This document shows positions 1 through 64,000 of a stretch of DNA of 64,000 bases, piece after piece. Made by a program: the position numbers and the translations under genes. This DNA is from Halorussus gelatinilyticus. GTDB lineage: Archaea; Halobacteriota; Halobacteria; Halobacteriales; Haladaptataceae. Under the pieces are notes generated by a model, which was given only the letters and a program-made list of their open reading frames with translations, ran no database searches and was not told the origin of the DNA. Where the stretch lies: NCBI RefSeq assembly GCF_023238445.1, contig NZ_CP096658.1, positions 3,224,001 to 3,288,000 on the forward strand, read 5' to 3'. Position 1 is the stretch's first letter, and the number at the start of each line of letters is the position of its first letter.

Positions 1-524
1 TCGTCTCCCACTGGAACGAGGTCGAACTCGTCACGGACGGCCACGGCGAGGTCGGCGACCTGTCGGCGACCGAACTCGCCGACCTCCACGTCGAGGACTC
101 GGACTGCGGTATCCCCTTGCTGACCGAGGTGCTGGCCGCGGTGCCGTCGGACGTGGACCTCAATATCGAAATCAAGGAGACCGGCGTGGTCGCGGACCTG
201 CTCGCCGCGCTGGAGGGCGTCGAAAACGACGTGGTGATCTCCTCGCTTCACCCCGACCCGCTCTGGCGCACCCGGATGTTGGACGAGGAGATGCCGCTGG
301 CGTTCAACTTCGACGTGCGTCCCGAGGCCAACTTCGAGACCGCCGCGACGCTCGACTGCGAGTACGCCAACCCCCACTGGACGCTCTGTTTCGCCACCGA
401 CGTCGTGGAGCGCGCCCACGACGCCGGTATGGAGGTCCACGCGTGGCCGGTCGGGTCGCAGGCGCTCGCGTGGGCGCTCGTGCGCCGCGGCGTGGACGGG
501 CTGATTCTGACGAAACCGCTCTGA
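1..524 (+). CDS. glycerophosphodiester phosphodiesterase, 3' part
   Basis: The frame is open from base 3 and ends at TGA 522-524; the N-terminal half, including the catalytic His-Glu region, lies outside the window. What is visible is the second half of a GDPD TIM barrel: an 'LNIEIKET' strand carrying the acidic metal/substrate residues, then 'VVISSLHPDPLWRTR', 'PLAFNF', and a C-terminal 'GMEVHAWPVGS...RRGVDGLILTKPL', which matches the family's final W-x-V and V-D-G-I-x-T-D-x-P strands (here T-K-P). The enzyme would hydrolyse glycerophosphodiesters to glycerol phosphate and an alcohol. No signal peptide can be judged. Family assignment is good; substrate is unknown. Confidence 0.85.
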   Translation, partial: VSHWNEVELVTDGHGEVGDLSATELADLHVEDSDCGIPLLTEVLAAVPSDVDLNIEIKETGVVADLLAALEGVENDVVISSLHPDPLWRTRMLDEEMPLAFNFDVRPEANFETAATLDCEYANPHWTLCFATDVVERAHDAGMEVHAWPVGSQALAWALVRRGVDGLILTKPL

Positions 525-616
525 ACCGAGAAGACAGTTTAGAACGCTCCTGCCGACTCGATATCGAGTCACTTTCTCGTGAGAACGACCGACGAGACCA
601 CCCGAAAGACCGTGTA

Positions 617-671
617 GAAAGCCCCCACGCGCTCGCGTAACCGCGAGCGCGCGGCCCCTTTCAGTCCACCC
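617..671 (-). repeat. dispersed RNA-like element, copy 1
   Basis: Read on the minus strand, this begins with GGGTGGACTGAAAGGGGCCG, continues into a perfect 10-bp hairpin (arms at 642-651 and 628-637, 4-base loop at 638-641) and closes with GGGGGCTTTC. The outer GAAAG and CTTTC can also pair. A second copy at 17254-17291 shares the flanks but has a different, shorter hairpin. The pattern suggests a structured RNA or a mobile miniature element. The gap 525-849 holds this element and the promoter of the next gene; no coding frame of haloarchaeal character was seen there. Confidence 0.6.
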
Positions 672-821
672 AGACAGTGGTCTGTGGCGGGTAGCGTTCG
701 CTGGTGGTCTGCGTCATCGAGCGCCTCCGTGCCGAGTGGTCGGCTACTGCCCTCTACACGTTCGATTTCGAAGCTTCGGACCGCAACAACGCCCAACAAC
801 TCACGTCGCGTGGAACAGCGA

Positions 822-829
822 TTTTATGT
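822..829 (+). promoter_or_regulatory. TATA-like box of the penicillin acylase gene
   Basis: TTTTATGT lies 21-28 bases before the ATG at 850, preceded by a purine-rich 'gaacagcga' that could act as BRE. The spacing fits a leaderless archaeal transcript starting at or next to the ATG and supports the start chosen for the gene. Confidence 0.5.
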
Positions 830-849
830 GCGAACCGCCACACCCCGGT

Positions 850-3273
850 ATGGATATCGATACCACGCGGCGCGCGCTCGTCGCCGCCATCGTCGGTGGC
901 GGCGCGGTCGGCGGGTCGCTCTCGCCCGTCAGGGGGTATCTCGACAGGTTCGCGCCCTTCTCCGGGTCGGCGTGGCGGGACGCGACCGACCGGACGAACC
1001 GGCGCGTCGAGAGTCCCTACGGCCCGGCCACGGTGCGCTACGACGACTACGGGACCGCGCACGTCGAAACCGGGGACGGTGGCTCCTCGGGCGAGAAGGC
1101 CCTCTACTTCGCGGTCGGCTACGCGCAGGCCGCCGACCGACTCTTCCAGATGGACCTCCAGCGCCGGGTCATGCGCGGGGACCTCTCGGAAGTGGTCGGC
1201 GAGCGCGCGCTCGACTCCGACGAGTTCCACGTGAAGATGGACTTCGTGGGCGGCGCGGAAGCGAACCTCGAACTGCTCGACGGGACCCCGACCGGCGAGG
1301 CGGTCGAAGCGTTCGCCGAGGGCGTCAACGCCTGCCGCGAGCGGGAGGCCCTGCCGCTCGAATTCGGCCTGCTGGACTACGAACCCGACCCGTGGACTCC
1401 GACCGACACGATGCTGATGGAACAGCAGATTTCGTGGGGACTGACCGGGAGTTTCTGGACCCTCCGGCGCGAGCGACTGGCCCGGAAACTGAGCGAGGAC
1501 GCCGTAGACGAACTCTACCCCTTCCGAATGGACCACGACTCGCCCATCGTCAGGTCGGACTCTGACGGTGCGAACGACGGCGGAACCGACGCCGCGCAGA
1601 CCCGCGAGTCTCGCCGGACGGTCACGCCGTCGGGCGAATTCGAGGGCGGCGACCTCCTCGACTGGCTCTCGGCGTTCGAGTCGCCGCCCGGTGTCGGGTC
1701 GAACAGTTGGGTCGTCTCGGGCGGCCAGACCGCCAGCGGGTCGCCCATCGTCGCCAACGACCCGCACCTCTCGCTGATGGCACCGCCGGTCTGGTACGAG
1801 ATGAACCTCCGGACCGACGACGTGAGCGTCCGAGGCGTGACGTTTCCGGGCGTCCCGTTCGTCGTCATCGGTGAGAACGACTCGGGCGCGTGGGGGTTCA
1901 CCAACAGCGGGGCCGACGTCATCGACTTCTACAGCTACGAGACCGACGAGTCGGGCGACCGGTACCGCTACGAGGGCGAGTGGCGCGAGTTCGAGACCGA
2001 GGAGAAGACCATCACAGTCAGCGACGGCGACGACCGGACGGTCACGGTCCGGAAGACGGTCCACGGGCCGCTCCTCGAACGCGAGGGCCAGCGGGTCGGC
2101 GTCTCGTGGACCGGCCACACCGCGACCCGGACCTCGGCGGCGATTCGCGAGTACAGCGAGACGGAGGGCGTCGAGGACTTCCTCGCGGCGACCGAGAAGA
2201 TGGACCTGCCGACCCAGAACGTCGTCTATGCCGACCGCGAGGGGAACACCCTGTTCTACGTCACGGGGAAGATTCCGATTCGCACGATAGACGGCGAGGA
2301 GGTCTGGGGAACGCGCGTCTTCGACGGGTCGGCGGGCGAGGCCGAGTGGGAGGGCTTCCAACCGTTCGGCGTCTCGTCGTGGGAGGGGTTCGTCCCCTTC
2401 GACGAGAAGCCCCACGTCCGGAACCCGGACTACCTCGGCACGGCGAACCAGCGCATCACGGACGACCCGCAGCACTACGTCGGCGAGCGCTACGCGACGC
2501 CGTACCGAGGCCAGCGCCTCTACGAACTGCTCGATAGGCGCGCCGACTCGGAGAAGCCGATGGACCCCGCGTTCATGCGCCGGATACAGCGCGACGCGAA
2601 GTCGGCCCGTGCCGAGCAGGTCGTGGACGAACTCGTCGCGGCCGCAGAAGGCGAGGACGGTCTCGGCGGTGTCGTCTCGACGCTCCGGGACTGGGACGGC
2701 CGGATGGTGCGGGACTCGCGCGCGGCGCTCGTCTTCCGGACGTGGTTCGAGCGGTTCCGCGAGGCGACCTTCGGCGACGAGTTCGAGGCGGCGGGCCTCG
2801 ACGAGTCGTACTACCCGAACGACTTGGTGCTGGCGACCCTGCCCGCGGACAGTCGGTGGTTCGGCGACGAGGGCCGCGCGGCGGTGATGGTCCGGGCGCT
2901 CCGCGACGCGCTGGACGACATCGAGGACGGCGCGACCTACGGCGACTACAACACCACGGCGGCCGTCACCCACCCGTTCGACCAACCGTTTCTGAACTAT
3001 CCCGCGTACCCGACCGACGGGTCGGCAAACACGCTGAACAACTACCGGAAGGAGTCCGCGGTCGGGAGCAGTTGGCGGCAGGTCTGCCCGATGGCCGAGC
3101 GCGAGCAGTCGGTCTGCGTCCTGCCGGGCGGCAACTCCGGGGAGTACTTCTCGGACCACTACCACGACCAACTCCGCCTGTGGGCCGACGGTAAGTACAA
3201 ACCGATGAGCCGCGAGATTCGCGGCGAGACGGCCATCACGTTCGAGGCCACCGACTCGGAGGGCGACCGATGA
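850..3273 (+). CDS. penicillin acylase family protein (Ntn hydrolase)
   Basis: 807 residues from ATG 850; an upstream in-frame ATG at 736 would add 38 non-acidic residues and place the promoter inside the gene, so it was rejected. The protein has the penicillin amidase/acyl-homoserine lactone acylase layout: alpha-chain region with 'YGPATVRYDDYGTAHV', spacer, then the autocatalytic site Gly283-Ser284-Asn-Ser-Trp, where Ser284 would become the N-terminal nucleophile of the beta chain, followed by 'ANDPHL'. A hydrophobic N-terminus (residues 7-25) may be a signal or anchor. Members cleave amide bonds of beta-lactams, N-acyl-homoserine lactones or other acylated amines; the natural substrate in haloarchaea is not known. 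The next gene overlaps its stop by four bases (ATGA). Confidence 0.88.
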   Translation: MDIDTTRRALVAAIVGGGAVGGSLSPVRGYLDRFAPFSGSAWRDATDRTNRRVESPYGPATVRYDDYGTAHVETGDGGSSGEKALYFAVGYAQAADRLFQMDLQRRVMRGDLSEVVGERALDSDEFHVKMDFVGGAEANLELLDGTPTGEAVEAFAEGVNACREREALPLEFGLLDYEPDPWTPTDTMLMEQQISWGLTGSFWTLRRERLARKLSEDAVDELYPFRMDHDSPIVRSDSDGANDGGTDAAQTRESRRTVTPSGEFEGGDLLDWLSAFESPPGVGSNSWVVSGGQTASGSPIVANDPHLSLMAPPVWYEMNLRTDDVSVRGVTFPGVPFVVIGENDSGAWGFTNSGADVIDFYSYETDESGDRYRYEGEWREFETEEKTITVSDGDDRTVTVRKTVHGPLLEREGQRVGVSWTGHTATRTSAAIREYSETEGVEDFLAATEKMDLPTQNVVYADREGNTLFYVTGKIPIRTIDGEEVWGTRVFDGSAGEAEWEGFQPFGVSSWEGFVPFDEKPHVRNPDYLGTANQRITDDPQHYVGERYATPYRGQRLYELLDRRADSEKPMDPAFMRRIQRDAKSARAEQVVDELVAAAEGEDGLGGVVSTLRDWDGRMVRDSRAALVFRTWFERFREATFGDEFEAAGLDESYYPNDLVLATLPADSRWFGDEGRAAVMVRALRDALDDIEDGATYGDYNTTAAVTHPFDQPFLNYPAYPTDGSANTLNNYRKESAVGSSWRQVCPMAEREQSVCVLPGGNSGEYFSDHYHDQLRLWADGKYKPMSREIRGETAITFEATDSEGDR

Positions 3274-3653
3274 GTGGCTTGCTCGGAGACCAAGGTACGA
3301 GTTCCGGCGACACGGGTCCGCTCGGGAGCGCGCTGGCCGAGATTCGGGGCGACCGACGAGCGCGGTGGGCCGCGCTCGTCGGCGGCGCGGCGGTCGGACT
3401 CGCGGCGGCGTGGGTCCACTGGTACGGCTTCCTGTTGGGCGGCGCGCTGGTCGGTCTCGCCTCGAAGGACCTCAAGCGCGCGCTCGCGGCCGGAGCGGGA
3501 CTCGGACTGCTCGCGTGGGCGGCGTTCGCCGGACTCGTCGCCGCGAACGGCGTGCTGCTCCAGTACGCCGGGATGGGCCGCCTGCTGTATCTGAGCGTCG
3601 GGATTCCGGTCGGTCTCTCCGCGCTCGGGTCGCTGGTCCGGGGCGTCGTCTGA
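3270..3653 (+). CDS. small multi-pass membrane protein
   Basis: 127 residues. The ATG overlaps the TGA of the penicillin acylase gene (ATGA), so the two are probably translated together. A polar N-terminus of about 30 residues is followed by four hydrophobic stretches rich in Ala, Gly and Leu with a 'WVHWYGFLLGGALVGLASKDLKR' region between the first two. I do not recognise a family. The context suggests a partner of the acylase, perhaps an anchor or transporter-like subunit, but this is inference from overlap only. Confidence 0.7.
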   Translation: MSGLLGDQGTSSGDTGPLGSALAEIRGDRRARWAALVGGAAVGLAAAWVHWYGFLLGGALVGLASKDLKRALAAGAGLGLLAWAAFAGLVAANGVLLQYAGMGRLLYLSVGIPVGLSALGSLVRGVV

Positions 3654-3731
3654 CGAGCGGCCGAGAGACTACGCGGTCCGTCTCAGAGACTCGGTGGCTT
3701 TACCCACCTCCGGTTTCTACCCGGAGACAAT

Positions 3732-4619
3732 ATGACCGACGCACGCGACGCGCCCCGGAACCCCGACGCCCTGCTCAGGCGGGCGGGCGTCCGGGGGAAC
3801 CCGGACCGGGACCAGCACTTCCTCGTGGACGACCGGGTTCTCGACCGGTTGCCCGACTACGCCGAGGAGGCCGACTTCGACCTCTCGCACGTCCTCGAAA
3901 TCGGGCCGGGGACCGGCGCGCTGACCGACCGTCTGCTCGGGGTCGCCGACGAAGTGACCGTGATAGAGCGCGACCGCGACCTCGCCGCGTTCCTGCGCGA
4001 GGAGTTCGCCGACGAAATCGCCGCGGGTCGCCTGACGGTCGTCTCGGGCGACGCGCTCGACGTCGAACTCCCCGACTTCACCGCCTGCATCTCGAATCTC
4101 CCCTACGGCGTCTCCAGCGAGATCACCTTCCGACTCCTCCCGCGCGGGAAGCCGACGCTGTTGATGTTCCAGAAGGAGTTCGCCGAGCGCATGGCCGCCG
4201 ACGTGGGCACCGACGACTACGGTCGCCTCTCGGTGAGCGCTCAGCACTACGCCGACGTGGAAGTGGTCGAACCCGTGCCGAAGGAGGCGTTCTCGCCGCC
4301 GCCGGAGGTCGAGAGCGCCATCGTCCGGACGACGCCGCGCGCCCCCGACTACGAGGTCGAGGACGAGGCGTTCTTCCTCCGGTTCGTGAAGGCCGTCTTC
4401 ACCCAGCGGCGCAAGACGCTCCGGAACGCGATTCGGAACACCGGCCACATCTCGGGGCTGGACGACGCCGACGCGCCGGTCGCGGCCATCGCGGAGGGGA
4501 AGACCGAACTGGACCCCGACGTACTCGGAAAGCGCGCGGGCAAGATTCCGCCCGAGACGTTCGCCGCGCTCGCGACGGTCGCCGCCGAGTACGGCCTCGA
4601 CGGAGGTGAGAACGGGTGA
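3732..4619 (+). CDS. ksgA: 16S rRNA (adenine-N6,N6)-dimethyltransferase KsgA/RsmA
   Basis: 295 residues. Dimethylates two adjacent adenines in the 3'-terminal helix 45 of 16S rRNA using S-adenosylmethionine. Visible motifs: DQHFLVD at 28-34 (substrate-loop region), SAM-binding E-I-G-P-G-T-G at 56-62, acidic ribose-binding residue in 'VTVIERD', and the catalytic N-L-P-Y at 122-125. The C-terminal helical domain carries 'QRRKTLRNA'. Length is normal. The GTG start of the next gene overlaps the stop codon. In many archaea this gene follows rpl21e-rpoF-DUF655; here those three lie at 9.6-10.9 kb on the other strand. Confidence 0.96.
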   Translation: MTDARDAPRNPDALLRRAGVRGNPDRDQHFLVDDRVLDRLPDYAEEADFDLSHVLEIGPGTGALTDRLLGVADEVTVIERDRDLAAFLREEFADEIAAGRLTVVSGDALDVELPDFTACISNLPYGVSSEITFRLLPRGKPTLLMFQKEFAERMAADVGTDDYGRLSVSAQHYADVEVVEPVPKEAFSPPPEVESAIVRTTPRAPDYEVEDEAFFLRFVKAVFTQRRKTLRNAIRNTGHISGLDDADAPVAAIAEGKTELDPDVLGKRAGKIPPETFAALATVAAEYGLDGGENG

Positions 4620-5818
4620 GGGGTCCCCTCAGCGGCTTACTCTCGACCATCGACCAACTGGCGAACTTCAGCCAGGCCGAGAAGATAGCGGCGACCGCGC
4701 TCATCCTCCTCGCCGGCGTCGCTGCGGTCTGGGCGACGCGGTACGTCCGGCCGAGGCTCCGGCGGCGGTTCCCCCAACACGTCGGCGACGTGGTGTTGTT
4801 CGCCTCGCTCGTCGGCGGTGCCCTCGTAGCGACGATCAGCCTCGTCGTCCTCTGGAATCAGGGCACGAACGCCGCCCAAGCCCTCGACCGAATCAACGCC
4901 ACCGCCGGGAAGGGGTTCGCGATATTCCTCGCGCTGGCCGTGCTGGCGGGCGCGTACATCGTCACCGGGTTCGTCAAGAAGGCCATCGACCGATTCGTCG
5001 ATGGCCACGACACCATCAGCCAGCACCAGAGCGAAATCGTCTACCGCGTCTCGCAGCTCACGGTGTACGTCTCGGCCGTGTCCATCATCCTCGGTCTCTG
5101 GAAGGTGAACCTCAGCGGCCTGCTGGTCGGTGCCGGCTTCCTCGGCATCGTCGTCGGTATGGCCGCCCGCCAGACGCTCGGTGCCCTGCTCGCCGGATTC
5201 GTGCTGATGTTTTCACGGCCCTTCGAAATCGGCGATTGGGTGGAGGTAGACGACGAGGAGGGCATCGTGACCGACATCTCTATCGTCAACACACGCATCC
5301 AGACGTTCGCCGGCGAGTACGTCATGATACCCAACGACATCGTGAGCGGCGAGAAGATAGTCAACAAGAGCCGGAAGGGTCGTCTGCGCATCGAGGTCGA
5401 GGTCGGCGTCGATTACGAGGCCGACGTGGAGCGGGCGGCCGAACTCGCCGAGGAGACGATGAAGGACTTGGACGAGGTGCTGACCGTGCCGACGCCGAAG
5501 GTCGTCCTCAAAGAGTTCGGCGACTCGGCGGTCACGCTCGTCCTGCGGTGCTGGATAGACAAGCCCAGCGCCCGCAGGCAGTGGCGCGCCCGCACCGCCG
5601 TCATCGAGTCGGTCAAGGAGACCTTCGACCGCGAGGGCGTCAAGATTCCGTTCCCTCAGCGCGAACTCACCGGCCGACAGGAGTCGGGCGGCTTCCGCGT
5701 CGCCGACGAGACCGACCTGCCGGAAGCGACCGCGGACGGCGGAACCGCGGACGGCGGGACCACGTCGGGTGGCGTGACCGAGGACGCGTCGGAACCGGAC
5801 GAGGTGAGAGAGCGGTGA
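4616..5818 (+). CDS. MscS-family mechanosensitive channel
   Basis: 400 residues from a GTG that overlaps the ksgA stop. N-terminal membrane helices at roughly 22-44, 57-77, 98-118 and 140-160 precede the conserved pore helix and beta-domain start 'GLLVGAGFLGIVVGMAARQT' and 'FSRPFEIGDWVEVDDEEGIV', the MscS signature. A soluble alpha/beta domain follows and the last 40 residues are a low-complexity acidic, Gly/Thr tail. Such channels release small solutes on hypo-osmotic shock, a major stress for halophiles. Stop overlaps the GTG of the next gene, so ksgA, mscS and mtq2 form one translationally linked unit. Confidence 0.92.
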   Translation: MRGPLSGLLSTIDQLANFSQAEKIAATALILLAGVAAVWATRYVRPRLRRRFPQHVGDVVLFASLVGGALVATISLVVLWNQGTNAAQALDRINATAGKGFAIFLALAVLAGAYIVTGFVKKAIDRFVDGHDTISQHQSEIVYRVSQLTVYVSAVSIILGLWKVNLSGLLVGAGFLGIVVGMAARQTLGALLAGFVLMFSRPFEIGDWVEVDDEEGIVTDISIVNTRIQTFAGEYVMIPNDIVSGEKIVNKSRKGRLRIEVEVGVDYEADVERAAELAEETMKDLDEVLTVPTPKVVLKEFGDSAVTLVLRCWIDKPSARRQWRARTAVIESVKETFDREGVKIPFPQRELTGRQESGGFRVADETDLPEATADGGTADGGTTSGGVTEDASEPDEVRER

Positions 5819-6420
5819 CCGACCTCGCCGACCGACGGGACGCCGAGACCGAAGTCTACCAACCGGCCGAGGACTCGCACTTGCTGGCCGACGCCGCGGT
5901 CACCGACCTCCGAAACACCTCGACGGAGACCCCGCCGACCGACGACGCCTCGCTCGCGCTGGAGGTCGGCACCGGGTCGGGCTACGTCGCGGAGACGGTC
6001 GCCGACGAGACCGGTCTACGCGTCCTCGGGTCGGACCTCAACCCCCACGCCTGCCGACAGGCCCGCGAGCGCGGCGTCGAGGCGGTCCGGGCCGACCTGC
6101 TCGACCCCTTCCGAGACGACGCCTTCGACGCCGTGCTGTTCAATCCGCCCTATCTCCCGACCGACCCCGACGACGAGCGCGACGACTGGATGGAGGTCGC
6201 GCTCTCGGGCGGCGAGGACGGCCGGAAGGTCATCGAACCGTTCCTCGAAGCGGTCGGGCGCGCTCTCGCGCCCGACGGCGCGGTCTACCTGCTGGTCAGC
6301 AGTCTCACGGGCGTCGAGGAGGTCGTCGCCCTCGCCGAGCGGGAGGGCTTCTCGGCGGTCGCGCTCCGCGACGAGTCGTTCCCCTTCGAGACGCTGACCG
6401 TGCTGAAACTCCTGCGTTAA
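5815..6420 (+). CDS. HemK2/Mtq2-type class I methyltransferase (release factor glutamine methylation)
   Basis: 201 residues from GTG 5815, which overlaps the mscS stop. Motifs: 'VYQPAEDSHLLADA' near the N-terminus, typical of the archaeal/eukaryotic HemK2-Mtq2 group; SAM-binding E-V-G-T-G-S-G at 50-56; and the catalytic N-P-P-Y at 110-113 that is specific to amino-methylating enzymes acting on Gln/Asn or adenine. The expected substrate is the GGQ glutamine of aRF1, with a small Trm112-like partner encoded elsewhere. It lacks the N-terminal helical domain of bacterial PrmC, consistent with the Mtq2 branch. Its 3' end overlaps the convergent gene at 6417 by four bases. Confidence 0.85.
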   Translation: MTDLADRRDAETEVYQPAEDSHLLADAAVTDLRNTSTETPPTDDASLALEVGTGSGYVAETVADETGLRVLGSDLNPHACRQARERGVEAVRADLLDPFRDDAFDAVLFNPPYLPTDPDDERDDWMEVALSGGEDGRKVIEPFLEAVGRALAPDGAVYLLVSSLTGVEEVVALAEREGFSAVALRDESFPFETLTVLKLLR

Positions 6421-7049
6421 GCCGCGGTCGTGGCGGTGTCTGCGGTCGCGGTTACCGTCGGGGTCGTCGTGGTTGCTGTCGGGGTCGTCGCGGTTGACGT
6501 CGCGGCCGCCGAAGTGGTGGCGTTGATGGGGTTCGGCAACCGGTAGAGGTCGGCCGTGGTGTCCTCGTTCTCGGCAGTCAGGAGCGTCCGGCCGTCTATC
6601 GTGACCTCGAAGCTCCGGTAGTCGGTCGGCAGACTCGCGCTCAACCGCAGGTCGGTCGCCACGCGACAGCCTTCCGGAGGTGACTCGCTCTTCCTCTCGT
6701 CGGACGTGCGCGGCTCCTCGGCGACCGTCCGGAGGTCGATTCGGTACGCGCCCGGCGTCACCTGCGTCACCGTCGCGTCCACCGTCTGCCCGCGCTCGTG
6801 GACCACGGTGGCGTTGAGTGTCACCGCGAACGAGTGGCCGACAGCGACCTCGTGGACCCACCCGGCGTTCGCGCGGGTGTCGAGGCAACCGCCACCCGAC
6901 TTGCCAACCGAGACCGGCGGTGATTCGGGGTCGGGACCGGGGTCCGAGTCGGCCTGTCCGAGTGGCGCACCGAACCCGACCCATCCGACCGCCCCGACGA
7001 CGGTACCGACGACGAATGCGACCGCGACCGCGGTCGTGAAATTCTCCAT
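6417..7049 (-). CDS. membrane-anchored protein with Thr-rich tail, unknown function
   Basis: 210 residues if ATG 7049 is used (a GTG three codons earlier is possible). One N-terminal hydrophobic segment (about 8-27) looks like an uncleaved anchor or signal; the rest is predicted outside the membrane. The middle region is beta-rich with two Cys (in 'GGGCLD' and 'PEGCRVA') that could form a disulfide. The last 40 residues are a Thr/Ala/Pro-rich low-complexity tail of the kind often O-glycosylated in haloarchaeal surface proteins. No family recognised. It faces, and overlaps by four bases, the end of mtq2. Confidence 0.65.
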   Translation of the reverse strand: MENFTTAVAVAFVVGTVVGAVGWVGFGAPLGQADSDPGPDPESPPVSVGKSGGGCLDTRANAGWVHEVAVGHSFAVTLNATVVHERGQTVDATVTQVTPGAYRIDLRTVAEEPRTSDERKSESPPEGCRVATDLRLSASLPTDYRSFEVTIDGRTLLTAENEDTTADLYRLPNPINATTSAAATSTATTPTATTTTPTVTATADTATTAA

Positions 7050-7143
7050 GTCTAACACGTCCGGGAGCCGACCGAAATACGTTTCCGTCGATTCGTGCGG
7101 CGTGTCACCAATTGACTATGCCCGACAGTAATTTCCGAAGTGG

Positions 7144-7152
7144 AAAATATTA
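7144..7152 (+). promoter_or_regulatory. promoter of the metE pair
   Basis: AAAATATTA, 29-37 bases before ATG 7181, preceded by a TTTCC-GAAGT-GGAAA inverted repeat (7131-7145) that overlaps the BRE position. The box fits the haloarchaeal TATA consensus; the inverted repeat could be an operator but this is a guess. Confidence 0.5.
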
Positions 7153-7180
7153 AGCATCGTCATTTCGTAGTCGTGGGTAC

Positions 7181-8188
7181 ATGACCGAATACATCGCAAC
7201 GACGCCGGGAGTGTATCCGCTCCCGGACTGGGCCAAGGACGACTTGGCCGACCTGAAAGGCCATCAGAAACACGACCTCGTAGACGGCGACGAGGGCGAG
7301 GAGGTCGTCGCGGTCTACGACGAGGCGCGCGAGGAGGTCCTCGACCGCCAGCAGTCCGCCGGACTCGACCGCGTGGTCGAAGGACAGCTCCGATGGGACG
7401 ACATGCTCGCGCATCCGCTCGCGGTCCACGACGCCGTGGAGACTCGCGGCATCGTCCGGTACTACGACAACAACAACTTCTACCGAGAGCCGGTCGTGAC
7501 CGACGAGTTGACCTTCGACGGTGACGTAGCCGGCGAGTTAGAAGCCGCGAGCGAGTTCGCGGACGACGACTCGCTACAGGCCGTCGTCCCCGGCCCGTAC
7601 TCGCTGGCCGACCTCGCCACCGACGAGTACTACGGCGACGACGCCGCGTTCCTGGACGCGGTGGCCGACTTCCTCGCCGGGGAAATCGAGGCGTTCCCCG
7701 AGGTCGAGACCCTGTTCGTCCTCGAACCGTCGCTGGTCGAGAACGCGCCGGGCGAGGGCGAGGACGAGCGCGCGAGCGAGGCCGTCGATACCGTCGCGAA
7801 CGCGGTAGGTTCGGATACGGACGTCGTCGTCCACACTTACTGGGGCGCACTGGACGAGAAGGTCCACGCGCACCTACTCGACGCCGACTTCGACGCGCTG
7901 GGCTACGACTTCGTGTCGAACTCCGAGGACAACCTCTACAACATCAACGAGTACGGCACGAAAGACTCCATCGCGGCGGGCGTCGTGGACGGCCAGAACA
8001 CGCTGGTCGAGGACTCGGAAGCCATCTCCGAGCGCGCCGACTGGCTGGTCGAGAACACCCCGGCGGCCGACTTCGAGACGGTGTATCTGACGCCGAACAC
8101 CGAACTGTTCTACCTGCCCTACTCGACGTTCGAGGAGAAGCTCGCCGCGCTCGGCGAAGCGACCGACCTCGCAGAGGTGAAAGCATGA
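7181..8188 (+). CDS. MetE-like protein lacking zinc ligands (methionine synthase paralogue)
   Basis: 335 residues. It has the MetE/UROD TIM-barrel fold seen in 'VVPGPYSLADLATDEYY' and 'TLFVLEPSLVENAP', and aligns with the neighbouring gene over its length. At the places where a catalytic MetE carries the zinc ligands it differs: the H-x-C motif reads H218-T-Y220, and the D-C-G motif reads P305-N306-T-E308. It therefore probably does not activate homocysteine itself. Stop overlaps the ATG of the intact metE at 8185, so the two are likely made in fixed ratio and may form a complex in which this subunit handles the methyl donor. Role inferred; family assignment is secure. Confidence 0.8.
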   Translation: MTEYIATTPGVYPLPDWAKDDLADLKGHQKHDLVDGDEGEEVVAVYDEAREEVLDRQQSAGLDRVVEGQLRWDDMLAHPLAVHDAVETRGIVRYYDNNNFYREPVVTDELTFDGDVAGELEAASEFADDDSLQAVVPGPYSLADLATDEYYGDDAAFLDAVADFLAGEIEAFPEVETLFVLEPSLVENAPGEGEDERASEAVDTVANAVGSDTDVVVHTYWGALDEKVHAHLLDADFDALGYDFVSNSEDNLYNINEYGTKDSIAAGVVDGQNTLVEDSEAISERADWLVENTPAADFETVYLTPNTELFYLPYSTFEEKLAALGEATDLAEVKA

Positions 8189-9252
8189 GCCAGAACCGAG
8201 ACCAGTTCCGACCGCCGAATCACCCCAACGACCACTTCCTGCTGACGACCGTCGTCGGTAGCTATCCCAAGCCCAAGTGGCTGGACCGCGCCCGCGACCT
8301 CCACGAGGACGAGGACGCGGATTTCGACGACGACGCGTGGAACGAGGCCAAGGACGACGCCGCGCGGCTCATCACGGACGAACACGAGCGCGCCGGTCTC
8401 GACGTGGTGGTGGACGGCGAGATGCGCCGCAACGAGATGGTCGAGTTCTTCGCCCACCGCATCGACGGCTACGAGTTCAACGGTCCCGTGAAGGTGTGGG
8501 GGCACAACACCTTCGACAAGCCCTCGGTCGTCTCCGAAGTCGAGTACGACGAGTCGTGGCTTGTGGACGAGTACGAGTTCACCGCGAGCGTCACCGACAA
8601 GCCGGTCAAGGTGCCCATCACCGGCCCGTACACGCTGGCGAACTGGAGCTTCAACGAGGCCTACGACGACACCGAGGCGCTGGCCCACGACCTCGCGGAC
8701 CTCGTGAACGAGGAGATAGAGAAACTAGTCGAGGCCGGCGCTCGCTACGTCCAGATAGACGAACCCGCGCTGGCGACGACGCCCGACGACCACGCCATCG
8801 TCGGCGACTGTCTGGAGCGTATCGCCGACGGGATTCCCGAGGACGTGCGCATCGGACTCCACGTCTGCTACGGCGACTACTCGCGCATCTACCCCGAGAT
8901 TCTGGACTTCCCGGTAGACGAGTTCGACCTCGAACTCGCCAACGGCGACTACGAGCAGTTGGACGTGTTCAAGGACCCCGAGTTCACCGCGGACCTCGCG
9001 CTCGGCGTGGTGGACGCCCACGACGCCGACGTGGAGACGGTGCCCGAAATCAAGGAGAACATCCAGAAGGGACTCGAAGTCGTGCCGCCCGAGCAGTTGA
9101 CCGTCAGCCCGGACTGCGGCGTGAAACTGCTTCCGCGCGAAGTGGCTTACGAGAAGATGGCCAACCTCGTGCAGGCGGCCCGAGAGGTCGAGCAGGAACT
9201 GGACGACGGCGAAATCGAGGTCGAGCGGTCGGCCGTGACCGCGGACGACTGA
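8185..9252 (+). CDS. metE: methionine synthase, cobalamin-independent type (MetE catalytic domain)
   Basis: 355 residues, about the size of archaeal single-domain MetE and half of the bacterial enzyme. It transfers a methyl group to homocysteine. The zinc ligands are all visible: H226 and C228 in 'GLHVCYGDY', E250 in 'FDLELANGDY' and C311 in 'SPDCGVKLLP'. The homocysteine-binding region 'TTVVGSYPKP' at 21-30 and the 'QIDEPAL' strand at 190-196 are present. The methyl donor of archaeal MetE is not settled (methylcobalamin or a folate/pterin). A cystathionine synthase/lyase gene lies 1.8 kb downstream, so the region serves sulfur amino-acid metabolism. Confidence 0.92.
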   Translation: MSQNRDQFRPPNHPNDHFLLTTVVGSYPKPKWLDRARDLHEDEDADFDDDAWNEAKDDAARLITDEHERAGLDVVVDGEMRRNEMVEFFAHRIDGYEFNGPVKVWGHNTFDKPSVVSEVEYDESWLVDEYEFTASVTDKPVKVPITGPYTLANWSFNEAYDDTEALAHDLADLVNEEIEKLVEAGARYVQIDEPALATTPDDHAIVGDCLERIADGIPEDVRIGLHVCYGDYSRIYPEILDFPVDEFDLELANGDYEQLDVFKDPEFTADLALGVVDAHDADVETVPEIKENIQKGLEVVPPEQLTVSPDCGVKLLPREVAYEKMANLVQAAREVEQELDDGEIEVERSAVTADD

Positions 9253-9611
9253 CCGACGACGCGATTCGGACGGCTGGCGCTCACCGGAGGGCTAAAAGGC
9301 GGCGCGCGTGCGGTCTGCGTCGTGAGCGGACCGAACGACGACGAGGCGGACGCGGTGTGTCCGCCGGTATCCGGAGCGCCACGCGCCGCGCAACCGCTGG
9401 CACGCCCCGGCCCCGAGTCGGGTCACGGACCGGGTTCGTCCCGGCTTCGTACTTGAAACTTCGCGCGGTTCGATTTTTCGTCGGCGATGGCTCACGCCTC
9501 GCCACGATTATACCGCTGCGGAGAAGTGACGAACGACGGCCCGTCCGAAAAGCGTCAGGATAGAACCCGAACGCCGAATCCCATCGAAAGCCAGTCCGCC
9601 GAATCCGCTCG
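9253..9611. other. 359-base gap between convergent genes
   Basis: Lies between the stop of metE (+) and the stop of the DUF655 gene (-). It is GC-rich in the first two thirds, with AT-rich patches at 9468-9480 and 9508-9514. A GTG frame of 44 codons at 9322 begins with acidic residues but soon turns into Pro/Arg/Gly-rich sequence and is not convincing. No strong hairpin or RNA gene was seen. It is one of the two places where an ancestral inversion breakpoint would fall. Confidence 0.5.
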
Positions 9612-10196
9612 CTACCCCTGTTGCTGCTCTTCGACGCGGACGAACGTCCGGTACTTCAGGTCCTCTTCGCGAATCTCCTCCAAGATGCGCTCGACCAGCA
9701 CCTCCTTGGGGTTGTGGAGACCGGACACTCGCTCTCCGAGGTCCTCGAAGCTCTGGAAAGGCTTTCGCTTTCGCTCCTCCAAGATGTTGTTCCGGAGTTT
9801 CTTCCCGATGCCGGGCAGGAGGTTCAACTGGTGGAGTCGGAGCGTGATGGGTTGAGCGTCGTTGTAGAAGTTCACGAACCGCTCCTCGTCGGTCTCGACC
9901 ACGTCGCGGATGGCGTGTTCGAGTTCCGACTGGGCGGCCCCCGAGAGGTCCTCGTACTCGATTTCTGTGACGTTCGTCACGAGGTCGTCGGCTGGGTCGG
10001 CGTCGAACCGGTCGGTGATGGTGAGGCTCACGTCCTCTTCGAGCGTCACCTCGAAGAGCCGGAACTCCTCGATGCCGAGGGCGTACGCCAGCGCCGGCTT
10101 CTGATACTGCGGCCTGTCGTCGTCGGCGCGGCCGTGGGGGAGGTAGTCCAAGACGACCGCCGGCACCTGCTCTTCGTCGTCGTTCTGTTCACTCAT
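9612..10196 (-). CDS. DUF655 family protein (OB-fold plus helix-hairpin-helix)
   Basis: 194 residues from ATG 10196 (ATG 10202 would add two). This archaeal family pairs an N-terminal OB-like domain, here 'PAVVLDYLPHGRADD' onward, with a C-terminal helix-hairpin-helix region, here 'LHQLNLLPGIGKKLRNNILE' followed by 'FESFEDLGERV'-type sequence ('FQSFEDLGERV'). The architecture predicts nucleic-acid binding; the biochemical role is not established. It follows rpoF and rpl21e on the minus strand, the conserved archaeal order, but its usual next neighbour ksgA is found 5 kb away on the other strand. Confidence 0.88.
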   Translation of the reverse strand: MSEQNDDEEQVPAVVLDYLPHGRADDDRPQYQKPALAYALGIEEFRLFEVTLEEDVSLTITDRFDADPADDLVTNVTEIEYEDLSGAAQSELEHAIRDVVETDEERFVNFYNDAQPITLRLHQLNLLPGIGKKLRNNILEERKRKPFQSFEDLGERVSGLHNPKEVLVERILEEIREEDLKYRTFVRVEEQQQG

Positions 10197-10238
10197 TGTC
10201 ATAGAATACGGCCACGAGCCACTTAAAGAGTTGGTGGG

Positions 10239-10595
10239 TCAGACGTACTTGGCGACGACGTCGAGGATGTCGTCGAGTTCGTCGCCCGAGAGCGTGTAAC
10301 GCTCTTGAGCGTACACCGCGCGGAGTTCGTCGCGGTCCTGCGGGAGCACGTCCGCAATCTTGTACGCGGTCGGCTCGTCCACCTTGTCGAGTTCGAGCAG
10401 TGCCTCGACGAGTTCGCGGGACTCCTCGGCGTCGAGCGTTGCGAACCGGTTGACGTGCTCGATGGCCCGCGCCAGTTCGTAGCGCATCTCGCGGTCCTCG
10501 TCCAAGGCCCGCTCCTGCTCTACGTCCGAGAGGAGTTCCTTGGCTTCCGCGGTAGTGAGGTACTCCTCGTCGATCTTCTCCTTGAATATCGTCAT
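10239..10595 (-). CDS. rpoF: DNA-directed RNA polymerase subunit F (Rpb4)
   Basis: 118 residues, normal for archaeal Rpb4/RpoF. It forms the stalk of RNA polymerase with Rpo7/RpoE. The C-terminal HRDC-like helical bundle is recognisable: 'DEPTAYKIADVLPQDRDELRAVYAQERYTLSGDELDDILDVV', where the 'ADxLPxxxDELRAVYA' and 'ERYTL' elements are family hallmarks. It begins one base after the rpl21e stop (rpl21e ends at 10597, this gene starts at 10595), so the two are cotranscribed and tightly coupled. Confidence 0.95.
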   Translation of the reverse strand: MTIFKEKIDEEYLTTAEAKELLSDVEQERALDEDREMRYELARAIEHVNRFATLDAEESRELVEALLELDKVDEPTAYKIADVLPQDRDELRAVYAQERYTLSGDELDDILDVVAKYV

Positions 10596-10596
10596 G

Positions 10597-10887
10597 CTAT
10601 TCCTGCGCTTTCAGATGCGCGGGGGTGACGATGAGGGTCTTGTCCTTGCCGCGGTCGTTGACGCCGACCTTGTAGGCTTCGCCCTGCTTGCCCTCGATTT
10701 CGCCGGTGAGACCGTCGAAGCGAGGGTGGAAACGCCCTTTCTCGACGCTCGGGTCGATTTTGAGGTGGACCTTCTGGCCCTCCTCGTACTGCTGGACGGC
10801 GCGCTGAGGCGGGGACGTACCGCGCTCTCGGGGGTTGTTCGAGAGTTTGTCACGAGTGCTGTGGTAGGGTCCGTTCGAACTCGGCAT
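10597..10887 (-). CDS. rpl21e: large-subunit ribosomal protein L21e
   Basis: 96 residues from ATG 10887; earlier in-frame starts reach into unrelated upstream sequence and were rejected. The N-terminus '[20 protein letters not shown]' is typical of haloarchaeal L21e, and the SH3-like core '[18 protein letters not shown]' and '[13 protein letters not shown]' matches the family signature (GxxxxxFHGxTG, here [11 protein letters not shown]). It is first in the rpl21e-rpoF-DUF655 run. The region 10888-11022 contains its promoter on the minus strand and that of the divergent gene at 11023. Confidence 0.96.
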
Positions 10888-10985
10888 AGTCGTACCCACC
10901 TCTTGTTCTGTCTCCGTTATAAAAGGCACGTTCCGCGTTGCTCGGCCTCGTTTCTCTCGCCTAGAGTCGGGTAGCGCGCCGGAAG

Positions 10986-11002
10986 GACAAGAGTAACTTG
11001 TC
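10986..11002. promoter_or_regulatory. inverted repeat at the cystathionine synthase/lyase promoter
   Basis: GACAAG-AGTAA-CTTGTC: 6-bp arms with a 5-base spacer, 21-37 bases before ATG 11023, in the TATA/BRE zone. It could be an operator responding to methionine or cysteine supply. Short arms make chance occurrence possible. Confidence 0.3.
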
Positions 11003-11022
11003 GTCCGGCCCTCGCTTCTGGT

Positions 11023-12189
11023 ATGGCCGACGACGAGGAGTTCAGATTCGAGACGCGCTCGATTCACGCCGGACAGGACCCCGACGAGGAGACCGGGGCG
11101 CTCATGACCCCGATACACGCTAACTCGACCTACGAGCAGGACGCGCCGGGCGAACACCGCGGCTACGAGTACTCCCGGACGGGCAACCCCACGCGGACCG
11201 ACCTCGAAGCCAACGTCGCCAGCCTCGAAGGCGGCGAGTACGGCCGCGCGTTCTCCAGCGGGATGGGGGCTATCAACACTGTCCTCAATCTGCTAGAGTC
11301 GGGCGACCACGTGGTCGCCAGCGAAGACGTGTACGGCGGCACCCACCGCATCTTCACGCAGGTCTACGAGCAGTACGACCTCCAGTTCGACTTCGTGGAC
11401 ATGACCGATTTGGACGAGACCGAGGCCGCCATGCGCGAGAACACGGAACTGGTCTGGGTCGAGACGCCGACCAATCCCCTGCTCAACGTCGTGGACATCG
11501 CGAGCACCGCCGAAATCGCCCACGACAACGACGCGCTCTGCGCAGTGGACAACACCTTCGCCACGCCGTATCTCCAGCGTCCGCTCGACCTCGGTGCGGA
11601 CCTCGTGACCCACTCGCTGACGAAGTACATGGGCGGCCACTCCGACGTGGTCGGCGGTGCCCTCGTCACGGATGACGAGGAGCTGGACGAGCGGTTCGGC
11701 TTCTACCAGAACAGCGTCGGCGCGACGCCCGGTCCCCACGAGTGCTTCCTCGTCCTCCGCGGGACGAAGACCCTCCCGGTCCGGATGGACCGCCACTGCG
11801 AGAACGCAATCGAGTTGGCCGAGTGGCTGGAGGACCACGAGGACGTGAGCCGCGTCTACTACCCCGGTCTCGACTCCCACCCCGACCACGACCTCGCCGC
11901 GTCGCAGATGGACGACTTCGGCGGGATGGTCAGCTTCGAGATGGACGCGAGCCTCGAAGAGACCGCCGACGTGGTGTCGAACACCGAGGTCTTCACGCTC
12001 GCCGAGAGTCTGGGCGGTGTCGAGAGCCTCATCGAGCAACCCGCGACGATGACCCACGCCGCGATTCCGGCCGAGGAGCGCGAGGCCGCGGGACTCCGCG
12101 ACGGCCTGATTCGCGCGAGCGTCGGCATCGAGAACGTCGAGGACCTGAAGGCGGACTTGGCGCAGGCGTTCGAGCAGTCGCTGAACTGA
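11023..12189 (+). CDS. cystathionine gamma-synthase/gamma-lyase family PLP enzyme
   Basis: 388 residues, the usual length for the Cys/Met metabolism PLP family. The cofactor lysine is K201 in '[17 protein letters not shown]'; phosphate-binding Y50 and R52 ('[11 protein letters not shown]'), the stacking Tyr in 'VYGGTHRIF' and Asp176 ('[13 protein letters not shown]') are all present. Depending on substrate such enzymes make cystathionine from an activated homoserine or cleave cystathionine to cysteine; sequence alone does not separate these. Proximity to the metE pair favours a role in methionine synthesis or transsulfuration. Confidence 0.9.
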
Positions 12190-12329
12190 GCGCCGGCGCG
12201 ACCGTTCGGCGGCCCTCCAGACGCTCTCTTCTAAACGGTCGCCGCTAGTTTCGCCCGGCCGTAATCTTCGAGTGTCCCAGTCCGCTCGTTTGGCGTAGTG
12301 GCACGACGGAGTATCGCGAGGAGTGAGCC

Positions 12330-13334
12330 GTGAACGTTCTGTATCTCGGTCTCGGGAGCATCCTCCTTCTGGGCACCGTCGGCGACCTCCTCTGGACGAC
12401 GCTCTGGGTCGAGGGCGGTGCTGGCCCGCTCACGACTCGACTGATGGAGTGGACATGGCGGGCACTCTCAAGGGGGAACGGCGGACGGTCACGAGTGCTC
12501 AACCTCGCGGGACCGGTAATTCTGGTCCTGAGTCTCGTCGTTTGGCTCGTCTCCATCTGGACGGGGTGGACGCTGATATTCGCCGGCGGCGAGGACGCCG
12601 TCTTCGACACGATTCGGGGCGGACCGCTCTCGTGGTCCGACCTGAGCTACTTCGCGGGATACACCATGTTCACGCTCGGAAACGGCGGGTTCGCACCGAG
12701 AGACGGCGTCTGGCAGTTCGCCACCGTCCTCGCGACCGCCAGTGGGATGCTCTTCGTCACGCTGACGGTCACCTACGTCCTCTCGGTCCTCGACGCGGTC
12801 GCCCAGAAGCACGCGTTCGCCAGCGGCGTGACCGGCCTCGGTACCGACGCGAGTACGGTCGTGACGACCTACTGGAACGGCGAGGAGTTCGACGGCCTTG
12901 ACCTCCAACTGGACACCTTCTCGTCTCAGATCGACACGCTCACGGCGAATCACAAGGCTTACCCGGTTCTCCACTACTTCCACAGCCGGCAAGCCACGGA
13001 AGACCCGGCCGTTGCGATCGCCGTCCTCGACGAGACGCTGACGCTACTGCGATTCGGTCTGCCCGAACGAGCGCGGCCCAGCGAAGCCCTACTGAAGGGC
13101 ACCCGTTCGGGAATCCGGAGTTACCTCGATGCGCTTCTGGCGCTCCATCGGCCGAGCGACCGCGACCCGCCCGCGCCGGACCTCGCCCGCGTCCGCGAGG
13201 CCGGTCTCTCGACCGTCTCCGACGACGAGTTCGCCGAGTCGCTCGCCGACTGCGACGTGGACGAGCGGCGACGACTGCTCCTCGCCGTGGTCGAGTCCAA
13301 CGCGCGACGGTGGCCGTCCCGAAACGACGAGTGA
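12330..13334 (+). CDS. ion-channel-like membrane protein with atypical selectivity filter
   Basis: 334 residues from GTG 12330. Hydrophobic helices near 3-25, 60-84 and 130-152 frame a pore loop with 'YTMFTLGNGGF' (filter-like T115-L-G-N-G-G120). This fits the two-helix channel layout (Ion_trans_2), where potassium channels read T-V-G-Y-G-D. The remaining 180 residues are cytoplasmic, acidic and helical, unlike RCK domains. It is probably an ion channel; potassium selectivity cannot be assumed because the filter Tyr and Asp are replaced by Asn and Gly. Stands alone between the cystathionine enzyme and a VOC gene. Confidence 0.75.
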   Translation: MNVLYLGLGSILLLGTVGDLLWTTLWVEGGAGPLTTRLMEWTWRALSRGNGGRSRVLNLAGPVILVLSLVVWLVSIWTGWTLIFAGGEDAVFDTIRGGPLSWSDLSYFAGYTMFTLGNGGFAPRDGVWQFATVLATASGMLFVTLTVTYVLSVLDAVAQKHAFASGVTGLGTDASTVVTTYWNGEEFDGLDLQLDTFSSQIDTLTANHKAYPVLHYFHSRQATEDPAVAIAVLDETLTLLRFGLPERARPSEALLKGTRSGIRSYLDALLALHRPSDRDPPAPDLARVREAGLSTVSDDEFAESLADCDVDERRRLLLAVVESNARRWPSRNDE

Positions 13335-13402
13335 CGACCGCGCCGCCGCGGTGACGCGAGTGTTACCTGAGACCTATACGCTCCGACCGCCTACCTAGAG
13401 CC

Positions 13403-14032
13403 ATGGCAAACGACCGCCGACCAGCAGACGACTTCGAGGTCACGCCCGACCTGCCGGACAGTCCGATGCACACCACCGGAACCGACCACATCACGCTCAT
13501 CGGGAGCAACGCCGAGGACACCATCGAGTTCTACCGGGACCTGCTCGGGATGCCGCTCGTGCTACGTCAGCCCAACCTCGACGACCCGTCCCAGACCCAC
13601 CTCTTCTTCGACACGGGCGACGGGCGCATCGTCACGTTCTTCGTGAACGACGACCGCGACTCGGACCCGCGACCGCAGCGCACGCCCGTCGGCGGCGTCC
13701 ACCACCTCTCGTTTAGCATCGACCCGGAGCGGTTCGTGGAGGTGCGCGAGGCGCTCGAAGACGCCGGCAGAGGCTACAACGAGTTCGACCGGGGCATCTT
13801 CCACTCGCTGTACACCCAGGACCACAACGGACTGGTCATCGAACTCTCGACCGACAAGTGGGCGATTCCGGACGACCGCCGAGGTGAGGTCCTCGCAACC
13901 GCCCAGCGCATCCGCGAAGAGGACGGCGCGGACTTCGCGGAAGAGCGCCACCTCGAACAGGCCCTAGACGAACTGGACATCGACGCCGAGAAGTTCGACC
14001 TGCCTGACGCCTCGTCGGGTGCTGGCGTCTGA
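13403..14032 (+). CDS. VOC (glyoxalase/dioxygenase) superfamily protein
   Basis: 209 residues. Begins with an acidic leader, then the beta-alpha-beta3 module: 'TGTDHITLIGSNAEDTIEFY' with a metal-ligand-type His, 'GVHHLSFSIDPERFVEVREAL' with a second His pair, and 'YTQDHNGLVIELSTDKW' with the C-terminal Glu. These are the metal-ligand positions of glyoxalase I and extradiol dioxygenases, so a divalent-metal enzyme is likely. The reaction cannot be named. A TATA-like 'ctatacg' occurs about 28 bases before the ATG. Confidence 0.82.
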   Translation: MANDRRPADDFEVTPDLPDSPMHTTGTDHITLIGSNAEDTIEFYRDLLGMPLVLRQPNLDDPSQTHLFFDTGDGRIVTFFVNDDRDSDPRPQRTPVGGVHHLSFSIDPERFVEVREALEDAGRGYNEFDRGIFHSLYTQDHNGLVIELSTDKWAIPDDRRGEVLATAQRIREEDGADFAEERHLEQALDELDIDAEKFDLPDASSGAGV

Positions 14033-14053
14033 GACCGCAGTTTCGAGGTTTCG

Positions 14054-14104
14054 TGTTTTTACTCCGGTGCGTGTGGGCGCGACCTCGCGGTATGAGGTCG
14101 CGCC
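14054..14104 (+). terminator. T-run and stem-loop after the VOC gene
   Basis: A T-rich stretch (GTGTTTTTA, 14053-14061) is followed by a perfect 11-bp stem at 14076-14086/14094-14104 (GGCGCGACCTC / GAGGTCGCGCC) with a 7-base loop. The gap lies between convergent genes, so it may end transcripts from one or both sides. Archaeal terminators need mainly the U-tract; the hairpin may instead protect a 3' end. Confidence 0.5.
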
Positions 14105-14215
14105 ATCAGCGCGCGAGGTCTGAAAATCACAGACGGCAGCAACGAGCCAATACGACACCCGAAGCTCTTCAACTATCTCACGTCGGAAAATCCGCACCGA
14201 ACCGCGAATCGAGCC

Positions 14216-14482
14216 TTAAATTCGGCCGACGTTCTCGACTTCGACGCTCTCGACGCCTTCGACGTTCGAGAAGCCCTCTTCGACCGCTTCCGTCCCGCCC
14301 GTGTCGTCCGGGACGATGACGGTCGGCAGGAGCGCGACGAGTCCGAACGCGACTTCGTCGCGCTCGAAGCCGTTGATCTTGGCTCCCTCGGGGAGCGAGT
14401 CTTCGAGTCGCTCCTGAAGCTCGTCGAGGTCGATTTCGGGGCTTTGCGGCATGACCTTGATTTTAGCGGCTACCTTTCCCAT
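14216..14482 (-). CDS. ef1b: translation elongation factor 1-beta (aEF-1B)
   Basis: 88 residues, normal for archaea. It is the guanine-nucleotide exchange factor for aEF-1A. The sequence '[19 protein letters not shown]' at the start, '[24 protein letters not shown]' in the centre and '[18 protein letters not shown]' at the end are characteristic of the ferredoxin-like EF-1B fold. It starts two bases after the stop of the zinc-finger gene upstream, and the two are clearly cotranscribed. Confidence 0.95.
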
Positions 14483-14484
14483 CG

Positions 14485-14664
14485 TTACGGTCCCATGAAC
14501 CCGCAGTCGGGGCACTCGTAGAGGTTGCTCTGCTTGCGACACTTGGCACAGCGGTATATCTGCTGCCCGCAGTCGGGGCACTTGAACGACGCTGCGTTGC
14601 TCCCGGAGATGTTGATCCCGCAGGAGACACATCGTCGCGCCTGCTTCTGTTTCGACTGGCTCAT
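14485..14664 (-). CDS. HVO_2753-type zinc-finger microprotein
   Basis: 59 residues from ATG 14664. Four CxxC/CPxCG-type knuckles are visible: C12-V-S-C15, C29-P-D-C32, C39-A-K-C42 and C51-P-D-C54, enough for two zinc sites. This is the layout of the small haloarchaeal two-zinc-finger protein HVO_2753 of Haloferax, for which roles in swarming and biofilm formation have been reported; it is annotated in databases as an RNA-binding zinc ribbon. Its position immediately ahead of EF-1 beta (two-base gap) is a hint that it acts in or near translation. Confidence 0.9.
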
Positions 14665-14809
14665 ACCTCCCTGTACCCGGCCGCGACTTTAAATCGTTTC
14701 GATAGGGCCGCCAGCCCTCTCCTCGGCCAGTCGAGAACGCCGAAGTCGCCCTCGACCGTGAGCGGTCCGAAACGTGATTCTTAAGAGGCGAACGAGCGAC
14801 GTTTCGGGT

Positions 14810-15763
14810 ATGAGTGAAGAACAAGAGGCCGAAGTGGCCGACGACGAAGAACAAGCGGAAGTCGAAGACGAGGCCAATGAGGGACTTCAGCGAGGGGACT
14901 TCATCCGCCTCGACTACACCGCGCGCACCGTAGACGACGGCGACATCGTGGACACGACCGACCCCGAAGTCGCCGAGGAAGAGGGTCTCGACGAGGAGGA
15001 GCGCGAGTTCGAACCGCGCACCATCGTCCTCGGCGAAGGCCACATCTTCGAGAGCGTCGAAGAGGACCTCATCGGCAAGGACATCGGTCACTCCGGTAGC
15101 ACGTCCATCCCCGCCGAGGAGGCCTTCGGCGAGTACGACGCCGACGAGGTCAAGACCGTCAGCGCGGACAAGATTCCGGAAGACGAGCGCTACCCCGGCG
15201 CGCACGTCAACGTCGATGGCGACCACGGTCACGTCGAGACCATCATCGGCGGCCGCGCTCGCGTGGACTTCAACCACCCGCTCGCGGGCGAGGACATCGA
15301 GTACGACTACGAGATCGTCGGCGAGGTCGAGGACCGCGTCGAGCAGGCGCAGGGCCTCATCTCGATGTACATCGACGCCGACCTCGACATGTGGATCGAG
15401 ACCGACGAGGTCGAAGAGGAGACGGTCGTCGAACCCGACGAGGACGACGAGGACGCCGAACCCGAAACCGAGACCGAGACGGTCGAGAAGGAGACGCTCT
15501 ACATCGAGAGCACCCCCCAGCTGGCGATGAACCAGCAGTGGATGTTCCAGAAGCAGCAGATCGCCCAGAACGTCATCGACCAGTTGGGCCTGGACCGCGT
15601 CATCGTTCAGGAGACCATCGACGGCGGCGGCATGGGTCCGATGGGCGGCATGATGGGCGGCGGCATGGGCGGCGCCGACCTCGAAGAAGCCCTCGAAGAC
15701 GCCGACGTGGACGAAGACGAGATCGTCGAAGAGCTCGAAGAAGCCGACGGCGACGAAGAGTAA
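14810..15763 (+). CDS. long FKBP-type peptidyl-prolyl isomerase (SlyD-like with C-terminal domain)
   Basis: 317 residues from ATG 14810. After an acidic 30-residue leader comes the FKBP core '[20 protein letters not shown]', '[20 protein letters not shown]' (G-x-G-x-x-x-x-x-x-E, active-site strand) and the flap insert '...[28 protein letters not shown]', characteristic of SlyD-type enzymes with an IF chaperone domain. A second domain of about 120 residues follows an acidic Glu/Thr linker and includes a Gly/Met-rich stretch ([17 protein letters not shown]). It should act as a prolyl isomerase and chaperone in the cytoplasm. A TATA-like 'ttcttaag' is 25-33 bases upstream of the start. Confidence 0.9.
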
Positions 15764-15968
15764 TCGCGACTCGTTCCTGCTTTCTTTTCCGCCGATAGCG
15801 TCGCGGCCGGCGAACGAGCGACGAACGCCGAGCGACGGGTAACCGACTCGTCGGAGCGGCCGGTGTCCACTCACTCGGAGCGCCGGAGAACCGACCGGCG
15901 TCGAAAATCCGGCCGCGGTACGCGTCGAAAAGCGACGGATGTCGGAAGGCCTCGGAGAGGAATCGAAA

Positions 15969-16025
15969 GGTCGGGGGCGAGCGGAGGATTTCGGAGACGG
16001 GCAACGGGGTCGGGGGCGAGCGGAG
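15969..16025 (+). repeat. direct repeat pair, 18 bp
   Basis: GGTCGGGGGCGAGCGGAG occurs at 15969-15986 and again at 16008-16025 (39 bases apart, start to start). It sits in the 620-base gap 15764-16383 between two convergent genes, which also holds a U-rich patch after the FKBP gene (15780-15788), a stem-loop at 16153-16177 and the TACTATC cluster below. A plus-strand open frame across the gap is Arg/Ser-rich and unlike haloarchaeal proteins, so no gene is called. Confidence 0.6.
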
Positions 16026-16152
16026 AGCCGACTGCGCCAGCGGGGACCGCGGGCGGCACCGCGAAGGAGGGCTGGCTACGGGACCGCCGCGGAGTCAGGG
16101 CGGCACTGACCGCGTTGGAGGGCGACGGTCAGCCGGGAATCGGGCGGTCCGG

Positions 16153-16177
16153 GGAGGTCGCGGGGTGCGCGACCTCC
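16153..16177. repeat. perfect 9-bp stem-loop
   Basis: GGAGGTCGC at 16153-16161 pairs with GCGACCTCC at 16169-16177 around a 7-base loop. It marks the border between the GC-rich and AT-rich halves of the gap. Might be a processing or termination structure for the minus-strand CARF gene that ends at 16384. Confidence 0.4.
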
Positions 16178-16207
16178 ACTTCTATCTGCACGGTCGGCCG
16201 TATTCAA

Positions 16208-16271
16208 TACTATCCGGATGCTATCCCTACTATCGTTTACATCGATAGTATAGATACAATCCATACTATCG
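16208..16271. repeat. TACTATC motif cluster with inverted repeat
   Basis: In an AT-rich island the octamer TACTATC(C/G) occurs directly at 16208, 16228 and 16264 and inverted at 16243-16250. The copies at 16228-16235 and 16243-16250 form a perfect 8-bp inverted repeat with a 7-base loop. Multiple spaced copies in both orientations resemble a protein-binding array, although the location between convergent gene ends is unusual for an operator. Confidence 0.55.
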
Positions 16272-16383
16272 GTACTACTGATAACAGCGGTGGTATCGAG
16301 ACCGAACGCCGACGGCGACGACGAACGACGGCGGGTCGTCCGACTGGACGACGGACAGAACGGCGGACGGCGAAAATAGCGTC

Positions 16384-17130
16384 TCAGATGTCTCGTAGCT
16401 TGTGGCGGAACGCACGGAGGGCGTCGGCCCCCGTCTCGGTCAGTACGACCTGTTTGCGGCGGCCCACGTCCTCGATTTCGACGTAGCCGTCTTCGAGCAG
16501 CGGGTCGATGACGTTCGCGTTCAGAAGCGCGAACTTCGCCTTGTCGTTGGCGGGGTCGTTGTCCGCGACGAACGCCAGTTCCTCCTCCTCGGCGTACTCG
16601 ATGATGTCCTTCTTCTTGACGGTGTAGGCGTCGGTGTTCGCGTCCGCGAGGAAGTCCATCACCGCGACCTGGTCGGTCGTCGGCGACTCGATGGGGTAGG
16701 AGGGAAGCACCTCGTCGCCCGCGTAGCCGTAGCTCCGGCGCTCCTTGCGGTCGGTCGCGGGGTAGTCGGTCGGGTGGACGTAGTAGGCTGTCGCGTCGGT
16801 GGCCATGCAGGCGATGGCCGCGCCGACCGCCGAGAGCTTCGACCCGCTGGAGACGTTGACCCGGACGATGTCTTGGGCGTGGTCGGCGGTCAGCGTCGTC
16901 ACGATTCCCAGCACGTCGTAGATGTCGAACACGTCCACGCTGCGCGAGCGAACTTCGACGCCGAGGTCGTCCAACTCCGCGCGCAGGTCGTCGTGGTAGT
17001 CGGGACCGCTTCCGGGGTCGTCGTGTTCGAGCAGATAGAGGATATCGACGTTGTGTTCGCGCACGGGGCCGACGATGCGGTCGTACTCGTAGCCGAGCGG
17101 GGCGATGTGAACCTCGTCTATGGTCTGCAT
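16384..17130 (-). CDS. CARF-like domain winged-helix regulator (HFX_2341/DUF6293 type)
   Basis: 248 residues. Residues 1-120 form a Rossmann-like domain ending in 'VRVNVSSGSKLSAVGAAIA', the position and shape of the nucleotide-binding N-x-T-G-G-T-K loop of CARF domains (here N92-V-S-S-G-S-K98). Residues 150-248 look like a winged helix ('AVMDFLAD...KKKDIIEY...LEDGYVEIEDVGRRKQVVLTETGADALR'). CARF-HTH proteins of the Csa3 kind sense cyclic oligoadenylates and control CRISPR genes; this haloarchaeal family is annotated as a transcriptional regulator, with ligand unknown. No CRISPR array or cas gene is in the window. Monocistronic. Confidence 0.8.
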   Translation of the reverse strand: MQTIDEVHIAPLGYEYDRIVGPVREHNVDILYLLEHDDPGSGPDYHDDLRAELDDLGVEVRSRSVDVFDIYDVLGIVTTLTADHAQDIVRVNVSSGSKLSAVGAAIACMATDATAYYVHPTDYPATDRKERRSYGYAGDEVLPSYPIESPTTDQVAVMDFLADANTDAYTVKKKDIIEYAEEEELAFVADNDPANDKAKFALLNANVIDPLLEDGYVEIEDVGRRKQVVLTETGADALRAFRHKLRDI

Positions 17131-17253
17131 GGCGGCGTACGTCGATTCCCGTATGCGTCCGTCTTAAGTTCTCGGCATCGAGTTCGCCGTGTTCTCGGAA
17201 TACGAAGTCAGGACGCGCTGTAGAGACCGCATCGAGAGGGAGACGACGTTTCA

Positions 17254-17291
17254 GAAAGCCCGCGACCGGGCGGCCCCTTTCAGTCCACCCA
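17254..17291 (-). repeat. dispersed RNA-like element, copy 2
   Basis: Minus strand: GGGTGGACTGAAAGGGGCCG, then a 5-bp hairpin (arms 17267-17271 and 17258-17262, 4-base loop) and GGGCTTTC. The 20-base 5' flank is the same as in copy 1 (617-671); the hairpin sequence and length differ while pairing is kept. It lies upstream of the CARF gene's start region and downstream of the RecA-like gene, on their strand. Confidence 0.6.
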
Positions 17292-17374
17292 AACGACGGT
17301 GGCTTGGTCGGCCTGCCGCCTCCCTAGTTTGGTTTGCTAGCGCTCCCTCGGCGGAAAATCGACGCCTGCACTCG

Positions 17375-18001
17375 TCACGCGATGTCCCGACTCGTGTCGA
17401 TGCGGACCGACTCGGCGAGTTCGAGTTTGATGGTCTCGGGGAGCGCCCGGCCGCCACGGAACTTCGGCACCGCGAGGCGGGTCTCGACCGTGTCGCCCGA
17501 GTACTCGGTGTGGAGTTGGAACACCACGTCCGCGACGTGTTCGGTCACGTCGCGGGCGTCCGGCACTGCCCGGCCGTCGAGGCAGTGGAGGAACGCCACG
17601 CCGTCGGTGTTGTGCAGGTGGTTCTGGAGGTCGTTCAGGAAGTTCCGATACCGACCCTCGTCCTGTTTCTCCAGCAGGTCGATGGGGTCCACGATGAGAT
17701 TCGAGTCCTCCGGGAGTCGCCGGAAGAGCCGCTGGGAGTGGTCCAGCGGCGCGTCACTGGGAACCCGTCGCACGTCGGGCGACCCGGTGTGTCCCGACGT
17801 GCGCTCCAACGCCTCGGTCACGGCCGCCTCGTCGCGGTCGGTCGTGAGGTACAGCGTCTGGCGAGCGGCGGTGAACTCGTACAGCAGCAACTCCGCCTGA
17901 CTCGCCGGCGGGGCCGAGAACGCCACCACGCTCCCCGTCGGAAGCCCGCCGTCGAGTTTCCTGTCTAACACGTCGATGCCGGTCGAGAGACGACGTGACA
18001 C
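17375..18001 (-). CDS. RecA/KaiC-like ATPase fold with degenerate Walker A
   Basis: 208 residues. The opening 'STGIDVLDRKLDGGLPTGSVVAFSAPP' matches RadA/KaiC-type proteins, where G-G-[LI]-x-x-G-x precedes the P loop; but the expected GxxxxGK(T/S) is replaced by S-A-P-P-A-S-Q-A-E-L-L, with no lysine. The Walker B-like strand 'SNLIVDPIDLL' remains. ATP hydrolysis is therefore doubtful and the protein may be a regulatory or scaffold member of the family. It follows the MinD-like gene by 27 bases on the same strand, so the two probably work together. Annotated in related genomes as an HTR-like or RecA-superfamily protein. Confidence 0.75.
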   Translation of the reverse strand: MSRRLSTGIDVLDRKLDGGLPTGSVVAFSAPPASQAELLLYEFTAARQTLYLTTDRDEAAVTEALERTSGHTGSPDVRRVPSDAPLDHSQRLFRRLPEDSNLIVDPIDLLEKQDEGRYRNFLNDLQNHLHNTDGVAFLHCLDGRAVPDARDVTEHVADVVFQLHTEYSGDTVETRLAVPKFRGGRALPETIKLELAESVRIDTSRDIA

Positions 18002-18028
18002 GTATTTACACGATTACCGCTCGTTGTT

Positions 18029-18730
18029 TCATAAGTATTTGGGCTGGAGTCCTGACACGAGACCGTCGTGTGCGGCCCGCACCCCGTCGTTGTCAAGCAG
18101 TTCGACGCCGCGGCCGACTCCCTCAGCACGCGAGTCGGTTCCAGCCTCGGGGACGACGCCGAGGACCGGACAGCCGAGCAGTTGCTCGATCCTGACGGGG
18201 ACCTCGTCGGCCCGCGAGACGACCGCGCCGACGACCGGCGCGTCGAGTTCGCGCGCCATCGCGGCCGTCTTCGCGGCGTCGCGCAGGCAGTCGGGTTCGG
18301 TCGTCGTCACGACCACCGCGGCGTCGGCGACCCGGAGCGGTGCCACGGCGTCCGACCCTGCTCCCGCCGGGCAGTCCAACAACACGGCGTCGGCGACGCC
18401 GCGGGCGCGCGCCAGCGGCGTCGCACCACCGGACCGCTCGCCGACCCTCGCGGCGGATCCTGCCGACGGCGGACCGGTCCCCGCGGGCAGGACCTCGACG
18501 CCGGTGAGCGGCGGGTCCGGCGCTCCGGCGACCAGTTCGACGGGCCACCCCTCGGCGACGGCGTCGAGACCGGGCGTTCGCGCGACCCCGGCCATCGCGT
18601 GCAGGTCGGGCATCTCCCGGTCGGCGTCCACGGCGACGACGGTCCGGCGCTGACGGCCGAGCGCGGCAGCGAGACCGAGCGTCGTGGTCGTCTTCCCTGC
18701 GCCTCCCTTTCCTCCGGCGACGGCGAGCAT
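18029..18730 (-). CDS. MinD/ParA-type P-loop ATPase
   Basis: 233 residues. The deviant Walker A 'GGKGGAGKTTT' (signature Lys8, P-loop Lys13) is followed by 'VVAVDADREMPDLHAM' (switch I region) and 'AVLLDCPAG' (switch II), as in MinD/SIMIBI ATPases. It lacks an obvious C-terminal amphipathic membrane helix. Haloarchaea carry several MinD paralogues; one positions archaella and chemosensory arrays, most have no known role. Its gene lies between a HEWD microprotein (63-base gap) and the degenerate RecA-like gene, all on the minus strand. Confidence 0.88.
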   Translation of the reverse strand: MLAVAGGKGGAGKTTTTLGLAAALGRQRRTVVAVDADREMPDLHAMAGVARTPGLDAVAEGWPVELVAGAPDPPLTGVEVLPAGTGPPSAGSAARVGERSGGATPLARARGVADAVLLDCPAGAGSDAVAPLRVADAAVVVTTTEPDCLRDAAKTAAMARELDAPVVGAVVSRADEVPVRIEQLLGCPVLGVVPEAGTDSRAEGVGRGVELLDNDGVRAAHDGLVSGLQPKYL

Positions 18731-18793
18731 GGCCCGGGCTTGTCCCGGCTTCCGGTTTGAACGTTCGGGCGAGTCGCCGGGTAACGCTGCCCG

Positions 18794-18964
18794 TCACTCC
18801 CGAATCGGGCGATACGCGCCGTTGATGTCCCACTCGTGGATGCAGTGGGGATTCCCGGCGCGCGCCTCGTCGTCGATTCGCCACGTCGTCGCGTCGGGGT
18901 CCCACACGTCCCGACGTCCGCACTGCTGACACTCCCGTTCGTTCGGCGGGTCCAGTTCGACCAT
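18794..18964 (-). CDS. HEWD family microprotein
   Basis: 56 residues from ATG 18964 to TGA 18796-18794. N-terminal 'ERECQQCGRRDVW' holds a CxxC knuckle; a further Cys-His cluster 'NPHCIHEWDINGAYRPIRE' closes the protein and contains the H-E-W-D sequence for which the haloarchaeal family is named. C12, C15, His40 and Cys41 could hold one metal. Function unknown. A TATA-like TTTAT on the minus strand at 18991-18995 is about 27-31 bases before the start. It probably heads an operon with the MinD-like and RecA-like genes. Confidence 0.8.
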   Translation of the reverse strand: MVELDPPNERECQQCGRRDVWDPDATTWRIDDEARAGNPHCIHEWDINGAYRPIRE

Positions 18965-19006
18965 CGGTCGGGCGGACGCGCGCTGGCCTGATAAATGAGA
19001 CCCCTG

Positions 19007-19043
19007 CCGCGGCGTTTGCCGCGACCGACGGCAAACGCCGCGG
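19007..19043. repeat. perfect 15-bp inverted repeat in a divergent intergenic region
   Basis: CCGCGGCGTTTGCCG at 19007-19021 pairs with CGGCAAACGCCGCGG at 19029-19043 around a 7-base spacer. It lies between the start of the HEWD gene (18964, minus) and that of the PEBP gene (19146, plus), so it is upstream of both and not a terminator of either. Operator or transcribed 5' structure are both possible. Confidence 0.6.
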
Positions 19044-19145
19044 TGCGCCCTGCCGATGAGGTGTCGCGGTGCCTCTCACAAGTCGTTCCGGAGTCGCGGG
19101 TCCGCCACCCAAAATCGCTTTGCGGATGCCGTCGAATCGCCGTTC

Positions 19146-19835
19146 ATGCGCAGACGCACGCTGCTGCGCTCGGCCGCGGTGGCCGCGACGATTGGGGGGA
19201 CCGGAGCGATGGCCGCGAGTGGGAACCGCGACGGGCAAGAGACAACCACAGAGGCACAGGAGACGACGACCGAAGGGGACCAGACCACCACCGGAGAGGG
19301 GGAGACGACCACCGCAGGCGGCGAATTCACGCTCTCGACCGACGCGTGGGAGAACGGCGCGACGATTCCGACCCGGTACACCTGCGAGGGCGAGAACGTC
19401 TCGCCGCCGCTGTCCGTCTCGAACCCGCCGGAGGGAACCGAGGCGTTCGCGCTGATAATGGACGACCCGGACGCGCCGAACCCGCCGTTCGTCCACTGGC
19501 TGGTCTGGAACGTTCCGGCCGACGCGAGCGAGATTCCCGCGAACCTCCCGTCGAGCGAGACGCTGGACGAACTCGACGGCGCGGTGCAGGGCGCGAACGG
19601 CACCGGCGAACTGGGCTACGTCGGCCCGTGCCCGCCGGAAGGCGACCCGCGACACACCTACCTGTTCAGCCTCTACGCGCTCGACGCACCGCTGGAGTTG
19701 GACCCCGGCGCGGAGTACCAGCAGGTCGTCGATGCCGTCATGGAGAACGCCATCGCGCGCTCTCGGTACGTCGGTCAGTACGCCCGGAGCGCCGCGACGA
19801 CGACTGCGGGGACGCAGACGACGACCTCCTCGTAA
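19146..19835 (+). CDS. PEBP-family (YbhB/YbcL, Raf-kinase-inhibitor-like) secreted protein
   Basis: 229 residues from ATG 19146. Starts with an Arg-rich, probably Tat-type signal 'MRRRTLLRSAAVAATIGG', then a Thr/Glu-rich linker (about 28-58) and a PEBP domain: 'IPTRYTCEGENVSPPLSVSN', 'ALIMDDPDAP...FVHWLVWNVP', 'GYVGPCPPEGDPRHTYLFSLYALD' contain the ligand-pocket residues D-P-D-A-P, H and G-P-x-P-P. It should be exported and anchored or released at the cell surface. Bacterial homologues have no agreed function; ligand binding (phosphate or anion) is likely. A short Thr-rich tail ends the protein. Confidence 0.88.
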   Translation: MRRRTLLRSAAVAATIGGTGAMAASGNRDGQETTTEAQETTTEGDQTTTGEGETTTAGGEFTLSTDAWENGATIPTRYTCEGENVSPPLSVSNPPEGTEAFALIMDDPDAPNPPFVHWLVWNVPADASEIPANLPSSETLDELDGAVQGANGTGELGYVGPCPPEGDPRHTYLFSLYALDAPLELDPGAEYQQVVDAVMENAIARSRYVGQYARSAATTTAGTQTTTSS

Positions 19836-19911
19836 TCTTCGCTCCTTTTCACGAGAACTTTCGTGGGCTTCGTCGCTGTTCCGGAACTCACGGAATCGGC
19901 ACCGACTTGCG

Positions 19912-20391
19912 TTAGCCGTCGTCGTAGCGACTCAGCAGTTTCACGTCGAACTCGACTGGCAGGCCGGCGAGTTCGTGGTTGAAGTCCACCGTGACGGTCT
20001 CGTCGCCGGCCTCGACTATCCACCCCGTCTCGCCGGTCTCCGACCGGACGAGTTCGCCCGGTTCGGCGGTCACGTCGCTTCGCTCTTCGAGGTCGGTCCG
20101 TGGGAAGCGGACGACTTTCGACTCGTCGCGCTCGCCGAACGCTCGTTCGGGTTCGACCGTGACGGTGCGCTCGTCGCCGACCGCCATCTCTCGGACCGCG
20201 TCGTCCAACCCGGCCACGACCGTCCGTTCGCCGACGCGAAACTCCAGCGGTTCGTAGTCGCGGTGGTCGTGGTAGATGCCCGTTTCCATCGCCACGTCCG
20301 CGTCCGTCGTGTCGAAGACCTCGCCCGCGTCCTCGCCGTCCGCGATGCGCCCGGTGAAGTGTACCACCGCGATGTCGCCCTCCCTTGTCAT
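19912..20391 (-). CDS. short FKBP-type peptidyl-prolyl isomerase (SlyD-like)
   Basis: 159 residues, the usual size for archaeal SlyD-type FKBP. 'EGDIAVVHFTGRIADGEDAGEVFDTT', 'LEFRVGERTVVAGLDDAVREMAVGDERTVTVEPERAFGERD' are the FKBP half-domains; the flap insert 'GWIVEAGDETVTVDFNHELAGLPVEFDVKLL' carries the conserved D-x-N-H-x-L-A-G. Likely cytoplasmic. It is the second FKBP of the window after the long one at 14810, and lacks that protein's extra domain. Confidence 0.92.
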   Translation of the reverse strand: MTREGDIAVVHFTGRIADGEDAGEVFDTTDADVAMETGIYHDHRDYEPLEFRVGERTVVAGLDDAVREMAVGDERTVTVEPERAFGERDESKVVRFPRTDLEERSDVTAEPGELVRSETGETGWIVEAGDETVTVDFNHELAGLPVEFDVKLLSRYDDG

Positions 20392-20621
20392 ACGCGACTA
20401 CTCGACGCTCCTCCTCTTGAATCCGCGGGAGCGTTCAGCGGGCGACGGACGTGACCGAAAGTCCGACCGACGACTCAACGCGTGTGATGACGATACACGC
20501 GCATTACAATCGACTAGATACTGCTTGAGAGCGGTCATATCTATCTTTGCTCCGGACGAGCGCGAGCGACGGGAGTCGAGTCGAGACGAGCGAGCGGTCC
20601 GACGCGACCTCCGCGAACGGC

Positions 20622-20656
20622 GCGGTCGAACCGACTCGCCGAGTCGGTTCGACCGC
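20622..20656. repeat. perfect 16-bp inverted repeat, 3-base loop
   Basis: GCGGTCGAACCGACTC (20622-20637) and GAGTCGGTTCGACCGC (20641-20656) flank GCC. It lies in the 386-base divergent gap 20392-20777 between the FKBP (-) and the binding-protein gene (+). The rest of this gap shows an AT-rich patch at 20506-20555 and another at 20733-20768, the latter being the likely promoter of the plus-strand gene; no coding frame was recognised. Confidence 0.6.
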
Positions 20657-20777
20657 TTCGCGGATACCTAGCCGGGCGCTCCGTTCGAGCGCCGGTGCGG
20701 TTCCCCGAGTGCCGGTCGGGAGAGTAACCGTCGAAGGTTACACAATTCTTTTGACGTAGCGTGTAATCGTTACGTCC

Positions 20778-21644
20778 GTGTCGAGTCGGCGCGAACTCCT
20801 CCGGCGCGGTGCGGGACTGCTCGCGGTCGGGAGCACCGCGAGCGCGGGCGCGCTCGCCGCCCTCTCGAACGCAGACGGCGGAGCGGGGCGCGACCGCGGC
20901 GACACGTCGGACTCGACGCGTTCGGCCGACGTGCTGGTCGCCGGAAGCCTCCAGCAGGTCGCCGGCGAAGTCGGCGACGCGAGCGTCGAGGCCCACGGGA
21001 GCGTCGCCTGCCGTCGCCTAATCGAAGACGGCCTCCGGGACCCCGACGCGGCGGCGCTGGCCGACCCCGAACTCTTCGACGGACTTGCCGAGCGCGTGAC
21101 CTGCTTCGCCACGAACGCGCTGGTCGTCGCGGTCCGCGACGGACTCGCCGACCGCTACGACGACTGGCGCGCGCTCGTCGCCGACGACGCCCTCTCACTC
21201 GGCCGGACCGACCCCGCCCGCGACCCGCTGGGCTACCGCACCGTGATGGCGCTCGAACTCGCCGAGGGCATCGACGCCGCGGCGGTTCTCGATAGAATCG
21301 ACGTGTTCCCCGAGACCGGTCTCCTCCGGACGCTCGAAGCGGGCGGCATCGACGCCGCGTTCGCCTACCGGAGCATGGCGGTCGAACACGACCTGTCGCA
21401 TCTCGACCTCCCCGACCGCATCGACTTCTCGAATCCCGACCTCGCCGACGAGTACGCCGCCGCGAGCGTCGAACTGCCAGACCGGACGGTCCGCGGCGCG
21501 CCGATTCGGTACGCCGCGAGCGGTCGTACGTCCCGCGGCCACGAGTGGGTCCGGCGGCTCGGGGCCGCGCGGGAGACCCTCCGAAACGCCGGGTTCGGCG
21601 TGCCGGAGGCGTACCCGCGAAGGCGAGAAGTCGATGAAAAGTGA
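20778..21644 (+). CDS. orphan molybdate/tungstate-type substrate-binding protein (WtpA/ModA-like)
   Basis: 288 residues from GTG 20778. Twin-arginine start 'SSRRELLRRGAGLLAVGSTA' indicates Tat export; no lipobox Cys is obvious. The domain opens with 'ADVLVAGSLQQVAGEV' and 'VEAHGSVACRRLIEDG', the pattern of WtpA/ModA proteins (F-x-A-G-S-L, H-x-x-x-G-S), and ends with 'IDAAFAYRSMAVEHDL' and 'APIRYAASG'. The canonical oxyanion residues cannot be confirmed by eye. No permease or ATPase gene is adjacent, unlike a normal wtpABC operon. The next gene, 51 bases on, has its own metal-type operator. Confidence 0.72.
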   Translation: MSSRRELLRRGAGLLAVGSTASAGALAALSNADGGAGRDRGDTSDSTRSADVLVAGSLQQVAGEVGDASVEAHGSVACRRLIEDGLRDPDAAALADPELFDGLAERVTCFATNALVVAVRDGLADRYDDWRALVADDALSLGRTDPARDPLGYRTVMALELAEGIDAAAVLDRIDVFPETGLLRTLEAGGIDAAFAYRSMAVEHDLSHLDLPDRIDFSNPDLADEYAAASVELPDRTVRGAPIRYAASGRTSRGHEWVRRLGAARETLRNAGFGVPEAYPRRREVDEK

Positions 21645-21678
21645 GGCTATCGAACCGGAATTTACTTGCCGCCCCGGT

Positions 21679-21696
21679 TTTTAGGCCAACCTAAAA
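21679..21696. promoter_or_regulatory. DtxR/IdeR/SirR-type metal box on a start codon
   Basis: TTTTAGGCCAACCTAAAA: perfect 7-bp arms around CCAA. The TTAGG/CCTAA half-sites are those of iron- or manganese-dependent DtxR-family repressors, which haloarchaea use (Idr, SirR). The box ends on the A of ATG 21696 and lies just downstream of an AT-rich TATA candidate (AATTTACT, 21659-21666), so a bound repressor would cover the start of a leaderless transcript. Confidence 0.7.
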
Positions 21697-22622
21697 TGGT
21701 CGGCGGAACGCTACGGGACCTGCGAGAACGCATCGTGGACCGACACGACGAGGACGGTCGCTACTTCGTGAGCTGTGCCCGGACCGGCGAGCGTCCGGTT
21801 CCGGTCGCGGGCAAGCGATTCGCAACGCGTGAGACCGCGGCGCGGGCGGCGGAACTCGCCGCCGAGTACCGCGCGGAACTCCGGCGGTACGACCCGCGAC
21901 TCGCCCACTACGACCTCGTGGTCTCGGAAGAACCCGGCCCGTCGGGACCGGTGGACCCGGTTCCGGTCGTCGAGGAGTCCGGCGGTTCGTCGGCCGCCGA
22001 CTTCTGTCACGACGTGGCGGCCGCGGTGTTCGAGGCGCTCTCGGAACTCGGGGAGGAGGCGGTCGAACGCGCCGTCTTGGAGGCGTATCTCCACTCAGCC
22101 GAGTCCGTGACCGACCCCGACGAACTCTGTCTGGTCCTGCTCTCTACCGCCGCGAGCGAACTCGACGCCCGACTCGCTCCCGACCGACAGGGCGAGGTCC
22201 TCCGGGTCGCCGCGGACCGCCTCGGCGCTCGCTCCGAACGAACGCCGCGGGACGGGGACGACCCCGTGGCCGCGACGCTCTCGCGGTTCGACGGTCTCTC
22301 GCTGGTCGCGGACTACGCAGTCGTCCGGAACGCGGGCGACGAGAGTGCGCCGAGCGACGTGAGCACGGCGTCCGACGAGAGCGCGGCGTCCGACGACGAC
22401 GGCCGGTCGTGGACGGTCACGGTCGAGGAGTGGGCCTTCGACAGCGTGGACGGTCGGGTGCCGACGCTCCCGTTCGCGGTCGAACTGCTCCGACGACTGC
22501 CCGACGAGCGCATCGCGGTGTCGGACCTCCGGGCGGCGGGCGACGCGGGGTGGCGGTTCGTCGTCTCGACGGCCGCCCCGAGTGCGCGGGCGGTCAGCCT
22601 CGCCGCGCCGGAGAACGACTGA
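21696..22622 (+). CDS. haloarchaeal protein of unknown function, predicted metal-regulated
   Basis: 308 residues from ATG 21696 (an upstream ATG at 21666 would run through the operator). N-terminal 65 residues 'MVGGTLRDLRERIVDRHDEDGRYFV...RFATRETAARAAELAAEYRAELRRYDPRLAHYDLVV' form a compact alpha/beta module; a helical middle part 'DFCHDVAAAVFEALSELGEEAVERAVLEAYLHSAE' is followed by a Ser/Asp-rich linker and a C-terminal part with 'VPTLPFAVELLRRLPDERIAV'. No catalytic motif seen and no known function; it resembles haloarchaeal DUF7551-type proteins. The DtxR-like box on its start suggests iron- or manganese-dependent repression. Confidence 0.75.
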   Translation: MVGGTLRDLRERIVDRHDEDGRYFVSCARTGERPVPVAGKRFATRETAARAAELAAEYRAELRRYDPRLAHYDLVVSEEPGPSGPVDPVPVVEESGGSSAADFCHDVAAAVFEALSELGEEAVERAVLEAYLHSAESVTDPDELCLVLLSTAASELDARLAPDRQGEVLRVAADRLGARSERTPRDGDDPVAATLSRFDGLSLVADYAVVRNAGDESAPSDVSTASDESAASDDDGRSWTVTVEEWAFDSVDGRVPTLPFAVELLRRLPDERIAVSDLRAAGDAGWRFVVSTAAPSARAVSLAAPEND

Positions 22623-22649
22623 AAACGGGAGCGGGAAGAGCGGTCGCGC

Positions 22650-23114
22650 TCAGGTTTCGAAGTCCGGCAGGTCCTCGGGGGCCTCGTAGTCGGCCTCCCA
22701 GTCGATGTAGTCGGTCTCCAGCGTGTCGCAGACGACCTGCCCGAGTTCGGTCATCCCGGCGTTGATGCCCGAGACGGTGTTCCACGAGTCGAGGTCGGGG
22801 TGGTAGTCGCGTGCCTTCCAGTCCTCGGGGATGCCCGGCGCGTGGTAGCCCACCCTGTCGGCGAAGTCGTCCCAGAAGAAGTCGAACTCGCGGAACAGGT
22901 CGAGGTCCCGGGCGATATCGAACTCCGACTCGTCCAAGTCGGCGTGTTCGGACCACTCGCCGAACGCCTCGTCCCACGCGCCGTCACGCAGGAACTGTTC
23001 TAACTCTTCGCGACGGTAGTCGGTGTCGCCCTGCACCTCCACGTCGTCGTACTCCTGTAGGTCCGTCGCGTCCGACAGCTCGGGCGGGTCCGGAACCGTT
23101 ACGTCGAGTCCCAT
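22650..23114 (-). CDS. acidic soluble protein of unknown function
   Basis: 154 residues from ATG 23114; an earlier GTG/ATG frame start at 23135 is less likely. It is very acidic and rich in Trp/Tyr/Asp: 'WDEAFGEWSEHADLDESEFDIARDL', 'DLFREFDFFWDDFADRVGYHAPGIPEDWKARD'. No signal peptide, membrane helix or recognisable motif. It faces the preceding gene with a 27-base gap and runs away from the DUF4397 pair. Typical haloarchaeal conserved hypothetical; the repeated 'D-x-x-x-F-W/F' helices suggest a small helical fold, nothing more. Confidence 0.7.
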   Translation of the reverse strand: MGLDVTVPDPPELSDATDLQEYDDVEVQGDTDYRREELEQFLRDGAWDEAFGEWSEHADLDESEFDIARDLDLFREFDFFWDDFADRVGYHAPGIPEDWKARDYHPDLDSWNTVSGINAGMTELGQVVCDTLETDYIDWEADYEAPEDLPDFET

Positions 23115-23363
23115 GCCGGGCCGGTACGCCCGCAATCCCGATAAGGGTTCCTTCCGGACGCGCTCGCGGTCGCTCGCCCGGACGTTCCCCGCGCTCTCGG
23201 CCGCCGAATCGACTCGTTACGACCGGATTTCGACGTGCGGGAACGGGTGTCACGGTCGCACTTCTCTCGGGACGTAATCGTCATTTTCGCGCCTCTACGC
23301 GACGTTACGACGTGAATCGTCGCACCGATTTATGGTCCCTTCGTCCTGAGGCCCGCTTGCAGC

Positions 23364-24191
23364 ATGTGGGGGAACCAAACAACCGTTACACGACGACTGG
23401 CGACGCTCGGCGTCGCGCTGTTGGTGATGACGAGTTTCGCAGGCATCGGAGTCGCAACGCTCGATACGGACGACTCGCAGTCCGAGGACGCGCAGGTCAG
23501 AGTCGCGCACCTCTCGCCCGACGCCGGGCCGGTCGACGTACTCGTGGACGGCCAACCCGTGCTCGAAGGCGTCGAGTTCGGCACCGTCAGCGACTACCTC
23601 GCGCTTCCGGCGGGCGACCACACGGTGACGATTCGGACCGCCGAGAACGAGACGGTCCTCTTCGAGGGCAACGTTTCGGTCGAGGCGGGGAACCGCTACA
23701 CCATCGCGGCCATCGGTGAGGTGTCCGAAGATACCTTCCGTCCGGCCGTCTTCCGAGACAACTTCGAGACGCCCAGCGACGGGAACGCCACGGTCCGACT
23801 GATTCACGCGTCGCCCGACGCGCCCGCGGTGGACGTGACGGTCGCCGGCACTGACACGGTGCTGTACGACAACGTCTCGTTCGGGAACGCGAGCGAGTAC
23901 GTCTCCGTCCCGGCAGGTGACTACGGGCTCCAAATCCGACCCGCGACCGCCGACAACGACGGCGAGGTCGTGACCACGGTCAACGTCTCGCTGGAGAGCG
24001 GCGCGGCGTACACGGCCATCGCGTCGGGCTACCTCTCGCCCGACGACGAACCCGCCGACGCACCCTTCGAGCTCATCCTCGCCACCGATTCCGGCGGGAT
24101 GATGGGCACGACGACGGGGATGATGGGGACCGAGACCGAGACGATGGGCAACGAGACGATGGGTAACGAGACGACCACGGAAGAGATGTGA
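23364..24191 (+). CDS. DUF4397 surface protein with Met-rich tail
   Basis: 275 residues. A signal/anchor helix (11-32) precedes two DUF4397 repeats: 'VRVAHLSPDAGPVDVLVDGQPVLEGVEFG' to about 130 and 'VRLIHASPDAPAVDVTVAGTDTVLYDNVSFG' to about 230. R-x-x-H-x-S-P-D-A-P-x-V-D-V is the family hallmark. Many N-x-S/T sites suggest N-glycosylation. The last 45 residues alternate MMGT, MGNET and Thr/Glu, giving about nine Met in 35 residues. The protein should be exported; its role is unknown. A promoter-like 'gatttatgg' is 28-36 bases upstream. A paralogue follows 162 bases later. Confidence 0.87.
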   Translation: MWGNQTTVTRRLATLGVALLVMTSFAGIGVATLDTDDSQSEDAQVRVAHLSPDAGPVDVLVDGQPVLEGVEFGTVSDYLALPAGDHTVTIRTAENETVLFEGNVSVEAGNRYTIAAIGEVSEDTFRPAVFRDNFETPSDGNATVRLIHASPDAPAVDVTVAGTDTVLYDNVSFGNASEYVSVPAGDYGLQIRPATADNDGEVVTTVNVSLESGAAYTAIASGYLSPDDEPADAPFELILATDSGGMMGTTTGMMGTETETMGNETMGNETTTEEM

Positions 24192-24353
24192 CGAGACGGG
24201 AGCGTCGCCGGTGAACGCCTCGCCGTAAGCCACGTTTCGGGAAATTTTTTCGGTCCTAATTCGTCAAATCGCGCCCTTGAGTGATTCTATCGCGGCTTAC
24301 GCACTCACACGGTCGTTGCGCTTTATTTCGGTCGGTGTCGCAACTGGTGGCGT

Positions 24354-25220
24354 ATGACGGGAGAGAATTCGACACTGACGCGCACGGTAGCCGTCGGCCT
24401 CGCGCTGGTCCTCGTCGCCAGTTTCGGCGTCGGGTCCGTGGCCAGCCTCGGCGACGGGTCGGTCGCCTCGACCGCCCAAGACGCCGAGGGCGAACCCACG
24501 GAGGTCCGCATCGCACACATGTCACCCGACGCGCCCGCGGTGGACGTCCGGGTGGACAACCAGACCCTCTTCCGAAACGTCGAATACGGCGACGTGACCG
24601 AGTTCGCGGAACTCGAACCCGGCGAGCATCAGGTCACCATCGTCACCGCCGACAACGAGAGCACCGTCTTCGAGGGCACCGTCTCGCTCCGCGCCAACGA
24701 GAGCTACACGGTCGCGGCCGCGGGCGAGGTCTCGGAGAACGCGACCGAGCAGTTCGCGCCAGTCGTCCTCCGGACCGACCCGCCGGTTCCAAGTGAGAAC
24801 GAGTCAGCGGTCCGAGTAGCGCACTTCTCGCCCGACGCCGGGCCGGTCGACGTGACCGTCGCGGACTCCGGCGCGGTCCTCGCCGACAACGTGACGTTCG
24901 GCAACGCGAGCGACTACCTGACCGTCCCCTCGGGGGTCTACGAAATCGAGGTCCGGGCGGCCGCCGAGGACAACAACGGCACGGTCGTCGCCACCTTCAA
25001 CGAGAGTCTCCGAGGCGGCACGGCCTACACCGCCTTCGCGGCCGGGTACGCCTCTCCCGGTGACGCGCCGGTGAACGAGTCGCTCGACCTGTTCGTGGGC
25101 GTGGACGCCAGCCGGCAGATGACGAACGCGAGCGAGACCCAGCGAACCGACCGCGCTAAGCAGCCAGAACAGGCCGAGGAGACGACCACGGCACCGGGCG
25201 AGACGACGACGGAAGCGTAG
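24354..25220 (+). CDS. DUF4397 surface protein, second copy
   Basis: 288 residues. Same plan as the preceding gene: signal helix at 9-27, DUF4397 repeats beginning 'VRIAHMSPDAPAVDVRVDNQTLF' and 'VRVAHFSPDAGPVDVTVADSGAVL', Asn-glycosylation sequons, then a Thr/Glu/Gln-rich tail without the Met-rich repeats. The tandem arrangement and shared phrases ('NVTFGNASDYLTVPSG' against 'NVSFGNASEYVSVPAG') point to gene duplication followed by divergence of the tails. Own promoter with 'gctttattt' about 30 bases upstream, so the two can be regulated separately. Confidence 0.87.
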   Translation: MTGENSTLTRTVAVGLALVLVASFGVGSVASLGDGSVASTAQDAEGEPTEVRIAHMSPDAPAVDVRVDNQTLFRNVEYGDVTEFAELEPGEHQVTIVTADNESTVFEGTVSLRANESYTVAAAGEVSENATEQFAPVVLRTDPPVPSENESAVRVAHFSPDAGPVDVTVADSGAVLADNVTFGNASDYLTVPSGVYEIEVRAAAEDNNGTVVATFNESLRGGTAYTAFAAGYASPGDAPVNESLDLFVGVDASRQMTNASETQRTDRAKQPEQAEETTTAPGETTTEA

Positions 25221-25270
25221 CGAACGACCAAAACGTAGCGAACGACCGAAGCGTAGTGGAACCCGGCGGC

Positions 25271-25762
25271 TCACTCGCCGCTGGCTTCGATTTTTTCCGC
25301 GACGGCGGTCAACTGCTCGCGGCGTTGCTCGCGCGCGGCGTCCCTGAGCGCTTGCTGGTTCTGACTCGGGCAGTCTAAGTCCGGTACCTCGGTCGGCGTG
25401 CCGTCGTCGTCCAGCGCGACGAACGTGAAGAAGGAGGTGGTCGTCTCGCGCTCCTCGCCCTTCCGGGGGTCCTCGGCGCGCACGTCCACCTTCACGTCGA
25501 TGCTGGTCCGGCCGGTGTCGAAGACGAACGCCTCCACGATGGCGACTTCCCCGAGGTCGATGGGCGAGATGAAGTCCACGTGGTCCATCGACGCCGTGAC
25601 GCACTGGTGGTTCGAGAACCGCATCGCTGCGATGGCCCCGCAGATGTCCATCCAGTGGAGGACGGCACCCCCGAGCGCCCGGCCGAGGTTGTTGGTGTCG
25701 TTGGGCAACAGGAGTTCGGTCATCTCGGTGTACGAGTCCATCAGCGTCGCTGTGTCCGACAT
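25271..25762 (-). CDS. acyl-CoA thioesterase (hotdog fold, YciA/BACH type)
   Basis: 163 residues from ATG 25762. 'TELLLPNDTNNLGRALGGAVLHWMDICGAIAAMRFSN' is the classic thioesterase stretch, with the catalytic Asn/Asp pair (P-x-D-T-N-x-x-G-x-x-x-G-G-x-x-x-x-x-M-D). 'MDHVDFISPIDLGEVAIVEAFV' and 'DVKVDVRAEDPRKGEE' complete the hotdog. It hydrolyses acyl-CoA to free acid and CoA, probably in lipid or amino-acid catabolism. The C-terminus is a charged helix. Upstream frame could start at 25771 or 25789 without changing the domain. Confidence 0.9.
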   Translation of the reverse strand: MSDTATLMDSYTEMTELLLPNDTNNLGRALGGAVLHWMDICGAIAAMRFSNHQCVTASMDHVDFISPIDLGEVAIVEAFVFDTGRTSIDVKVDVRAEDPRKGEERETTTSFFTFVALDDDGTPTEVPDLDCPSQNQQALRDAAREQRREQLTAVAEKIEASGE

Positions 25763-25976
25763 CGTTCGCATCCTCGCGTTCGGGGACAATCCCGTTTTCG
25801 CCTCGCGTGTTCGTCACCGGTAGTCCGTATCGAGTTCGGAGTACCGAGAGCATTCCCTCGGGTAACCGTCCGATTCCCGGCCGAGATGGCGGATTTCCTC
25901 ACCGGGAAACTCTCGGCGGGCTGGTATTTCTCTCGGCACCGACAACGGTAAAAAGGGATAGCGTGTAAGGCGAACG

Positions 25977-27278
25977 ATGAGCGATTCAGCCGAGTTGGAC
26001 GCCGGAGACGGCGAGGGCAGTGTCCGCGTCCTCGGGACCGCCCACGTCTCCGCAGACAGCGTCGAGGAGGTCCGCGAGACCATCGACGAGGAGCGCCCCG
26101 ACGTGGTCGCGGTCGAACTCGACGAGGGCAGGTATCGCCAGATGCAGGGCGAGGTGGCCCAAGACCTCGAACCCTCGGACCTGCTCGAAGGGAACACCGT
26201 CTTCCAGTTCATCGCCTACTGGATGCTGTCGTACGTACAGGCCCAGATGGGCGACCGCTTCGACATCGAACCCGGCGCGGACATGCAGGCCGCCATCGAG
26301 GCCGCCGAGTCGGTCGGGAGCGAGGTCGCGCTGGTGGACCGGGACATCCAGCTGACCATCCAGCGCTTCTGGGCGCGGATGAGTTTCTTCGAGAAGTTGC
26401 GGATGGTCTGGGAACTCTGTCTGGCGATGGTCGGCATCGGCGAACCCGAGGAGGACGAGGAGTTCGACATCGAGGAGCTGACCGACGGCGACGTGGTGAC
26501 GGCGATGATGGAGGAGTTCCGCCAGTTCTCGCCCGGCGGCGCGGAGGCGCTCATCGACGAGCGCGACGCGTTCATCGCCCACCGACTCGTCCAGTTGCGC
26601 GACGCGGGCCACGACGTGCTGGCGGTCGTCGGCGCGGGCCACCGCGCCGGTATCGAGGAGTATCTCGACCACCCCGAGCGCCTGCCGCCGATGGAGGAGT
26701 TGGTCGGCACCGAGTCGGGGAGTCGGTTCTCGCTGTTCAAAATCTTCGGCTACCTGATCACGGTCGGCTTCCTCGGATTCTTCTTCCTGCTGTTCATGGC
26801 GGGCGTGCGCGACACGTTCCTCCTGAAGGTGTTCGCGGCGTGGTTCCTGTTCAACGGCGTCTTCGCGTTCGGACTGGCGAAACTGGCGGGTGCGCGCTGG
26901 ACCTCGGCGGGCGTCGGCGGCGCGGTCGCGTGGCTGACGAGCGTCAACCCCCTGCTCGCGCCGGGGTGGTTCGCGGGCTACGTCGAACTGAGGTACACCT
27001 CGGTCAACGTCGGCGACATCGCCAAGCTCAACGACCTCATGAGCGACGAGGAGACGCCGCTCAAGGACCTCCTCGGCCAGATGCTCGACGTACCGCTGTT
27101 CCGTCTCATCGCCATCGTGGCGATGACGAACGTCGGGAGCATGATAGCGAGCTTCGCCTTCCCGTTCGTCGTCCTGCCGTTGCTGGGGTCGCAGGTCGGC
27201 GGCGTCGATCAAATAACCGACTGGATGATACAGGGCGCACAGAACAGCGCGGACCTCATCGTCCGGACGCTCACATGA
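25977..27278 (+). CDS. TraB family membrane protein
   Basis: 433 residues. The N-terminal half is a TraB/GumN domain: 'VRVLGTAHVSADSVEEV', 'PDVVAVELDEGRYRQM' and 'DVLAVVGAGHRAGIEEYL', the conserved G-x-x-H-V, E-L-D-x-x-R and V-V-G-x-G-H elements. The C-terminal half has four or five membrane helices starting near 262 ('FGYLITVGFLGFFFLLFMAG'). TraB of enterococci shuts down pheromone; GumN-like members are proposed metalloproteases; the archaeal role is unknown. Stop overlaps an ATG (ATGA) of a 12-codon mini-frame leading to the next gene. Confidence 0.88.
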   Translation: MSDSAELDAGDGEGSVRVLGTAHVSADSVEEVRETIDEERPDVVAVELDEGRYRQMQGEVAQDLEPSDLLEGNTVFQFIAYWMLSYVQAQMGDRFDIEPGADMQAAIEAAESVGSEVALVDRDIQLTIQRFWARMSFFEKLRMVWELCLAMVGIGEPEEDEEFDIEELTDGDVVTAMMEEFRQFSPGGAEALIDERDAFIAHRLVQLRDAGHDVLAVVGAGHRAGIEEYLDHPERLPPMEELVGTESGSRFSLFKIFGYLITVGFLGFFFLLFMAGVRDTFLLKVFAAWFLFNGVFAFGLAKLAGARWTSAGVGGAVAWLTSVNPLLAPGWFAGYVELRYTSVNVGDIAKLNDLMSDEETPLKDLLGQMLDVPLFRLIAIVAMTNVGSMIASFAFPFVVLPLLGSQVGGVDQITDWMIQGAQNSADLIVRTLT

Positions 27279-27309
27279 GCGAGCGCGTCGAGACGGAGGT
27301 GGACGCGCC

Positions 27310-27927
27310 GTGAAGGTGGGGTCGATTCGGTTCGGGACGCGCGAACTGCTGGACATCGCCGTCGCGTGGGCGGCCCTGAGCGTCGCGTTCGCGCTGTTCT
27401 TCGGGGGCGGTGGCCGAACGATTCTCTACCGGCCCGGCGTCCTCGTCGGCCTGCTCCCGGCGAGTCTCGTCACCGCGGGACTCGGCTTTCTCCTCCACGA
27501 GATGGCCCACAAGGTGACGGCGATTCGGTTCGGACAGGTCGCGGAGTTCCGCGCCGACTACGGGATGCTCTTCCTCGCGGTGGCGGGCGCGCTGGCCGGC
27601 TTCCTCTTCGCCGCGCCGGGCGCGGTGTACCACCAAGGACGGGCGACGCTCCGGGAGAACGGTCTCATCGCGCTCGCCGGACCGCTGACCAACGTCGCGC
27701 TCGGGATGGTGTTCTTCCCGCTGGAACTCCTGCTGGGCGGGACCCTCGGGAGCGTCGCGGCGCTCGGCGTCCGCATCAACTTCCTGCTGGCGGGCTTCAA
27801 CATGATTCCGTTCGGCCCGCTCGACGGCAACACGGTCAAGACGTGGAGCATCCCGGCGTTTCTGGGATTCGGCCTGCCCTGCTTCGCGCTGGCGGCGTGG
27901 GCGTTCTTCGGCCTCTCGTTCGTCTGA
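27310..27927 (+). CDS. site-2 protease-like M50 metalloprotease
   Basis: 205 residues from GTG 27310. An H-E-x-x-H motif appears as 'LLHEMAHKVTAIRFGQ' (H-E-M-A-H) in the second or third helix, and a late 'NMIPFGPLDGNTVKTW' supplies the conserved (N-x-x-P-x-x-x-L-D-G) Asp, the M50 zinc ligands. Several membrane helices surround them. It would cleave substrates within the membrane. Between the TraB gene and this start lies a 12-codon frame (27275-27313, starting ATGA at the TraB stop) whose own TGA overlaps this GTG, a layout suited to translational coupling. Confidence 0.86.
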   Translation: MKVGSIRFGTRELLDIAVAWAALSVAFALFFGGGGRTILYRPGVLVGLLPASLVTAGLGFLLHEMAHKVTAIRFGQVAEFRADYGMLFLAVAGALAGFLFAAPGAVYHQGRATLRENGLIALAGPLTNVALGMVFFPLELLLGGTLGSVAALGVRINFLLAGFNMIPFGPLDGNTVKTWSIPAFLGFGLPCFALAAWAFFGLSFV

Positions 27928-27970
27928 GAGCCGGTTCGTTTTCGGTCGGCACGACCTCGCTACCGGGCGG

Positions 27971-29266
27971 TCAGTCTCCCGAAGAGAACGAGAAGAGCGA
28001 GGAGAACGACCGCTCGGGCGTGGTCGGCTCCTCGACCTGCGTCCAGACCAGCACCACGCCCACCGCGGCGAGCGCCGCGCCGAACGCGAACGGCACGACG
28101 AAGCCGAACGAGACGAGGAATCCGGAGACGAGGGGACCGAACGCCACGCCGAACCCGAACGCCATCGTCAACACCGAGAGCGTCGTCCCCGACTGCCCCT
28201 CGGGTGCGAGGTCGCCGGCCAGCGCGAGCGCGGGCGCGAACACCATCGCCCCGGCCGCGCCCTGAACGAACCGGGCCGCGAACATCAGCCACGGGTCGTA
28301 GACGAGTCCCTGGACCAACGTGGTGGGGACGAGCAGTATCGTCCCGACGACGATGAAGCCCTTCCGTCCGTAGAAGTCGGTCGCGCGTCCGATGGGGACC
28401 TGCAGCAGTATCTGCGCGAGGACGAACGCCGCGAACTGGAGACCGAACAGCGTCGGCCCCTGGTCGAGTCTGGCGTTGATGATGTCGCCGAGCGTGGCGA
28501 ACAGCGCGATGCCGACCGCCATGAAGAAGGAGACGACGCCGAGCGTGAACACGGGGTCGAGTATCCCTCGACCGCGACGGTCGATGACCTCGATTCCCCC
28601 GAGTCTTCGGTCGTCCTCGTCGGTCGCCGGAGCCTCGGGGTCCCGAATCAGGAACAGGATGAGGAAGAAACTGATGGTCGCCGTCAGCGTGGCGAAGTAG
28701 AACGCGGCGTCGAACCCGCTGAACGCGACTCGTAGCGGTCCGAGGTCGATCGCGTACGGTCCGGCCGAGACCACGACGCCCGCCGCGACCGGGCCGACGC
28801 CGAAACCGACCAATCGGAACGTGTTGTACGTCCCCATGTTCCCGCCGCGGTTCGACGAGGACGCGAGGTCGTTGACGAGCGCGACCGTCGTCGGGATGAT
28901 GAGCGCGCCGGCGATTCCCTGCAACACCCGGAGTCCGAGGAGGTGCCAGTAGGTGGACGCCAGCGAGTACGAGAAGCTCGCGGTACCGATGAGGACGAGA
29001 CCGACCAGTACGAACACCTTGCGTCGTCCCGTTCGGTCCGAGAGCCGCCCGGTGAACGGCTGTAACGGACTGTTGACGAACCCGAACAGCGAGAGCACGA
29101 TGCCGGTGACGGCGACCTCGCTCAGCCCGAAGGTGGTCCCGGAGACGGCCTCGTTTCCGATGAACAGCGGCAGGACCACGATGAGAAACGAGTTGCCGAC
29201 GGACTCGGTCATGCGGGCCAGCGCCAGCGTCACGACCTGCGGATCGACGCCCAGTCGGTTCGACAT
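27971..29266 (-). CDS. MFS transporter
   Basis: 431 residues with about twelve hydrophobic helices. The first half carries the MFS motif 'GFVNSPLQPFTGRLSDRTGRRKVFV' (G-x-x-x-D-R-x-G-R-R) between helices 2 and 3, and the second half repeats it as 'PIGRATDFYGRKGFIVV'. A charged cytoplasmic loop 'RDPEAPATDEDDRRLGGIEVIDRRGRG' joins the halves. It resembles drug/proton antiporters, but substrate is unknown. Converges with the M50 gene (43-base gap). Confidence 0.9.
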   Translation of the reverse strand: MSNRLGVDPQVVTLALARMTESVGNSFLIVVLPLFIGNEAVSGTTFGLSEVAVTGIVLSLFGFVNSPLQPFTGRLSDRTGRRKVFVLVGLVLIGTASFSYSLASTYWHLLGLRVLQGIAGALIIPTTVALVNDLASSSNRGGNMGTYNTFRLVGFGVGPVAAGVVVSAGPYAIDLGPLRVAFSGFDAAFYFATLTATISFFLILFLIRDPEAPATDEDDRRLGGIEVIDRRGRGILDPVFTLGVVSFFMAVGIALFATLGDIINARLDQGPTLFGLQFAAFVLAQILLQVPIGRATDFYGRKGFIVVGTILLVPTTLVQGLVYDPWLMFAARFVQGAAGAMVFAPALALAGDLAPEGQSGTTLSVLTMAFGFGVAFGPLVSGFLVSFGFVVPFAFGAALAAVGVVLVWTQVEEPTTPERSFSSLFSFSSGD

Positions 29267-29362
29267 CAGCCGTGACTCACCGTCTCTGGCCGGGTCATGC
29301 GACGAACTCCGTCGTCGCTACGGAATACCGTTGTGAAGGCGGAAGCCGACGACGCGGTTCGG

Positions 29363-29608
29363 TCACTTCGCGCCGGCCTCGCTTCGGACGACCACCTCGT
29401 CGTCGGTCACCGACTCGACTTCGGTCTCCTGTAGCGTGTAATCCTCCGCGTCGCCCCAGTCGAACCGTCGTTTGACGGATTCGGACAGGTCCGAATCGAG
29501 GTTCACGTGGACGACACCGGCATCGACCTTCATCACGGTACCGATGGATTCGCCGTCCGCCGCCACGACCTGTTTCCCCTGATCGGCCTCGGTAATCGGT
29601 TCGCTCAT
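29363..29608 (-). CDS. PRC-barrel-like small protein
   Basis: 81 residues. 'ITEADQGKQVVAADGESIGTVMKVDAGVVHVNLDSDL' matches the beta-rich PRC-barrel pattern (G-x-x-V-x-x-x-D-G-x-x-I-G-x-V), followed by 'VKRRFDWGD...YTLQETEVESVTDDEVVVRSE'. Such domains mediate RNA-processing or photosynthetic-complex assembly in other groups; in haloarchaea they are abundant and uncharacterised. Stands alone downstream of purM's divergent promoter. Confidence 0.72.
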   Translation of the reverse strand: MSEPITEADQGKQVVAADGESIGTVMKVDAGVVHVNLDSDLSESVKRRFDWGDAEDYTLQETEVESVTDDEVVVRSEAGAK

Positions 29609-29782
29609 GGACGTAGCGGCGACGCCGCGGACAAAGAGTGCTGTGGGCGGGGACTGATAGGAGTCCGCCGGGAGGGTGGCGACCGTTTCGCGACTCGAAG
29701 CGGTCGAGAGAGTCGTCCGACTCGAACCGCTCGCCCGAGGACAAACGGTGGAACTTTACTCGCGCGACGCGCCCGTCCCACC

Positions 29783-30781
29783 ATGAGCGAAGAGGAGGAA
29801 CTCACCTACGCGGACGCAGGGGTGGACATCGAGGCCAGCGAGGCCGCGACCGCGGCGCTGGTCGGTGCCGTGGGCGACATCGACGAGAGCGAGTACGCGG
29901 GCCTGCTCGACATCGGCGACCGCTACCTCGCGCTGGCGACCGACGGCGTGGGCACGAAACTGCTCGTCGCGGAAGCGTTGGGCGACTACTCCACGGTCGG
30001 CATCGACTGCATCGCCATGAACGCCAACGACCTCGTGGCGTCGGGGGTCGAACCCGTCGCGTTCGTGGACTACCTCGCGGTGGACGAGCCGAGCGAAGCG
30101 TTCTCTCAGCAGGTCGGCGACGGACTCGCAGCGGGTGCCGAGGAGGCCGGCGTCGCGCTAGTCGGCGGCGAGACGGCCGTGATGCCCGAGGTCATCAAGG
30201 GACTCGACCTCGCCGGGGCGTGCGTCGGTCTCGCGCCGAAAGACGCCGTCTTCCCCGGCGAGGCCGAGGTCGGCGACGCGCTGGTCGGGTTCCCCGCCAG
30301 CGGCATCCACTCGAACGGCCTGACCTTGGCGCGCGAGGCAGCGACCCGCAACTACGACTACGACGACCCGTTCCCGCTCGACACCGAGGCCGACACCGCT
30401 GGCGGCGAGGGGTCGCCGTCCGTCGGCGAGGTCCTGCTGGAACCGACGCGCATCTACACCTACCTGCTCGACCACCTGCGCGGCCGTGAGGTCCACGCCG
30501 CGGCGCACGTCACCGGCGGCGGGTGGACCAACCTCTCGCGGATGGGCACGCTCCGCTACGAGGTTACCGACCCGTTCGACGCCCACCCGGTCTTCGAGTT
30601 CGTCCAGCGGGAGGGCAACGTCGGCGACGAGGAGATGCACCGGACGTTCAACATGGGCACCGGCTTCGTCGTCGCGCTCCCCGAGGACGACGCCGAATCG
30701 CTGGCCGCCGAGACCGACGGCCGAATCGTCGGAGAGGTCCGCGAGGGCGACTGCGTGGCGATTCGCGGCCTCGAACTGTAG
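29783..30781 (+). CDS. purM: phosphoribosylformylglycinamidine cyclo-ligase
   Basis: 332 residues from ATG 29783; the open frame extends upstream but the sequence there is not protein-like. Fifth step of purine synthesis: ATP-dependent ring closure of FGAM to aminoimidazole ribonucleotide. Motifs: 'LTYADAGVDIEAS' at the start, 'LALATDGVGTKLLVA', 'MNANDLVASGVEPVAFVDYLAV', 'LVGGETAVMPEV', 'FPASGIHSNGLTLAR' and 'AAHVTGGGWTNLSRM', all characteristic of PurM. Monocistronic; other pur genes are not in the window. Confidence 0.96.
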   Translation: MSEEEELTYADAGVDIEASEAATAALVGAVGDIDESEYAGLLDIGDRYLALATDGVGTKLLVAEALGDYSTVGIDCIAMNANDLVASGVEPVAFVDYLAVDEPSEAFSQQVGDGLAAGAEEAGVALVGGETAVMPEVIKGLDLAGACVGLAPKDAVFPGEAEVGDALVGFPASGIHSNGLTLAREAATRNYDYDDPFPLDTEADTAGGEGSPSVGEVLLEPTRIYTYLLDHLRGREVHAAAHVTGGGWTNLSRMGTLRYEVTDPFDAHPVFEFVQREGNVGDEEMHRTFNMGTGFVVALPEDDAESLAAETDGRIVGEVREGDCVAIRGLEL

Positions 30782-30889
30782 CGACGGAGCGGGAATCGAC
30801 CGGTGACGTCCACGCCGAAGTATCGTTCTACCGCGTCTCGGTTCGCGGCCACAAGACGCTACACGAATCGCGTCGTACCGCCGCAGGCC

Positions 30890-31099
30890 ATGACGGCAGT
30901 AAAAATCATCAAGGTTCTCGGCACGTCCGAGGAGGGATGGGAGCAGGCCGCTCAGGAGGCGGTCGAGCAGGCGAGTCACACCATCGACGACATCCACGGC
31001 GTCGAAGTCGAGGACTGGACCGCCGACGTGGAGAACGGCGAGATACAGGAGTACAAGACCACCGTCGAAGTCGCGTTCCCGGTCCACGAACAGCAGTGA
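30890..31099 (+). CDS. dodecin (flavin-binding)
   Basis: 69 residues from ATG 30890. Twelve-subunit flavin-storage protein. 'VKIIKVLGTSEEGWEQAAQEAVEQASHTIDDIHGVEVEDWTADVENGEIQEYKTTVEVAFPV' contains the diagnostic S-x-x-S/G-W (here SEEGW) and V-x-x-W (VEDWTA) with the Trp that stacks on flavin dimers, and Q-E-Y-K in the beta strand. Haloarchaeal dodecins bind riboflavin and protect it. The upstream frame start at 30803 is not used by the family. Confidence 0.94.
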   Translation: MTAVKIIKVLGTSEEGWEQAAQEAVEQASHTIDDIHGVEVEDWTADVENGEIQEYKTTVEVAFPVHEQQ

Positions 31100-31131
31100 C
31101 GCGACCGGCGCGGTCGGACCGAACCGGTCGA

Positions 31132-31950
31132 TTATTCTTCCAGATTCGCGACGTCCTGCGGTGCTGGCTCCCACGCCGCAGACTCCTGCGCCGCGGTCAG
31201 ACCGTACCCCAGTAGGAACCACGGCGTCGTCACCAGCGCGAACGCGACCGCGCCGCCCCCGTCCGCGGACCCGTACCCCGTCGCGACGGAGTACATCGTA
31301 CCCGCGACCACGAGGGGAGCGACCGGCACCAACGGCCGGAGCGACCCCCTGTCGCGGACCGCCGACCCGACGACGGACATCGAGACGAACGCCGCGGCCA
31401 TCGCAGGGAGGAGGACGTACGACTGGGGTTCGAAGGCGTCGCCGACCAGCACGTCGTAGTACTCGGTCGCCACGAGCGCGACGAACACGCCGACCGGAAT
31501 CCAAAGGGTCCGGCGCGGCGTCAACGGTCGGTACCGGTCGGTCCGGGCGGCGAAGACGCCGACGACGAGGAGAATCACCGCGAGCGTCGAGAGAGCCATC
31601 CGGAGGATACCGCCCATCCCGAGGCTCCCGGAACCTCGCAGTCGGTACTCGTAGTACTCGCCCCGATACCGGACGTACTCGTGGTTCGAGAGGGCCTCGT
31701 AGGCCGCGGCGTGTTCGCCGGTCCACACGTCGTCGGAGATTTCCCGGTCCAGCGCCTGCTCGAAGCGGTCCCGCGCGACCGGTGGGAGATCGTCGTAGGC
31801 GACGGTTTCGCCTGGCGACTGCTCGCCGACCTGCTGGACGTTCGTGACGGAATAGGCGGTCTCGCCGTGGTGCGGGAAGAGATAGAGCGGATGGGCGAGG
31901 AGCGCGAGACCGAGGACGACGAGGAGGACGCCGGCGGACCGAGCGTTCAT
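31132..31950 (-). CDS. multi-pass membrane protein of unknown function
   Basis: 272 residues. Helix 1 at 7-24 ('VLLVVLGLALLAHPLYLF') is followed by an outside domain of about 90 residues ('YDDLPPVARDRFEQALDREI', 'YEALSNHEYVRYRGEYYEYRL') and then five more helices. The loop with 'L-P-P-x-A-R-x-x-F-x-x-A-L' is recurrent in haloarchaeal membrane proteins. No enzymatic motif. Converges with dodecin. Confidence 0.7.
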   Translation of the reverse strand: MNARSAGVLLVVLGLALLAHPLYLFPHHGETAYSVTNVQQVGEQSPGETVAYDDLPPVARDRFEQALDREISDDVWTGEHAAAYEALSNHEYVRYRGEYYEYRLRGSGSLGMGGILRMALSTLAVILLVVGVFAARTDRYRPLTPRRTLWIPVGVFVALVATEYYDVLVGDAFEPQSYVLLPAMAAAFVSMSVVGSAVRDRGSLRPLVPVAPLVVAGTMYSVATGYGSADGGGAVAFALVTTPWFLLGYGLTAAQESAAWEPAPQDVANLEE

Positions 31951-32045
31951 ACTCGGCGTCTCGGCGGCGCGAGTAAACCTCTTCTGGTGTCGCCCAGCCG
32001 ACGTGTCTGGCGGGGATTCGGACGAGAAGTCGAGACGGAACGACG

Positions 32046-32828
32046 TTACAGTTCCACGGCCATCATCACTTCGTCCACGTACTCGCCGCCGATCTTGTAG
32101 TGGTCCTCGCGGACCGCCTCGGTCTCCCAGCCGTGTTCGCTCAGGAACTCTATCGCGGTCTCGTTCGCGGAGGGGACGCTATTGTAGACCTTCTCGTAGC
32201 CGTTCGACCCGGCCCACTCCAGTCCGCGCGCCAGCAGGTGGCTCCCGATGCCGTGGCCGCGGTAGTCGTCCAGCACGCCGACGGTTAACTCCGCGGTGTG
32301 GGCCAGTTTGTCGAGTTCCGGCGCGTAGAGGTGGACCCATCCCACCACGTCGTCGCCCGGACGTATTCCGGTCGAGGCTTCCGAGGCGCTACGCGCTTCG
32401 CCACCGCCGACCGTAGCGACGAAGAACATCCGGGACTCTATCTCGTTGTGCCGGAGCAGCGCCTCGTCGTGGTCTATCTCGTCGGCGACGCTCTCGGCGA
32501 CGATGTAGCTTCCCTGCTCGGCGACCGACCGAATCGCGCCGACGATGCCCGAGAGGTCCTCCTGTCGCGCCGGTCGGATGGTGAACTCGACGCCGTCGGT
32601 CTCGTACTCCTCGGCCGTGCCCTCTTCGAAGGACGCGCGCAACTTCCCGTCGTGTTCCTCCAGATAGCCGTCGCGCTTGAGGATGGCGACGTGGTGACGG
32701 AACCCGCCGGGGTCCACGCCCAACACGTCGCGGGCCGCCTCGAAGTCCACCTCGCCGCGACTCTCGACGTACTCGTAGATGCGCTTGCGGTCCTCGTGGT
32801 CGAATTCGAGCGTTTCTGAAAACTTCAT
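32046..32828 (-). CDS. winged-helix plus GNAT acetyltransferase fusion
   Basis: 260 residues from ATG 32828. Residues 1-65 look like a winged helix ('RKRIYEYVESRGEVDFEAARDVLGVDPGGFRHHVAILKRDGYLEEHDGKLRA'). From about 80 the GNAT fold follows: 'VEFTIRPARQEDLSGI', 'GWVHLYAPELDKLAHTAELTVGVLDDYRGHGIGSHLL', with the acetyl-CoA loop R-G-H-G-I-G. It is likely an N-acetyltransferase whose DNA-binding part gives a regulatory twist, or a regulator that senses acetyl-CoA. Substrate unknown. Own promoter: 'ttaatgg' region upstream (32829-32836). Confidence 0.85.
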   Translation of the reverse strand: MKFSETLEFDHEDRKRIYEYVESRGEVDFEAARDVLGVDPGGFRHHVAILKRDGYLEEHDGKLRASFEEGTAEEYETDGVEFTIRPARQEDLSGIVGAIRSVAEQGSYIVAESVADEIDHDEALLRHNEIESRMFFVATVGGGEARSASEASTGIRPGDDVVGWVHLYAPELDKLAHTAELTVGVLDDYRGHGIGSHLLARGLEWAGSNGYEKVYNSVPSANETAIEFLSEHGWETEAVREDHYKIGGEYVDEVMMAVEL

Positions 32829-32856
32829 GGTTAATGGTAACACACTCCGCGCTCAC

Positions 32857-33270
32857 TTAACTGTTTCTCGGGCTCGCGCGCCACGCGACGCCGGACTCCC
32901 TCTCCGGCACGCCCGTCAGCAGTCGCGCGCTCTCGACCACGTCGCGGGTCTCGATTACGGTCTCGGCGACCTCCCGGACCGTGAACTCCGCCGCAATCTC
33001 CCGGCCGTGGCACAGCGCGTACAGTTCGAGCCAGTCGTTCAGCGCCGCCTCCATCGCCGCCATATCCTCGCCGTCGAGAGGCGCGTACTCGCCGGTCCGG
33101 GCCTCGACGTACACCGCGACCACCTCGCCGACGCCGTCCCGGCAGTATCGCAGGGCGCGCTCCTCGGCGGACTCGTCCGGGTCGGACGAGTCCGCGGGCG
33201 GGACGAACTCCCGGCGGTCCTCGCGGGCGCGCTCCGCCAGCGCCTCGATTCGGTCGCGGTAGTCGCTCAT
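32857..33270 (-). CDS. conserved haloarchaeal protein, unknown function
   Basis: 137 residues from ATG 33270. All-helical looking: 'DRIEALAERAREDRREFVPPAD', 'SAEERALRYCRDGVGEVVAVYVEARTGEYAPL', 'MAAMEAALNDWLELYALCHGREI', 'EVAETVIETRDVVESARLLTGV'. No motif recognised. It sits between the HTH-GNAT gene and the fixC operon on the same strand; 19 bases separate its start from the fixC stop, so it may be the last gene of that operon. Confidence 0.7.
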   Translation of the reverse strand: MSDYRDRIEALAERAREDRREFVPPADSSDPDESAEERALRYCRDGVGEVVAVYVEARTGEYAPLDGEDMAAMEAALNDWLELYALCHGREIAAEFTVREVAETVIETRDVVESARLLTGVPERESGVAWRASPRNS

Positions 33271-33289
33271 GGTCGAAGTCGGCTCGCGC

Positions 33290-34957
33290 TCATCCCTCTC
33301 TGTACTCGACGCCCTTGCCGCCGCGGGGGTGTTCCCAGTCGGTGTCGGCGACCACCGCACAGGTCCCGCACTCGACGCAGGGCTGGGTGTCGAGGCTGAC
33401 GCGCTTCTCCTCGGTCCCGTTGGTCTTGACCGTCTCCTCGCGGTAACAGCCGCCGCCGAAGTCCCGCGCGCTGACCGGGCAGGCGTAGACGGCCGCGCCG
33501 CTGGCCTCCATCGAGTCGTCGCGCAACTCGATGTGCGGGTTGCCGACGTCGGTGTCGTAGGTCAGGTCGCCGATGCGCGAGGCGAGGTCCTTCGGTTCGT
33601 AGTCGGCCTCGCCGGTGACGCGCTCGCCCGACTCCTCGGCGATGACGGTCGGCAGGGTGACGTAGGGCGTCTGGGTGTCGGGTACGATTTGGGAGAGGTA
33701 GGGCGACGAGTAGAGGTCTTCGAGGCGGTCGCCGAGCAGGCGCACCCCGAGGCGGCCGACCGACGAGGTGAGCAGCGAGTCGGTGGCGCTCGCCACCGCG
33801 TCGCGCTCGCCGAGCGCGCTGGCGAGTCGGTACCCCTTCGGCCGGAGCTTGCCCATGACGCCCTCGTCGCGGAGTTTCTGCTCGTAGAGGTCGCCCGCTC
33901 GCTCGGGCTTGCCCCGCAACTTGGCCTCGGCGAACGCCTCACCGGCGAGCGCTCCCGCACTCACGGCGTGGTTCATCCCCTTGATGATGGGGCCCTGTGC
34001 CTGCATCTGGCCCGCCGCGTCACCGACGACGAGGAGCCGACCGCGATGCGGCGAGGGGTTGGCGGCCTTCTTCGAGTCGGGCACCAACTTCGCACTGTAC
34101 TCCACTTCGTCGTAGTGGCCGTCGAGCCAGTCCGCGAGCAGCGGATGGGTCAGCAGGTTGTCGAGCAGTTCGTGGGGTTCGGCCTCCTGTTCGACGATGC
34201 TGTCGAGGTGGAACACCGAGCCGATGGACAGCGAGTCCTCGTTCGTGTAGACGAACCCGCCGCCGCGCACGTCCTCGAACAGGTCGCCCGAGAAGAGGTG
34301 GGCCTCGCCCTCGTCGTCGCCGACGTCGAACCGCTCGGCGATGATTTCGGGGGGCACGTCAACGACGGCCTTGACGCCTTGGAACCACTCTTCGGGGTCC
34401 TCCCAGTCCATCAGGCCGGCGTCGCGCGCGAGTTCCGAGTTCACGCCGTCGGCCGCGACCACGAGGTCGGCCCGAATCGGGTCGAGTTCGTCGCAGGTCA
34501 CGCCGACGATTTCGCCGTCGTCGCGGAGCAGTCCGTTCACCCGCACGTCGGTCAGCAGGCCGCCGCCGGTCTCGCTGGCCGCCTCGTGGACGCGGTCGGC
34601 GAGCCACGAGTCCATCTTCCGGCGAAGCACCGCGTCGGACCACGCGGTGTCGTGTTCGTGGAGGTCCGTGATGTCGAAGGTCCGGACCTTCTCGCCCGCG
34701 ACGTTGTGCAGGTAGTAGTCCGTGACGGGACGCTCGGTCGCTTCCTCCCGGAAGTCGGGGAATAGCGCGTCCACGGTGTAGGGCGCGGACTCCTCGGCGT
34801 AAACGAGTCCGCCCGTCACGTTCTTCGCCCCGGCTTCGACCCCGCGTTCGAGGACGAGGGTCTCCACGTCGTTTCGCGCCAGTACCGCCGCTGCCGCGGC
34901 CCCGCCGGGTCCGGCCCCGACCACGACCGCCTCGTAGTGTTCGTGTTCGTCGGTCAT
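33290..34957 (-). CDS. fixC: FixC-type ETF oxidoreductase fused to a FixX-like Fe-S domain
   Basis: 555 residues. FAD-binding 'VVVGAGPGGAAAAAVLARN' at 12-30 opens a geranylgeranyl-reductase/ETF-QO-type flavoprotein ('GVNSELARDAGL', 'GDAAGQMQAQGPIIKGMNHAVSAG'). The last 75 residues contain A-C-P, G-G-C-Y and P-C-V-E-C-G-T-C, five Cys that fit a ferredoxin like FixX ([4Fe-4S]). It should pass electrons from ETF to a quinone, or in bifurcating Fix systems to ferredoxin too. It follows etfA by 21 bases; the operon order is etfB-etfA-fixC(X). Confidence 0.9.
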   Translation of the reverse strand: MTDEHEHYEAVVVGAGPGGAAAAAVLARNDVETLVLERGVEAGAKNVTGGLVYAEESAPYTVDALFPDFREEATERPVTDYYLHNVAGEKVRTFDITDLHEHDTAWSDAVLRRKMDSWLADRVHEAASETGGGLLTDVRVNGLLRDDGEIVGVTCDELDPIRADLVVAADGVNSELARDAGLMDWEDPEEWFQGVKAVVDVPPEIIAERFDVGDDEGEAHLFSGDLFEDVRGGGFVYTNEDSLSIGSVFHLDSIVEQEAEPHELLDNLLTHPLLADWLDGHYDEVEYSAKLVPDSKKAANPSPHRGRLLVVGDAAGQMQAQGPIIKGMNHAVSAGALAGEAFAEAKLRGKPERAGDLYEQKLRDEGVMGKLRPKGYRLASALGERDAVASATDSLLTSSVGRLGVRLLGDRLEDLYSSPYLSQIVPDTQTPYVTLPTVIAEESGERVTGEADYEPKDLASRIGDLTYDTDVGNPHIELRDDSMEASGAAVYACPVSARDFGGGCYREETVKTNGTEEKRVSLDTQPCVECGTCAVVADTDWEHPRGGKGVEYREG

Positions 34958-34978
34958 CGTTCGTCTCCGGTTTGGTCG

Positions 34979-36559
34979 TCAGTCATCGCTGGCCTCCGCT
35001 TTCGCCTTCAGTTCGCCCGACTCGATGGACTCCACGAGGCGGGGAAGCACCTCGAACAGGTCGCCCTCGACGAAGTAGTCGCTGAAGTCCCGAATCCGGG
35101 CGTCGGTGTCGGTGTTGACCGCGACGATGGTGTCGGACTCGTCCATCCCGACCTTGTGCTGGACCGCGCCCGAGATGCCGGCCGCGACGTAGAGCGTGGG
35201 CTGGACGACCTGCCCGGTCTCGCCGATTTGACGCTCCTCGGCCACGTAGTCGGCGACGTGGCCGTCCACGTCGTAGGAGGCCGTGACGACGCCGCGCGAG
35301 AGTCCGAGCGCGGCGTCGTCGAAGGCCTCGACCAAGTCCAACCCCAACTCGATGCCCTTCGTCGGGTCGTCGCCGATGCCCCGGCCGAGCGCCACGACGA
35401 CCTCGTGGCCGGTCAGATCGACGCCCTCGTCCAGTCGGTCGAACTCCGTCACGTCCACGCGGAACCAGTCGTCGGCGAGGTCGAGGTCGTGTTCGATTAC
35501 CTCGCCCTCCCGCTCGTCGTCCGGGTCGATGGGGTCGAAGCTCCCCGGAATCACCGAACAGCCCTGCGGGTGGAACTCCCGGCCGGGGTTGTCGAGACAC
35601 AGAATCGTGGAGTACTCGAAGCCCGAGAAGTCCGGGCGCTTCATGTGGAGGACGCGCTCGAACTCCACCTTCTCGCCGGGTTCGCCGGTCTTGACCGGAT
35701 TCGAGACGAGTTCCTCCTCGATGGTCAGGCCCGAACAGTCCGACGCGAGTCCGGAGTCGAGTTCGCCCTGCACCTGCGCCGAGAGGTCCCGGCCGTTGTT
35801 CGTCGCCGGGAAGAGGAAGTACCGCGGCTTGTCGTAGTCGCGCCACTCGGCGGTGGGTTCCGTGCCGGGGTCGCCGGTCTCCCAGTTCGGCGGTTCGGCA
35901 CCGCCGCGGGCCATGTCCGCCACGATTTCGGTGTACGGTTTGTGGCGGAATCGCTCCAGTCGGTCGTCCTCGTGGTAGATGGCCACGTCCGCGCCGTACG
36001 CGATGACCTCGTCGGCGAGGTCGGTAATCTCCTCGTCGCCGACGAGGACGCCGACGACGCGTTCGGCCTCGTACTCGTCGTTGTAGGTGTCCATCAGTTC
36101 GCGGGCCTTGCCCAGCATCTCCTTGGACACGTCGAGCAGTTCGCCGCCTTGGGTCTCGCAGTAGACCCACATGTCGCGGTAGTCGCCGCCCTTGAGCGCC
36201 CGGACGTGCTTCTTGTCGCGGGTCCGGTTCTCGACCTCGTAGCTCACGTCGCCGTCGTCGTCCGGCGCGGCCTCGCCCTGGTCGGCGTCTCCGGCCGCTT
36301 CGTCGAGGCTCTCAGTTCCCTCCGTATCGGCGTACTCCTCCTCGTGGTCGGTGTCGGCCGGAGTCTCGTCGCCTCCCGTCTCGGCCTCCAACTCGTCGAT
36401 TCGAGCCTGAATCGCCTCTCTGGCGGTCTTTCGGTCCTTTTCCTCTCGCTCGGCCGCGAGCGCAGCGTCGAGCGTCGCGGGGTCGTCGGCCGCCGCGAGT
36501 TTCTCCTCCAGTTGCTCGACGGTGTACTCGCTGGGGTCGAGGTCGGTATCGTCGGCCAC
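34979..36559 (-). CDS. etfA: electron-transfer flavoprotein alpha subunit (FixB) with N-terminal extension
   Basis: 526 residues, far longer than the 310-350 of most ETF alpha proteins. The first 115 residues are an added acidic segment: a helical part 'YTVEQLEEKLAAADDPATLD' and 'EREEKDRKTAREAIQARIDEL', then a very acidic linker. The ETF domain follows from 'MWVYCETQGGELLDVSKEML'. The FAD domain has 'VVALGRGIGDDPTKGIELGLDLVEAFD', 'VQPTLYVAAGISGAVQHKVGM' and 'IVAVNTDTDARIRDFSDYFVEGD', the alpha-subunit signature. An extra loop with 'STILCLDNPGREFHPQGC' is also unusual. Stop-to-start gap to etfB is 2 bases. Confidence 0.93.
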   Translation of the reverse strand: MADDTDLDPSEYTVEQLEEKLAAADDPATLDAALAAEREEKDRKTAREAIQARIDELEAETGGDETPADTDHEEEYADTEGTESLDEAAGDADQGEAAPDDDGDVSYEVENRTRDKKHVRALKGGDYRDMWVYCETQGGELLDVSKEMLGKARELMDTYNDEYEAERVVGVLVGDEEITDLADEVIAYGADVAIYHEDDRLERFRHKPYTEIVADMARGGAEPPNWETGDPGTEPTAEWRDYDKPRYFLFPATNNGRDLSAQVQGELDSGLASDCSGLTIEEELVSNPVKTGEPGEKVEFERVLHMKRPDFSGFEYSTILCLDNPGREFHPQGCSVIPGSFDPIDPDDEREGEVIEHDLDLADDWFRVDVTEFDRLDEGVDLTGHEVVVALGRGIGDDPTKGIELGLDLVEAFDDAALGLSRGVVTASYDVDGHVADYVAEERQIGETGQVVQPTLYVAAGISGAVQHKVGMDESDTIVAVNTDTDARIRDFSDYFVEGDLFEVLPRLVESIESGELKAKAEASDD

Positions 36560-36561
36560 GG

Positions 36562-37413
36562 TCAGTCACCTCCCGCCATCGGCCGCATCGTTTCGAGGAC
36601 CTCTTCCATCCCCTCCTCGTCGTCGGGGGTCACCATCGTCGCCTCGCGCTCGGAGGGAGCCTTCGGAATCGGGTCCACGCCCGAGACGATGGTCGGCGAC
36701 CCGTCGAGTCCGATGAAGTCGGGGTCCAGTTCGAGGTCCTCGGCGCTCCACGTCGTGAGGTGGTCCTCGTACTCCTCGACGCGCTCCTCGGTCTCGGCCA
36801 CGAGTCGCTTGTGCCGGAGTCGGTGTTCGGCCCGGCGATAGGAGGGTTCGAACTCGGGGTCGGTCACGACGAACGCGGGCAGGGGAGCCTCGACGGTCTC
36901 TATCTCGTCCACGTCGCCCTCCACGAGTCGCTTCGCGCGGAGTTTCCCGTCCGCCTCGTCCACGTCCAGCGAGATGACGTGAGTCACGATGGGCCGGTCG
37001 AGACACCAACTGGTCTGGGGACCGGTCTGGCCCGTCTCGCCGTCCGCGGTCTTGAACCCCGCGAAGACGAGGTCCGGTTCCTCGTCTATCTTCTCGATGC
37101 CCGCCGAGAGCGTGATGGAGGTAGACCACGTGTCGGCCGCGGCCATCTCGCGGTCCGAGAGCAGATAGAGGTCGTCGGCGTAGACGCCCATCGCCTCCTC
37201 CAGCACACTCTCGTAGCCCGGCGGTCCCATGCTCATCACGCTGACGCGCCCGCCCTGCTTGACCTTGGTCTGGAGCGCGGCCTGCAGGGCGAACTCGTCG
37301 TTGGGGTTCATCACCGTGGGGGTCGCGCCGCGTTCGAGGTGGCCGTCCTCGTCGAACGACACCTGTCCTTCCCTGAAGTCCGGGACGCCCTTCGTCAACA
37401 CTACCGAGTGCAT
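36562..37413 (-). CDS. etfB: electron-transfer flavoprotein beta subunit (FixA)
   Basis: 283 residues from ATG 37413 (GTG 37422 also possible). 'MHSVVLTKGVPDFREGQVSFDEDGHLERGATPTVMNPNDEFALQAAL' and 'VSVMSMGPPGYESVLEEAMGVYADDLYLLSDREMAAADTWSTSITL' are ETF beta hallmarks, with 'FAGFKTADGETGQTGPQTSWCL' (nucleotide-binding loop). It starts the etfB-etfA-fixC operon; 209 bases of upstream DNA (37414-37622) separate it from the next minus-strand gene and contain an AT-rich patch at 37453-37490, its probable promoter. Confidence 0.94.
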   Translation of the reverse strand: MHSVVLTKGVPDFREGQVSFDEDGHLERGATPTVMNPNDEFALQAALQTKVKQGGRVSVMSMGPPGYESVLEEAMGVYADDLYLLSDREMAAADTWSTSITLSAGIEKIDEEPDLVFAGFKTADGETGQTGPQTSWCLDRPIVTHVISLDVDEADGKLRAKRLVEGDVDEIETVEAPLPAFVVTDPEFEPSYRRAEHRLRHKRLVAETEERVEEYEDHLTTWSAEDLELDPDFIGLDGSPTIVSGVDPIPKAPSEREATMVTPDDEEGMEEVLETMRPMAGGD

Positions 37414-37622
37414 CGACACCACCTGACAAGAGTGAGTCTCTCTCCCATACGTCGTTAGTATATCACCGTCAATGTTTATTACATTAACCCCGGATACCGC
37501 CCCTCAGGTTCGGAAAGTAACGCCGAAATCGGTGTTTCGGGCGTCGAGTCCGTCGAAAGCCGCTGACTCCTCGGCGGAGTCGCTGCGCGGTCGAGATGCT
37601 CGGAGAGGTCCGCGTCGCAGAA

Positions 37623-38714
37623 TCAGTCTTCGGTCGGCGATTCGCTTTCCGTGAGTCCGTCGTCGGTCTCGAACTCGAACGCTGCCTCGGCGTCGGCCTC
37701 GCTTCCGGCGTCCGGTTCGGACTCGGCGTCGGTCGCGTCGGCCGTCTCGCTTCCGGTTTCGTCCCCTCCGGTATCGCTTCGCGCGTCTCCCGCGTCGTCA
37801 CCGTGGTATCGCTTGCGGCCGCCGTCGCCGTCCGCGGCGATCTGTTCGTGGGTCCCGGCCTTCACCATCGACATCTCGCCGCTGGCGCGCATCGTCCCGT
37901 CCACTATCGCGCCCTCGTGGAAGTGGAGGTCCTCGCAGGAGACGTCGCCCCGAACCTCCACGTCGTCGGCGAGTTCGACGGTCCCGTTCCGGGTCGTCAC
38001 GTCGCCGTGGATGACCGTACTCTCGCCGACCGAGACGTCGCCGCGGGCGCGCAGACTCCCGAACACGTCGTTGCGCTGGCCCACGTCGATGGACTCGGCG
38101 CGGATGTTACCGTGGAGTCGGCAGTCGTCGCCGATGCTCGCGGGGGTCGAGACCCGCCACGAGTCGTCGGAGACGTGGCCGTTCCGGGGAATCACCACGG
38201 GGTCGGCTTCGACTTCCTCGTTCTCCAGCAGTTCGGAGAAGACCTCCTCCGCGGCCTCCTCCTCGCCGATGCGCAGCAATTGCTGGAGGTAGACGAAGAC
38301 GAAGACGATGGTCGGCATCGGGTTCCGGATGACGATCCACCCGTTTGCCTCGAAGCCCTCTTCGATGTCCACGTCGTCGCCGATGTCGAGGTCGCCGCTG
38401 ACCATCAGGCGACCGCCGACGTGGACGCGCTCGCCGAGGTAGGCGTCGCGGCCCACCAACACGTTGTCCTGCACGTCCGACCACATGTCGAGGCGACAGT
38501 CTGCCTCCGCCTCGATGTGGCCGCCGAACTGGACGCGTTCTCCGGCGATGACGTTGTGGCCCCGGACCCCGAACTCCACGGTACTCTGTCCGCCGACGAT
38601 GATGTCGCCGTCGGTCACGAGGTCGTGTTCCTCGACGGTCGTCCCGTCAGGGATGGCGAGTTCGTCCAATGGGTCGGAGCCGAGCGGCACACCGGTCCAT
38701 TCCGAGCGAACCAT
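37623..38714 (-). CDS. bactofilin/halofilin-like beta-helical protein
   Basis: 363 residues. Repeating beta-helix rungs run through residues 20-125 ('VTDGDIIVGGQSTVEFGVRG', 'HVGGRLMVSGDLDIGDDVDI') and again 195-285 ('ASIGDDCRLHGNIRAESIDV', 'DVSVGESTVIHGDVTTRNGT'). Between them is a hydrophobic, partly helical stretch (131-149, 'NPMPTIVFVFVYLQQLLRIG') and an acidic helix. The last 65 residues are a disordered acidic, Thr/Ser tail. This is the layout of polymer-forming (CcmA/bactofilin) domains; Haloferax halofilins control cell shape, and this may be a homologue. Monocistronic. Confidence 0.75.
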   Translation of the reverse strand: MVRSEWTGVPLGSDPLDELAIPDGTTVEEHDLVTDGDIIVGGQSTVEFGVRGHNVIAGERVQFGGHIEAEADCRLDMWSDVQDNVLVGRDAYLGERVHVGGRLMVSGDLDIGDDVDIEEGFEANGWIVIRNPMPTIVFVFVYLQQLLRIGEEEAAEEVFSELLENEEVEADPVVIPRNGHVSDDSWRVSTPASIGDDCRLHGNIRAESIDVGQRNDVFGSLRARGDVSVGESTVIHGDVTTRNGTVELADDVEVRGDVSCEDLHFHEGAIVDGTMRASGEMSMVKAGTHEQIAADGDGGRKRYHGDDAGDARSDTGGDETGSETADATDAESEPDAGSEADAEAAFEFETDDGLTESESPTED

Positions 38715-38802
38715 TATAAACTTCCGTCAGACAAGTGATTGAAATCGAACATTCCGCGCCGATTCGGAGAGGTTTTTAAATAGCGCGGCCGAACGCGGGG
38801 GT

Positions 38803-39000
38803 ATGACGACGCTCGCGTTCGACGAGGACGGTGTGGACGTGGTGTACGAGGGGACCGAATTCCGCCTCTCGAAGGACCTCATCGAGGGGGCGACCGGCAA
38901 GTCTTACTTCGACGTAACCGACCACGAGGTGCTTCGAATCGTCGAGAAGAACCCGGACTTGGCGGGCGAGGCCCGACGCATCGGCGACATCCTCCGGTGA
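38803..39000 (+). CDS. DUF5800-type small protein
   Basis: 65 residues. 'LAFDEDGVDVVYEGTEFRLSKDLIEGATGKSYFDVTDHEVLRIVEKNPDLAGEARRIGDILR' is a compact beta-hairpin plus helices, typical of a haloarchaeal conserved family. No function is known. A clear TATA candidate (TTTTTAAATA, 38773-38782) lies 21-30 bases upstream. Confidence 0.78.
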   Translation: MTTLAFDEDGVDVVYEGTEFRLSKDLIEGATGKSYFDVTDHEVLRIVEKNPDLAGEARRIGDILR

Positions 39001-39105
39001 CCCTCGCCGGTCGCGGCGGTTCCGCCCCCGGCAATTCGACGCCGATTCGACGACCGGTCGCCCGTTTCAGGTAGGGTTAAGGGCCGCTGGTCCGACGAAT
39101 CGAAC

Positions 39106-39243
39106 ATGAACCTGCCCGCCGACTTCGACCACCCCTCGTGGTTGACCGCGTTCGGAACGCTCGCCGGTTACGGTGCCATCCTGCTGGCGATGTTCGTCGC
39201 GCTGTTCTTGCTTCCCTACGCGGCGTTTCTGGTTCTCGGATGA
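39106..39243 (+). CDS. 45-residue single-helix membrane microprotein
   Basis: From ATG 39106 to TGA 39241-39243. A short soluble start 'MNLPADFDHPSWLTAFG' leads into one long hydrophobic helix ('AILLAMFVALFLLPYAAFLVLG'). The start has 'ggttaagggccg' about 25-33 bases upstream as promoter-like sequence. Codon use is like its neighbours and both ends are clear, so it is probably real though unnamed. Could be a subunit of, or a regulator of, a larger membrane complex. Confidence 0.6.
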   Translation: MNLPADFDHPSWLTAFGTLAGYGAILLAMFVALFLLPYAAFLVLG

Positions 39244-39306
39244 GCTGTCTGCCGGCGGATAACTCCGAATAGCTAAGCGGTCCGCGGTCGGTTCTCCGTC
39301 GGGGGG

Positions 39307-40143
39307 ATGGGAGTGAGCAACACGAATCCGTGGACGACCAGAACCACGACCGACCACGACGCTATCCGCGAGTGGGTCGAAGCGCGCGACGCCGAACCGG
39401 CACACGCACCGCGAACCGCCGAGGGCGTGGACCTCGGCGACCTCCGTCTCGACTTCCCGGAAGACGGGCCGGACGCGAACCTCGAACCCGTCGCGTGGGA
39501 CGACTTCTTCGGGAAGTTCGAGTCGGCCGACCTCGCGTTCGAGTACCAGAACGAGGAGCAGAACGGCGAGCGGAGCTACTTCCACCGGTTCGTGAACCGC
39601 GAGGAGACCGGCGTCACCGAAGCGCCCGACGCGGCCGTGTCGGTCGTCGCGGTCGAGACCGTGAGCGAGGTGACGGACGCCAACGAGACGGAGGAACCGA
39701 GCGGGGAACGCGACCACGAGAGTCCGGACACCGACCCCGCGCGGGGACCGAGCGCCGAGGGCGTCCCCGACGAGGTACTCGGCAACCGCCGCCAGCGCGA
39801 ACCGAGGCTGACCGCCGCCCTGGTCGTAGACGAGATTCACGAGAATGCCCGCGGCTACGACCACTGGGACAAGAACGGCGAGTACGTCGTCCTCCGCAAC
39901 GAGGGCGACGAACCGCTCGACTTGACGGGGTGGAGCGTGGCCAACTCCGACGAGGAGACCTACGAGTTCCCCGACGAGTTCGTCCTCGACCCGAAGCGGT
40001 CGGTGACGATTCACTCGGGGTCGGGCGAGGACACCGACCGCCACCTCTACTGGGGGTCGCCGCTGGCGCTCTGGAAGAACACGGGCGACGTGCTGACCGT
40101 CCGCGACGACACCGACCGGCGCGTGATTCGAGTGTCGTACTGA
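39307..40143 (+). CDS. lamin-tail-domain protein
   Basis: 278 residues, no signal peptide. The N-terminal 100 residues ('DHDAIREWVEARDAEPAHAP', 'DLRLDFPEDGP', 'WDDFFGKFESADLAFEYQNE') form a separate domain also found in small bacterial and archaeal proteins; it ends in a disordered acidic linker (110-160). The C-terminal part is a lamin tail domain: 'LVVDEIHENARGYDHWDKNGEYVVLRNEGDEPLDLTGWSVANSDEETYEFPDEFVLDPKRSVTIHSG'. Such Ig-like folds bind nucleic acid, membrane or metals in different proteins; here the role is unknown. Confidence 0.78.
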   Translation: MGVSNTNPWTTRTTTDHDAIREWVEARDAEPAHAPRTAEGVDLGDLRLDFPEDGPDANLEPVAWDDFFGKFESADLAFEYQNEEQNGERSYFHRFVNREETGVTEAPDAAVSVVAVETVSEVTDANETEEPSGERDHESPDTDPARGPSAEGVPDEVLGNRRQREPRLTAALVVDEIHENARGYDHWDKNGEYVVLRNEGDEPLDLTGWSVANSDEETYEFPDEFVLDPKRSVTIHSGSGEDTDRHLYWGSPLALWKNTGDVLTVRDDTDRRVIRVSY

Positions 40144-40181
40144 GGCGGCGCGCCGGGCCGAAACGGCCACTCTCACCGAGC

Positions 40182-40216
40182 GGCGGGCGACGCGTCGAAC
40201 CGGCGCGTCGCCCGCC
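40182..40216. terminator. 13-bp perfect stem-loop between convergent genes
   Basis: GGCGGGCGACGCG (40182-40194) pairs with CGCGTCGCCCGCC (40204-40216), 9-base loop. It lies between the stop of the lamin-tail gene (40143) and that of PAN (40290), so it probably marks or protects both 3' ends. No U-tract directly follows on either side. Confidence 0.5.
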
Positions 40217-40289
40217 CGACGGCCGGTCGGCTACTCGGTTCGGGTCGAAAGGAAAAGTACGACGAAGAGACCGTCCCGGCAGGAGTTCG

Positions 40290-41504
40290 TCAGGCGAACG
40301 TCTTCGAGATTTCCTCTTCCTCGTCCTCGGCGTCTATCTTCGCCTTGGCGTTCTCGAAGTCCTCCATGCGAATTTCGGTCCGGTCGTCGCGGATGGCGAA
40401 CATCCCGGCCTCGGTGCAGATGGCCTTGATGTCCGCACCGGAGGCGTCCTCGGCGTTCTTCGCCAGTTTGTCGAAGTCCACGTCGTCGGCGACGTTCATG
40501 TCGCGGGTGTGGATGCGGAAGATCTTCTCGCGGCCTTCGAGGTTCGGCTTGGGAACCTCGATGAGGCGGTCGAAGCGGCCGGGCCGCAATATGGCGCGGT
40601 CGAGCATGTCGAAGCGGTTCGTGGCCGCGATGATACGAATCTCGCCACGGTCCTCGAAGCCGTCCATCTCCGAGAGCAGTTGCATCATCGTCCGCTGGAC
40701 CTCCGCGTCGCCCGAGGTCTTCGAGTCGGTCCGCTTGGCGGCGATGGCGTCTATCTCGTCGATGAACAGGACGGCGGGTTCGTGCTGGCGCGCGACCTCG
40801 AAGAGGTCACGGACCAGCTTCGCGCCCTCGCCGATGAACTTGTGGACCAGCTCCGAGCCGGCCATCTTGATGAAGGTCGCGTCGGTCTGGTTGGCGACGG
40901 CCTTCGCCAGCATCGTCTTGCCCGTTCCGGGCGGGCCGTAGAGCAGGACGCCACTCGGCGGGTCGATGCCGACCTCGCCGAACATCTCGGGGCGTTCGAG
41001 GGGCATCTCGACCGTCTCGCGGACCTCGTTCATCTGCTCTTCGAGACCGCCGATGTCCTCGTAGGTCACGGAGGGACTCTCCTCGACCTGCATGACTCGC
41101 GCACGCACGTCGGTCTCGTTCTCCAGCGTCTTCACGATAGACAGAGAGTTGTTGACGGCGACGCGGTCGTCGGGTTCGAGGTCCTCGCGCATCTCGTCGG
41201 TGACCTCGGTAACGGCCTCCTGGTTGTTGCCGTGCTGTTTGATGATGACGCCGTCGTCCGTGAGTTCTTGGACGGTGGCGACGAACAGCGGCGACTGCTT
41301 GAGCTTCTTGTTCTCGTGAGTCAGGCGCTCGAGCTTCTGCTGGTATTTGTTGTTCTCGGCGTTCGCATCCAGAAGCTTGTCGCGCATCTCCTCGTTCTGC
41401 GACTCCAGAACCTCCAACCGCTCTTGAAGGGCCTCTATCTTGTCCTGCTGGGACGCGCTCTCCTCGTCGTAGGGGAGGTCTACGTCTTCCACAGTGTCGG
41501 TCAT
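40290..41504 (-). CDS. pan: proteasome-activating nucleotidase (PAN)
   Basis: 404 residues from ATG 41504 (a GTG one codon earlier is possible). N-terminal coiled coil (20-70), OB domain (72-138), AAA+ domain with Walker A G190-P-P-G-T-G-K-T197, pore loop 'HKFIGEG' at 221-227 and Walker B 'LFIDE' at 246-250, arginine-finger-bearing 'RPGRFDR', and a helical lid. It unfolds substrates for the 20S proteasome. The C-terminus reads K-T-F-A rather than a canonical hydrophobic-Tyr-X docking motif, so docking may rely on Phe in place of Tyr. Confidence 0.94.
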
Positions 41505-41766
41505 CACGACGCTCTAGGTCCCTCCCTCATAAGAGGCTTCGGGTGGGTGTGACGCATGTCAGACACTCGCATAATAGACGGGTCGAACCGGGATAGTTTC
41601 CCGGTCCCTCAAGAAGTAATTTCGCCGACTACGCCGACTACGGCGAGACGACGAGTCGAAGCGGGGCATTGCTCTCGGACGCGCTCGGCCGGACCGGTGA
41701 CATGAGCTACAGTAATATACCGAAAGGAGAAATATTATTAGGCCGTATCCAAAAGTAGGCGTTAGC

Positions 41767-42042
41767 ATGAGTGCGTCAGAAACTGCACGAACGAAGGAGA
41801 GTCGGCTAACGGGGGAGAACGCCACCGAGGCGATTCGGGACCTGCCGCCGAGCGCCAAGTTGGTCGCCAAGGTACTCGAGTACAACGACACCCTGACTCA
41901 GAGCCAGATCGCCGAGGAATCGCTGCTGCCCGACCGGACGGTCCGCTACGCGCTGAACCGCCTCGACGACGAGGATATCGTCTCCTCGCGGTTCTCGTTC
42001 TCGGACGCGCGCAAGCGACTCTACTCGCTGGACCTCGACTGA
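41767..42042 (+). CDS. winged-helix DNA-binding regulator (MarR-like)
   Basis: 91 residues. After a 25-residue polar leader comes one winged helix: 'LPPSAKLVAKVLEYNDTLTQSQIAEESLLPDRTVRYALNRLDDEDIVSSRFSFSDARKRLYSLDLD', with helix 2-turn-helix 3 at 'TQSQIAEESLLPDRTVRYALNRL' and wing at 'SRFSFSDARKRLYSL'. A TATA candidate, AAATATTATTA, lies 25-35 bases upstream. Similar small regulators in haloarchaea lack known targets. It is separated from PAN (divergent) by 262 bases, containing a 7-bp stem-loop at 41587-41605. Confidence 0.82.
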   Translation: MSASETARTKESRLTGENATEAIRDLPPSAKLVAKVLEYNDTLTQSQIAEESLLPDRTVRYALNRLDDEDIVSSRFSFSDARKRLYSLDLD

Positions 42043-42193
42043 CTCCACGCTGAGTTTCGACTGACTCCGCGGAATGAACCGACCTCGCTCGGGGGGACTG
42101 AGGACCCGGCTCGTTTCGGGGCTGAAGAGTCGGCTTACTCGGGGGAACGGGGATGGAGGACTCGGCGTTCGGAAACATTCTCCGTTCTTTAAC

Positions 42194-42230
42194 AACGATA
42201 GATGCGTCTATAGAACGTCTATATATCGTT
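42194..42230. promoter_or_regulatory. composite repeat block: spaced direct repeat inside an inverted repeat
   Basis: AACGATA (42194-42200) and TATCGTT (42224-42230) enclose two direct copies of CGTCTATA at 42205-42212 and 42216-42223, exactly 11 bases apart. That is one helical turn, as expected for a dimeric regulator. The block is the only AT-rich part of the 300-base gap 42043-42342. A small frame (42153-42350) overlaps the block and runs into the next gene; it is short, not convincing. Confidence 0.45.
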
Positions 42231-42342
42231 CTGGCCGACGGACTCGCTTCTGGTCACTCGTTGACCCGTTTCCCGACGGGCCGCTCCCGGAACGACGCAC
42301 CGCGGCCGAAGTGTTCAGGGGCGACGGCGAGCAAGTCCGACT

Positions 42343-42639
42343 ATGAGTGACGAACTGCAACCAGACGACCTCGAAGAGGGAGCGCGCGTCCGCGTCGAGT
42401 GGTCGCCCCGCGGCGGTCGCGGGGCCAGCGACGGCGCGACCGGCGAAGTCACGCGGGTCTGGCGGCCCGACGGAGAGGTGCAGGAGTTCACCGTCGAGCG
42501 CGACGACGACGCCATCAACGTCTACACCGACTACCGGAAGCCGGTGGTCGAACGCGTCGAGGGCGGCTTGGAGGGCGACGACGAACCCGAAACCCAGACT
42601 GTCGGGCGGTTGGACGGAATTACGTCCGCGAACGAGTGA
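42343..42639 (+). CDS. small acidic protein, unknown function
   Basis: 98 residues. 'DLEEGARVRVEWSPRGGRGASDGATGEVTRVWRPDGEVQEFTVERDDDAINVYTDYRKPVVERVEG' has the beta-barrel look of an SH3/KOW-like fold ('G-x-x-V-R-V-x-x...G-x-V'). No further motif. It stands between the composite repeat block and the repeat array at 42735, with no coding partner close by. Confidence 0.68.
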   Translation: MSDELQPDDLEEGARVRVEWSPRGGRGASDGATGEVTRVWRPDGEVQEFTVERDDDAINVYTDYRKPVVERVEGGLEGDDEPETQTVGRLDGITSANE

Positions 42640-42734
42640 CCGAGTCGGGGTCGTTCGGAACTGGCTTTCGAGATTTCCGGTGGGCCGGCAGTTCGAGCGG
42701 TCTGTGAGTCGCCGATTTCTCGTGATTATACCGC

Positions 42735-42950
42735 GACCCTACGGCACAGTACAGCACTGCGACCGTACGGTACCGTACAGCACCGCAAACCGCACGGCAC
42801 CGTACAGCGCCGCGAACAGCACTATCGCCGACACCAATCGGACTGCAACCGCACAGTGCCGCGACAGCACCGCGACCGTACAGCGGACTGTCGCCGACAA
42901 TCAGGAGTCACCGCGCAGTACTGCACAGCACTGCACGGCACCGCACGCAC
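42735..42950 (+). repeat. degenerate short-motif array (ACAGCAC[TC]GC)
   Basis: The 439-base gap 42640-43078 contains an array in which ACAGCAC(T/C)GC or close variants recur about five times, mixed with several CGTACAG and ACGG(C/T)ACCG blocks; GCACGGCACCG itself is repeated at about 42792 and 42933. A perfect 14-bp palindrome, GTACGGTACCGTAC, lies at 42765-42778. Units are irregular in spacing, so it is neither a CRISPR array nor a clean tandem repeat. No transcript or coding frame is obvious. Confidence 0.55.
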
Positions 42951-43078
42951 CGGGTCGGAAATTCGATACTCCGCAACCGTCGCCGACTCGCCGCGAGTCC
43001 GCGCCGGGGGTGGAATCGCGGCCGAGACGCGCTGTCGGTATCCACACGCATTTGGCCTCCCGCTTCCTATTCGGCACC

Positions 43079-43336
43079 ATGAACGCCGACGACGTGCAGG
43101 AACTCATCGAATCGACGCTCGAAGACGCCGAGGCGACCGTCAGCCACCCCCGCGGCGTGGACGACGAGGACCACCTCGCGGCAACCGTCGTCTCGCCCGC
43201 GTTCGAGGGCGAGGCGCTGGTCGCCCAACACGAGATGGTCTACGACGCGCTCGGCGACCACATGACCGAGGACATCCACGCGCTCGAACTCAAGACGTAC
43301 ACGCCCGAGGAGTACGCCGAGCGCGGCGGGGAGTAA
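43079..43336 (+). CDS. BolA family protein
   Basis: 85 residues from ATG 43079. 'VQELIESTLEDAEATVSHPRGVDDEDHLAATVVSPAFEGEALVAQHEMVYDALGDHMTEDIHALELKTYTPEEY' is the BolA fold (class II KH-like): the L-x-x-x-x-x-D-x-x-H-F-x-x-x-V-x-S-x-x-F-x-G-x-x-x-x-x-x-H-x-x-V-Y-x-x-L pattern is visible, with D-H-L instead of H-F. BolA proteins bind monothiol glutaredoxin/Fe-S. Stop is 13 bases before the next start, so it is probably cotranscribed with the channel gene. Confidence 0.88.
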   Translation: MNADDVQELIESTLEDAEATVSHPRGVDDEDHLAATVVSPAFEGEALVAQHEMVYDALGDHMTEDIHALELKTYTPEEYAERGGE

Positions 43337-43348
43337 CCCGGCCGAGCA

Positions 43349-44020
43349 GTGATTCGAGACCTCTTCGGGGCGCTGGTAGTGGACCCGTTCACCGCGATGA
43401 ACACGGTGGGACTGGTCGCGTTCGCTCTCGTCGGCGCGACCAAGGCGATGCGCGAGGAGTTCGACGTGTTCGGCATCGCCGTCGTCGGACTCGTCACCGC
43501 CTTCGCGGGCGGGGCCACGCGCGACGTATTGGTGAACCGCGTGCCCCTCGCACTCGGGTCGCTCGGCGAAATTAGCCTCGGTTTGTTCGGCGTCGCGCTG
43601 GCGGTCGGACTGACCGTCCTCCTGGACTCGCCGGAGGACCATCCCGTCACGCTCGCCTCCGACGCCGTCGGACTCGCCGCGTTCGCCACGGCCGGGTCCA
43701 TCGTGGCGACCGACGCCGGACTGTCGAGTTTCGGCGTCGTGGCGATAGCGACAATCAACGCGGTGGGCGGCGGCGCGTTCGCCGACGTGCTGTTGGACCG
43801 CTCGCCGTTCGTCCTCTTCGACGACTTCTACGCGAGTTGCGCGGTCCTCGGCGGGAGCGCGTACGTGGCCGCGGGAGTCGTCGGCGTGACGGGCGGCACC
43901 GCCGCCGCCGTCTGCGCCGCGACGACGCTCGGAACGCGATTGGCGGCGGTCAACTACGGGTGGCGACTCCCGACGGCGCAGGCGCTCGGACTGGCCCGCG
44001 AGGGTGTCGGCGAAAAATAG
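43349..44020 (+). CDS. TRIC family cation channel (YicG/UPF0126)
   Basis: 223 residues from GTG 43349. Two repeated three-helix units: 'NTVGLVAFALVGATKAMREEFDVFGIAVVGLVTAFAGGATRDVLVNRVP' and 'DAVGLAAFATAGSIVATDAGLSSFGVVAIATINAVGGGAFADVLLDRSPFVLF'. The glycine-rich, GG-x-x-R/x-D kink after helix 2 and 5 (GGATRDVL / GGAFADVL) is the TRIC signature. Prokaryotic members are homotrimeric monovalent-cation channels. The second repeat has Ala in place of the usual Arg. Follows the BolA gene closely. Confidence 0.88.
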   Translation: MIRDLFGALVVDPFTAMNTVGLVAFALVGATKAMREEFDVFGIAVVGLVTAFAGGATRDVLVNRVPLALGSLGEISLGLFGVALAVGLTVLLDSPEDHPVTLASDAVGLAAFATAGSIVATDAGLSSFGVVAIATINAVGGGAFADVLLDRSPFVLFDDFYASCAVLGGSAYVAAGVVGVTGGTAAAVCAATTLGTRLAAVNYGWRLPTAQALGLAREGVGEK

Positions 44021-44058
44021 GTAGTCGGTCGAACCGAGCGACGAAACCGCGGTTCGCG

Positions 44059-45489
44059 TTACCGTGCGCGCTCGACCAGACGGCGGAGGTCGAGGTGGCC
44101 CGCGCCGTGGTAGGTCTCGCCGCCGGGCGCGTCGGTCGCCGTCTCCCGAATCAGGTTCTCGACTTCGGTCGCGCTGGCGTCGGGGCGCAGCGAGCGCACG
44201 AGTGCGATTGCGCCCGCGACCTGCGGTGCTGCCATCGACGTGCCGGCCTTCCAGCCGTATCCGGGTTCGGTCTCGCCGTTCTCGTTCGTCTCGTAGACGC
44301 TGGAGAACACGAGGTCGTAGTACCAGCCCTCGACGCCGTCCGCGTAGGCGTCGAGGTCGTAGTTCCCGCCGGCGGCGCTCACGTCCACGGCCCCGCCGTA
44401 GTTGGTGTACTTCGCGGGTTGAGCCGTCGATTTCTCCAACTTCTTGAGACCCTTGTCCTCGCGGCTCGGCTTCTCGTCGTCCCAGAGGTAGCCGATGGGA
44501 CCGGTCGCGGCGACGCCGAAGATTCCCTCGACTTCGGTCGGGAGGCTGAGGACGCCCTCTTGGTCCATGTCGAGCGCGTCGTTGCCCGCGGAGTTGACGA
44601 TAATCATGTCCCGCTCGCGGGCGTACTCGGCGGCGCGCCGGTACAGTTCCTTCATCTCGAGCAGGAACGGGTACTCGTCGGGGTAGACGTACGGAACCGG
44701 GTAGCCGAGGCTGATGTTCGCGGCGTCACAGCCTTTCGACGCCGCGTCCACGAGCGCCGCGATGACGTCGCCGCTCGCGCCGTCGACGCCCGAGAAGACC
44801 CGGTGAGAGAGGATTTCGGTGTCGGGCGCGGTGCCGAGGATGCCGTCGCCGCCGGCGTTCCGCCCCGCGATGATGCCCGCGACGTGCGTGCCGTGGTCGC
44901 CCGCGCCGTTCGGTCGGAAGTCGTAGGAGTCGGTCGTGAAGTTCTCGGACAACTCCTCGTTGACGACGCCTTCGAGGTCCGGGTGGTCGTAGACGCCCGT
45001 GTCCACGACCGCGACGCGGGTCCCCTCGCCGGTCGTCGCGTCTTGGACTATCCAGCTGTTACCGGGGTTCTCGGTCAGGTCGCCGACGCGCTGGGCGCGC
45101 TTGTCCCACTGGAGTTCGGTGTTGGTGGGTTCGCCACTGTCCCACGCCGGTCCCGGACTGCCGCGGCCCTTCGCCGGGTGTTCCTTCGCCGGGCCGCCGT
45201 CGGGCGTCTTGTCGTGTCGATAGACGCGCAGGTCGGCCACCGTCGAGGCCGAACCGGGGACCGCGCCGGGGTCGCCGCGCGCCGCCAGTACGTCGATCTC
45301 GGAGATGTCGTGGATGATCTCCACCTCGTCCGGAACCTCGCTGCGCGACACCTCCCGCAGGTCCACGAGGAATCGTCGGTCCGGCCCGCTCGTGCCGCCG
45401 TCGGCGCTCGCCGCACCCGTCAACAGCGCCGCACTGCCGACCGCTCCACCAGCCGCCTTCAGAAACGTCCGTCTGCTATGGTCTGACAT
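44059..45489 (-). CDS. Tat-exported subtilisin-like serine protease (S8)
   Basis: 476 residues. Twin-arginine signal 'SRRTFLKAAGGAVGSAALLT' (5-24), propeptide-like part to about 110, then the catalytic domain: D163 in 'VAVVDTGVYDHPDLEG', H202 in 'GDHGTHVAGIIAG', oxyanion N303 in 'VNSAGNDA' and S418 in 'GTSMAAPQVAGA'. An insert around 330-370 and lack of a C-terminal PPC-type domain distinguish it from typical halolysins. Secreted through the Tat route, it would digest extracellular or surface protein in high salt. Promoter and a short palindrome are upstream. Confidence 0.93.
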   Translation of the reverse strand: MSDHSRRTFLKAAGGAVGSAALLTGAASADGGTSGPDRRFLVDLREVSRSEVPDEVEIIHDISEIDVLAARGDPGAVPGSASTVADLRVYRHDKTPDGGPAKEHPAKGRGSPGPAWDSGEPTNTELQWDKRAQRVGDLTENPGNSWIVQDATTGEGTRVAVVDTGVYDHPDLEGVVNEELSENFTTDSYDFRPNGAGDHGTHVAGIIAGRNAGGDGILGTAPDTEILSHRVFSGVDGASGDVIAALVDAASKGCDAANISLGYPVPYVYPDEYPFLLEMKELYRRAAEYARERDMIIVNSAGNDALDMDQEGVLSLPTEVEGIFGVAATGPIGYLWDDEKPSREDKGLKKLEKSTAQPAKYTNYGGAVDVSAAGGNYDLDAYADGVEGWYYDLVFSSVYETNENGETEPGYGWKAGTSMAAPQVAGAIALVRSLRPDASATEVENLIRETATDAPGGETYHGAGHLDLRRLVERAR

Positions 45490-45503
45490 TCCATCCCCAT
45501 CCT

Positions 45504-45516
45504 TGATAGACTATCA
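45504..45516. promoter_or_regulatory. palindrome in the subtilase promoter
   Basis: TGATAGACTATCA, 6-bp arms around one base, 15-27 bases before the start at 45489 and just downstream of a TATA candidate (CTAAATATTAAG on the minus strand, about 45518-45529). Position fits an operator that would cover the transcription start. Confidence 0.4.
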
Positions 45517-45651
45517 CTTAATATTTAGTATAAACACCTCTAAATCCCCCTACGGTTCCGGTAATTTACTCTACAGAACGGGTTGAATAGGCGGACTGCT
45601 ACCGGTTTCGGCGGTCGATTCGTCAGACTGCCGCGGGAAAAAGAGACCGGC

Positions 45652-46812
45652 TTAGAAGTTCGGCTGTGCGAGCTCCGTCCGGTTGAGTTCGCGGTTGTGG
45701 AGCGACTCGCCGGTGTCGCGGTCGAAGAGGTGAATCGCCTCCTCGGGGACGTGGGCGACGACCGTCTGGCCGCTCTCTACGTTCCGCAGTCCCGAGACGG
45801 TGGCGACGAACGTCTCTATCTCCTCGCTACTCCCCGCAGCGTCCGCGTCGGCGAAGGTCAGGTAGACGTTGTTCTCGTCGCCCATCGGTTCGACCACGTC
45901 AACGGCCGTCTGGAACTCGTGGGGACCGTCGCCCTCCGCGGCGAGTTCGATGTCCTCGGGACGGATGCCGAGGACGAGACGCTCGTGGCCCTCCACGTCG
46001 GCGAGCAGTTCCTCGGAGAGGGGATACTCGAACTCGTCGGCGACGAGGCTCTCGCCCTGCAAGTCCACGTCGAAGAAGTTCATCGACGGTTCGCCGATGA
46101 ACCCGGCGACGAAGACGTTGGCGGGTTCGTGGTAACACTCCAGCGGCGTGCCGACCTGCTGGAGTTCGCCGTCGTTCAGGATGGCGATGCGGTCGCCCAT
46201 CGTCATCGCCTCGGTCTGGTCGTGGGTGACGTACACCGTGGTCACGCCGAGGTCCTCCTGCAACCGCTGGAGTTCCGTCCGCATCTGCGACCGGAGCTTC
46301 GCGTCCAGATTGCTCAGCGGTTCGTCCATCAGGAACACCTCGGGGTCCCGGACGATGGCCCGACCCAGCGCGACGCGCTGTTGCTGGCCGCCAGAGAGCT
46401 CGCCGGGCTTGCGGTCGAGCAGGTCGGCGATGCCCATCATCTCGGCGGTCTGTTCGACCTGCGCCTCGATTTCGTCGTCGGGCATGTCGGTCGATTCCTC
46501 CAGTCCGAAGCTCATGTTCTCCCGCACGGTCATGTGGGGGTAGAGCGCGTAGGACTGGAACACCATGGCGATGTCCCGCGCGGTCGGCGGTTCGTCGGTG
46601 ATGGTGTGGTTGCCGAGTCGGATGTCGCCCCGCGAGACGGTTTCGAGACCGGCTATCATCCGCAGGGTCGTGGACTTGCCACACCCAGAGGGACCGACCA
46701 GCACGAGGAACTCCCCGTCGTCGATTTCGATGCGGGCGTCGTCCACCGCTACGATTCGGTCCCCGTCGTCGTCGAACCACTTCGTTACTCCGTCTAACGT
46801 CAGTTCGGCCAT
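45652..46812 (-). CDS. sugar ABC transporter ATP-binding protein (MalK/UgpC type)
   Basis: 386 residues. Walker A G40-P-S-G-C-G-K-S47, Q-loop 'VFQSYALYPHMTV', signature L139-S-G-G-Q-Q-Q145, Walker B 'VFLMDEPLSNLDAKLR' (D163-E164), H-loop 'YVTHDQTEA', and a C-terminal TOBE-like regulatory domain from about 240 ('NFFDVDLQGESLVADEFEYPL', 'LVLGIRPEDIEL'). It energises import through the two permeases upstream. It is the last gene of the four-gene operon; 37 bases after the permease stop. Confidence 0.94.
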   Translation of the reverse strand: MAELTLDGVTKWFDDDGDRIVAVDDARIEIDDGEFLVLVGPSGCGKSTTLRMIAGLETVSRGDIRLGNHTITDEPPTARDIAMVFQSYALYPHMTVRENMSFGLEESTDMPDDEIEAQVEQTAEMMGIADLLDRKPGELSGGQQQRVALGRAIVRDPEVFLMDEPLSNLDAKLRSQMRTELQRLQEDLGVTTVYVTHDQTEAMTMGDRIAILNDGELQQVGTPLECYHEPANVFVAGFIGEPSMNFFDVDLQGESLVADEFEYPLSEELLADVEGHERLVLGIRPEDIELAAEGDGPHEFQTAVDVVEPMGDENNVYLTFADADAAGSSEEIETFVATVSGLRNVESGQTVVAHVPEEAIHLFDRDTGESLHNRELNRTELAQPNF

Positions 46813-46849
46813 CGGTTCGTCCTCCGTCGTAGAGTAGTGTAAGTGTGTG

Positions 46850-47791
46850 TCATGTTTCGCCTGCGACTCCTTTTGCGAACTGTTCGCCGAACAGGACGTA
46901 CACCAGCAGCGTCGGCAGGGCCGCGACGAACGCGCCCGCCATCTGGGTGTTGAACGATTCGACGATGCCGCCGGTGAGGCTGTTGAGCGCGATGGTCACG
47001 GGTGCGGCCGAACCGCCGCCCGACGGCAGGATGACCAGCGCGAACAGCAGGTCGTTCCAGACCTGCGTGAACTGGTAGATGAGCGTCACCGCGAACATCG
47101 GCTTCGACAGCGGCAGGACGATGTTGCGGTAGATGCTGTAGACGCTCGCGCCGTCGAGTCGCGCGGCCTCTATCATCTCGTCGGACAGCGACTGGTAGTA
47201 GCCCCGGAACAGCAGGAACGTGATGGGAATCCCGTACGCCGTGTGCGTGATGATGAGGTTGATGATGCTCGCGTAGTGCTCGCGCATCAGCGGGAGCCCC
47301 CAGAGGAACGACAGCAGTTCCTGCGTGTTCACGATGGCGTAGAGCCGCGAGAGGGGCACCAGCACCGCCTGATACGGGATGAAGATGCCCGCGATGAACA
47401 GCGCGACCAGCGCGGTCTGGTACTTCCAGTCGATGGTCGTCAGCCCGTAGGCCGCGATGGACCCCAGCGTCGCCGACAGCACCGTCGCCGGAATCGCCAA
47501 CAGGAGGCTGTTTATCAGCGCGTTCGACATCTCCGCGAACGCGACCTCCCACGGTTCGAAGGTGAATCCGCCGCCGAAGGGCGGCAGGAACGGAACCGTG
47601 CGGTTGAACGCGTCGGTCGTCTTGAAAGCGGTCATCAGGCCCGCCTCTAGCGGTGCGAGGTAGAACGCGACGAGCGCGAGCAGGACCGCGTACAGCGCGG
47701 CCCGCCTGCCGTCGGTGTCTCTCACCGTCTGCTCGACTCGCTCTCGTCTGGTGTGGTCCTCGGGATTCGGACTGGCTGGCGGACTGCTCAT
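46850..47791 (-). CDS. sugar ABC transporter permease (MalG type)
   Basis: 313 residues, six membrane helices. The permease EAA loop is 'YYQSLSDEMIEAARLDGASVYSIYRNIVLPLSKPMF' (E-A-A-x-x-D-G-A-x-x-x-x-x-x-x-x-I-x-x-P). N-terminal about 30 residues are charged. Its start overlaps the stop of the other permease gene by four bases. Forms the channel with it. Confidence 0.93.
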   Translation of the reverse strand: MSSPPASPNPEDHTRRERVEQTVRDTDGRRAALYAVLLALVAFYLAPLEAGLMTAFKTTDAFNRTVPFLPPFGGGFTFEPWEVAFAEMSNALINSLLLAIPATVLSATLGSIAAYGLTTIDWKYQTALVALFIAGIFIPYQAVLVPLSRLYAIVNTQELLSFLWGLPLMREHYASIINLIITHTAYGIPITFLLFRGYYQSLSDEMIEAARLDGASVYSIYRNIVLPLSKPMFAVTLIYQFTQVWNDLLFALVILPSGGGSAAPVTIALNSLTGGIVESFNTQMAGAFVAALPTLLVYVLFGEQFAKGVAGET

Positions 47792-48915
47792 AGTTCACCT
47801 CGTCGGTATTCGCTGTAGAGGTACGGCGCGACCACTGCCAGCGCCATGCCGAATAGCACGATGGCGATGGCCGACCCGTACGCCCAGTTGTTCGACCCGA
47901 ACGCCTCACGGAACATCAGCGTGGCGAGGATGTCCGCGGCCGGGCCGGGGTTGTTGCCGAACATCACGTAGAGGAAGTCGAAGGCCTTCAGCGCGAACAC
48001 CATCAGCACCACCGCGGCGCTCATGGTCGAGGCCCGAAGCTGTGGCAGGATGACCCGCCAGTACATCTTCAGGGTGCTCGCGCCGTCCACCTTCGCCGCC
48101 TCGTAGTGAGCGGTCGGAATCGCTCGGAGTCCCGCGAGGTACACCACCATCGCGTACCCCGAGAACTGCCAGATGAGCGCGAAGATGACCGCCGCCAGTT
48201 TCGTGTCGGGGTTCGAGATCCACTGCAAGGCGAGGAAGTCCAGCCCGAGCTGGCGGAGCGTGACGTTTATCATCCCGATTTCGGGGTTGTACATCCACGC
48301 CCAGAACTTCGCGGTCACGACGAACGACAGGCTCATCGGCAGCAGGTAGATGATTCGGAAGGTGTTCTCGAACCGTATCTCTTGGTCCACGAGGATGGCG
48401 AGCAGGAGACCGAACACGAGACAGATCGTCGTGAACGCCACCAGCAGGACCAACGTGTTCTGGGCCGCGGTCCAGAACGACGGGTCCGAGAACGCCCGGC
48501 GGTACATTTCGAGGTCGAACGCGGAAATCTTGTACTCCGGCAGCAGTAGCCCCTCGAAGTCCGTCAGCGAGATGACGAGGTTCCACCCGATGGCCCCGTA
48601 GACGAAGAAGCCCATCAGCAGGAACGGCGGGAGCCAGAACGGCATCGACTTCACGAAGTCGCTCGAAAGGAACGACCCGCCCGTGCGCGTCTCGGTCTCG
48701 GCGGGTTCGGCGGAGTCGCCGGTGACGGTGGCTCCGCCGTCAGAACGGAGTTCTGACGAGCCTCGCGGACCGTCGGCCTGCTCACCGCCGTCGGTCCGGA
48801 GTTCGGGCGAGGCTCCCGAACCCTCGCCCCGCTCGTCGCCGTCCGTCCGACCCGGATTGGCCTCCTCGCGGTTCCCAGGGGGTATCCGTCGGAGTACGTC
48901 TTTGAGTCGTTGCAT
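47788..48915 (-). CDS. sugar ABC transporter permease (MalF type)
   Basis: 375 residues. A long acidic cytoplasmic N-terminus (about 85 residues containing two near-copies of 'SELR(T/S)DGG') comes before six helices. EAA loop: 'AIPTAHYEAAKVDGASTLKMYWRVILPQLRAS'. The first permease of the operon, 27 bases after the binding-protein gene. The duplicated GEGSGASPELRTDGGEQADG-like tract may be a repeat expansion. Confidence 0.92.
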   Translation of the reverse strand: MQRLKDVLRRIPPGNREEANPGRTDGDERGEGSGASPELRTDGGEQADGPRGSSELRSDGGATVTGDSAEPAETETRTGGSFLSSDFVKSMPFWLPPFLLMGFFVYGAIGWNLVISLTDFEGLLLPEYKISAFDLEMYRRAFSDPSFWTAAQNTLVLLVAFTTICLVFGLLLAILVDQEIRFENTFRIIYLLPMSLSFVVTAKFWAWMYNPEIGMINVTLRQLGLDFLALQWISNPDTKLAAVIFALIWQFSGYAMVVYLAGLRAIPTAHYEAAKVDGASTLKMYWRVILPQLRASTMSAAVVLMVFALKAFDFLYVMFGNNPGPAADILATLMFREAFGSNNWAYGSAIAIVLFGMALAVVAPYLYSEYRRGEL

Positions 48916-48942
48916 GTGAAAAAGGGACAGTCGGAACCGACT

Positions 48943-50328
48943 TCAGTTGAACGCCTGCGTCAGTTGCTTGTAGGTCTTGTCTACGTTCCAGCCCGAGGTG
49001 AACGTGGACATCGCGTCGCCGAAGTTGCTCTTGGCTTCCGGCGGGATGGCGAGTCCGTGCTGGATGGACTTGACCTGCGACTCGGAGTTGGCGAAGTCGT
49101 CCATCTGGCGGCTGAGGAACGGCCCGAACTTGTCTTTGGGCACGTCGGTCCGCGGCGGAATCGACCCCTTCTTGGGGTTGAACCGCTCTTGAGCCTCCAC
49201 GGAACCGCAGTACTGGAGGAACTTCTCGGTGGCCTTCGGCGACGGGTTGTTCTTCGGGAACGGGAACGAGTCCATGTTGAGCGCGTAGATGCCGTCAGTG
49301 CCGGGGAACGGAACCTGCCCCCAGTCCTTCTCGAACTCGAAGCCGTCCTGTCCGCGGTACATGCCCGCGGCCCAGTCGCCCTGATGGAAGAAGGCGGCTT
49401 CGCCGTTGATGACCTTCTTGTTCGCCTCGGTCCACGAGATGGAGCCGGCGTCGTCGTTGAAGTACTGCTTGTACTCCTTGACGATGCTGAGCGAGTCCTT
49501 GATGGCCTTCTTGTTCGCCTCGACCTTCCCCTCGGTGAAGGCGACGTAGGTCTCACGCCCGTACTCGCCGAGCAGGACCTGCGCCCAGAGCTGGGAGGTG
49601 GACCACGCGGACTTGGTCTGGTGGGCCATGCCGACCGCGTCGGTCTTGTTCTCGACCTTCTTCATCGCCGAGACGAGGTCACTGGGCTTCGAGATGGACG
49701 AGGGGTCCACGCCCGCCGACTCCACGACCTTCTTGTTGTAGAAGAGGTTGTTGAGTCGGTGGATGTTGATGGGGACCGTGACGAACTTCCCGCCGGGCTT
49801 GGCGACGTCCTTCGGTCCCTGCTTGTACGCGCTCTTCATGTCGTTGGTGCCCCACACGGAGTCACCGATGTCCTTCAGCTTGTTCGCGTCCACGAACGGC
49901 TGGAGGTGCGCGCCGGGCCACGCCTGCCACGAACTCGGCGGGTTTTTGTTCAGGACGCGCTTCTTGATGACCGTCTTGAGGTTCTGACCCGCACCGCCGG
50001 GGACCGGGTTCTGGTTGACCTTGATGTCCGGGTGCTTCTGCTTGAAGCCCTCGAACAGCGCCTCGACCGCCGCGGCACCGTCGCCGCCGGTCCACCAGTG
50101 CTGGACCTCCAGCGTGTTGTAGTTCGAGGAGGAGTCCTCGGTCGTGGTGTCGCCGCCGTCGGACGACTCCGTGGTCGTCTCCGAACCAGAGTCGGTGGTC
50201 GTCGTAGAGTCGCCTTCGCCACCGCCGCCCATGCAACCGGCCAGCCCGGTTACGCCGATAGTACCCGCACCGGCCGCCTTGATGTAGTCGCGCCGAGAAA
50301 CGTCGGAACCTTCGTTGGCATCTGTCAT
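48943..50328 (-). CDS. sugar ABC transporter substrate-binding lipoprotein
   Basis: 461 residues. Tat-type R12-R13 ('SRRDYIKAAGAGTIG') and a lipobox 'LAGC' (Cys32) give an exported lipoprotein; a Thr/Ser/Glu-rich linker (37-66) follows. The domain starts 'LEVQHWWTGGDGAAAVEALFEGFKQKHPDIKVNQNPVPGGAG', a motif of the glucose/mannose-type family (GtsA/TsgA-like), and includes 'VPINIHRLNNLFYNKKVVESAGVDP'. It begins the operon of binding protein, two permeases and ATPase. The likely ligand is a hexose; not proven. A strong palindrome lies 182 bases upstream. Confidence 0.92.
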   Translation of the reverse strand: MTDANEGSDVSRRDYIKAAGAGTIGVTGLAGCMGGGGEGDSTTTTDSGSETTTESSDGGDTTTEDSSSNYNTLEVQHWWTGGDGAAAVEALFEGFKQKHPDIKVNQNPVPGGAGQNLKTVIKKRVLNKNPPSSWQAWPGAHLQPFVDANKLKDIGDSVWGTNDMKSAYKQGPKDVAKPGGKFVTVPINIHRLNNLFYNKKVVESAGVDPSSISKPSDLVSAMKKVENKTDAVGMAHQTKSAWSTSQLWAQVLLGEYGRETYVAFTEGKVEANKKAIKDSLSIVKEYKQYFNDDAGSISWTEANKKVINGEAAFFHQGDWAAGMYRGQDGFEFEKDWGQVPFPGTDGIYALNMDSFPFPKNNPSPKATEKFLQYCGSVEAQERFNPKKGSIPPRTDVPKDKFGPFLSRQMDDFANSESQVKSIQHGLAIPPEAKSNFGDAMSTFTSGWNVDKTYKQLTQAFN

Positions 50329-50509
50329 ACTGTAAGCCTAAGAGATAAAATGCAGTACCAGCTACTTAAGCGTTGTTGAAATTAATGCGTCTCCGAGTAA
50401 ATTGTTAATCGGTAGCACAGTCTCCGAGAATAGCCCGTTCAAAGCCGTAAAGTTCCGTATTTCCGCATCTATGTTCGTGAATTTAGTCGGGTGTATACTC
50501 GAACGTACC

Positions 50510-50525
50510 ACCCGTCTAGACGGGT
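50510..50525. promoter_or_regulatory. perfect 16-bp palindrome upstream of the sugar ABC operon
   Basis: ACCCGTCTAGACGGGT is identical to its reverse complement. It stands in the 416-base gap 50329-50744, which is AT-rich up to about 50560 and then GC-rich (with a small GCCGCCG-N7-CGGCGGC hairpin at 50606-50626). A minus-strand frame of 65 codons from 50559 crosses the palindrome but is basic and AT-rich and was not called. A TATA box for fumC lies at about 50711-50720. Confidence 0.5.
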
Positions 50526-50744
50526 ATTTTATAACTACAGCCGTTGTGAACTTCGCCATCGTGACACTGGTTTGACTATCTAAGCGACGGAACGCGTCTT
50601 CGATGCCGCCGAACGGAACGGCGGCCGCTTCGAGCGCCTGCGCCCTTCGCTTCGATGCTCACGGCTCTCGTCTCGTCCCCGTCAGTGCGGCGTCGAGACC
50701 GAGTGCGCACGATATTTATCTGCGGGGGAAGGACCTTCGAACGT

Positions 50745-52157
50745 ATGAGCGACGAGGACTACCGAATCGAAGAGGACAGTCTCGGAGAGATGCAGGTCCC
50801 GACCGACGCCTACTGGGGGGCACAGACCCAGCGCGCGCTCCAGAACTTCCCCATCTCGGGCATCACGTTCGGGCGGCGGTTCGTCCGCGCTCTCGGCGTC
50901 GTCAAGAAGTCCGCTGCGCGAGCGAACCGCGACCTCGAACTGATTCCGGAGGACAAGGCCGACGCCATCGTCGAGGCCGCCGACGAAGTCATCGAGGGCC
51001 GCCACGACGACCAGTTTCCCGTGGACGTGTTCCAGACCGGGAGCGGGACCTCCACGAACATGAACGCCAACGAGGTCATCGCCAACCGCGCCACCGAAAT
51101 CTACGGCGGCGAGGTCGGCACGCGCGAGATTCACCCCAACGACCACGTCAACTTCGGCCAGTCGTCCAACGACGTGATTCCGACCGCGATGCACGTCGCG
51201 TCGCTGGAGGCCGTCGAGAAGGACCTCCTGCCCGCGCTCGACTCGCTCCGCGAAGCCCTCGAAGCCAAGGAAGCGGAGTTCGACGGCGTGGTCAAGACGG
51301 GCCGCACCCACCTGCAGGACGCCACGCCGGTCCGACTCGGACAGGAGTTCGGCGGCTACCGCACGCAGGTCGAGAAGGGACTCGCGCGCCTCGACCACGT
51401 CAGAGACCACCTCTCGGAGTTGGCCCTCGGCGGCACCGCGGTCGGCACCGGACTGAACACCCACCCCGACTTCCCGGAGAAGGCGGCCGAGTACATCTCC
51501 GAGGAGACCGGCGTCGAGTTCCGCGAGGCCGACGACCACTTCGAGGCCCAAGCCGCCCACGACGCGATGTCCGAGGCCCACGGCGCGCTCCGGACCATCG
51601 CGGGGTCGCTCAACAAGATCGCCAACGACCTGCGCCTGCTCGCCTCCGGACCCCGGAACGGACTCGGCGAGTTGGAGCAACCGGAGAACCAGCCCGGTAG
51701 CTCCATCATGCCCGGCAAAATCAACCCCGTCGTCGCCGAGGCGGTCAATCAGGTCCACAAGCAGGTCGTCGGCAACGACGCCGCCGTGAGCGCGGGCGCG
51801 GCCGAGGGCCAGATCGACCTCAACCTCTACAAGCCCGTCCTCGCGCACAACTTCCTCCAGTCCGCCGAACTGCTCGCCAACGCCAGCGAGGTGTTCGGCG
51901 AGAAGTTCGTCCGGAAACTCGAAGCCAACGAGGAACACGTCGAACGGCAGGTCGAACAGAGCATGGCGCTCGCCACGGCGCTCAACCCCCACATCGGCTA
52001 CGACAAGGCCAGCGACGCCGCCAAGACCGCGCTGAAGGAGGACAAGACCGTCAAGCAGGTCGTCGTGGAGAAGGGCTACCTCAGCGAGGAGGAGGCCGAG
52101 GAGGTCATCGACCCCGAGAAGATGACCCACCGCGGGATTCTGGGTAGCGACGACTGA
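50745..52157 (+). CDS. fumC: class II fumarate hydratase
   Basis: 470 residues from ATG 50745. Converts fumarate to malate in the citric-acid cycle. N-terminal 'YRIEEDSLGEMQVPTDAYWGAQTQRALQNFPISG', the substrate-site 'GSGTSTNMNANEVIANRA', 'VKTGRTHLQDATPVRLGQEFGGY' and the superfamily signature 'GSSIMPGKINP' (318-328) with the catalytic flexible loop Ser. The frame extends upstream but the promoter (cgatatttatctg, about 25-35 bases before the ATG) marks the start. Monocistronic. Confidence 0.96.
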   Translation: MSDEDYRIEEDSLGEMQVPTDAYWGAQTQRALQNFPISGITFGRRFVRALGVVKKSAARANRDLELIPEDKADAIVEAADEVIEGRHDDQFPVDVFQTGSGTSTNMNANEVIANRATEIYGGEVGTREIHPNDHVNFGQSSNDVIPTAMHVASLEAVEKDLLPALDSLREALEAKEAEFDGVVKTGRTHLQDATPVRLGQEFGGYRTQVEKGLARLDHVRDHLSELALGGTAVGTGLNTHPDFPEKAAEYISEETGVEFREADDHFEAQAAHDAMSEAHGALRTIAGSLNKIANDLRLLASGPRNGLGELEQPENQPGSSIMPGKINPVVAEAVNQVHKQVVGNDAAVSAGAAEGQIDLNLYKPVLAHNFLQSAELLANASEVFGEKFVRKLEANEEHVERQVEQSMALATALNPHIGYDKASDAAKTALKEDKTVKQVVVEKGYLSEEEAEEVIDPEKMTHRGILGSDD

Positions 52158-52217
52158 GTCGTACGACCCCGTCCAGCGTCGGTCCATCCGCTGCGGTTTC
52201 GCCGGAACGGGGGTGAG

Positions 52218-52625
52218 TCATTCCTGTGTCTGCCGAATCAGGGACAGTAGCTCCCGCGCGTCCGAGAGCTTTTTCTGACGGAGTTCTTCCCCGATGGAGG
52301 GCGAATCTAAGCCTTCGAGCGCGTTGAGCGCGCGGTCGATTCCATAGATGCTCCGGACGAGACGCTCGCCCTCCTCGTACGTGATGTCCTCGCGGTCGAT
52401 TCGCTGTTTGCGTTCGAGACGCTCCCGCTTGAGTTTCGTCTTCATCGCCTCGATTCGGTCGCGCTCGTCGTCGGGAATCGTATCGAGACGCTTACACTCG
52501 AACACGAACTCGTTCAGGTCGATGGTGGTTCCCTGAACGGTGAGTTCGTCGGGAATCTCGCGTCCGACCGTCGCCGACGAACGCTGCGTCCTGTCGAGGA
52601 GCCGTCGTCGTTGGCGTTCGTTCAT
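52218..52625 (-). CDS. DUF5788-type haloarchaeal protein
   Basis: 135 residues from ATG 52625. 'NERQRRRLLDRTQRSSATVGREIPDELTVQGTTIDLNEFVFECKRLDTIPDDERDRIEAMKTKLKRERLERKQRI' is a helical conserved stretch, followed by 'YEEGERLVRSIYGIDRALNALEGL'. It is likely the haloarchaeal DUF5788 family. No known function; Arg/Lys-rich helices suggest interaction with nucleic acid or the ribosome, but nothing direct shows this. Confidence 0.76.
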   Translation of the reverse strand: MNERQRRRLLDRTQRSSATVGREIPDELTVQGTTIDLNEFVFECKRLDTIPDDERDRIEAMKTKLKRERLERKQRIDREDITYEEGERLVRSIYGIDRALNALEGLDSPSIGEELRQKKLSDARELLSLIRQTQE

Positions 52626-52736
52626 GGTGTTCGTGTCCGTAACTCGAACTGACGGCAGGATAAGCGTTCGGAGCAATCCGTTACTCTGAGCGAAATGACA
52701 CCAACGTTTACCTTCCGAGGACCGTAGGTTCGCGCG

Positions 52737-53627
52737 ATGAACGACGGAGAATCGGACCCGACGGAGGTGTTCGACCTCGTCGGGAATTCCACTCGGATGA
52801 ACGTTCTCCGAGCGCTAGCCAGCGCCCACAGCGACGCGCCCACCGACCCGTGGCTCGAATACGGCGAACTCCAAGAGGCCGCGGGCGTCAGCGACAACGG
52901 GAACTTCAACTACCACCTCGACCAACTCGACGACCTCGTCGTGAAGCGTGAGGCGGGATACCGACTCTCGCGCATCGGAATGGGAGTCGTCTCGACGGTT
53001 ACCTCCGGGTTCTTCGACCCGAAGTGGACGTGGGGACCGGTCGATGCGCCTGGGGACTGCCTCTACTGCGACGACTCGCCGCAACTCCGCTACGAGGACG
53101 GGATACTCTGGCTCGGGTGCGGAACGGACGACCACGACGTTCCCCTGTCGGTTCCGCCGAGCCTCCTCGACACGCACCCCGAGGAGGACGTGGTCGAACA
53201 GATCGCGTTCCTCGAAAACCAGTGGAGCGCGCAGACCCGCCGAGGAATCTGCTCGGAGTGTCAGGGCTACGTCGACGGTGAGATCGAGTTCGGCGGCGCA
53301 CGAGCCGACCACTACCACTACCACGGACACTGTCACCGCTGCGGATTTCAACACGGCATCCCGGTGGGACTGTTCCTCGTCGGTCACCCCGCCGTCGTCA
53401 ACTTCTTCTACGAACGCGGAATCGACGTTCGGGCTACCCCGTTCTGGACGTTGGAGTTCTGCAAACCCGGCAGTGAGACGGTGCTGTCCGAGAGTCCGCT
53501 CCGGTTGCGGGTGGACGTAACCCACGACGGCGAGACGCTGTCGCTCACGCTGAATCGAGAGGGATCGGTCGTCTCCACCGAGCGAACCGAAGGCCCCGCC
53601 GAAGCGAGCGCGGAACGGGAACCGTGA
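52737..53627 (+). CDS. ArsR-like winged-helix regulator with Cys-rich domain
   Basis: 296 residues. N-terminal winged helix 'EVFDLVGNSTRMNVLRALAS...YGELQEAAGVSDNGNFNYHLDQLDDLVVKREAGYRLSRIG' (residues 9-82) is of the haloarchaeal DUF7347 type. Then comes a zinc-ribbon-like part: CLYCDD near residue 103, and 'ICSECQGYVDGE' with 'HCHRCGF' further on, enough for one or two zinc sites. The end is a beta-rich domain of about 80 residues. Likely a transcription regulator sensing metal, redox or ligand. Divergent from DUF5788 gene. Confidence 0.82.
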   Translation: MNDGESDPTEVFDLVGNSTRMNVLRALASAHSDAPTDPWLEYGELQEAAGVSDNGNFNYHLDQLDDLVVKREAGYRLSRIGMGVVSTVTSGFFDPKWTWGPVDAPGDCLYCDDSPQLRYEDGILWLGCGTDDHDVPLSVPPSLLDTHPEEDVVEQIAFLENQWSAQTRRGICSECQGYVDGEIEFGGARADHYHYHGHCHRCGFQHGIPVGLFLVGHPAVVNFFYERGIDVRATPFWTLEFCKPGSETVLSESPLRLRVDVTHDGETLSLTLNREGSVVSTERTEGPAEASAEREP

Positions 53628-53683
53628 CGAGCGGCCCGATTGCCCATCAACCGTTTCAGGCTGGCTACCGTGTCTCCTGTACA

Positions 53684-54079
53684 ATGTCCGACAGCGACAC
53701 CGCGAGGTTCGACATGACTCGCAACGAAGCGCGGGTAGTCATCGCCGCGCTCTCCGACGAGGAGATGACCGCCTCGGGCGACCGGGGGATGCGCCTCCAG
53801 AACGTGCAGGACCACCTCGCCGCGGAGTTCGACTTCGACGAACACCGAGGCGTGGAGAAGGGCGAGATGGCCGCCGAGGACGACACGGGATGGCTCGACA
53901 ACGACGCCATCTTCGGCGGTAACGACCCCGACGACACCGAGGAAATCGAACTGTCCCGCGCCGAGGCCGACGTCGTGACCGACGCGCTGACCGACTTCGA
54001 GTTGGACGAGACCCACGAGAATGCCGGGACCGCCGAGAACGTGCGCCAGCGAATCGCCGACTCGTTCGACGACCGGTAG
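53684..54079 (+). CDS. protein with duplicated 35-residue module, unknown function
   Basis: 131 residues from ATG 53684. It contains two related segments: 'MTRNEARVVIAALSDEEMTA' (residues 11-30, with 'GMRLQNVQDHLAAEF') and 'LSRAEADVVTDALTDFELDE' (with 'TAENVRQRIADSF'), separated by an acidic spacer. The common pattern is (S/T)-R-x-E-A-x-V-V-x-x-A-L-(S/T)-D...N-V-x-x-x-(I/L)-A. An internal duplication of a helical hairpin is likely. Function unknown. Confidence 0.75.
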   Translation: MSDSDTARFDMTRNEARVVIAALSDEEMTASGDRGMRLQNVQDHLAAEFDFDEHRGVEKGEMAAEDDTGWLDNDAIFGGNDPDDTEEIELSRAEADVVTDALTDFELDETHENAGTAENVRQRIADSFDDR

Positions 54080-54112
54080 TACCCTCCGGCGACGGTCGAA
54101 CCGTCCGAGGCT

Positions 54113-54814
54113 TCAGAACGGGAGCGCGGCGGTGAGCGCGCCGGCGATACTGCCGACGACGGTCTCCCAGACCGAGAAGCCCGTGAAGATGGACAGCACG
54201 GTGTCGAGACCGAAAAAGAGGAACAGCACCGCCCCGGCGTAGTGGGCCTTCCGCACGTCGAACTTGTGAGAGAAGGTGTGGAAGAAGAAGGCGTTGGCGA
54301 GGCTGACCGGGAGGATGGCCAGCATCTCGCCCGCCCAGATGGCCGACGTCGCACCGTACTGGGTCGCGAGACCGATGGTGACCAGTTGGGTCTTGTCGCC
54401 GAACTCGCCGGTGACCATCATCACGAAGATGGGGAGGAAGCCGCCGAAGACGGTGGGAACCTCGCGGCCGAACACCGACACGTCGAGGTCGCCGGTGCCC
54501 ATCATCCCCCCGTCGGTCTCGGCGAGCGTCTCGCCGCGCTCGGGGGCCGACCGCACGAGGAGCGCCGCGAAGGCGAGGAAGAGCGCCGCGGTGAACGCGT
54601 CGAGGTAGACCTGCGGGAGCGCGCCCTGTAGCGCGCTCCCGAACCAGATTTCGAGCGCGGTCCATCCGGCGAACGCGCTCCCGGCGGCCCCGACGACGAT
54701 CCACGGGTTGTACCGCGTCGAGAGACCGGCGATGATGAACTGGACCTTCTCGCCGGGAAGCACGGCCAGTTGCGCGGTGAACGCCACGACGACGATTTCG
54801 AGCCAGCCGGTCAT
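54113..54814 (-). CDS. Gdt1/TMEM165 (UPF0016) cation transporter
   Basis: 233 residues from ATG 54814. Two homologous three-helix halves: first 'LEIVVVAFTAQLAVLPGEKVQFIIAGLST' (E22 in P-G-E-K-V-Q), second 'LPIFVMMVTGEFGDKTQLVTIGLATQYG' with the canonical E137-x-G-D-K-T. Relatives transport Ca2+ and Mn2+ in exchange for protons. The first half lacks the usual G-D. It is translated from an ATG that overlaps (ATGA) the stop of a 23-codon upstream frame. An operator-like palindrome is 13-26 bases before that upstream ATG. Confidence 0.88.
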   Translation of the reverse strand: MTGWLEIVVVAFTAQLAVLPGEKVQFIIAGLSTRYNPWIVVGAAGSAFAGWTALEIWFGSALQGALPQVYLDAFTAALFLAFAALLVRSAPERGETLAETDGGMMGTGDLDVSVFGREVPTVFGGFLPIFVMMVTGEFGDKTQLVTIGLATQYGATSAIWAGEMLAILPVSLANAFFFHTFSHKFDVRKAHYAGAVLFLFFGLDTVLSIFTGFSVWETVVGSIAGALTAALPF

Positions 54815-54882
54815 CGAGCCGCCACCTCCGCGGTCTCGCGTAACCGAATCGCCCGCGACGCGTGGACGAAGAGAGAGAGCAT
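54811..54882 (-). CDS. possible upstream mini-ORF of the Gdt1 gene
   Basis: ATG 54882 begins a 23-codon frame (MLSLFVHASRAIRLRETAEV plus three residues) whose TGA overlaps the ATG of the Gdt1 gene. Its ATG is 25-33 bases downstream of a TATA-like TTTTAGTTT, so a leaderless transcript would start with this mini-ORF. Either a leader peptide coupling translation or a chance frame; a TTG at 54892 in the Gdt1 frame is an alternative start but gives a poor N-terminus. Confidence 0.4.
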   Translation of the reverse strand: MLSLFVHASRAIRLRETAEVAAR

Positions 54883-54894
54883 GGTTGGTCAAAA

Positions 54895-54908
54895 TTAGAT
54901 ACGTCTAA
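54895..54908. promoter_or_regulatory. metal-box-like operator of the Gdt1 gene
   Basis: TTAGATACGTCTAA: TTAGA/TCTAA arms with 4-base spacer. It has the same 5-4-5 architecture as the DtxR-type box at 21679-21696 (TTAGG-CCAA-CCTAA) and sits between a TATA candidate (about 54907-54915) and the mini-ORF start at 54882. Consistent with Mn- or Fe-dependent control of a Mn/Ca transporter. Confidence 0.5.
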
Positions 54909-55040
54909 ACTAAAATGGCTTTCTTTCTAATCGGGGGCTCGAAGCCGGCTTCGAGTCGTTGGGACTGTCGAAATCTACCGACTCGGGAGAGAAAAGCGAC
55001 GTGGCCGACTCGGAGGACGCGACCGAGTTCGGCTGATTCG

Positions 55041-55760
55041 CTACTGGTTCCGACTGGATTCGAGGTAGAGATGTCCGAGCGCGAGTCCGAACAGCGGGAG
55101 CAGGACCGCGGACAGTCCGGCGGAGACGACCCCGCCGACCAGCGTGTACTGGCCGAAGACGCTCGCCGCCAAGTTCGAAGCGCCGATAGAGGCGAAGTAG
55201 ACGAGACTGACACCGAATATCTTGAGGACGTTCCCGCCACCCGCCCGCCACCCGGCCTTCAGACTGGCGAGTGGACCCTTCCCGTCGATGACGCAGGCCG
55301 GGAACGACAGCAGGAGTCTGTGGAACAGGTAGACGCCCGGCAGGACGAACGCGAAGAGGCCGAGGACCGAGATAATCCACATCGGGATAGCCACGGCCAC
55401 GAGCGCCGGAACGCGCTTCGCGGCACCGCGGACGTGGTCGCCGAGCGGTCGCTCGCGGTTCGCCACGGCGTCCTCCGAACTGGTGTACGCGACGCCCCAG
55501 ACCACCGCGAGCGCGACGACGTACGCGAAGTACACCGGCCAGACCCAACCGGCGATCTCCGGAACCGCGTCGGGTGTGGGCCGCGAGATGCCGAAGAGCG
55601 CGACGACCGACAGCGACGCGACGGCGAGCGCGAAGCCGACGAGTTCGAGGCGGCCGGTCAGCGCCTCCCACGACCACCGGAGCGTGTCGCCGATACCGAG
55701 GGTCCGGACGTGGACGCTGTCGGTCGGTTCGACCGATTCGTGGTGTCGTTCTGTTCCCAT
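55041..55760 (-). CDS. multi-pass membrane protein of unknown function
   Basis: 239 residues. A polar N-terminus of about 25 residues, then 'GIGDTLRWSWEALTGRLELVGFALAVASLSVVALFG' and five or six more helices. The periodic 'HLRGAAKRVPALVAVAIPMWIISVLGLFAFVLPGVYLFHRLLLSFPACVIDGKGPLASLKAGWRAGGGNVLKIFGVSLVYFA' resembles the glycerophosphodiester-phosphodiesterase-associated membrane domain and haloarchaeal DUF7847-like proteins. Role not known. Monocistronic. Confidence 0.7.
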   Translation of the reverse strand: MGTERHHESVEPTDSVHVRTLGIGDTLRWSWEALTGRLELVGFALAVASLSVVALFGISRPTPDAVPEIAGWVWPVYFAYVVALAVVWGVAYTSSEDAVANRERPLGDHVRGAAKRVPALVAVAIPMWIISVLGLFAFVLPGVYLFHRLLLSFPACVIDGKGPLASLKAGWRAGGGNVLKIFGVSLVYFASIGASNLAASVFGQYTLVGGVVSAGLSAVLLPLFGLALGHLYLESSRNQ

Positions 55761-55838
55761 CGATTCTCGGTTAACAGACGGTTGATATAAATTACGGGGG
55801 TGTGCGGGAGTTGGCGCGGCTCTCCCGACGGTCCGGCG

Positions 55839-57767
<1,929 letters not shown>

Positions 57768-57931
57768 CGAATTCGGTAATCCTCGGTAGGTATTGCCAGC
57801 CAACTCAAAAACCTTGCCGAACCAGCATGCGCGTCCGACTTCCGGTCGCCGATTCACCACCGACGCAGACGGGGAAGTCGCCACCAGCGCAGACGGGGAG
57901 ACTTATCGGCCGCGAGGCACTTGTATCGGGT

Positions 57932-58396
57932 ATGGAAGTGCTGAATCCGCGCGTCCGCTTCGCTTGGACCGTCGGTGCGGTCGTGACCGCAGGTATCGTC
58001 GGCGTCCTCGCGGCGGTGGTCAGCCGGTTCACCCTCGGTCCCTTCGCCACCGTGGGCCTCGCCGTCGCCGCTGGGGCGCTGGCGCTCGGCCTCGTCTTCG
58101 TCGTGTTGCGCTACCGGAGCTGGAGGTTCGAGGTGCGCGAGGACGACCTCTATCTCGAACGCGGCGTCCTGACGCGGGTCAACACCGTGGTCCCGTTCGT
58201 CCGCGTCCAGCACGTCGATACTCAGCGCGGCCCGGTCGAGCGCGCCCTCGGACTGGCGAGCGTCGTCGTCTACACCGCCGGTTCGCGCGGGGCCGACGTG
58301 TCGATTCCCGGCCTGACCCCCGAGCGAGCCGACGACCTCCAAGAACAGCTCCGTCGCCTCGCCATCGAGAGCGAGCGCGAGACCGACGCCGTATGA
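57932..58396 (+). CDS. bacterial-PH (bPH2, YdbS-like) membrane protein
   Basis: 154 residues from ATG 57932, with a TATA-like 'cttatcgg' about 30 bases before. Two N-terminal membrane helices (15-62) are followed by one bPH2 domain: 'YRSWRFEVREDDLYLERGVLTRVNTVVPFVRVQHVDTQRGPVERALGLASVVVYTAGSRGADVSIPGLTPERADDLQEQLRRL'. In bacteria YdbS and YdbT act together at the membrane. Its stop overlaps the start of the next gene (ATGA). Confidence 0.86.
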   Translation: MEVLNPRVRFAWTVGAVVTAGIVGVLAAVVSRFTLGPFATVGLAVAAGALALGLVFVVLRYRSWRFEVREDDLYLERGVLTRVNTVVPFVRVQHVDTQRGPVERALGLASVVVYTAGSRGADVSIPGLTPERADDLQEQLRRLAIESERETDAV

Positions 58397-59910
58397 AGCT
58401 CCACCCCCTCTCGATTCCCTACCGGGCGGCCTCGCGCGGCCTGAGCGCGGGGCTGATGCTGTTCTTCGTCGGCCAGTCGGTCGGCGACACCGAGGCGCTC
58501 CCCGTCCCGATGGCGGGCCCGATACTCGTCGGACTGGCGGTTCTCGGCGTCCTCGGCGCGGCGGCGTGGCAGGTCGCCTACTACCGCCGGTTCGAGTACC
58601 GACTCACCGGCGACGGTCTCGAAATCGCGTCGGGGGTCGTCTCCCGGCGCAACCGCGAGATTCCGCTCCGGCGCATCCAGAACGTGGACATCTCTCGAAA
58701 CGTGATTCAGCGCGCGCTCGACATCGCGGTCCTCGACGTGGAGACGGCCGGCGGCGGCGGGACCGAAGCCAGCCTCCGGTACGTCGGCTACGACGAGGCC
58801 AAGCGCGTCCAGCGCGAGATACAGCGCCTGAAGCGCGGCGAGGGCGACGAGACCGACGGCGAGACCGAAGAGGTCGCCGCGGCCGGCCCCGACCGCGAGG
58901 AGCGCGAGACGGTTCTCTTCGAGCTTCAGACGAGCGAACTCGCCCTGCTCAGCGTCCTCTCGTTCGACTTCCGGTACCTCTCGCTGTTGGCGTTCGGCCC
59001 GGCCGCGCTCCCGTTCGTGCCGGGGGTCGCGGAACTGGCGTTCCTCGGCGGCGTGGTGCTGGTCGGATTTCTCGTGGTCGCGCTCTGGGCGCTCAGCGCC
59101 GGGATGACGTTCGCGCGCTATTACGGCTTCCGGCTGAGTCGCCTCGACGACGAGTTGCGGTACGAGCGGGGCCTGCTCCAGCGTTACGACGGGTCGATTC
59201 CCCTCGGGAAGGTCCAGACGCTCACGCTCGACGCCAACGTCCTGATGCGGCGGTTCGGCTACGCCACGCTCGCGGTCGAGACCGCGGGCTACGGGCCGGG
59301 ACAGGCTCCCTCCGGCGGGTCGGAGGCCGCGGTGCCGCTGGCGACCCGCGAGCGCGTCCTCCGCCTCGCCCGAGAAGTCGAGGCGTTCGAGATGCCCGAG
59401 TTCTCACGGCCGCCGACGCGCGCCCGGACGCGCTACGCGGTCAGGTACGCGCTCGTCCTCGTGGGCCTCGCCGCGGCGCTGTTCGCGCTGCAGGTCGTCG
59501 TCGGCCCGTCCGTGCCGATTCCGGTTCCGCTCGCCTCGATTCCGCTCGCCTTTCTCGTCGCGATCCCGGTCGCGGCCCACCTGAAGTGGCGCAACCGGGG
59601 CTACGCGGTCGGCGAGAACCACGTCCTCACCCGTAACGGGTTCTGGACGCGGACGACCAAGGTGGTGCCCTACTACCGGGTTCAGACCGTCATCCGGACC
59701 CGGACTATCTTCCAGCGTCGGCGGCGACTCGCGACGGTCCTCATCGACACCGCGAGTTCCGCGGGCGGCGTCGCCGCCGCGGTGGACGTGGACTCAGAGT
59801 CGGCGCGCGAACTGCGCGAGACGGTCGGCGAGAAGTTGCAGGCGAGTCTGAGGGCGCGGCGGGCCGGGACGGACCGAGAGTCGAACCTCGATTCTTCGCA
59901 CCGAGACTGA
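58393..59910 (+). CDS. large bPH2 membrane protein (YdbT-like, three PH domains)
   Basis: 505 residues. Membrane helices alternate with three bPH2 domains near residues 57-142 ('YRRFEYRLTGDGLEIASGVVSRRNREIPLRRIQNVDI'), 236-305 ('YYGFRLSRLDDELRYERGLLQRYDGSIPLGKVQTLTL') and 400-470 ('NRGYAVGENHVLTRNGFWTRTTKVVPYYRVQTVIRT'). This triple arrangement is the YdbT pattern. It overlaps the smaller bPH2 gene and is divergent from an ABC exporter. YdbS/YdbT confer bacteriocin resistance in Bacillus; the haloarchaeal role is open. Confidence 0.86.
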   Translation: MKLHPLSIPYRAASRGLSAGLMLFFVGQSVGDTEALPVPMAGPILVGLAVLGVLGAAAWQVAYYRRFEYRLTGDGLEIASGVVSRRNREIPLRRIQNVDISRNVIQRALDIAVLDVETAGGGGTEASLRYVGYDEAKRVQREIQRLKRGEGDETDGETEEVAAAGPDREERETVLFELQTSELALLSVLSFDFRYLSLLAFGPAALPFVPGVAELAFLGGVVLVGFLVVALWALSAGMTFARYYGFRLSRLDDELRYERGLLQRYDGSIPLGKVQTLTLDANVLMRRFGYATLAVETAGYGPGQAPSGGSEAAVPLATRERVLRLAREVEAFEMPEFSRPPTRARTRYAVRYALVLVGLAAALFALQVVVGPSVPIPVPLASIPLAFLVAIPVAAHLKWRNRGYAVGENHVLTRNGFWTRTTKVVPYYRVQTVIRTRTIFQRRRRLATVLIDTASSAGGVAAAVDVDSESARELRETVGEKLQASLRARRAGTDRESNLDSSHRD

Positions 59911-59946
59911 ACGGTTTTTTACCCCTCGCCGACTCATTGCCGGGTA

Positions 59947-61818
59947 ATGACCGACCACGATTACGAGGAGTTGGGCCTCGTCGCGGGGCTGGAGATTCAC
60001 CAGCAACTCGACACCGAGACCAAGTTGTTCTGTAACTGTCCGACCGAACTCCGGGAACCCGAGGAGTCCGACCGGCGGTTCCACCGCTACCTCCACCCGA
60101 CGAAGAGCGAACTGGGCGAACTCGACCAGGCGGCGCTCGAAGAGAGCCGCGTCGAGCGCGAGTTCGAGTACCTCGCGTACGACTCGACCTGTCTGGTCGA
60201 GGAGGACGACGAACCGCCCCACCGACTGGACGACGAGGCCCAAGCCGTCGTCCTCGAAATCGCGCAACTGCTGGACATGGACGTGGTGGACCAAGCCCAC
60301 GTCATGCGCAAAATCGTCGTGGACGGGTCGAACACCTCCGGCTTCCAGCGCTCGACGCTGATGGCCTCCGACGGCGAGATCTCGACCAGCGACGGCGCGG
60401 TCGGCATCGAGGACCTGATGCTCGAAGAGGAGAGCGCCCAGCGCGTCGAGGAGCGCGACGACGGCGTCCTCTACAGCCTCGACCGTCTCGGCATCCCACT
60501 GGTCGAAATCGGCACCAAGCCAGACATCCGGTCGCCCGAGCAGGCCCGCGAGGCCGCCGAGCAGATCGGCATGCTCCTGCGCTCGACGGGGAAGGTCAAG
60601 CGCGGACTGGGCACCATCCGCCAAGACGTGAACATCTCCATCGAGGAGGGCGCGCGCGTCGAGGTCAAAGGCGTCCAGAGTCTCGACGACATCGACGACC
60701 TCGTGGAAAACGAGGTCCACCGGCAGGTCCGCCTGCTCGAACTCCGCGAGGAACTCCGCGAGCGCGACGCCAGCGTGGGCGACGTGGTGGACGTGACCGA
60801 CACCTTCGCCGACACCGACTCGGGGGTCGTCGGCTCGGCGCTCGGATCCGGCGGGAAGGTCACGGCGGTCCCGCTCTACGGCTTCGACGGTCTCGTCGGC
60901 GCGGAGATTCAACCGGACCGCCGCCTCGGAACCGAACTCTCGGACCACGCCAAGCGCCACGGCGCGGGCGGCATCTTCCACACCGACGAACTCCCGGCCT
61001 ACGGCGTCACCGACGAGGAGGTGGCCGCGCTCCGCGAAGCGGTCGGCGCGGGCGAAGCGGACGCGGTGGCCATCGTCGCCGCAGACCCCGAGACCGCCGA
61101 TTTGGCCATCGAGGCCGCCGCCGAGCGCGCCGAGACCGCACTGGAGGGCGTGCCCGAGGAGACCCGCGGCGCGAACGAGGACGGCACGACGCGCTACCTC
61201 CGACCCCTGCCGGGCGCGGCGCGGATGTACCCCGAGACGGACGTGCCGCCGGTCGAACCCGACCCGAGCGAGGTCGAGACGCCCGAACTGCTGACCGAGA
61301 AGGTCGAGCGCTACCAGGACGAGTACGGGCTGGACGCGGGCCTCGCCGAGCAGGTCGCCTACGGCGAGCGCATGCCCCTCTTCGAGCGCGCCGTCGACGA
61401 ACTGGGCGCGGACCCGACGCTCGCGGCCGGGACCGTCGAGAGTACCGTCACGGAACTCCGGCGCGACGACGTGCCCGTCGAGAACCTGACCGAGGACCAC
61501 TTCCTCGGGACGCTGGAAGCGGTCGCCGACGGCGAGACCGCGAAGGGCAACGTCGGCGCGGTCCTGACCGCGCTCGCGGAGAGTCCCGACCTGACCGCCA
61601 GCGAGGCCATCGAGCGGGAAGGCCTCGGCAGTGCGGGCGAAGACGAGGTGCGCGAGGCCGTCGTGGAGGTCGTGGAGCGCAACGAGGGACAGGTCGAGGA
61701 GCAGGGCATGCAGGCGTTCTCCGGACTGATGGGCGAGGCGATGGGCGCGCTCGGCGGGAAGGCCGACGGCGACACCGTGAGCGAACTGCTCCGCGAGGAG
61801 ATTCAGAAGCGCGCCTGA
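59947..61818 (+). CDS. gatE: Glu-tRNA(Gln) amidotransferase subunit E
   Basis: 623 residues. Archaea make Gln-tRNA by GatDE. Opening 'DYEELGLVAGLEIHQQLDTETKLFCNCPTELREPEESD' is typical, with an aspartyl-tRNA-synthetase-like insert (about 280-400, 'LGSGGKVTAVPLYGFDGLVGAEIQPDRRLGTELSDHAKRHG') that marks GatE against GatB. 'RQDVNISIEEGARVEVKGVQSLDDI' is the catalytic-domain signature, and a C-terminal helical YqeY-like domain ends the protein. GatD is not in the window. Strong promoter-like 'ggttttttacccc' is upstream. Confidence 0.96.
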   Translation: MTDHDYEELGLVAGLEIHQQLDTETKLFCNCPTELREPEESDRRFHRYLHPTKSELGELDQAALEESRVEREFEYLAYDSTCLVEEDDEPPHRLDDEAQAVVLEIAQLLDMDVVDQAHVMRKIVVDGSNTSGFQRSTLMASDGEISTSDGAVGIEDLMLEEESAQRVEERDDGVLYSLDRLGIPLVEIGTKPDIRSPEQAREAAEQIGMLLRSTGKVKRGLGTIRQDVNISIEEGARVEVKGVQSLDDIDDLVENEVHRQVRLLELREELRERDASVGDVVDVTDTFADTDSGVVGSALGSGGKVTAVPLYGFDGLVGAEIQPDRRLGTELSDHAKRHGAGGIFHTDELPAYGVTDEEVAALREAVGAGEADAVAIVAADPETADLAIEAAAERAETALEGVPEETRGANEDGTTRYLRPLPGAARMYPETDVPPVEPDPSEVETPELLTEKVERYQDEYGLDAGLAEQVAYGERMPLFERAVDELGADPTLAAGTVESTVTELRRDDVPVENLTEDHFLGTLEAVADGETAKGNVGAVLTALAESPDLTASEAIEREGLGSAGEDEVREAVVEVVERNEGQVEEQGMQAFSGLMGEAMGALGGKADGDTVSELLREEIQKRA

Positions 61819-62071
61819 AATCCCTATAGGCGTCCTTCGACCGTATTTATATCGGTATTAGGGGGTTCTGTGTTCTCTTCGGACATATACGGAAGGCTCT
61901 ACTTCGTCACCGAGCAGACCCCAGTAGCCCGCGTCACCGAGCGCCCGAAGTCGAAGACGGAGCGGGGTGGCCCACGCCCGACCTCCGACCCGTAGTACCG
62001 GGCGGAGCGCCGCGAGCGGTGGCGTCGGCCGGGCCGCCGAGTTATTGTGCGCCGGCGTGGAACTCCCCGCG

Positions 62072-62893
62072 ATGCGAGGCGTCGGGGAGTACGGGAAAAT
62101 CGGTAAAGCGGTTCTGGCGGTCGCCCGCGAGGAACACCTCTCGGTCACGGCGGCGGGGCTGGCCTACTACATGTTCCTCTCGGCGATTCCGCTGTTGCTG
62201 TTCGGGTTCATCGGTCTCTCGACGCTCGACGGAATCGGGTCGCTCGTCCTCGCAGTCGAACTCGCCACCGACGACTCCGTGGCGCGCTTCTTCGAGCGGT
62301 CCATCAGGGACGACGCGAGTCGGACCCGAGCGGCGGTCATCGCCGCGGTCCTCGTGGCGTGGTCGGCGCTCCGGATGTTCGAGACGCTGCGGCGCATCTT
62401 CGCCGACCTCTACAGCGTGCGCAAACAGAAGTCGGTGTTCGACCGCGCGATGACGGTCGGACTCGGGTTCGGCGTCGTGACGCTGGCGCTGGTCCTGCTC
62501 GTCGCGTTGGGGGTCGCCCGGTCGATAGTCTTCACGTCCGCCGCGTGGACAGTTCTGGGGCCGCTGTTGCTGTTCGTCGGACTCTCGGTCGTGTTCTTCC
62601 CGCTGTACTACGTCTTCCCGTCGGAGACGAGTCCGCGCGAGGCGCTTCCGGGAACCGCGTTCGCGGCCGCCTCGTGGACGGTTTCGAGCGGGGTATTCCG
62701 GTGGTACGCCGGACTCTCGGAGAGCGTTCGGTTGTACGGAATCGTCGGCGGGGTGCTGTTGCTGCTCGCGTGGCTCTACGTCGCCGCGTTGGTTGTACTG
62801 CTCGGAATCGTGCTGAACGCCGTGCTGGACGGCCGAGTGACCCCGGACTACGACTGGCTCCCCTCGGCGCTGTCGGACGCGAGGGCCGACTGA
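62072..62893 (+). CDS. YihY/BrkB family membrane protein
   Basis: 273 residues from ATG 62072. 'AREEHLSVTAAGLAYYMFLSAIPLLLFGFIGLSTL' is the YihY hallmark (Y-x-x-x-x-x-x-P-L-L). Six helices follow, including 'AWSALRMFETLRRIFADLYSVRKQKSVFDRAMTVGLGFGV', 'SETSPREALPGTAFAAASWTVSSGVFRWYAG' and 'YGIVGGVLLLLAWLYVAALVVLLGIVLNAVL'. Annotated elsewhere as an RNase BN-like or virulence-factor protein; the real function is not known. The 253-base gap before it (61819-62071) has a minus-strand frame of 96 codons that looks like noise. Confidence 0.86.
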   Translation: MRGVGEYGKIGKAVLAVAREEHLSVTAAGLAYYMFLSAIPLLLFGFIGLSTLDGIGSLVLAVELATDDSVARFFERSIRDDASRTRAAVIAAVLVAWSALRMFETLRRIFADLYSVRKQKSVFDRAMTVGLGFGVVTLALVLLVALGVARSIVFTSAAWTVLGPLLLFVGLSVVFFPLYYVFPSETSPREALPGTAFAAASWTVSSGVFRWYAGLSESVRLYGIVGGVLLLLAWLYVAALVVLLGIVLNAVLDGRVTPDYDWLPSALSDARAD

Positions 62894-62912
62894 GCCGAGG
62901 AGTCCGAGTCCG

Positions 62913-63734
62913 CTACAGCGGCGTCCGCCGCCGGACTCCCGACACGAACTCGCGGGAGACGACCGACCAGTGGGGTTCGCTGACCCGCTGGGAGAGCCGG
63001 TAGGCGACCCAGACCAGCAGGATGGCGAACGCGGCGTCGGTCACCCAGTGGACGCCGAGGTAGAGCGTCGAGAAGACGATGGCCCCCGCGAGGAGCGCGG
63101 CGGTGTAGGCGTAGCGCGTGTCGGCCTTCCGAGCGTAGAGCGCCGCCAGCACCGACAGCCCGGTGTGGAGGCTCGGGAACGCCTTGACCAGCGTGTCAGT
63201 GCTGTAGATGCCGTGCTGGATGGCCGGCGTCAACTCGTACATCAGCGGTTCGACCGTCGAGAGATAGAGTCCCGACACCTTCACCGGGAACAGGAGGAAG
63301 AACGGCACCGCGCAGACGACGACGATGACGTACGCCAGCGCGTAGCGGTGGGCCTCCTCCTCGTCGTGGGCCTTCAGTTTGAAGTACGTGAACAGCACGA
63401 TGAAGGGGAATCCCACGAGGTAGACGCCGGTCGCCAACACGGTGAGGGGCATGCTCGCGAACGCCTGGAACGCCGCGACGGTCGCGCCCTCGATGGCGTA
63501 GATGGCCCCGGTGAACGTCCGGGCGACGTGGAAGTTCAGCGCGAGTTTGTTGACGATCTCGGTGACGACCCACGCGACCCCGAGGTACTTCCAGTCGGTC
63601 CGGAGGAACTCGACCAACAGGGTCCGGAAGCGCTCGTCGGGGAGGAACAGGCGCTTGCCGACGAGCATGGCCGCGATGCTCGGAATCGCGACGAGGAGGG
63701 TAAACTGCGTACCGAGCGGGAGGGAGGCAAACAT
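62913..63734 (-). CDS. PAP2-family phosphatase/transferase (membrane)
   Basis: 273 residues, six helices. The phosphatase core is 'LVKAFPSLHTGLSVLAALYAR' (P-S-x-H-x-x; the second conserved motif) and 'TLYLGVHWVTDAAFAI' (S-x-x-x-x-x-x-H-x-x-x-D; third motif, H and D present). The K-x-x-x-x-x-x-R-P first motif is replaced by other residues, as in inositol-phosphoceramide-synthase-like (PAP2_3) proteins. Likely acts on a lipid phosphate. Converges with the YihY gene (19-base gap). Confidence 0.84.
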   Translation of the reverse strand: MFASLPLGTQFTLLVAIPSIAAMLVGKRLFLPDERFRTLLVEFLRTDWKYLGVAWVVTEIVNKLALNFHVARTFTGAIYAIEGATVAAFQAFASMPLTVLATGVYLVGFPFIVLFTYFKLKAHDEEEAHRYALAYVIVVVCAVPFFLLFPVKVSGLYLSTVEPLMYELTPAIQHGIYSTDTLVKAFPSLHTGLSVLAALYARKADTRYAYTAALLAGAIVFSTLYLGVHWVTDAAFAILLVWVAYRLSQRVSEPHWSVVSREFVSGVRRRTPL

Positions 63735-63896
63735 ACTCGTAGGTAGTTATCTGCTAGTCCGATAAAAGATTTGACTTTCTGACCCCGAGCGCGACCGAGA
63801 ACGTGTTACGAGACTGTGTAGCATCATTGGAACCCCCACGAACGACTCTGAAGACAGATATCGCCCGCGAGCCTGAAAACCGTTCGGGCAGAAGCC

Positions 63897-64000
63897 CTAT
63901 CGGTCGTCCGACGTCGCCGCTCTCTCCGGAGCGTCGTCTCCGCCTTCGACCCTATCGCCCTCGCTTTTAGCGCGGCCGTCCCCACGATTGGCGCGGTCGT
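63897..64000 (-). CDS. possible 3' end of a gene continuing beyond the window
   Basis: Reading the minus strand from 64000, an open frame of about 34 codons with acidic, Arg/Gly-rich composition (starting D-R-A-N-R-G-D-G and ending E-R-A-A-T-S-D-D-R) stops at TAG 63899-63897. The codon and residue bias resembles a disordered tail of a haloarchaeal protein, but it is too short to name. The stretch 63735-63896 holds nothing recognised beyond the promoter of the PAP2 gene (AT-rich at 63744-63778). Confidence 0.4.
   Translation of the reverse strand, partial: DRANRGDGRAKSEGDRVEGGDDAPERAATSDDR

Follow-up and report, generated by a model that had tools for sequence, protein, structure and literature searches.

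Haloarchaeal gdt1 genes behind a putative leaderless landing-pad cistron that takes the place of a DtxR-type regulator gene

Some mycobacterial transcripts open with a leaderless ORF of 5 to 50 codons whose TGA stop overlaps the RTG start of the next gene; the linkage of these ORFs is conserved but their peptides are not, and delivery of ribosomes to the downstream gene was proposed as their role (Shell et al. 2015, PMC4633059). Ribosome delivery by leaderless ORFs has also been discussed more generally (PMC12548453), and a synthetic bicistronic design for Corynebacterium glutamicum combines a leaderless promoter, a short fore-cistron, an internal Shine-Dalgarno (SD) motif and a coupled gene (PMC10367133). 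Leaderless mRNAs make up 72% of the protein-coding transcripts of Haloferax (PMC4983044), in which SD motifs play no part in initiation at 5'-UTRs (PMC3986360). Overlapping gene pairs of the haloarchaeon Haloferax volcanii carry ATGA overlaps and internal SD motifs and are strictly coupled (Huber et al. 2019), with coupling seen for all nine closely linked pairs tested, most of them with ATGA overlaps (PMC6728339).

The bacterial members of the TMEM165/UPF0016 transporter family are controlled by an RNA aptamer, the yybP-ykoY Mn riboswitch. That a protein Mn regulator controls the UPF0016 genes of four halobacteria was already predicted in section 9 of a review (PMC7380456); the passage names ManS/ManR yet cites a comparative study of archaeal DtxR regulons (Leyn and Rodionov 2015); the part of our analysis that concerns transcriptional control thus extends an earlier prediction. 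SirR of Halobacterium was reported to be a Mn-dependent autorepressor (PMC3600143).

The gdt1 locus of Halorussus gelatinilyticus

The window analysed here is a 64,000-nucleotide stretch of the H. gelatinilyticus genome, which has one intact copy of gdt1. The gene lies on the reverse strand (54113-54814) and encodes a predicted Mn/Ca transporter of 233 amino acids of the GDT1/TMEM165 (UPF0016) family, as the first-pass annotation had proposed: the product matches PF01169 in two stretches, above the gathering score (99.5 bits against a cutoff of 27, E 1.3e-28). Immediately upstream on the same strand is a mini-ORF of 23 codons, MLSLFVHASRAIRLRETAEVAAR (54811-54882), a putative leaderless landing-pad cistron that starts with an ATG at 54882 and ends with a TGA at 54813-54811. 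This stop overlaps the gdt1 ATG at 54814 in the ATGA of 54811-54814, an overlap that had been pointed out from the window alone and whose arrangement proved to be conserved in at least eight families. An SD-like GGAGGTG (54823-54829) lies within the mini-ORF, 8 nt 5' of the gdt1 start.

Twelve nucleotides separate the mini-ORF ATG from the palindrome TTAGACGTATCTAA (54895-54908, reverse strand; forward-strand letters TTAGATACGTCTAA), a predicted operator of a DtxR/MntR-type regulator, so designated from its sequence and from the occurrence of the same box at regulator promoters. A TATA-like TTTT, which fits the haloarchaeal TTWT, follows upstream at 54912-54915 on the same strand, about 31 nt before the mini-ORF ATG. 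The next gene upstream (55041-55760) is also on the reverse strand and its end stops 125 nt short of the TATA element, so the box is shared with no divergent gene.

In the window the frame of gdt1 is itself free of stops as far as the box, and an in-frame TTG at 54892 could in principle give Gdt1 an N-terminal extension, making the mini-ORF an out-of-frame artefact. This reading is hardly credible, since none of the nine other Halorussus loci has an in-frame start, the frame is closed by a stop at position -60 in one locus (L004), and Gdt1 homology begins at the methionine of the ATGA.

Regulator operons and stand-alone gdt1 loci in haloarchaea

We compared 172 oriented haloarchaeal gdt1 loci. 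The regulator gene lies directly upstream of gdt1 in 100 of them, with a 4-nt stop/start overlap in 96 of these 100, and a regulator match is found somewhat further upstream in another two. Nearly all the regulator promoters carry the box (99/100 with up to three mismatches, 83/100 with up to one; 2.6% and 0.05%, respectively, in dinucleotide shuffles). The first-pass view that a protein-regulator box rather than a riboswitch stands between the TATA element and the start was borne out by this distribution and by a covariance search of the gdt1 leader against Rfam, which returned no match to the yybP-ykoY Mn riboswitch. A riboswitch was rejected on the grounds that the leader has neither an Rfam match of this class nor a conserved fold.

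The same box precedes gdt1 in 62 of the 70 loci without the regulator; the other eight stand-alone loci have no recognisable box. A mini-ORF of 5 to 44 codons, starting 3 to 27 nt after the box, ends at gdt1 in 60 of the 62 box-bearing stand-alone loci, and an exact 4- or 1-nt overlap with gdt1 is present in 49 of the 62; 11 of the 60 mini-ORFs end there without such an exact overlap. The peptide is not conserved, high GC content keeps frames open, and the gdt1 frame, too, is open upstream in most Halorussus loci, all of which would suit an incidental mini-ORF that results from the scarcity of stops in GC-rich DNA and the ATGA at the gdt1 start, with gdt1 initiating by itself on a leadered mRNA. 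We regard such an origin as improbable, because dinucleotide shuffles of the same leaders in which the gdt1 start was kept gave, over 300 shuffles, a mean of 14 mini-ORFs (maximum 23) against the 60 observed and a mean of 9.1 exact overlaps (maximum 16) against the 49. A strict rule that admits only the first start codon 6 to 18 nt after the box was satisfied by 54 of the 62 loci, versus a mean of 6.3 and a maximum of 16 in 500 shuffles, and the start codon stands at a fixed spacing from the box. With one locus per genus, the mini-ORF was present in 23 of 24 (5.7 in shuffles, maximum 12) and the exact overlap in 17 of 24 (3.4 in shuffles).

Apart from Halorussus and the named loci, 16 coded genera have mini-ORF loci, and at least eight families are represented, that of the window among them. 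The box and the mini-ORF are common to all of ten Halorussus genomes, with the mini-ORF ATG 68 nt before gdt1 (74 nt in one) and the stop overlapping the gdt1 start in all ten. In other Halorussus genomes the gene immediately preceding gdt1 is that of the regulator, and its stop overlaps the gdt1 start. In Halorussus G017 (L016, L018) two tandem GDT1-family genes follow the regulator, only about 30-38% identical to the gdt1 of the window.

Three of the boxless stand-alone loci (L096 and L112 of coded genus g20, and L145) carry, by eye, a short ORF with an ATGA overlap, exemplified by MRTIDRSTTGGNTT followed by a stop in L096, so a mini-ORF can outlive the operator. The gdt1 genes of L050, L097, L103 and L131 (coded genera g57 and g54; Natribaculum) have neither the box nor a clear mini-ORF.

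A tree of 70 gdt1 sequences implies at least four switches between the two forms and places the mini-ORF loci in several separate clusters; its deep support is weak, and both gain and loss would be compatible with it. Within Halorussus the gdt1 genes of the mini-ORF clade and those of the operon-type clade are not sisters and represent separate lineages, which gives no support to a simple internal deletion in this genus and makes transfer or replacement the likelier course. We also set aside the view of the mini-ORF as a literal remnant of the regulator ends: several mini-ORFs begin with MLS like the regulator, others do not.

The mini-ORF as a probable ribosome-delivery cistron

The distance from the box to the regulator start is 7 to 17 nt, and the same range holds for most mini-ORF starts, as opposed to 35 to 139 nt from the box to gdt1. 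The spacing is thus alike for regulator and mini-ORF and unlike that for gdt1, which indicates a promoter tuned to the first ORF. Pooling all loci shows a strong A/T preference at positions -7 to -4 upstream of the box, and given the haloarchaeal TATA consensus TTWT (PMC4983044) transcription is expected to start within a few nucleotides of the mini-ORF start. A transcript opening at the 23-codon frame, anticipated by the first-pass annotation, is accordingly what the promoter spacing would predict. The Halorussus mini-ORF starts 12 nt from the box, so a 5'-UTR of 4 to 5 nt rather than a strictly leaderless mRNA is expected in this genus.

SD-like 4-mers are depleted before the mini-ORF start (3/60; random positions have them in 16%). 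Before gdt1 they are enriched, both in mini-ORF loci (41/60) and in operons (86/100). Given the strict coupling of closely linked pairs in Haloferax and the failure of SD motifs to drive 5'-UTR initiation there, a gdt1 start that was shaped as that of the second gene of a coupled pair would need an upstream translated ORF, which we infer the mini-ORF to supply. In coded genera g6 and g18 (within L065-L107) none of 15 loci has an SD 4-mer before gdt1, versus 41 of 45 elsewhere, and the mini-ORF is kept. Reinitiation in these 15 loci must be SD-independent, and they offer a natural SD-free test case.

The substitution frequencies at the three codon positions are 0.51, 0.49 and 0.57 in the mini-ORF and 0.08, 0.08 and 0.29 in gdt1; on this pattern the mini-ORF evolves without coding constraint. 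Its start, frame and stop position persist, and GAGGTG is invariant in the ten Halorussus genomes. That the mini-ORF might encode a small functional protein, for instance a partner of Gdt1 or an MntS-like regulator, is suggested by its conserved position and by the existence of small proteins in Mn homeostasis, such as MntS of Escherichia coli (PMC4361602). Such a function is very improbable, given that no purifying selection on residues is seen even within one genus and that no sequence is common to different genera. A functional leader peptide was rejected likewise, as the substitution pattern is not of the coding type and no residue is conserved apart from the start and the residues that the SD motif encodes.

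The first-pass annotation had further proposed leader translation beside the protein repressor. In a metal-responsive leader of this sort, translation of the mini-ORF, through its peptide or an RNA fold, would sense Mn or Fe and tune translation of gdt1 in addition to the box. A short ORF before a metal transporter gene is in an attenuator-like position, and in bacteria the homologous genes have an RNA Mn switch (PMC7380456). This reading found no support in the comparison, since the peptide varies freely in sequence and in length (5 to 44 codons), no consensus RNA structure emerged (-1.78 kcal/mol, one covarying pair) and the fold z-scores were 0.19, 1.23 and -2.61 in three genomes; we consider a metal-responsive leader unlikely, if slightly less so than an incidental ORF. 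With sequence, length and fold not conserved and with start, frame, stop and usually the SD motif kept, the mini-ORF looks like a constitutive ribosome-delivery cistron, on which ribosomes most likely enter before passing to gdt1.

We consider it probable that in these loci the regulator gene is replaced by a leaderless landing-pad cistron from which ribosomes reach gdt1 by termination-reinitiation, with transcription under DtxR-type control. In the arrangement found in most haloarchaea, gdt1 is the second gene of the regulator operon, with a 4-nt overlap. In the stand-alone form gdt1 would be transcribed from the type of promoter that drives the DtxR/MntR-type regulator, namely a TATA element, a TTAGAC-N2-GTCTAA operator and a start codon 7 to 14 nt further on, with the regulator encoded elsewhere in the genome and a short ORF of arbitrary sequence in its place. 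The mRNA would begin at, or a few nucleotides from, the mini-ORF start, where ribosomes would initiate as on a leaderless transcript; after 23 codons they would reach the overlapping TGA, terminate there and reinitiate at the gdt1 ATG, aided, where present, by the GGAGG motif within the mini-ORF. The mini-ORF would then be a minimal cistron through which leaderless entry and translational coupling persist although the regulator gene is absent, and the regulator would act in trans at the box to control transcription of gdt1.

The regulator, its box and described systems

The whole stretch contains only two TTAG-N6-CTAA sites (0.06 expected; two reached in 1 of 100 shuffles), the gdt1 box and TTAGGCCAACCTAA at 21681-21694. 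The same pattern is not enriched across the genome (16 sites; the reversed control has 21), nor are near-boxes with two mismatches (36 versus 34). The loose palindrome count was therefore dropped as evidence, and the significance of the gdt1 box rests on its position and on its conservation across species, which is overwhelming. The match between the two boxes in the window, noted at first pass, holds for their geometry and fails for their half-sites, which are TTAGA/TCTAA in the gdt1 box and TTAGG/CCTAA in the other, and for the regulons to which they appear to belong, which are different.

Half of the 16 genomic sites are TTAGG-N4-CCTAA. Three of these lie 5' of substrate-binding protein genes with a Peripla_BP_2 domain, three 5' of two DUF7552 genes, one of which is the gene at 21696, and one just 5' of an ABC ATPase gene that is SufC-like by eye; they appear to form an iron-type class separate from that of the gdt1 box. 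TTAGGCCAACCTAA ends 1 nt before the DUF7552/DUF7551 gene (21696-22622, forward strand), and another DUF7552 gene, outside the window (L030/L031), has two TTAGG boxes before it; the TTAGG (iron-type) regulon may include these DUF7552/DUF7551 families of unknown function. TTAGA-N4-TCTAA, in turn, occurs at only two sites in the genome, before gdt1 and 13 nt before the ATG of a stand-alone DtxR-family regulator gene, which is also the location of the sole other near-perfect TTAGAC site.

This stand-alone DtxR/MntR-type regulator has 249 amino acids and the domains PF01325, PF02742 and PF04023 (DtxR HTH, metal-binding and FeoA). Its best NCBIfam model is a Mn-dependent MntR, with 224 bits, short of the equivalog cutoff of 350. 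Aligned to IdeR it has Asp at Met10, Asp at Cys102 and a retained Glu-His; we take Met10 and Cys102 of IdeR to be metal-ligand sites, and by this alignment the acidic ligand set would be like that of Mn-responsive regulators, with Mn the most likely metal. The regulator was found in 249 of the 252 genomes of the class sample, and no mini-ORF genome is among the three that lack it, so the mini-ORF genomes carry it elsewhere.

The box is in a repressing position, which does not obviously suit a metal-bound repressor of a Mn exporter. With Mn bound, such a repressor would shut the exporter off just when the cell has most use for it. Either metal binding makes the regulator leave the DNA, or haloarchaeal Gdt1 does not serve as a Mn exporter. 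The stand-alone regulator gene is followed by a gene for a putative 10TM heavy-metal exporter (PF11449, ArsP_2; L202:3441-5637, G000:C1 ~2466940-2469140), so the regulator seems paired with another possible Mn exporter. A weak near-box with two mismatches, TTTGATGCGTCTAA, precedes this exporter gene. It was not counted as a third box target, as two mismatches are at background level and the ATG after TTTGATGCGTCTAA opens no mini-ORF that terminates at the exporter start.

Haloarchaeal SirR/Idr/TroR regulators share with the regulator described here the DtxR HTH, metal-binding and FeoA domains and a palindromic box at their own and at transporter promoters; the TTAGG boxes at iron-type genes are a class separate from the box described here. 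No yybP-ykoY aptamer was found at the gdt1 leader, and for archaeal TMEM165 genes control by a protein at an operator is supported, as against the riboswitch of their bacterial relatives.

In the literature searched, which left out most subscription papers, we found no description of a coupled leaderless mini-ORF in archaea, and the kind known from mycobacteria is apparently undescribed there. The gdt1 mini-ORF has these features of that kind: it is a short ORF with its stop on the next start, and its architecture is conserved while its peptide is not. New here are the occurrence in archaea, how deeply the arrangement is conserved, and that a cistron of free sequence takes the position of a regulator gene behind an unchanged type of operator. 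There seems to be an even chance that it represents a general archaeal class of leaderless landing-pad cistrons, in which a mini-ORF is retained or created when an operon gene parts from its upstream partner, because haloarchaeal ribosomes initiate inefficiently at operon-internal starts; for gdt1 this would have happened repeatedly, with the mini-ORF as a functional stand-in for a whole regulator gene. The two forms of the locus amount to a natural experiment in archaeal translation, with the same gene and operator coupled to a full regulator ORF or to an arbitrary mini-ORF in at least eight families, and they allow a direct test of whether leaderless entry and termination-reinitiation are obligatory for haloarchaeal operon-type starts. 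They also suggest that short ORFs dropped by annotation pipelines can be essential cis elements.

The upstream partners in the overlapping pairs of Haloferax volcanii are protein genes, not mini-ORFs, and the bicistronic arrangement of Corynebacterium glutamicum is engineered and bacterial. The mycobacterial coupled ORFs, too, are bacterial; they precede many unrelated genes and were compared in two species, whereas the gdt1 mini-ORF belongs to one gene across eight archaeal families and stands in the place of a regulator gene whose operator has been kept.
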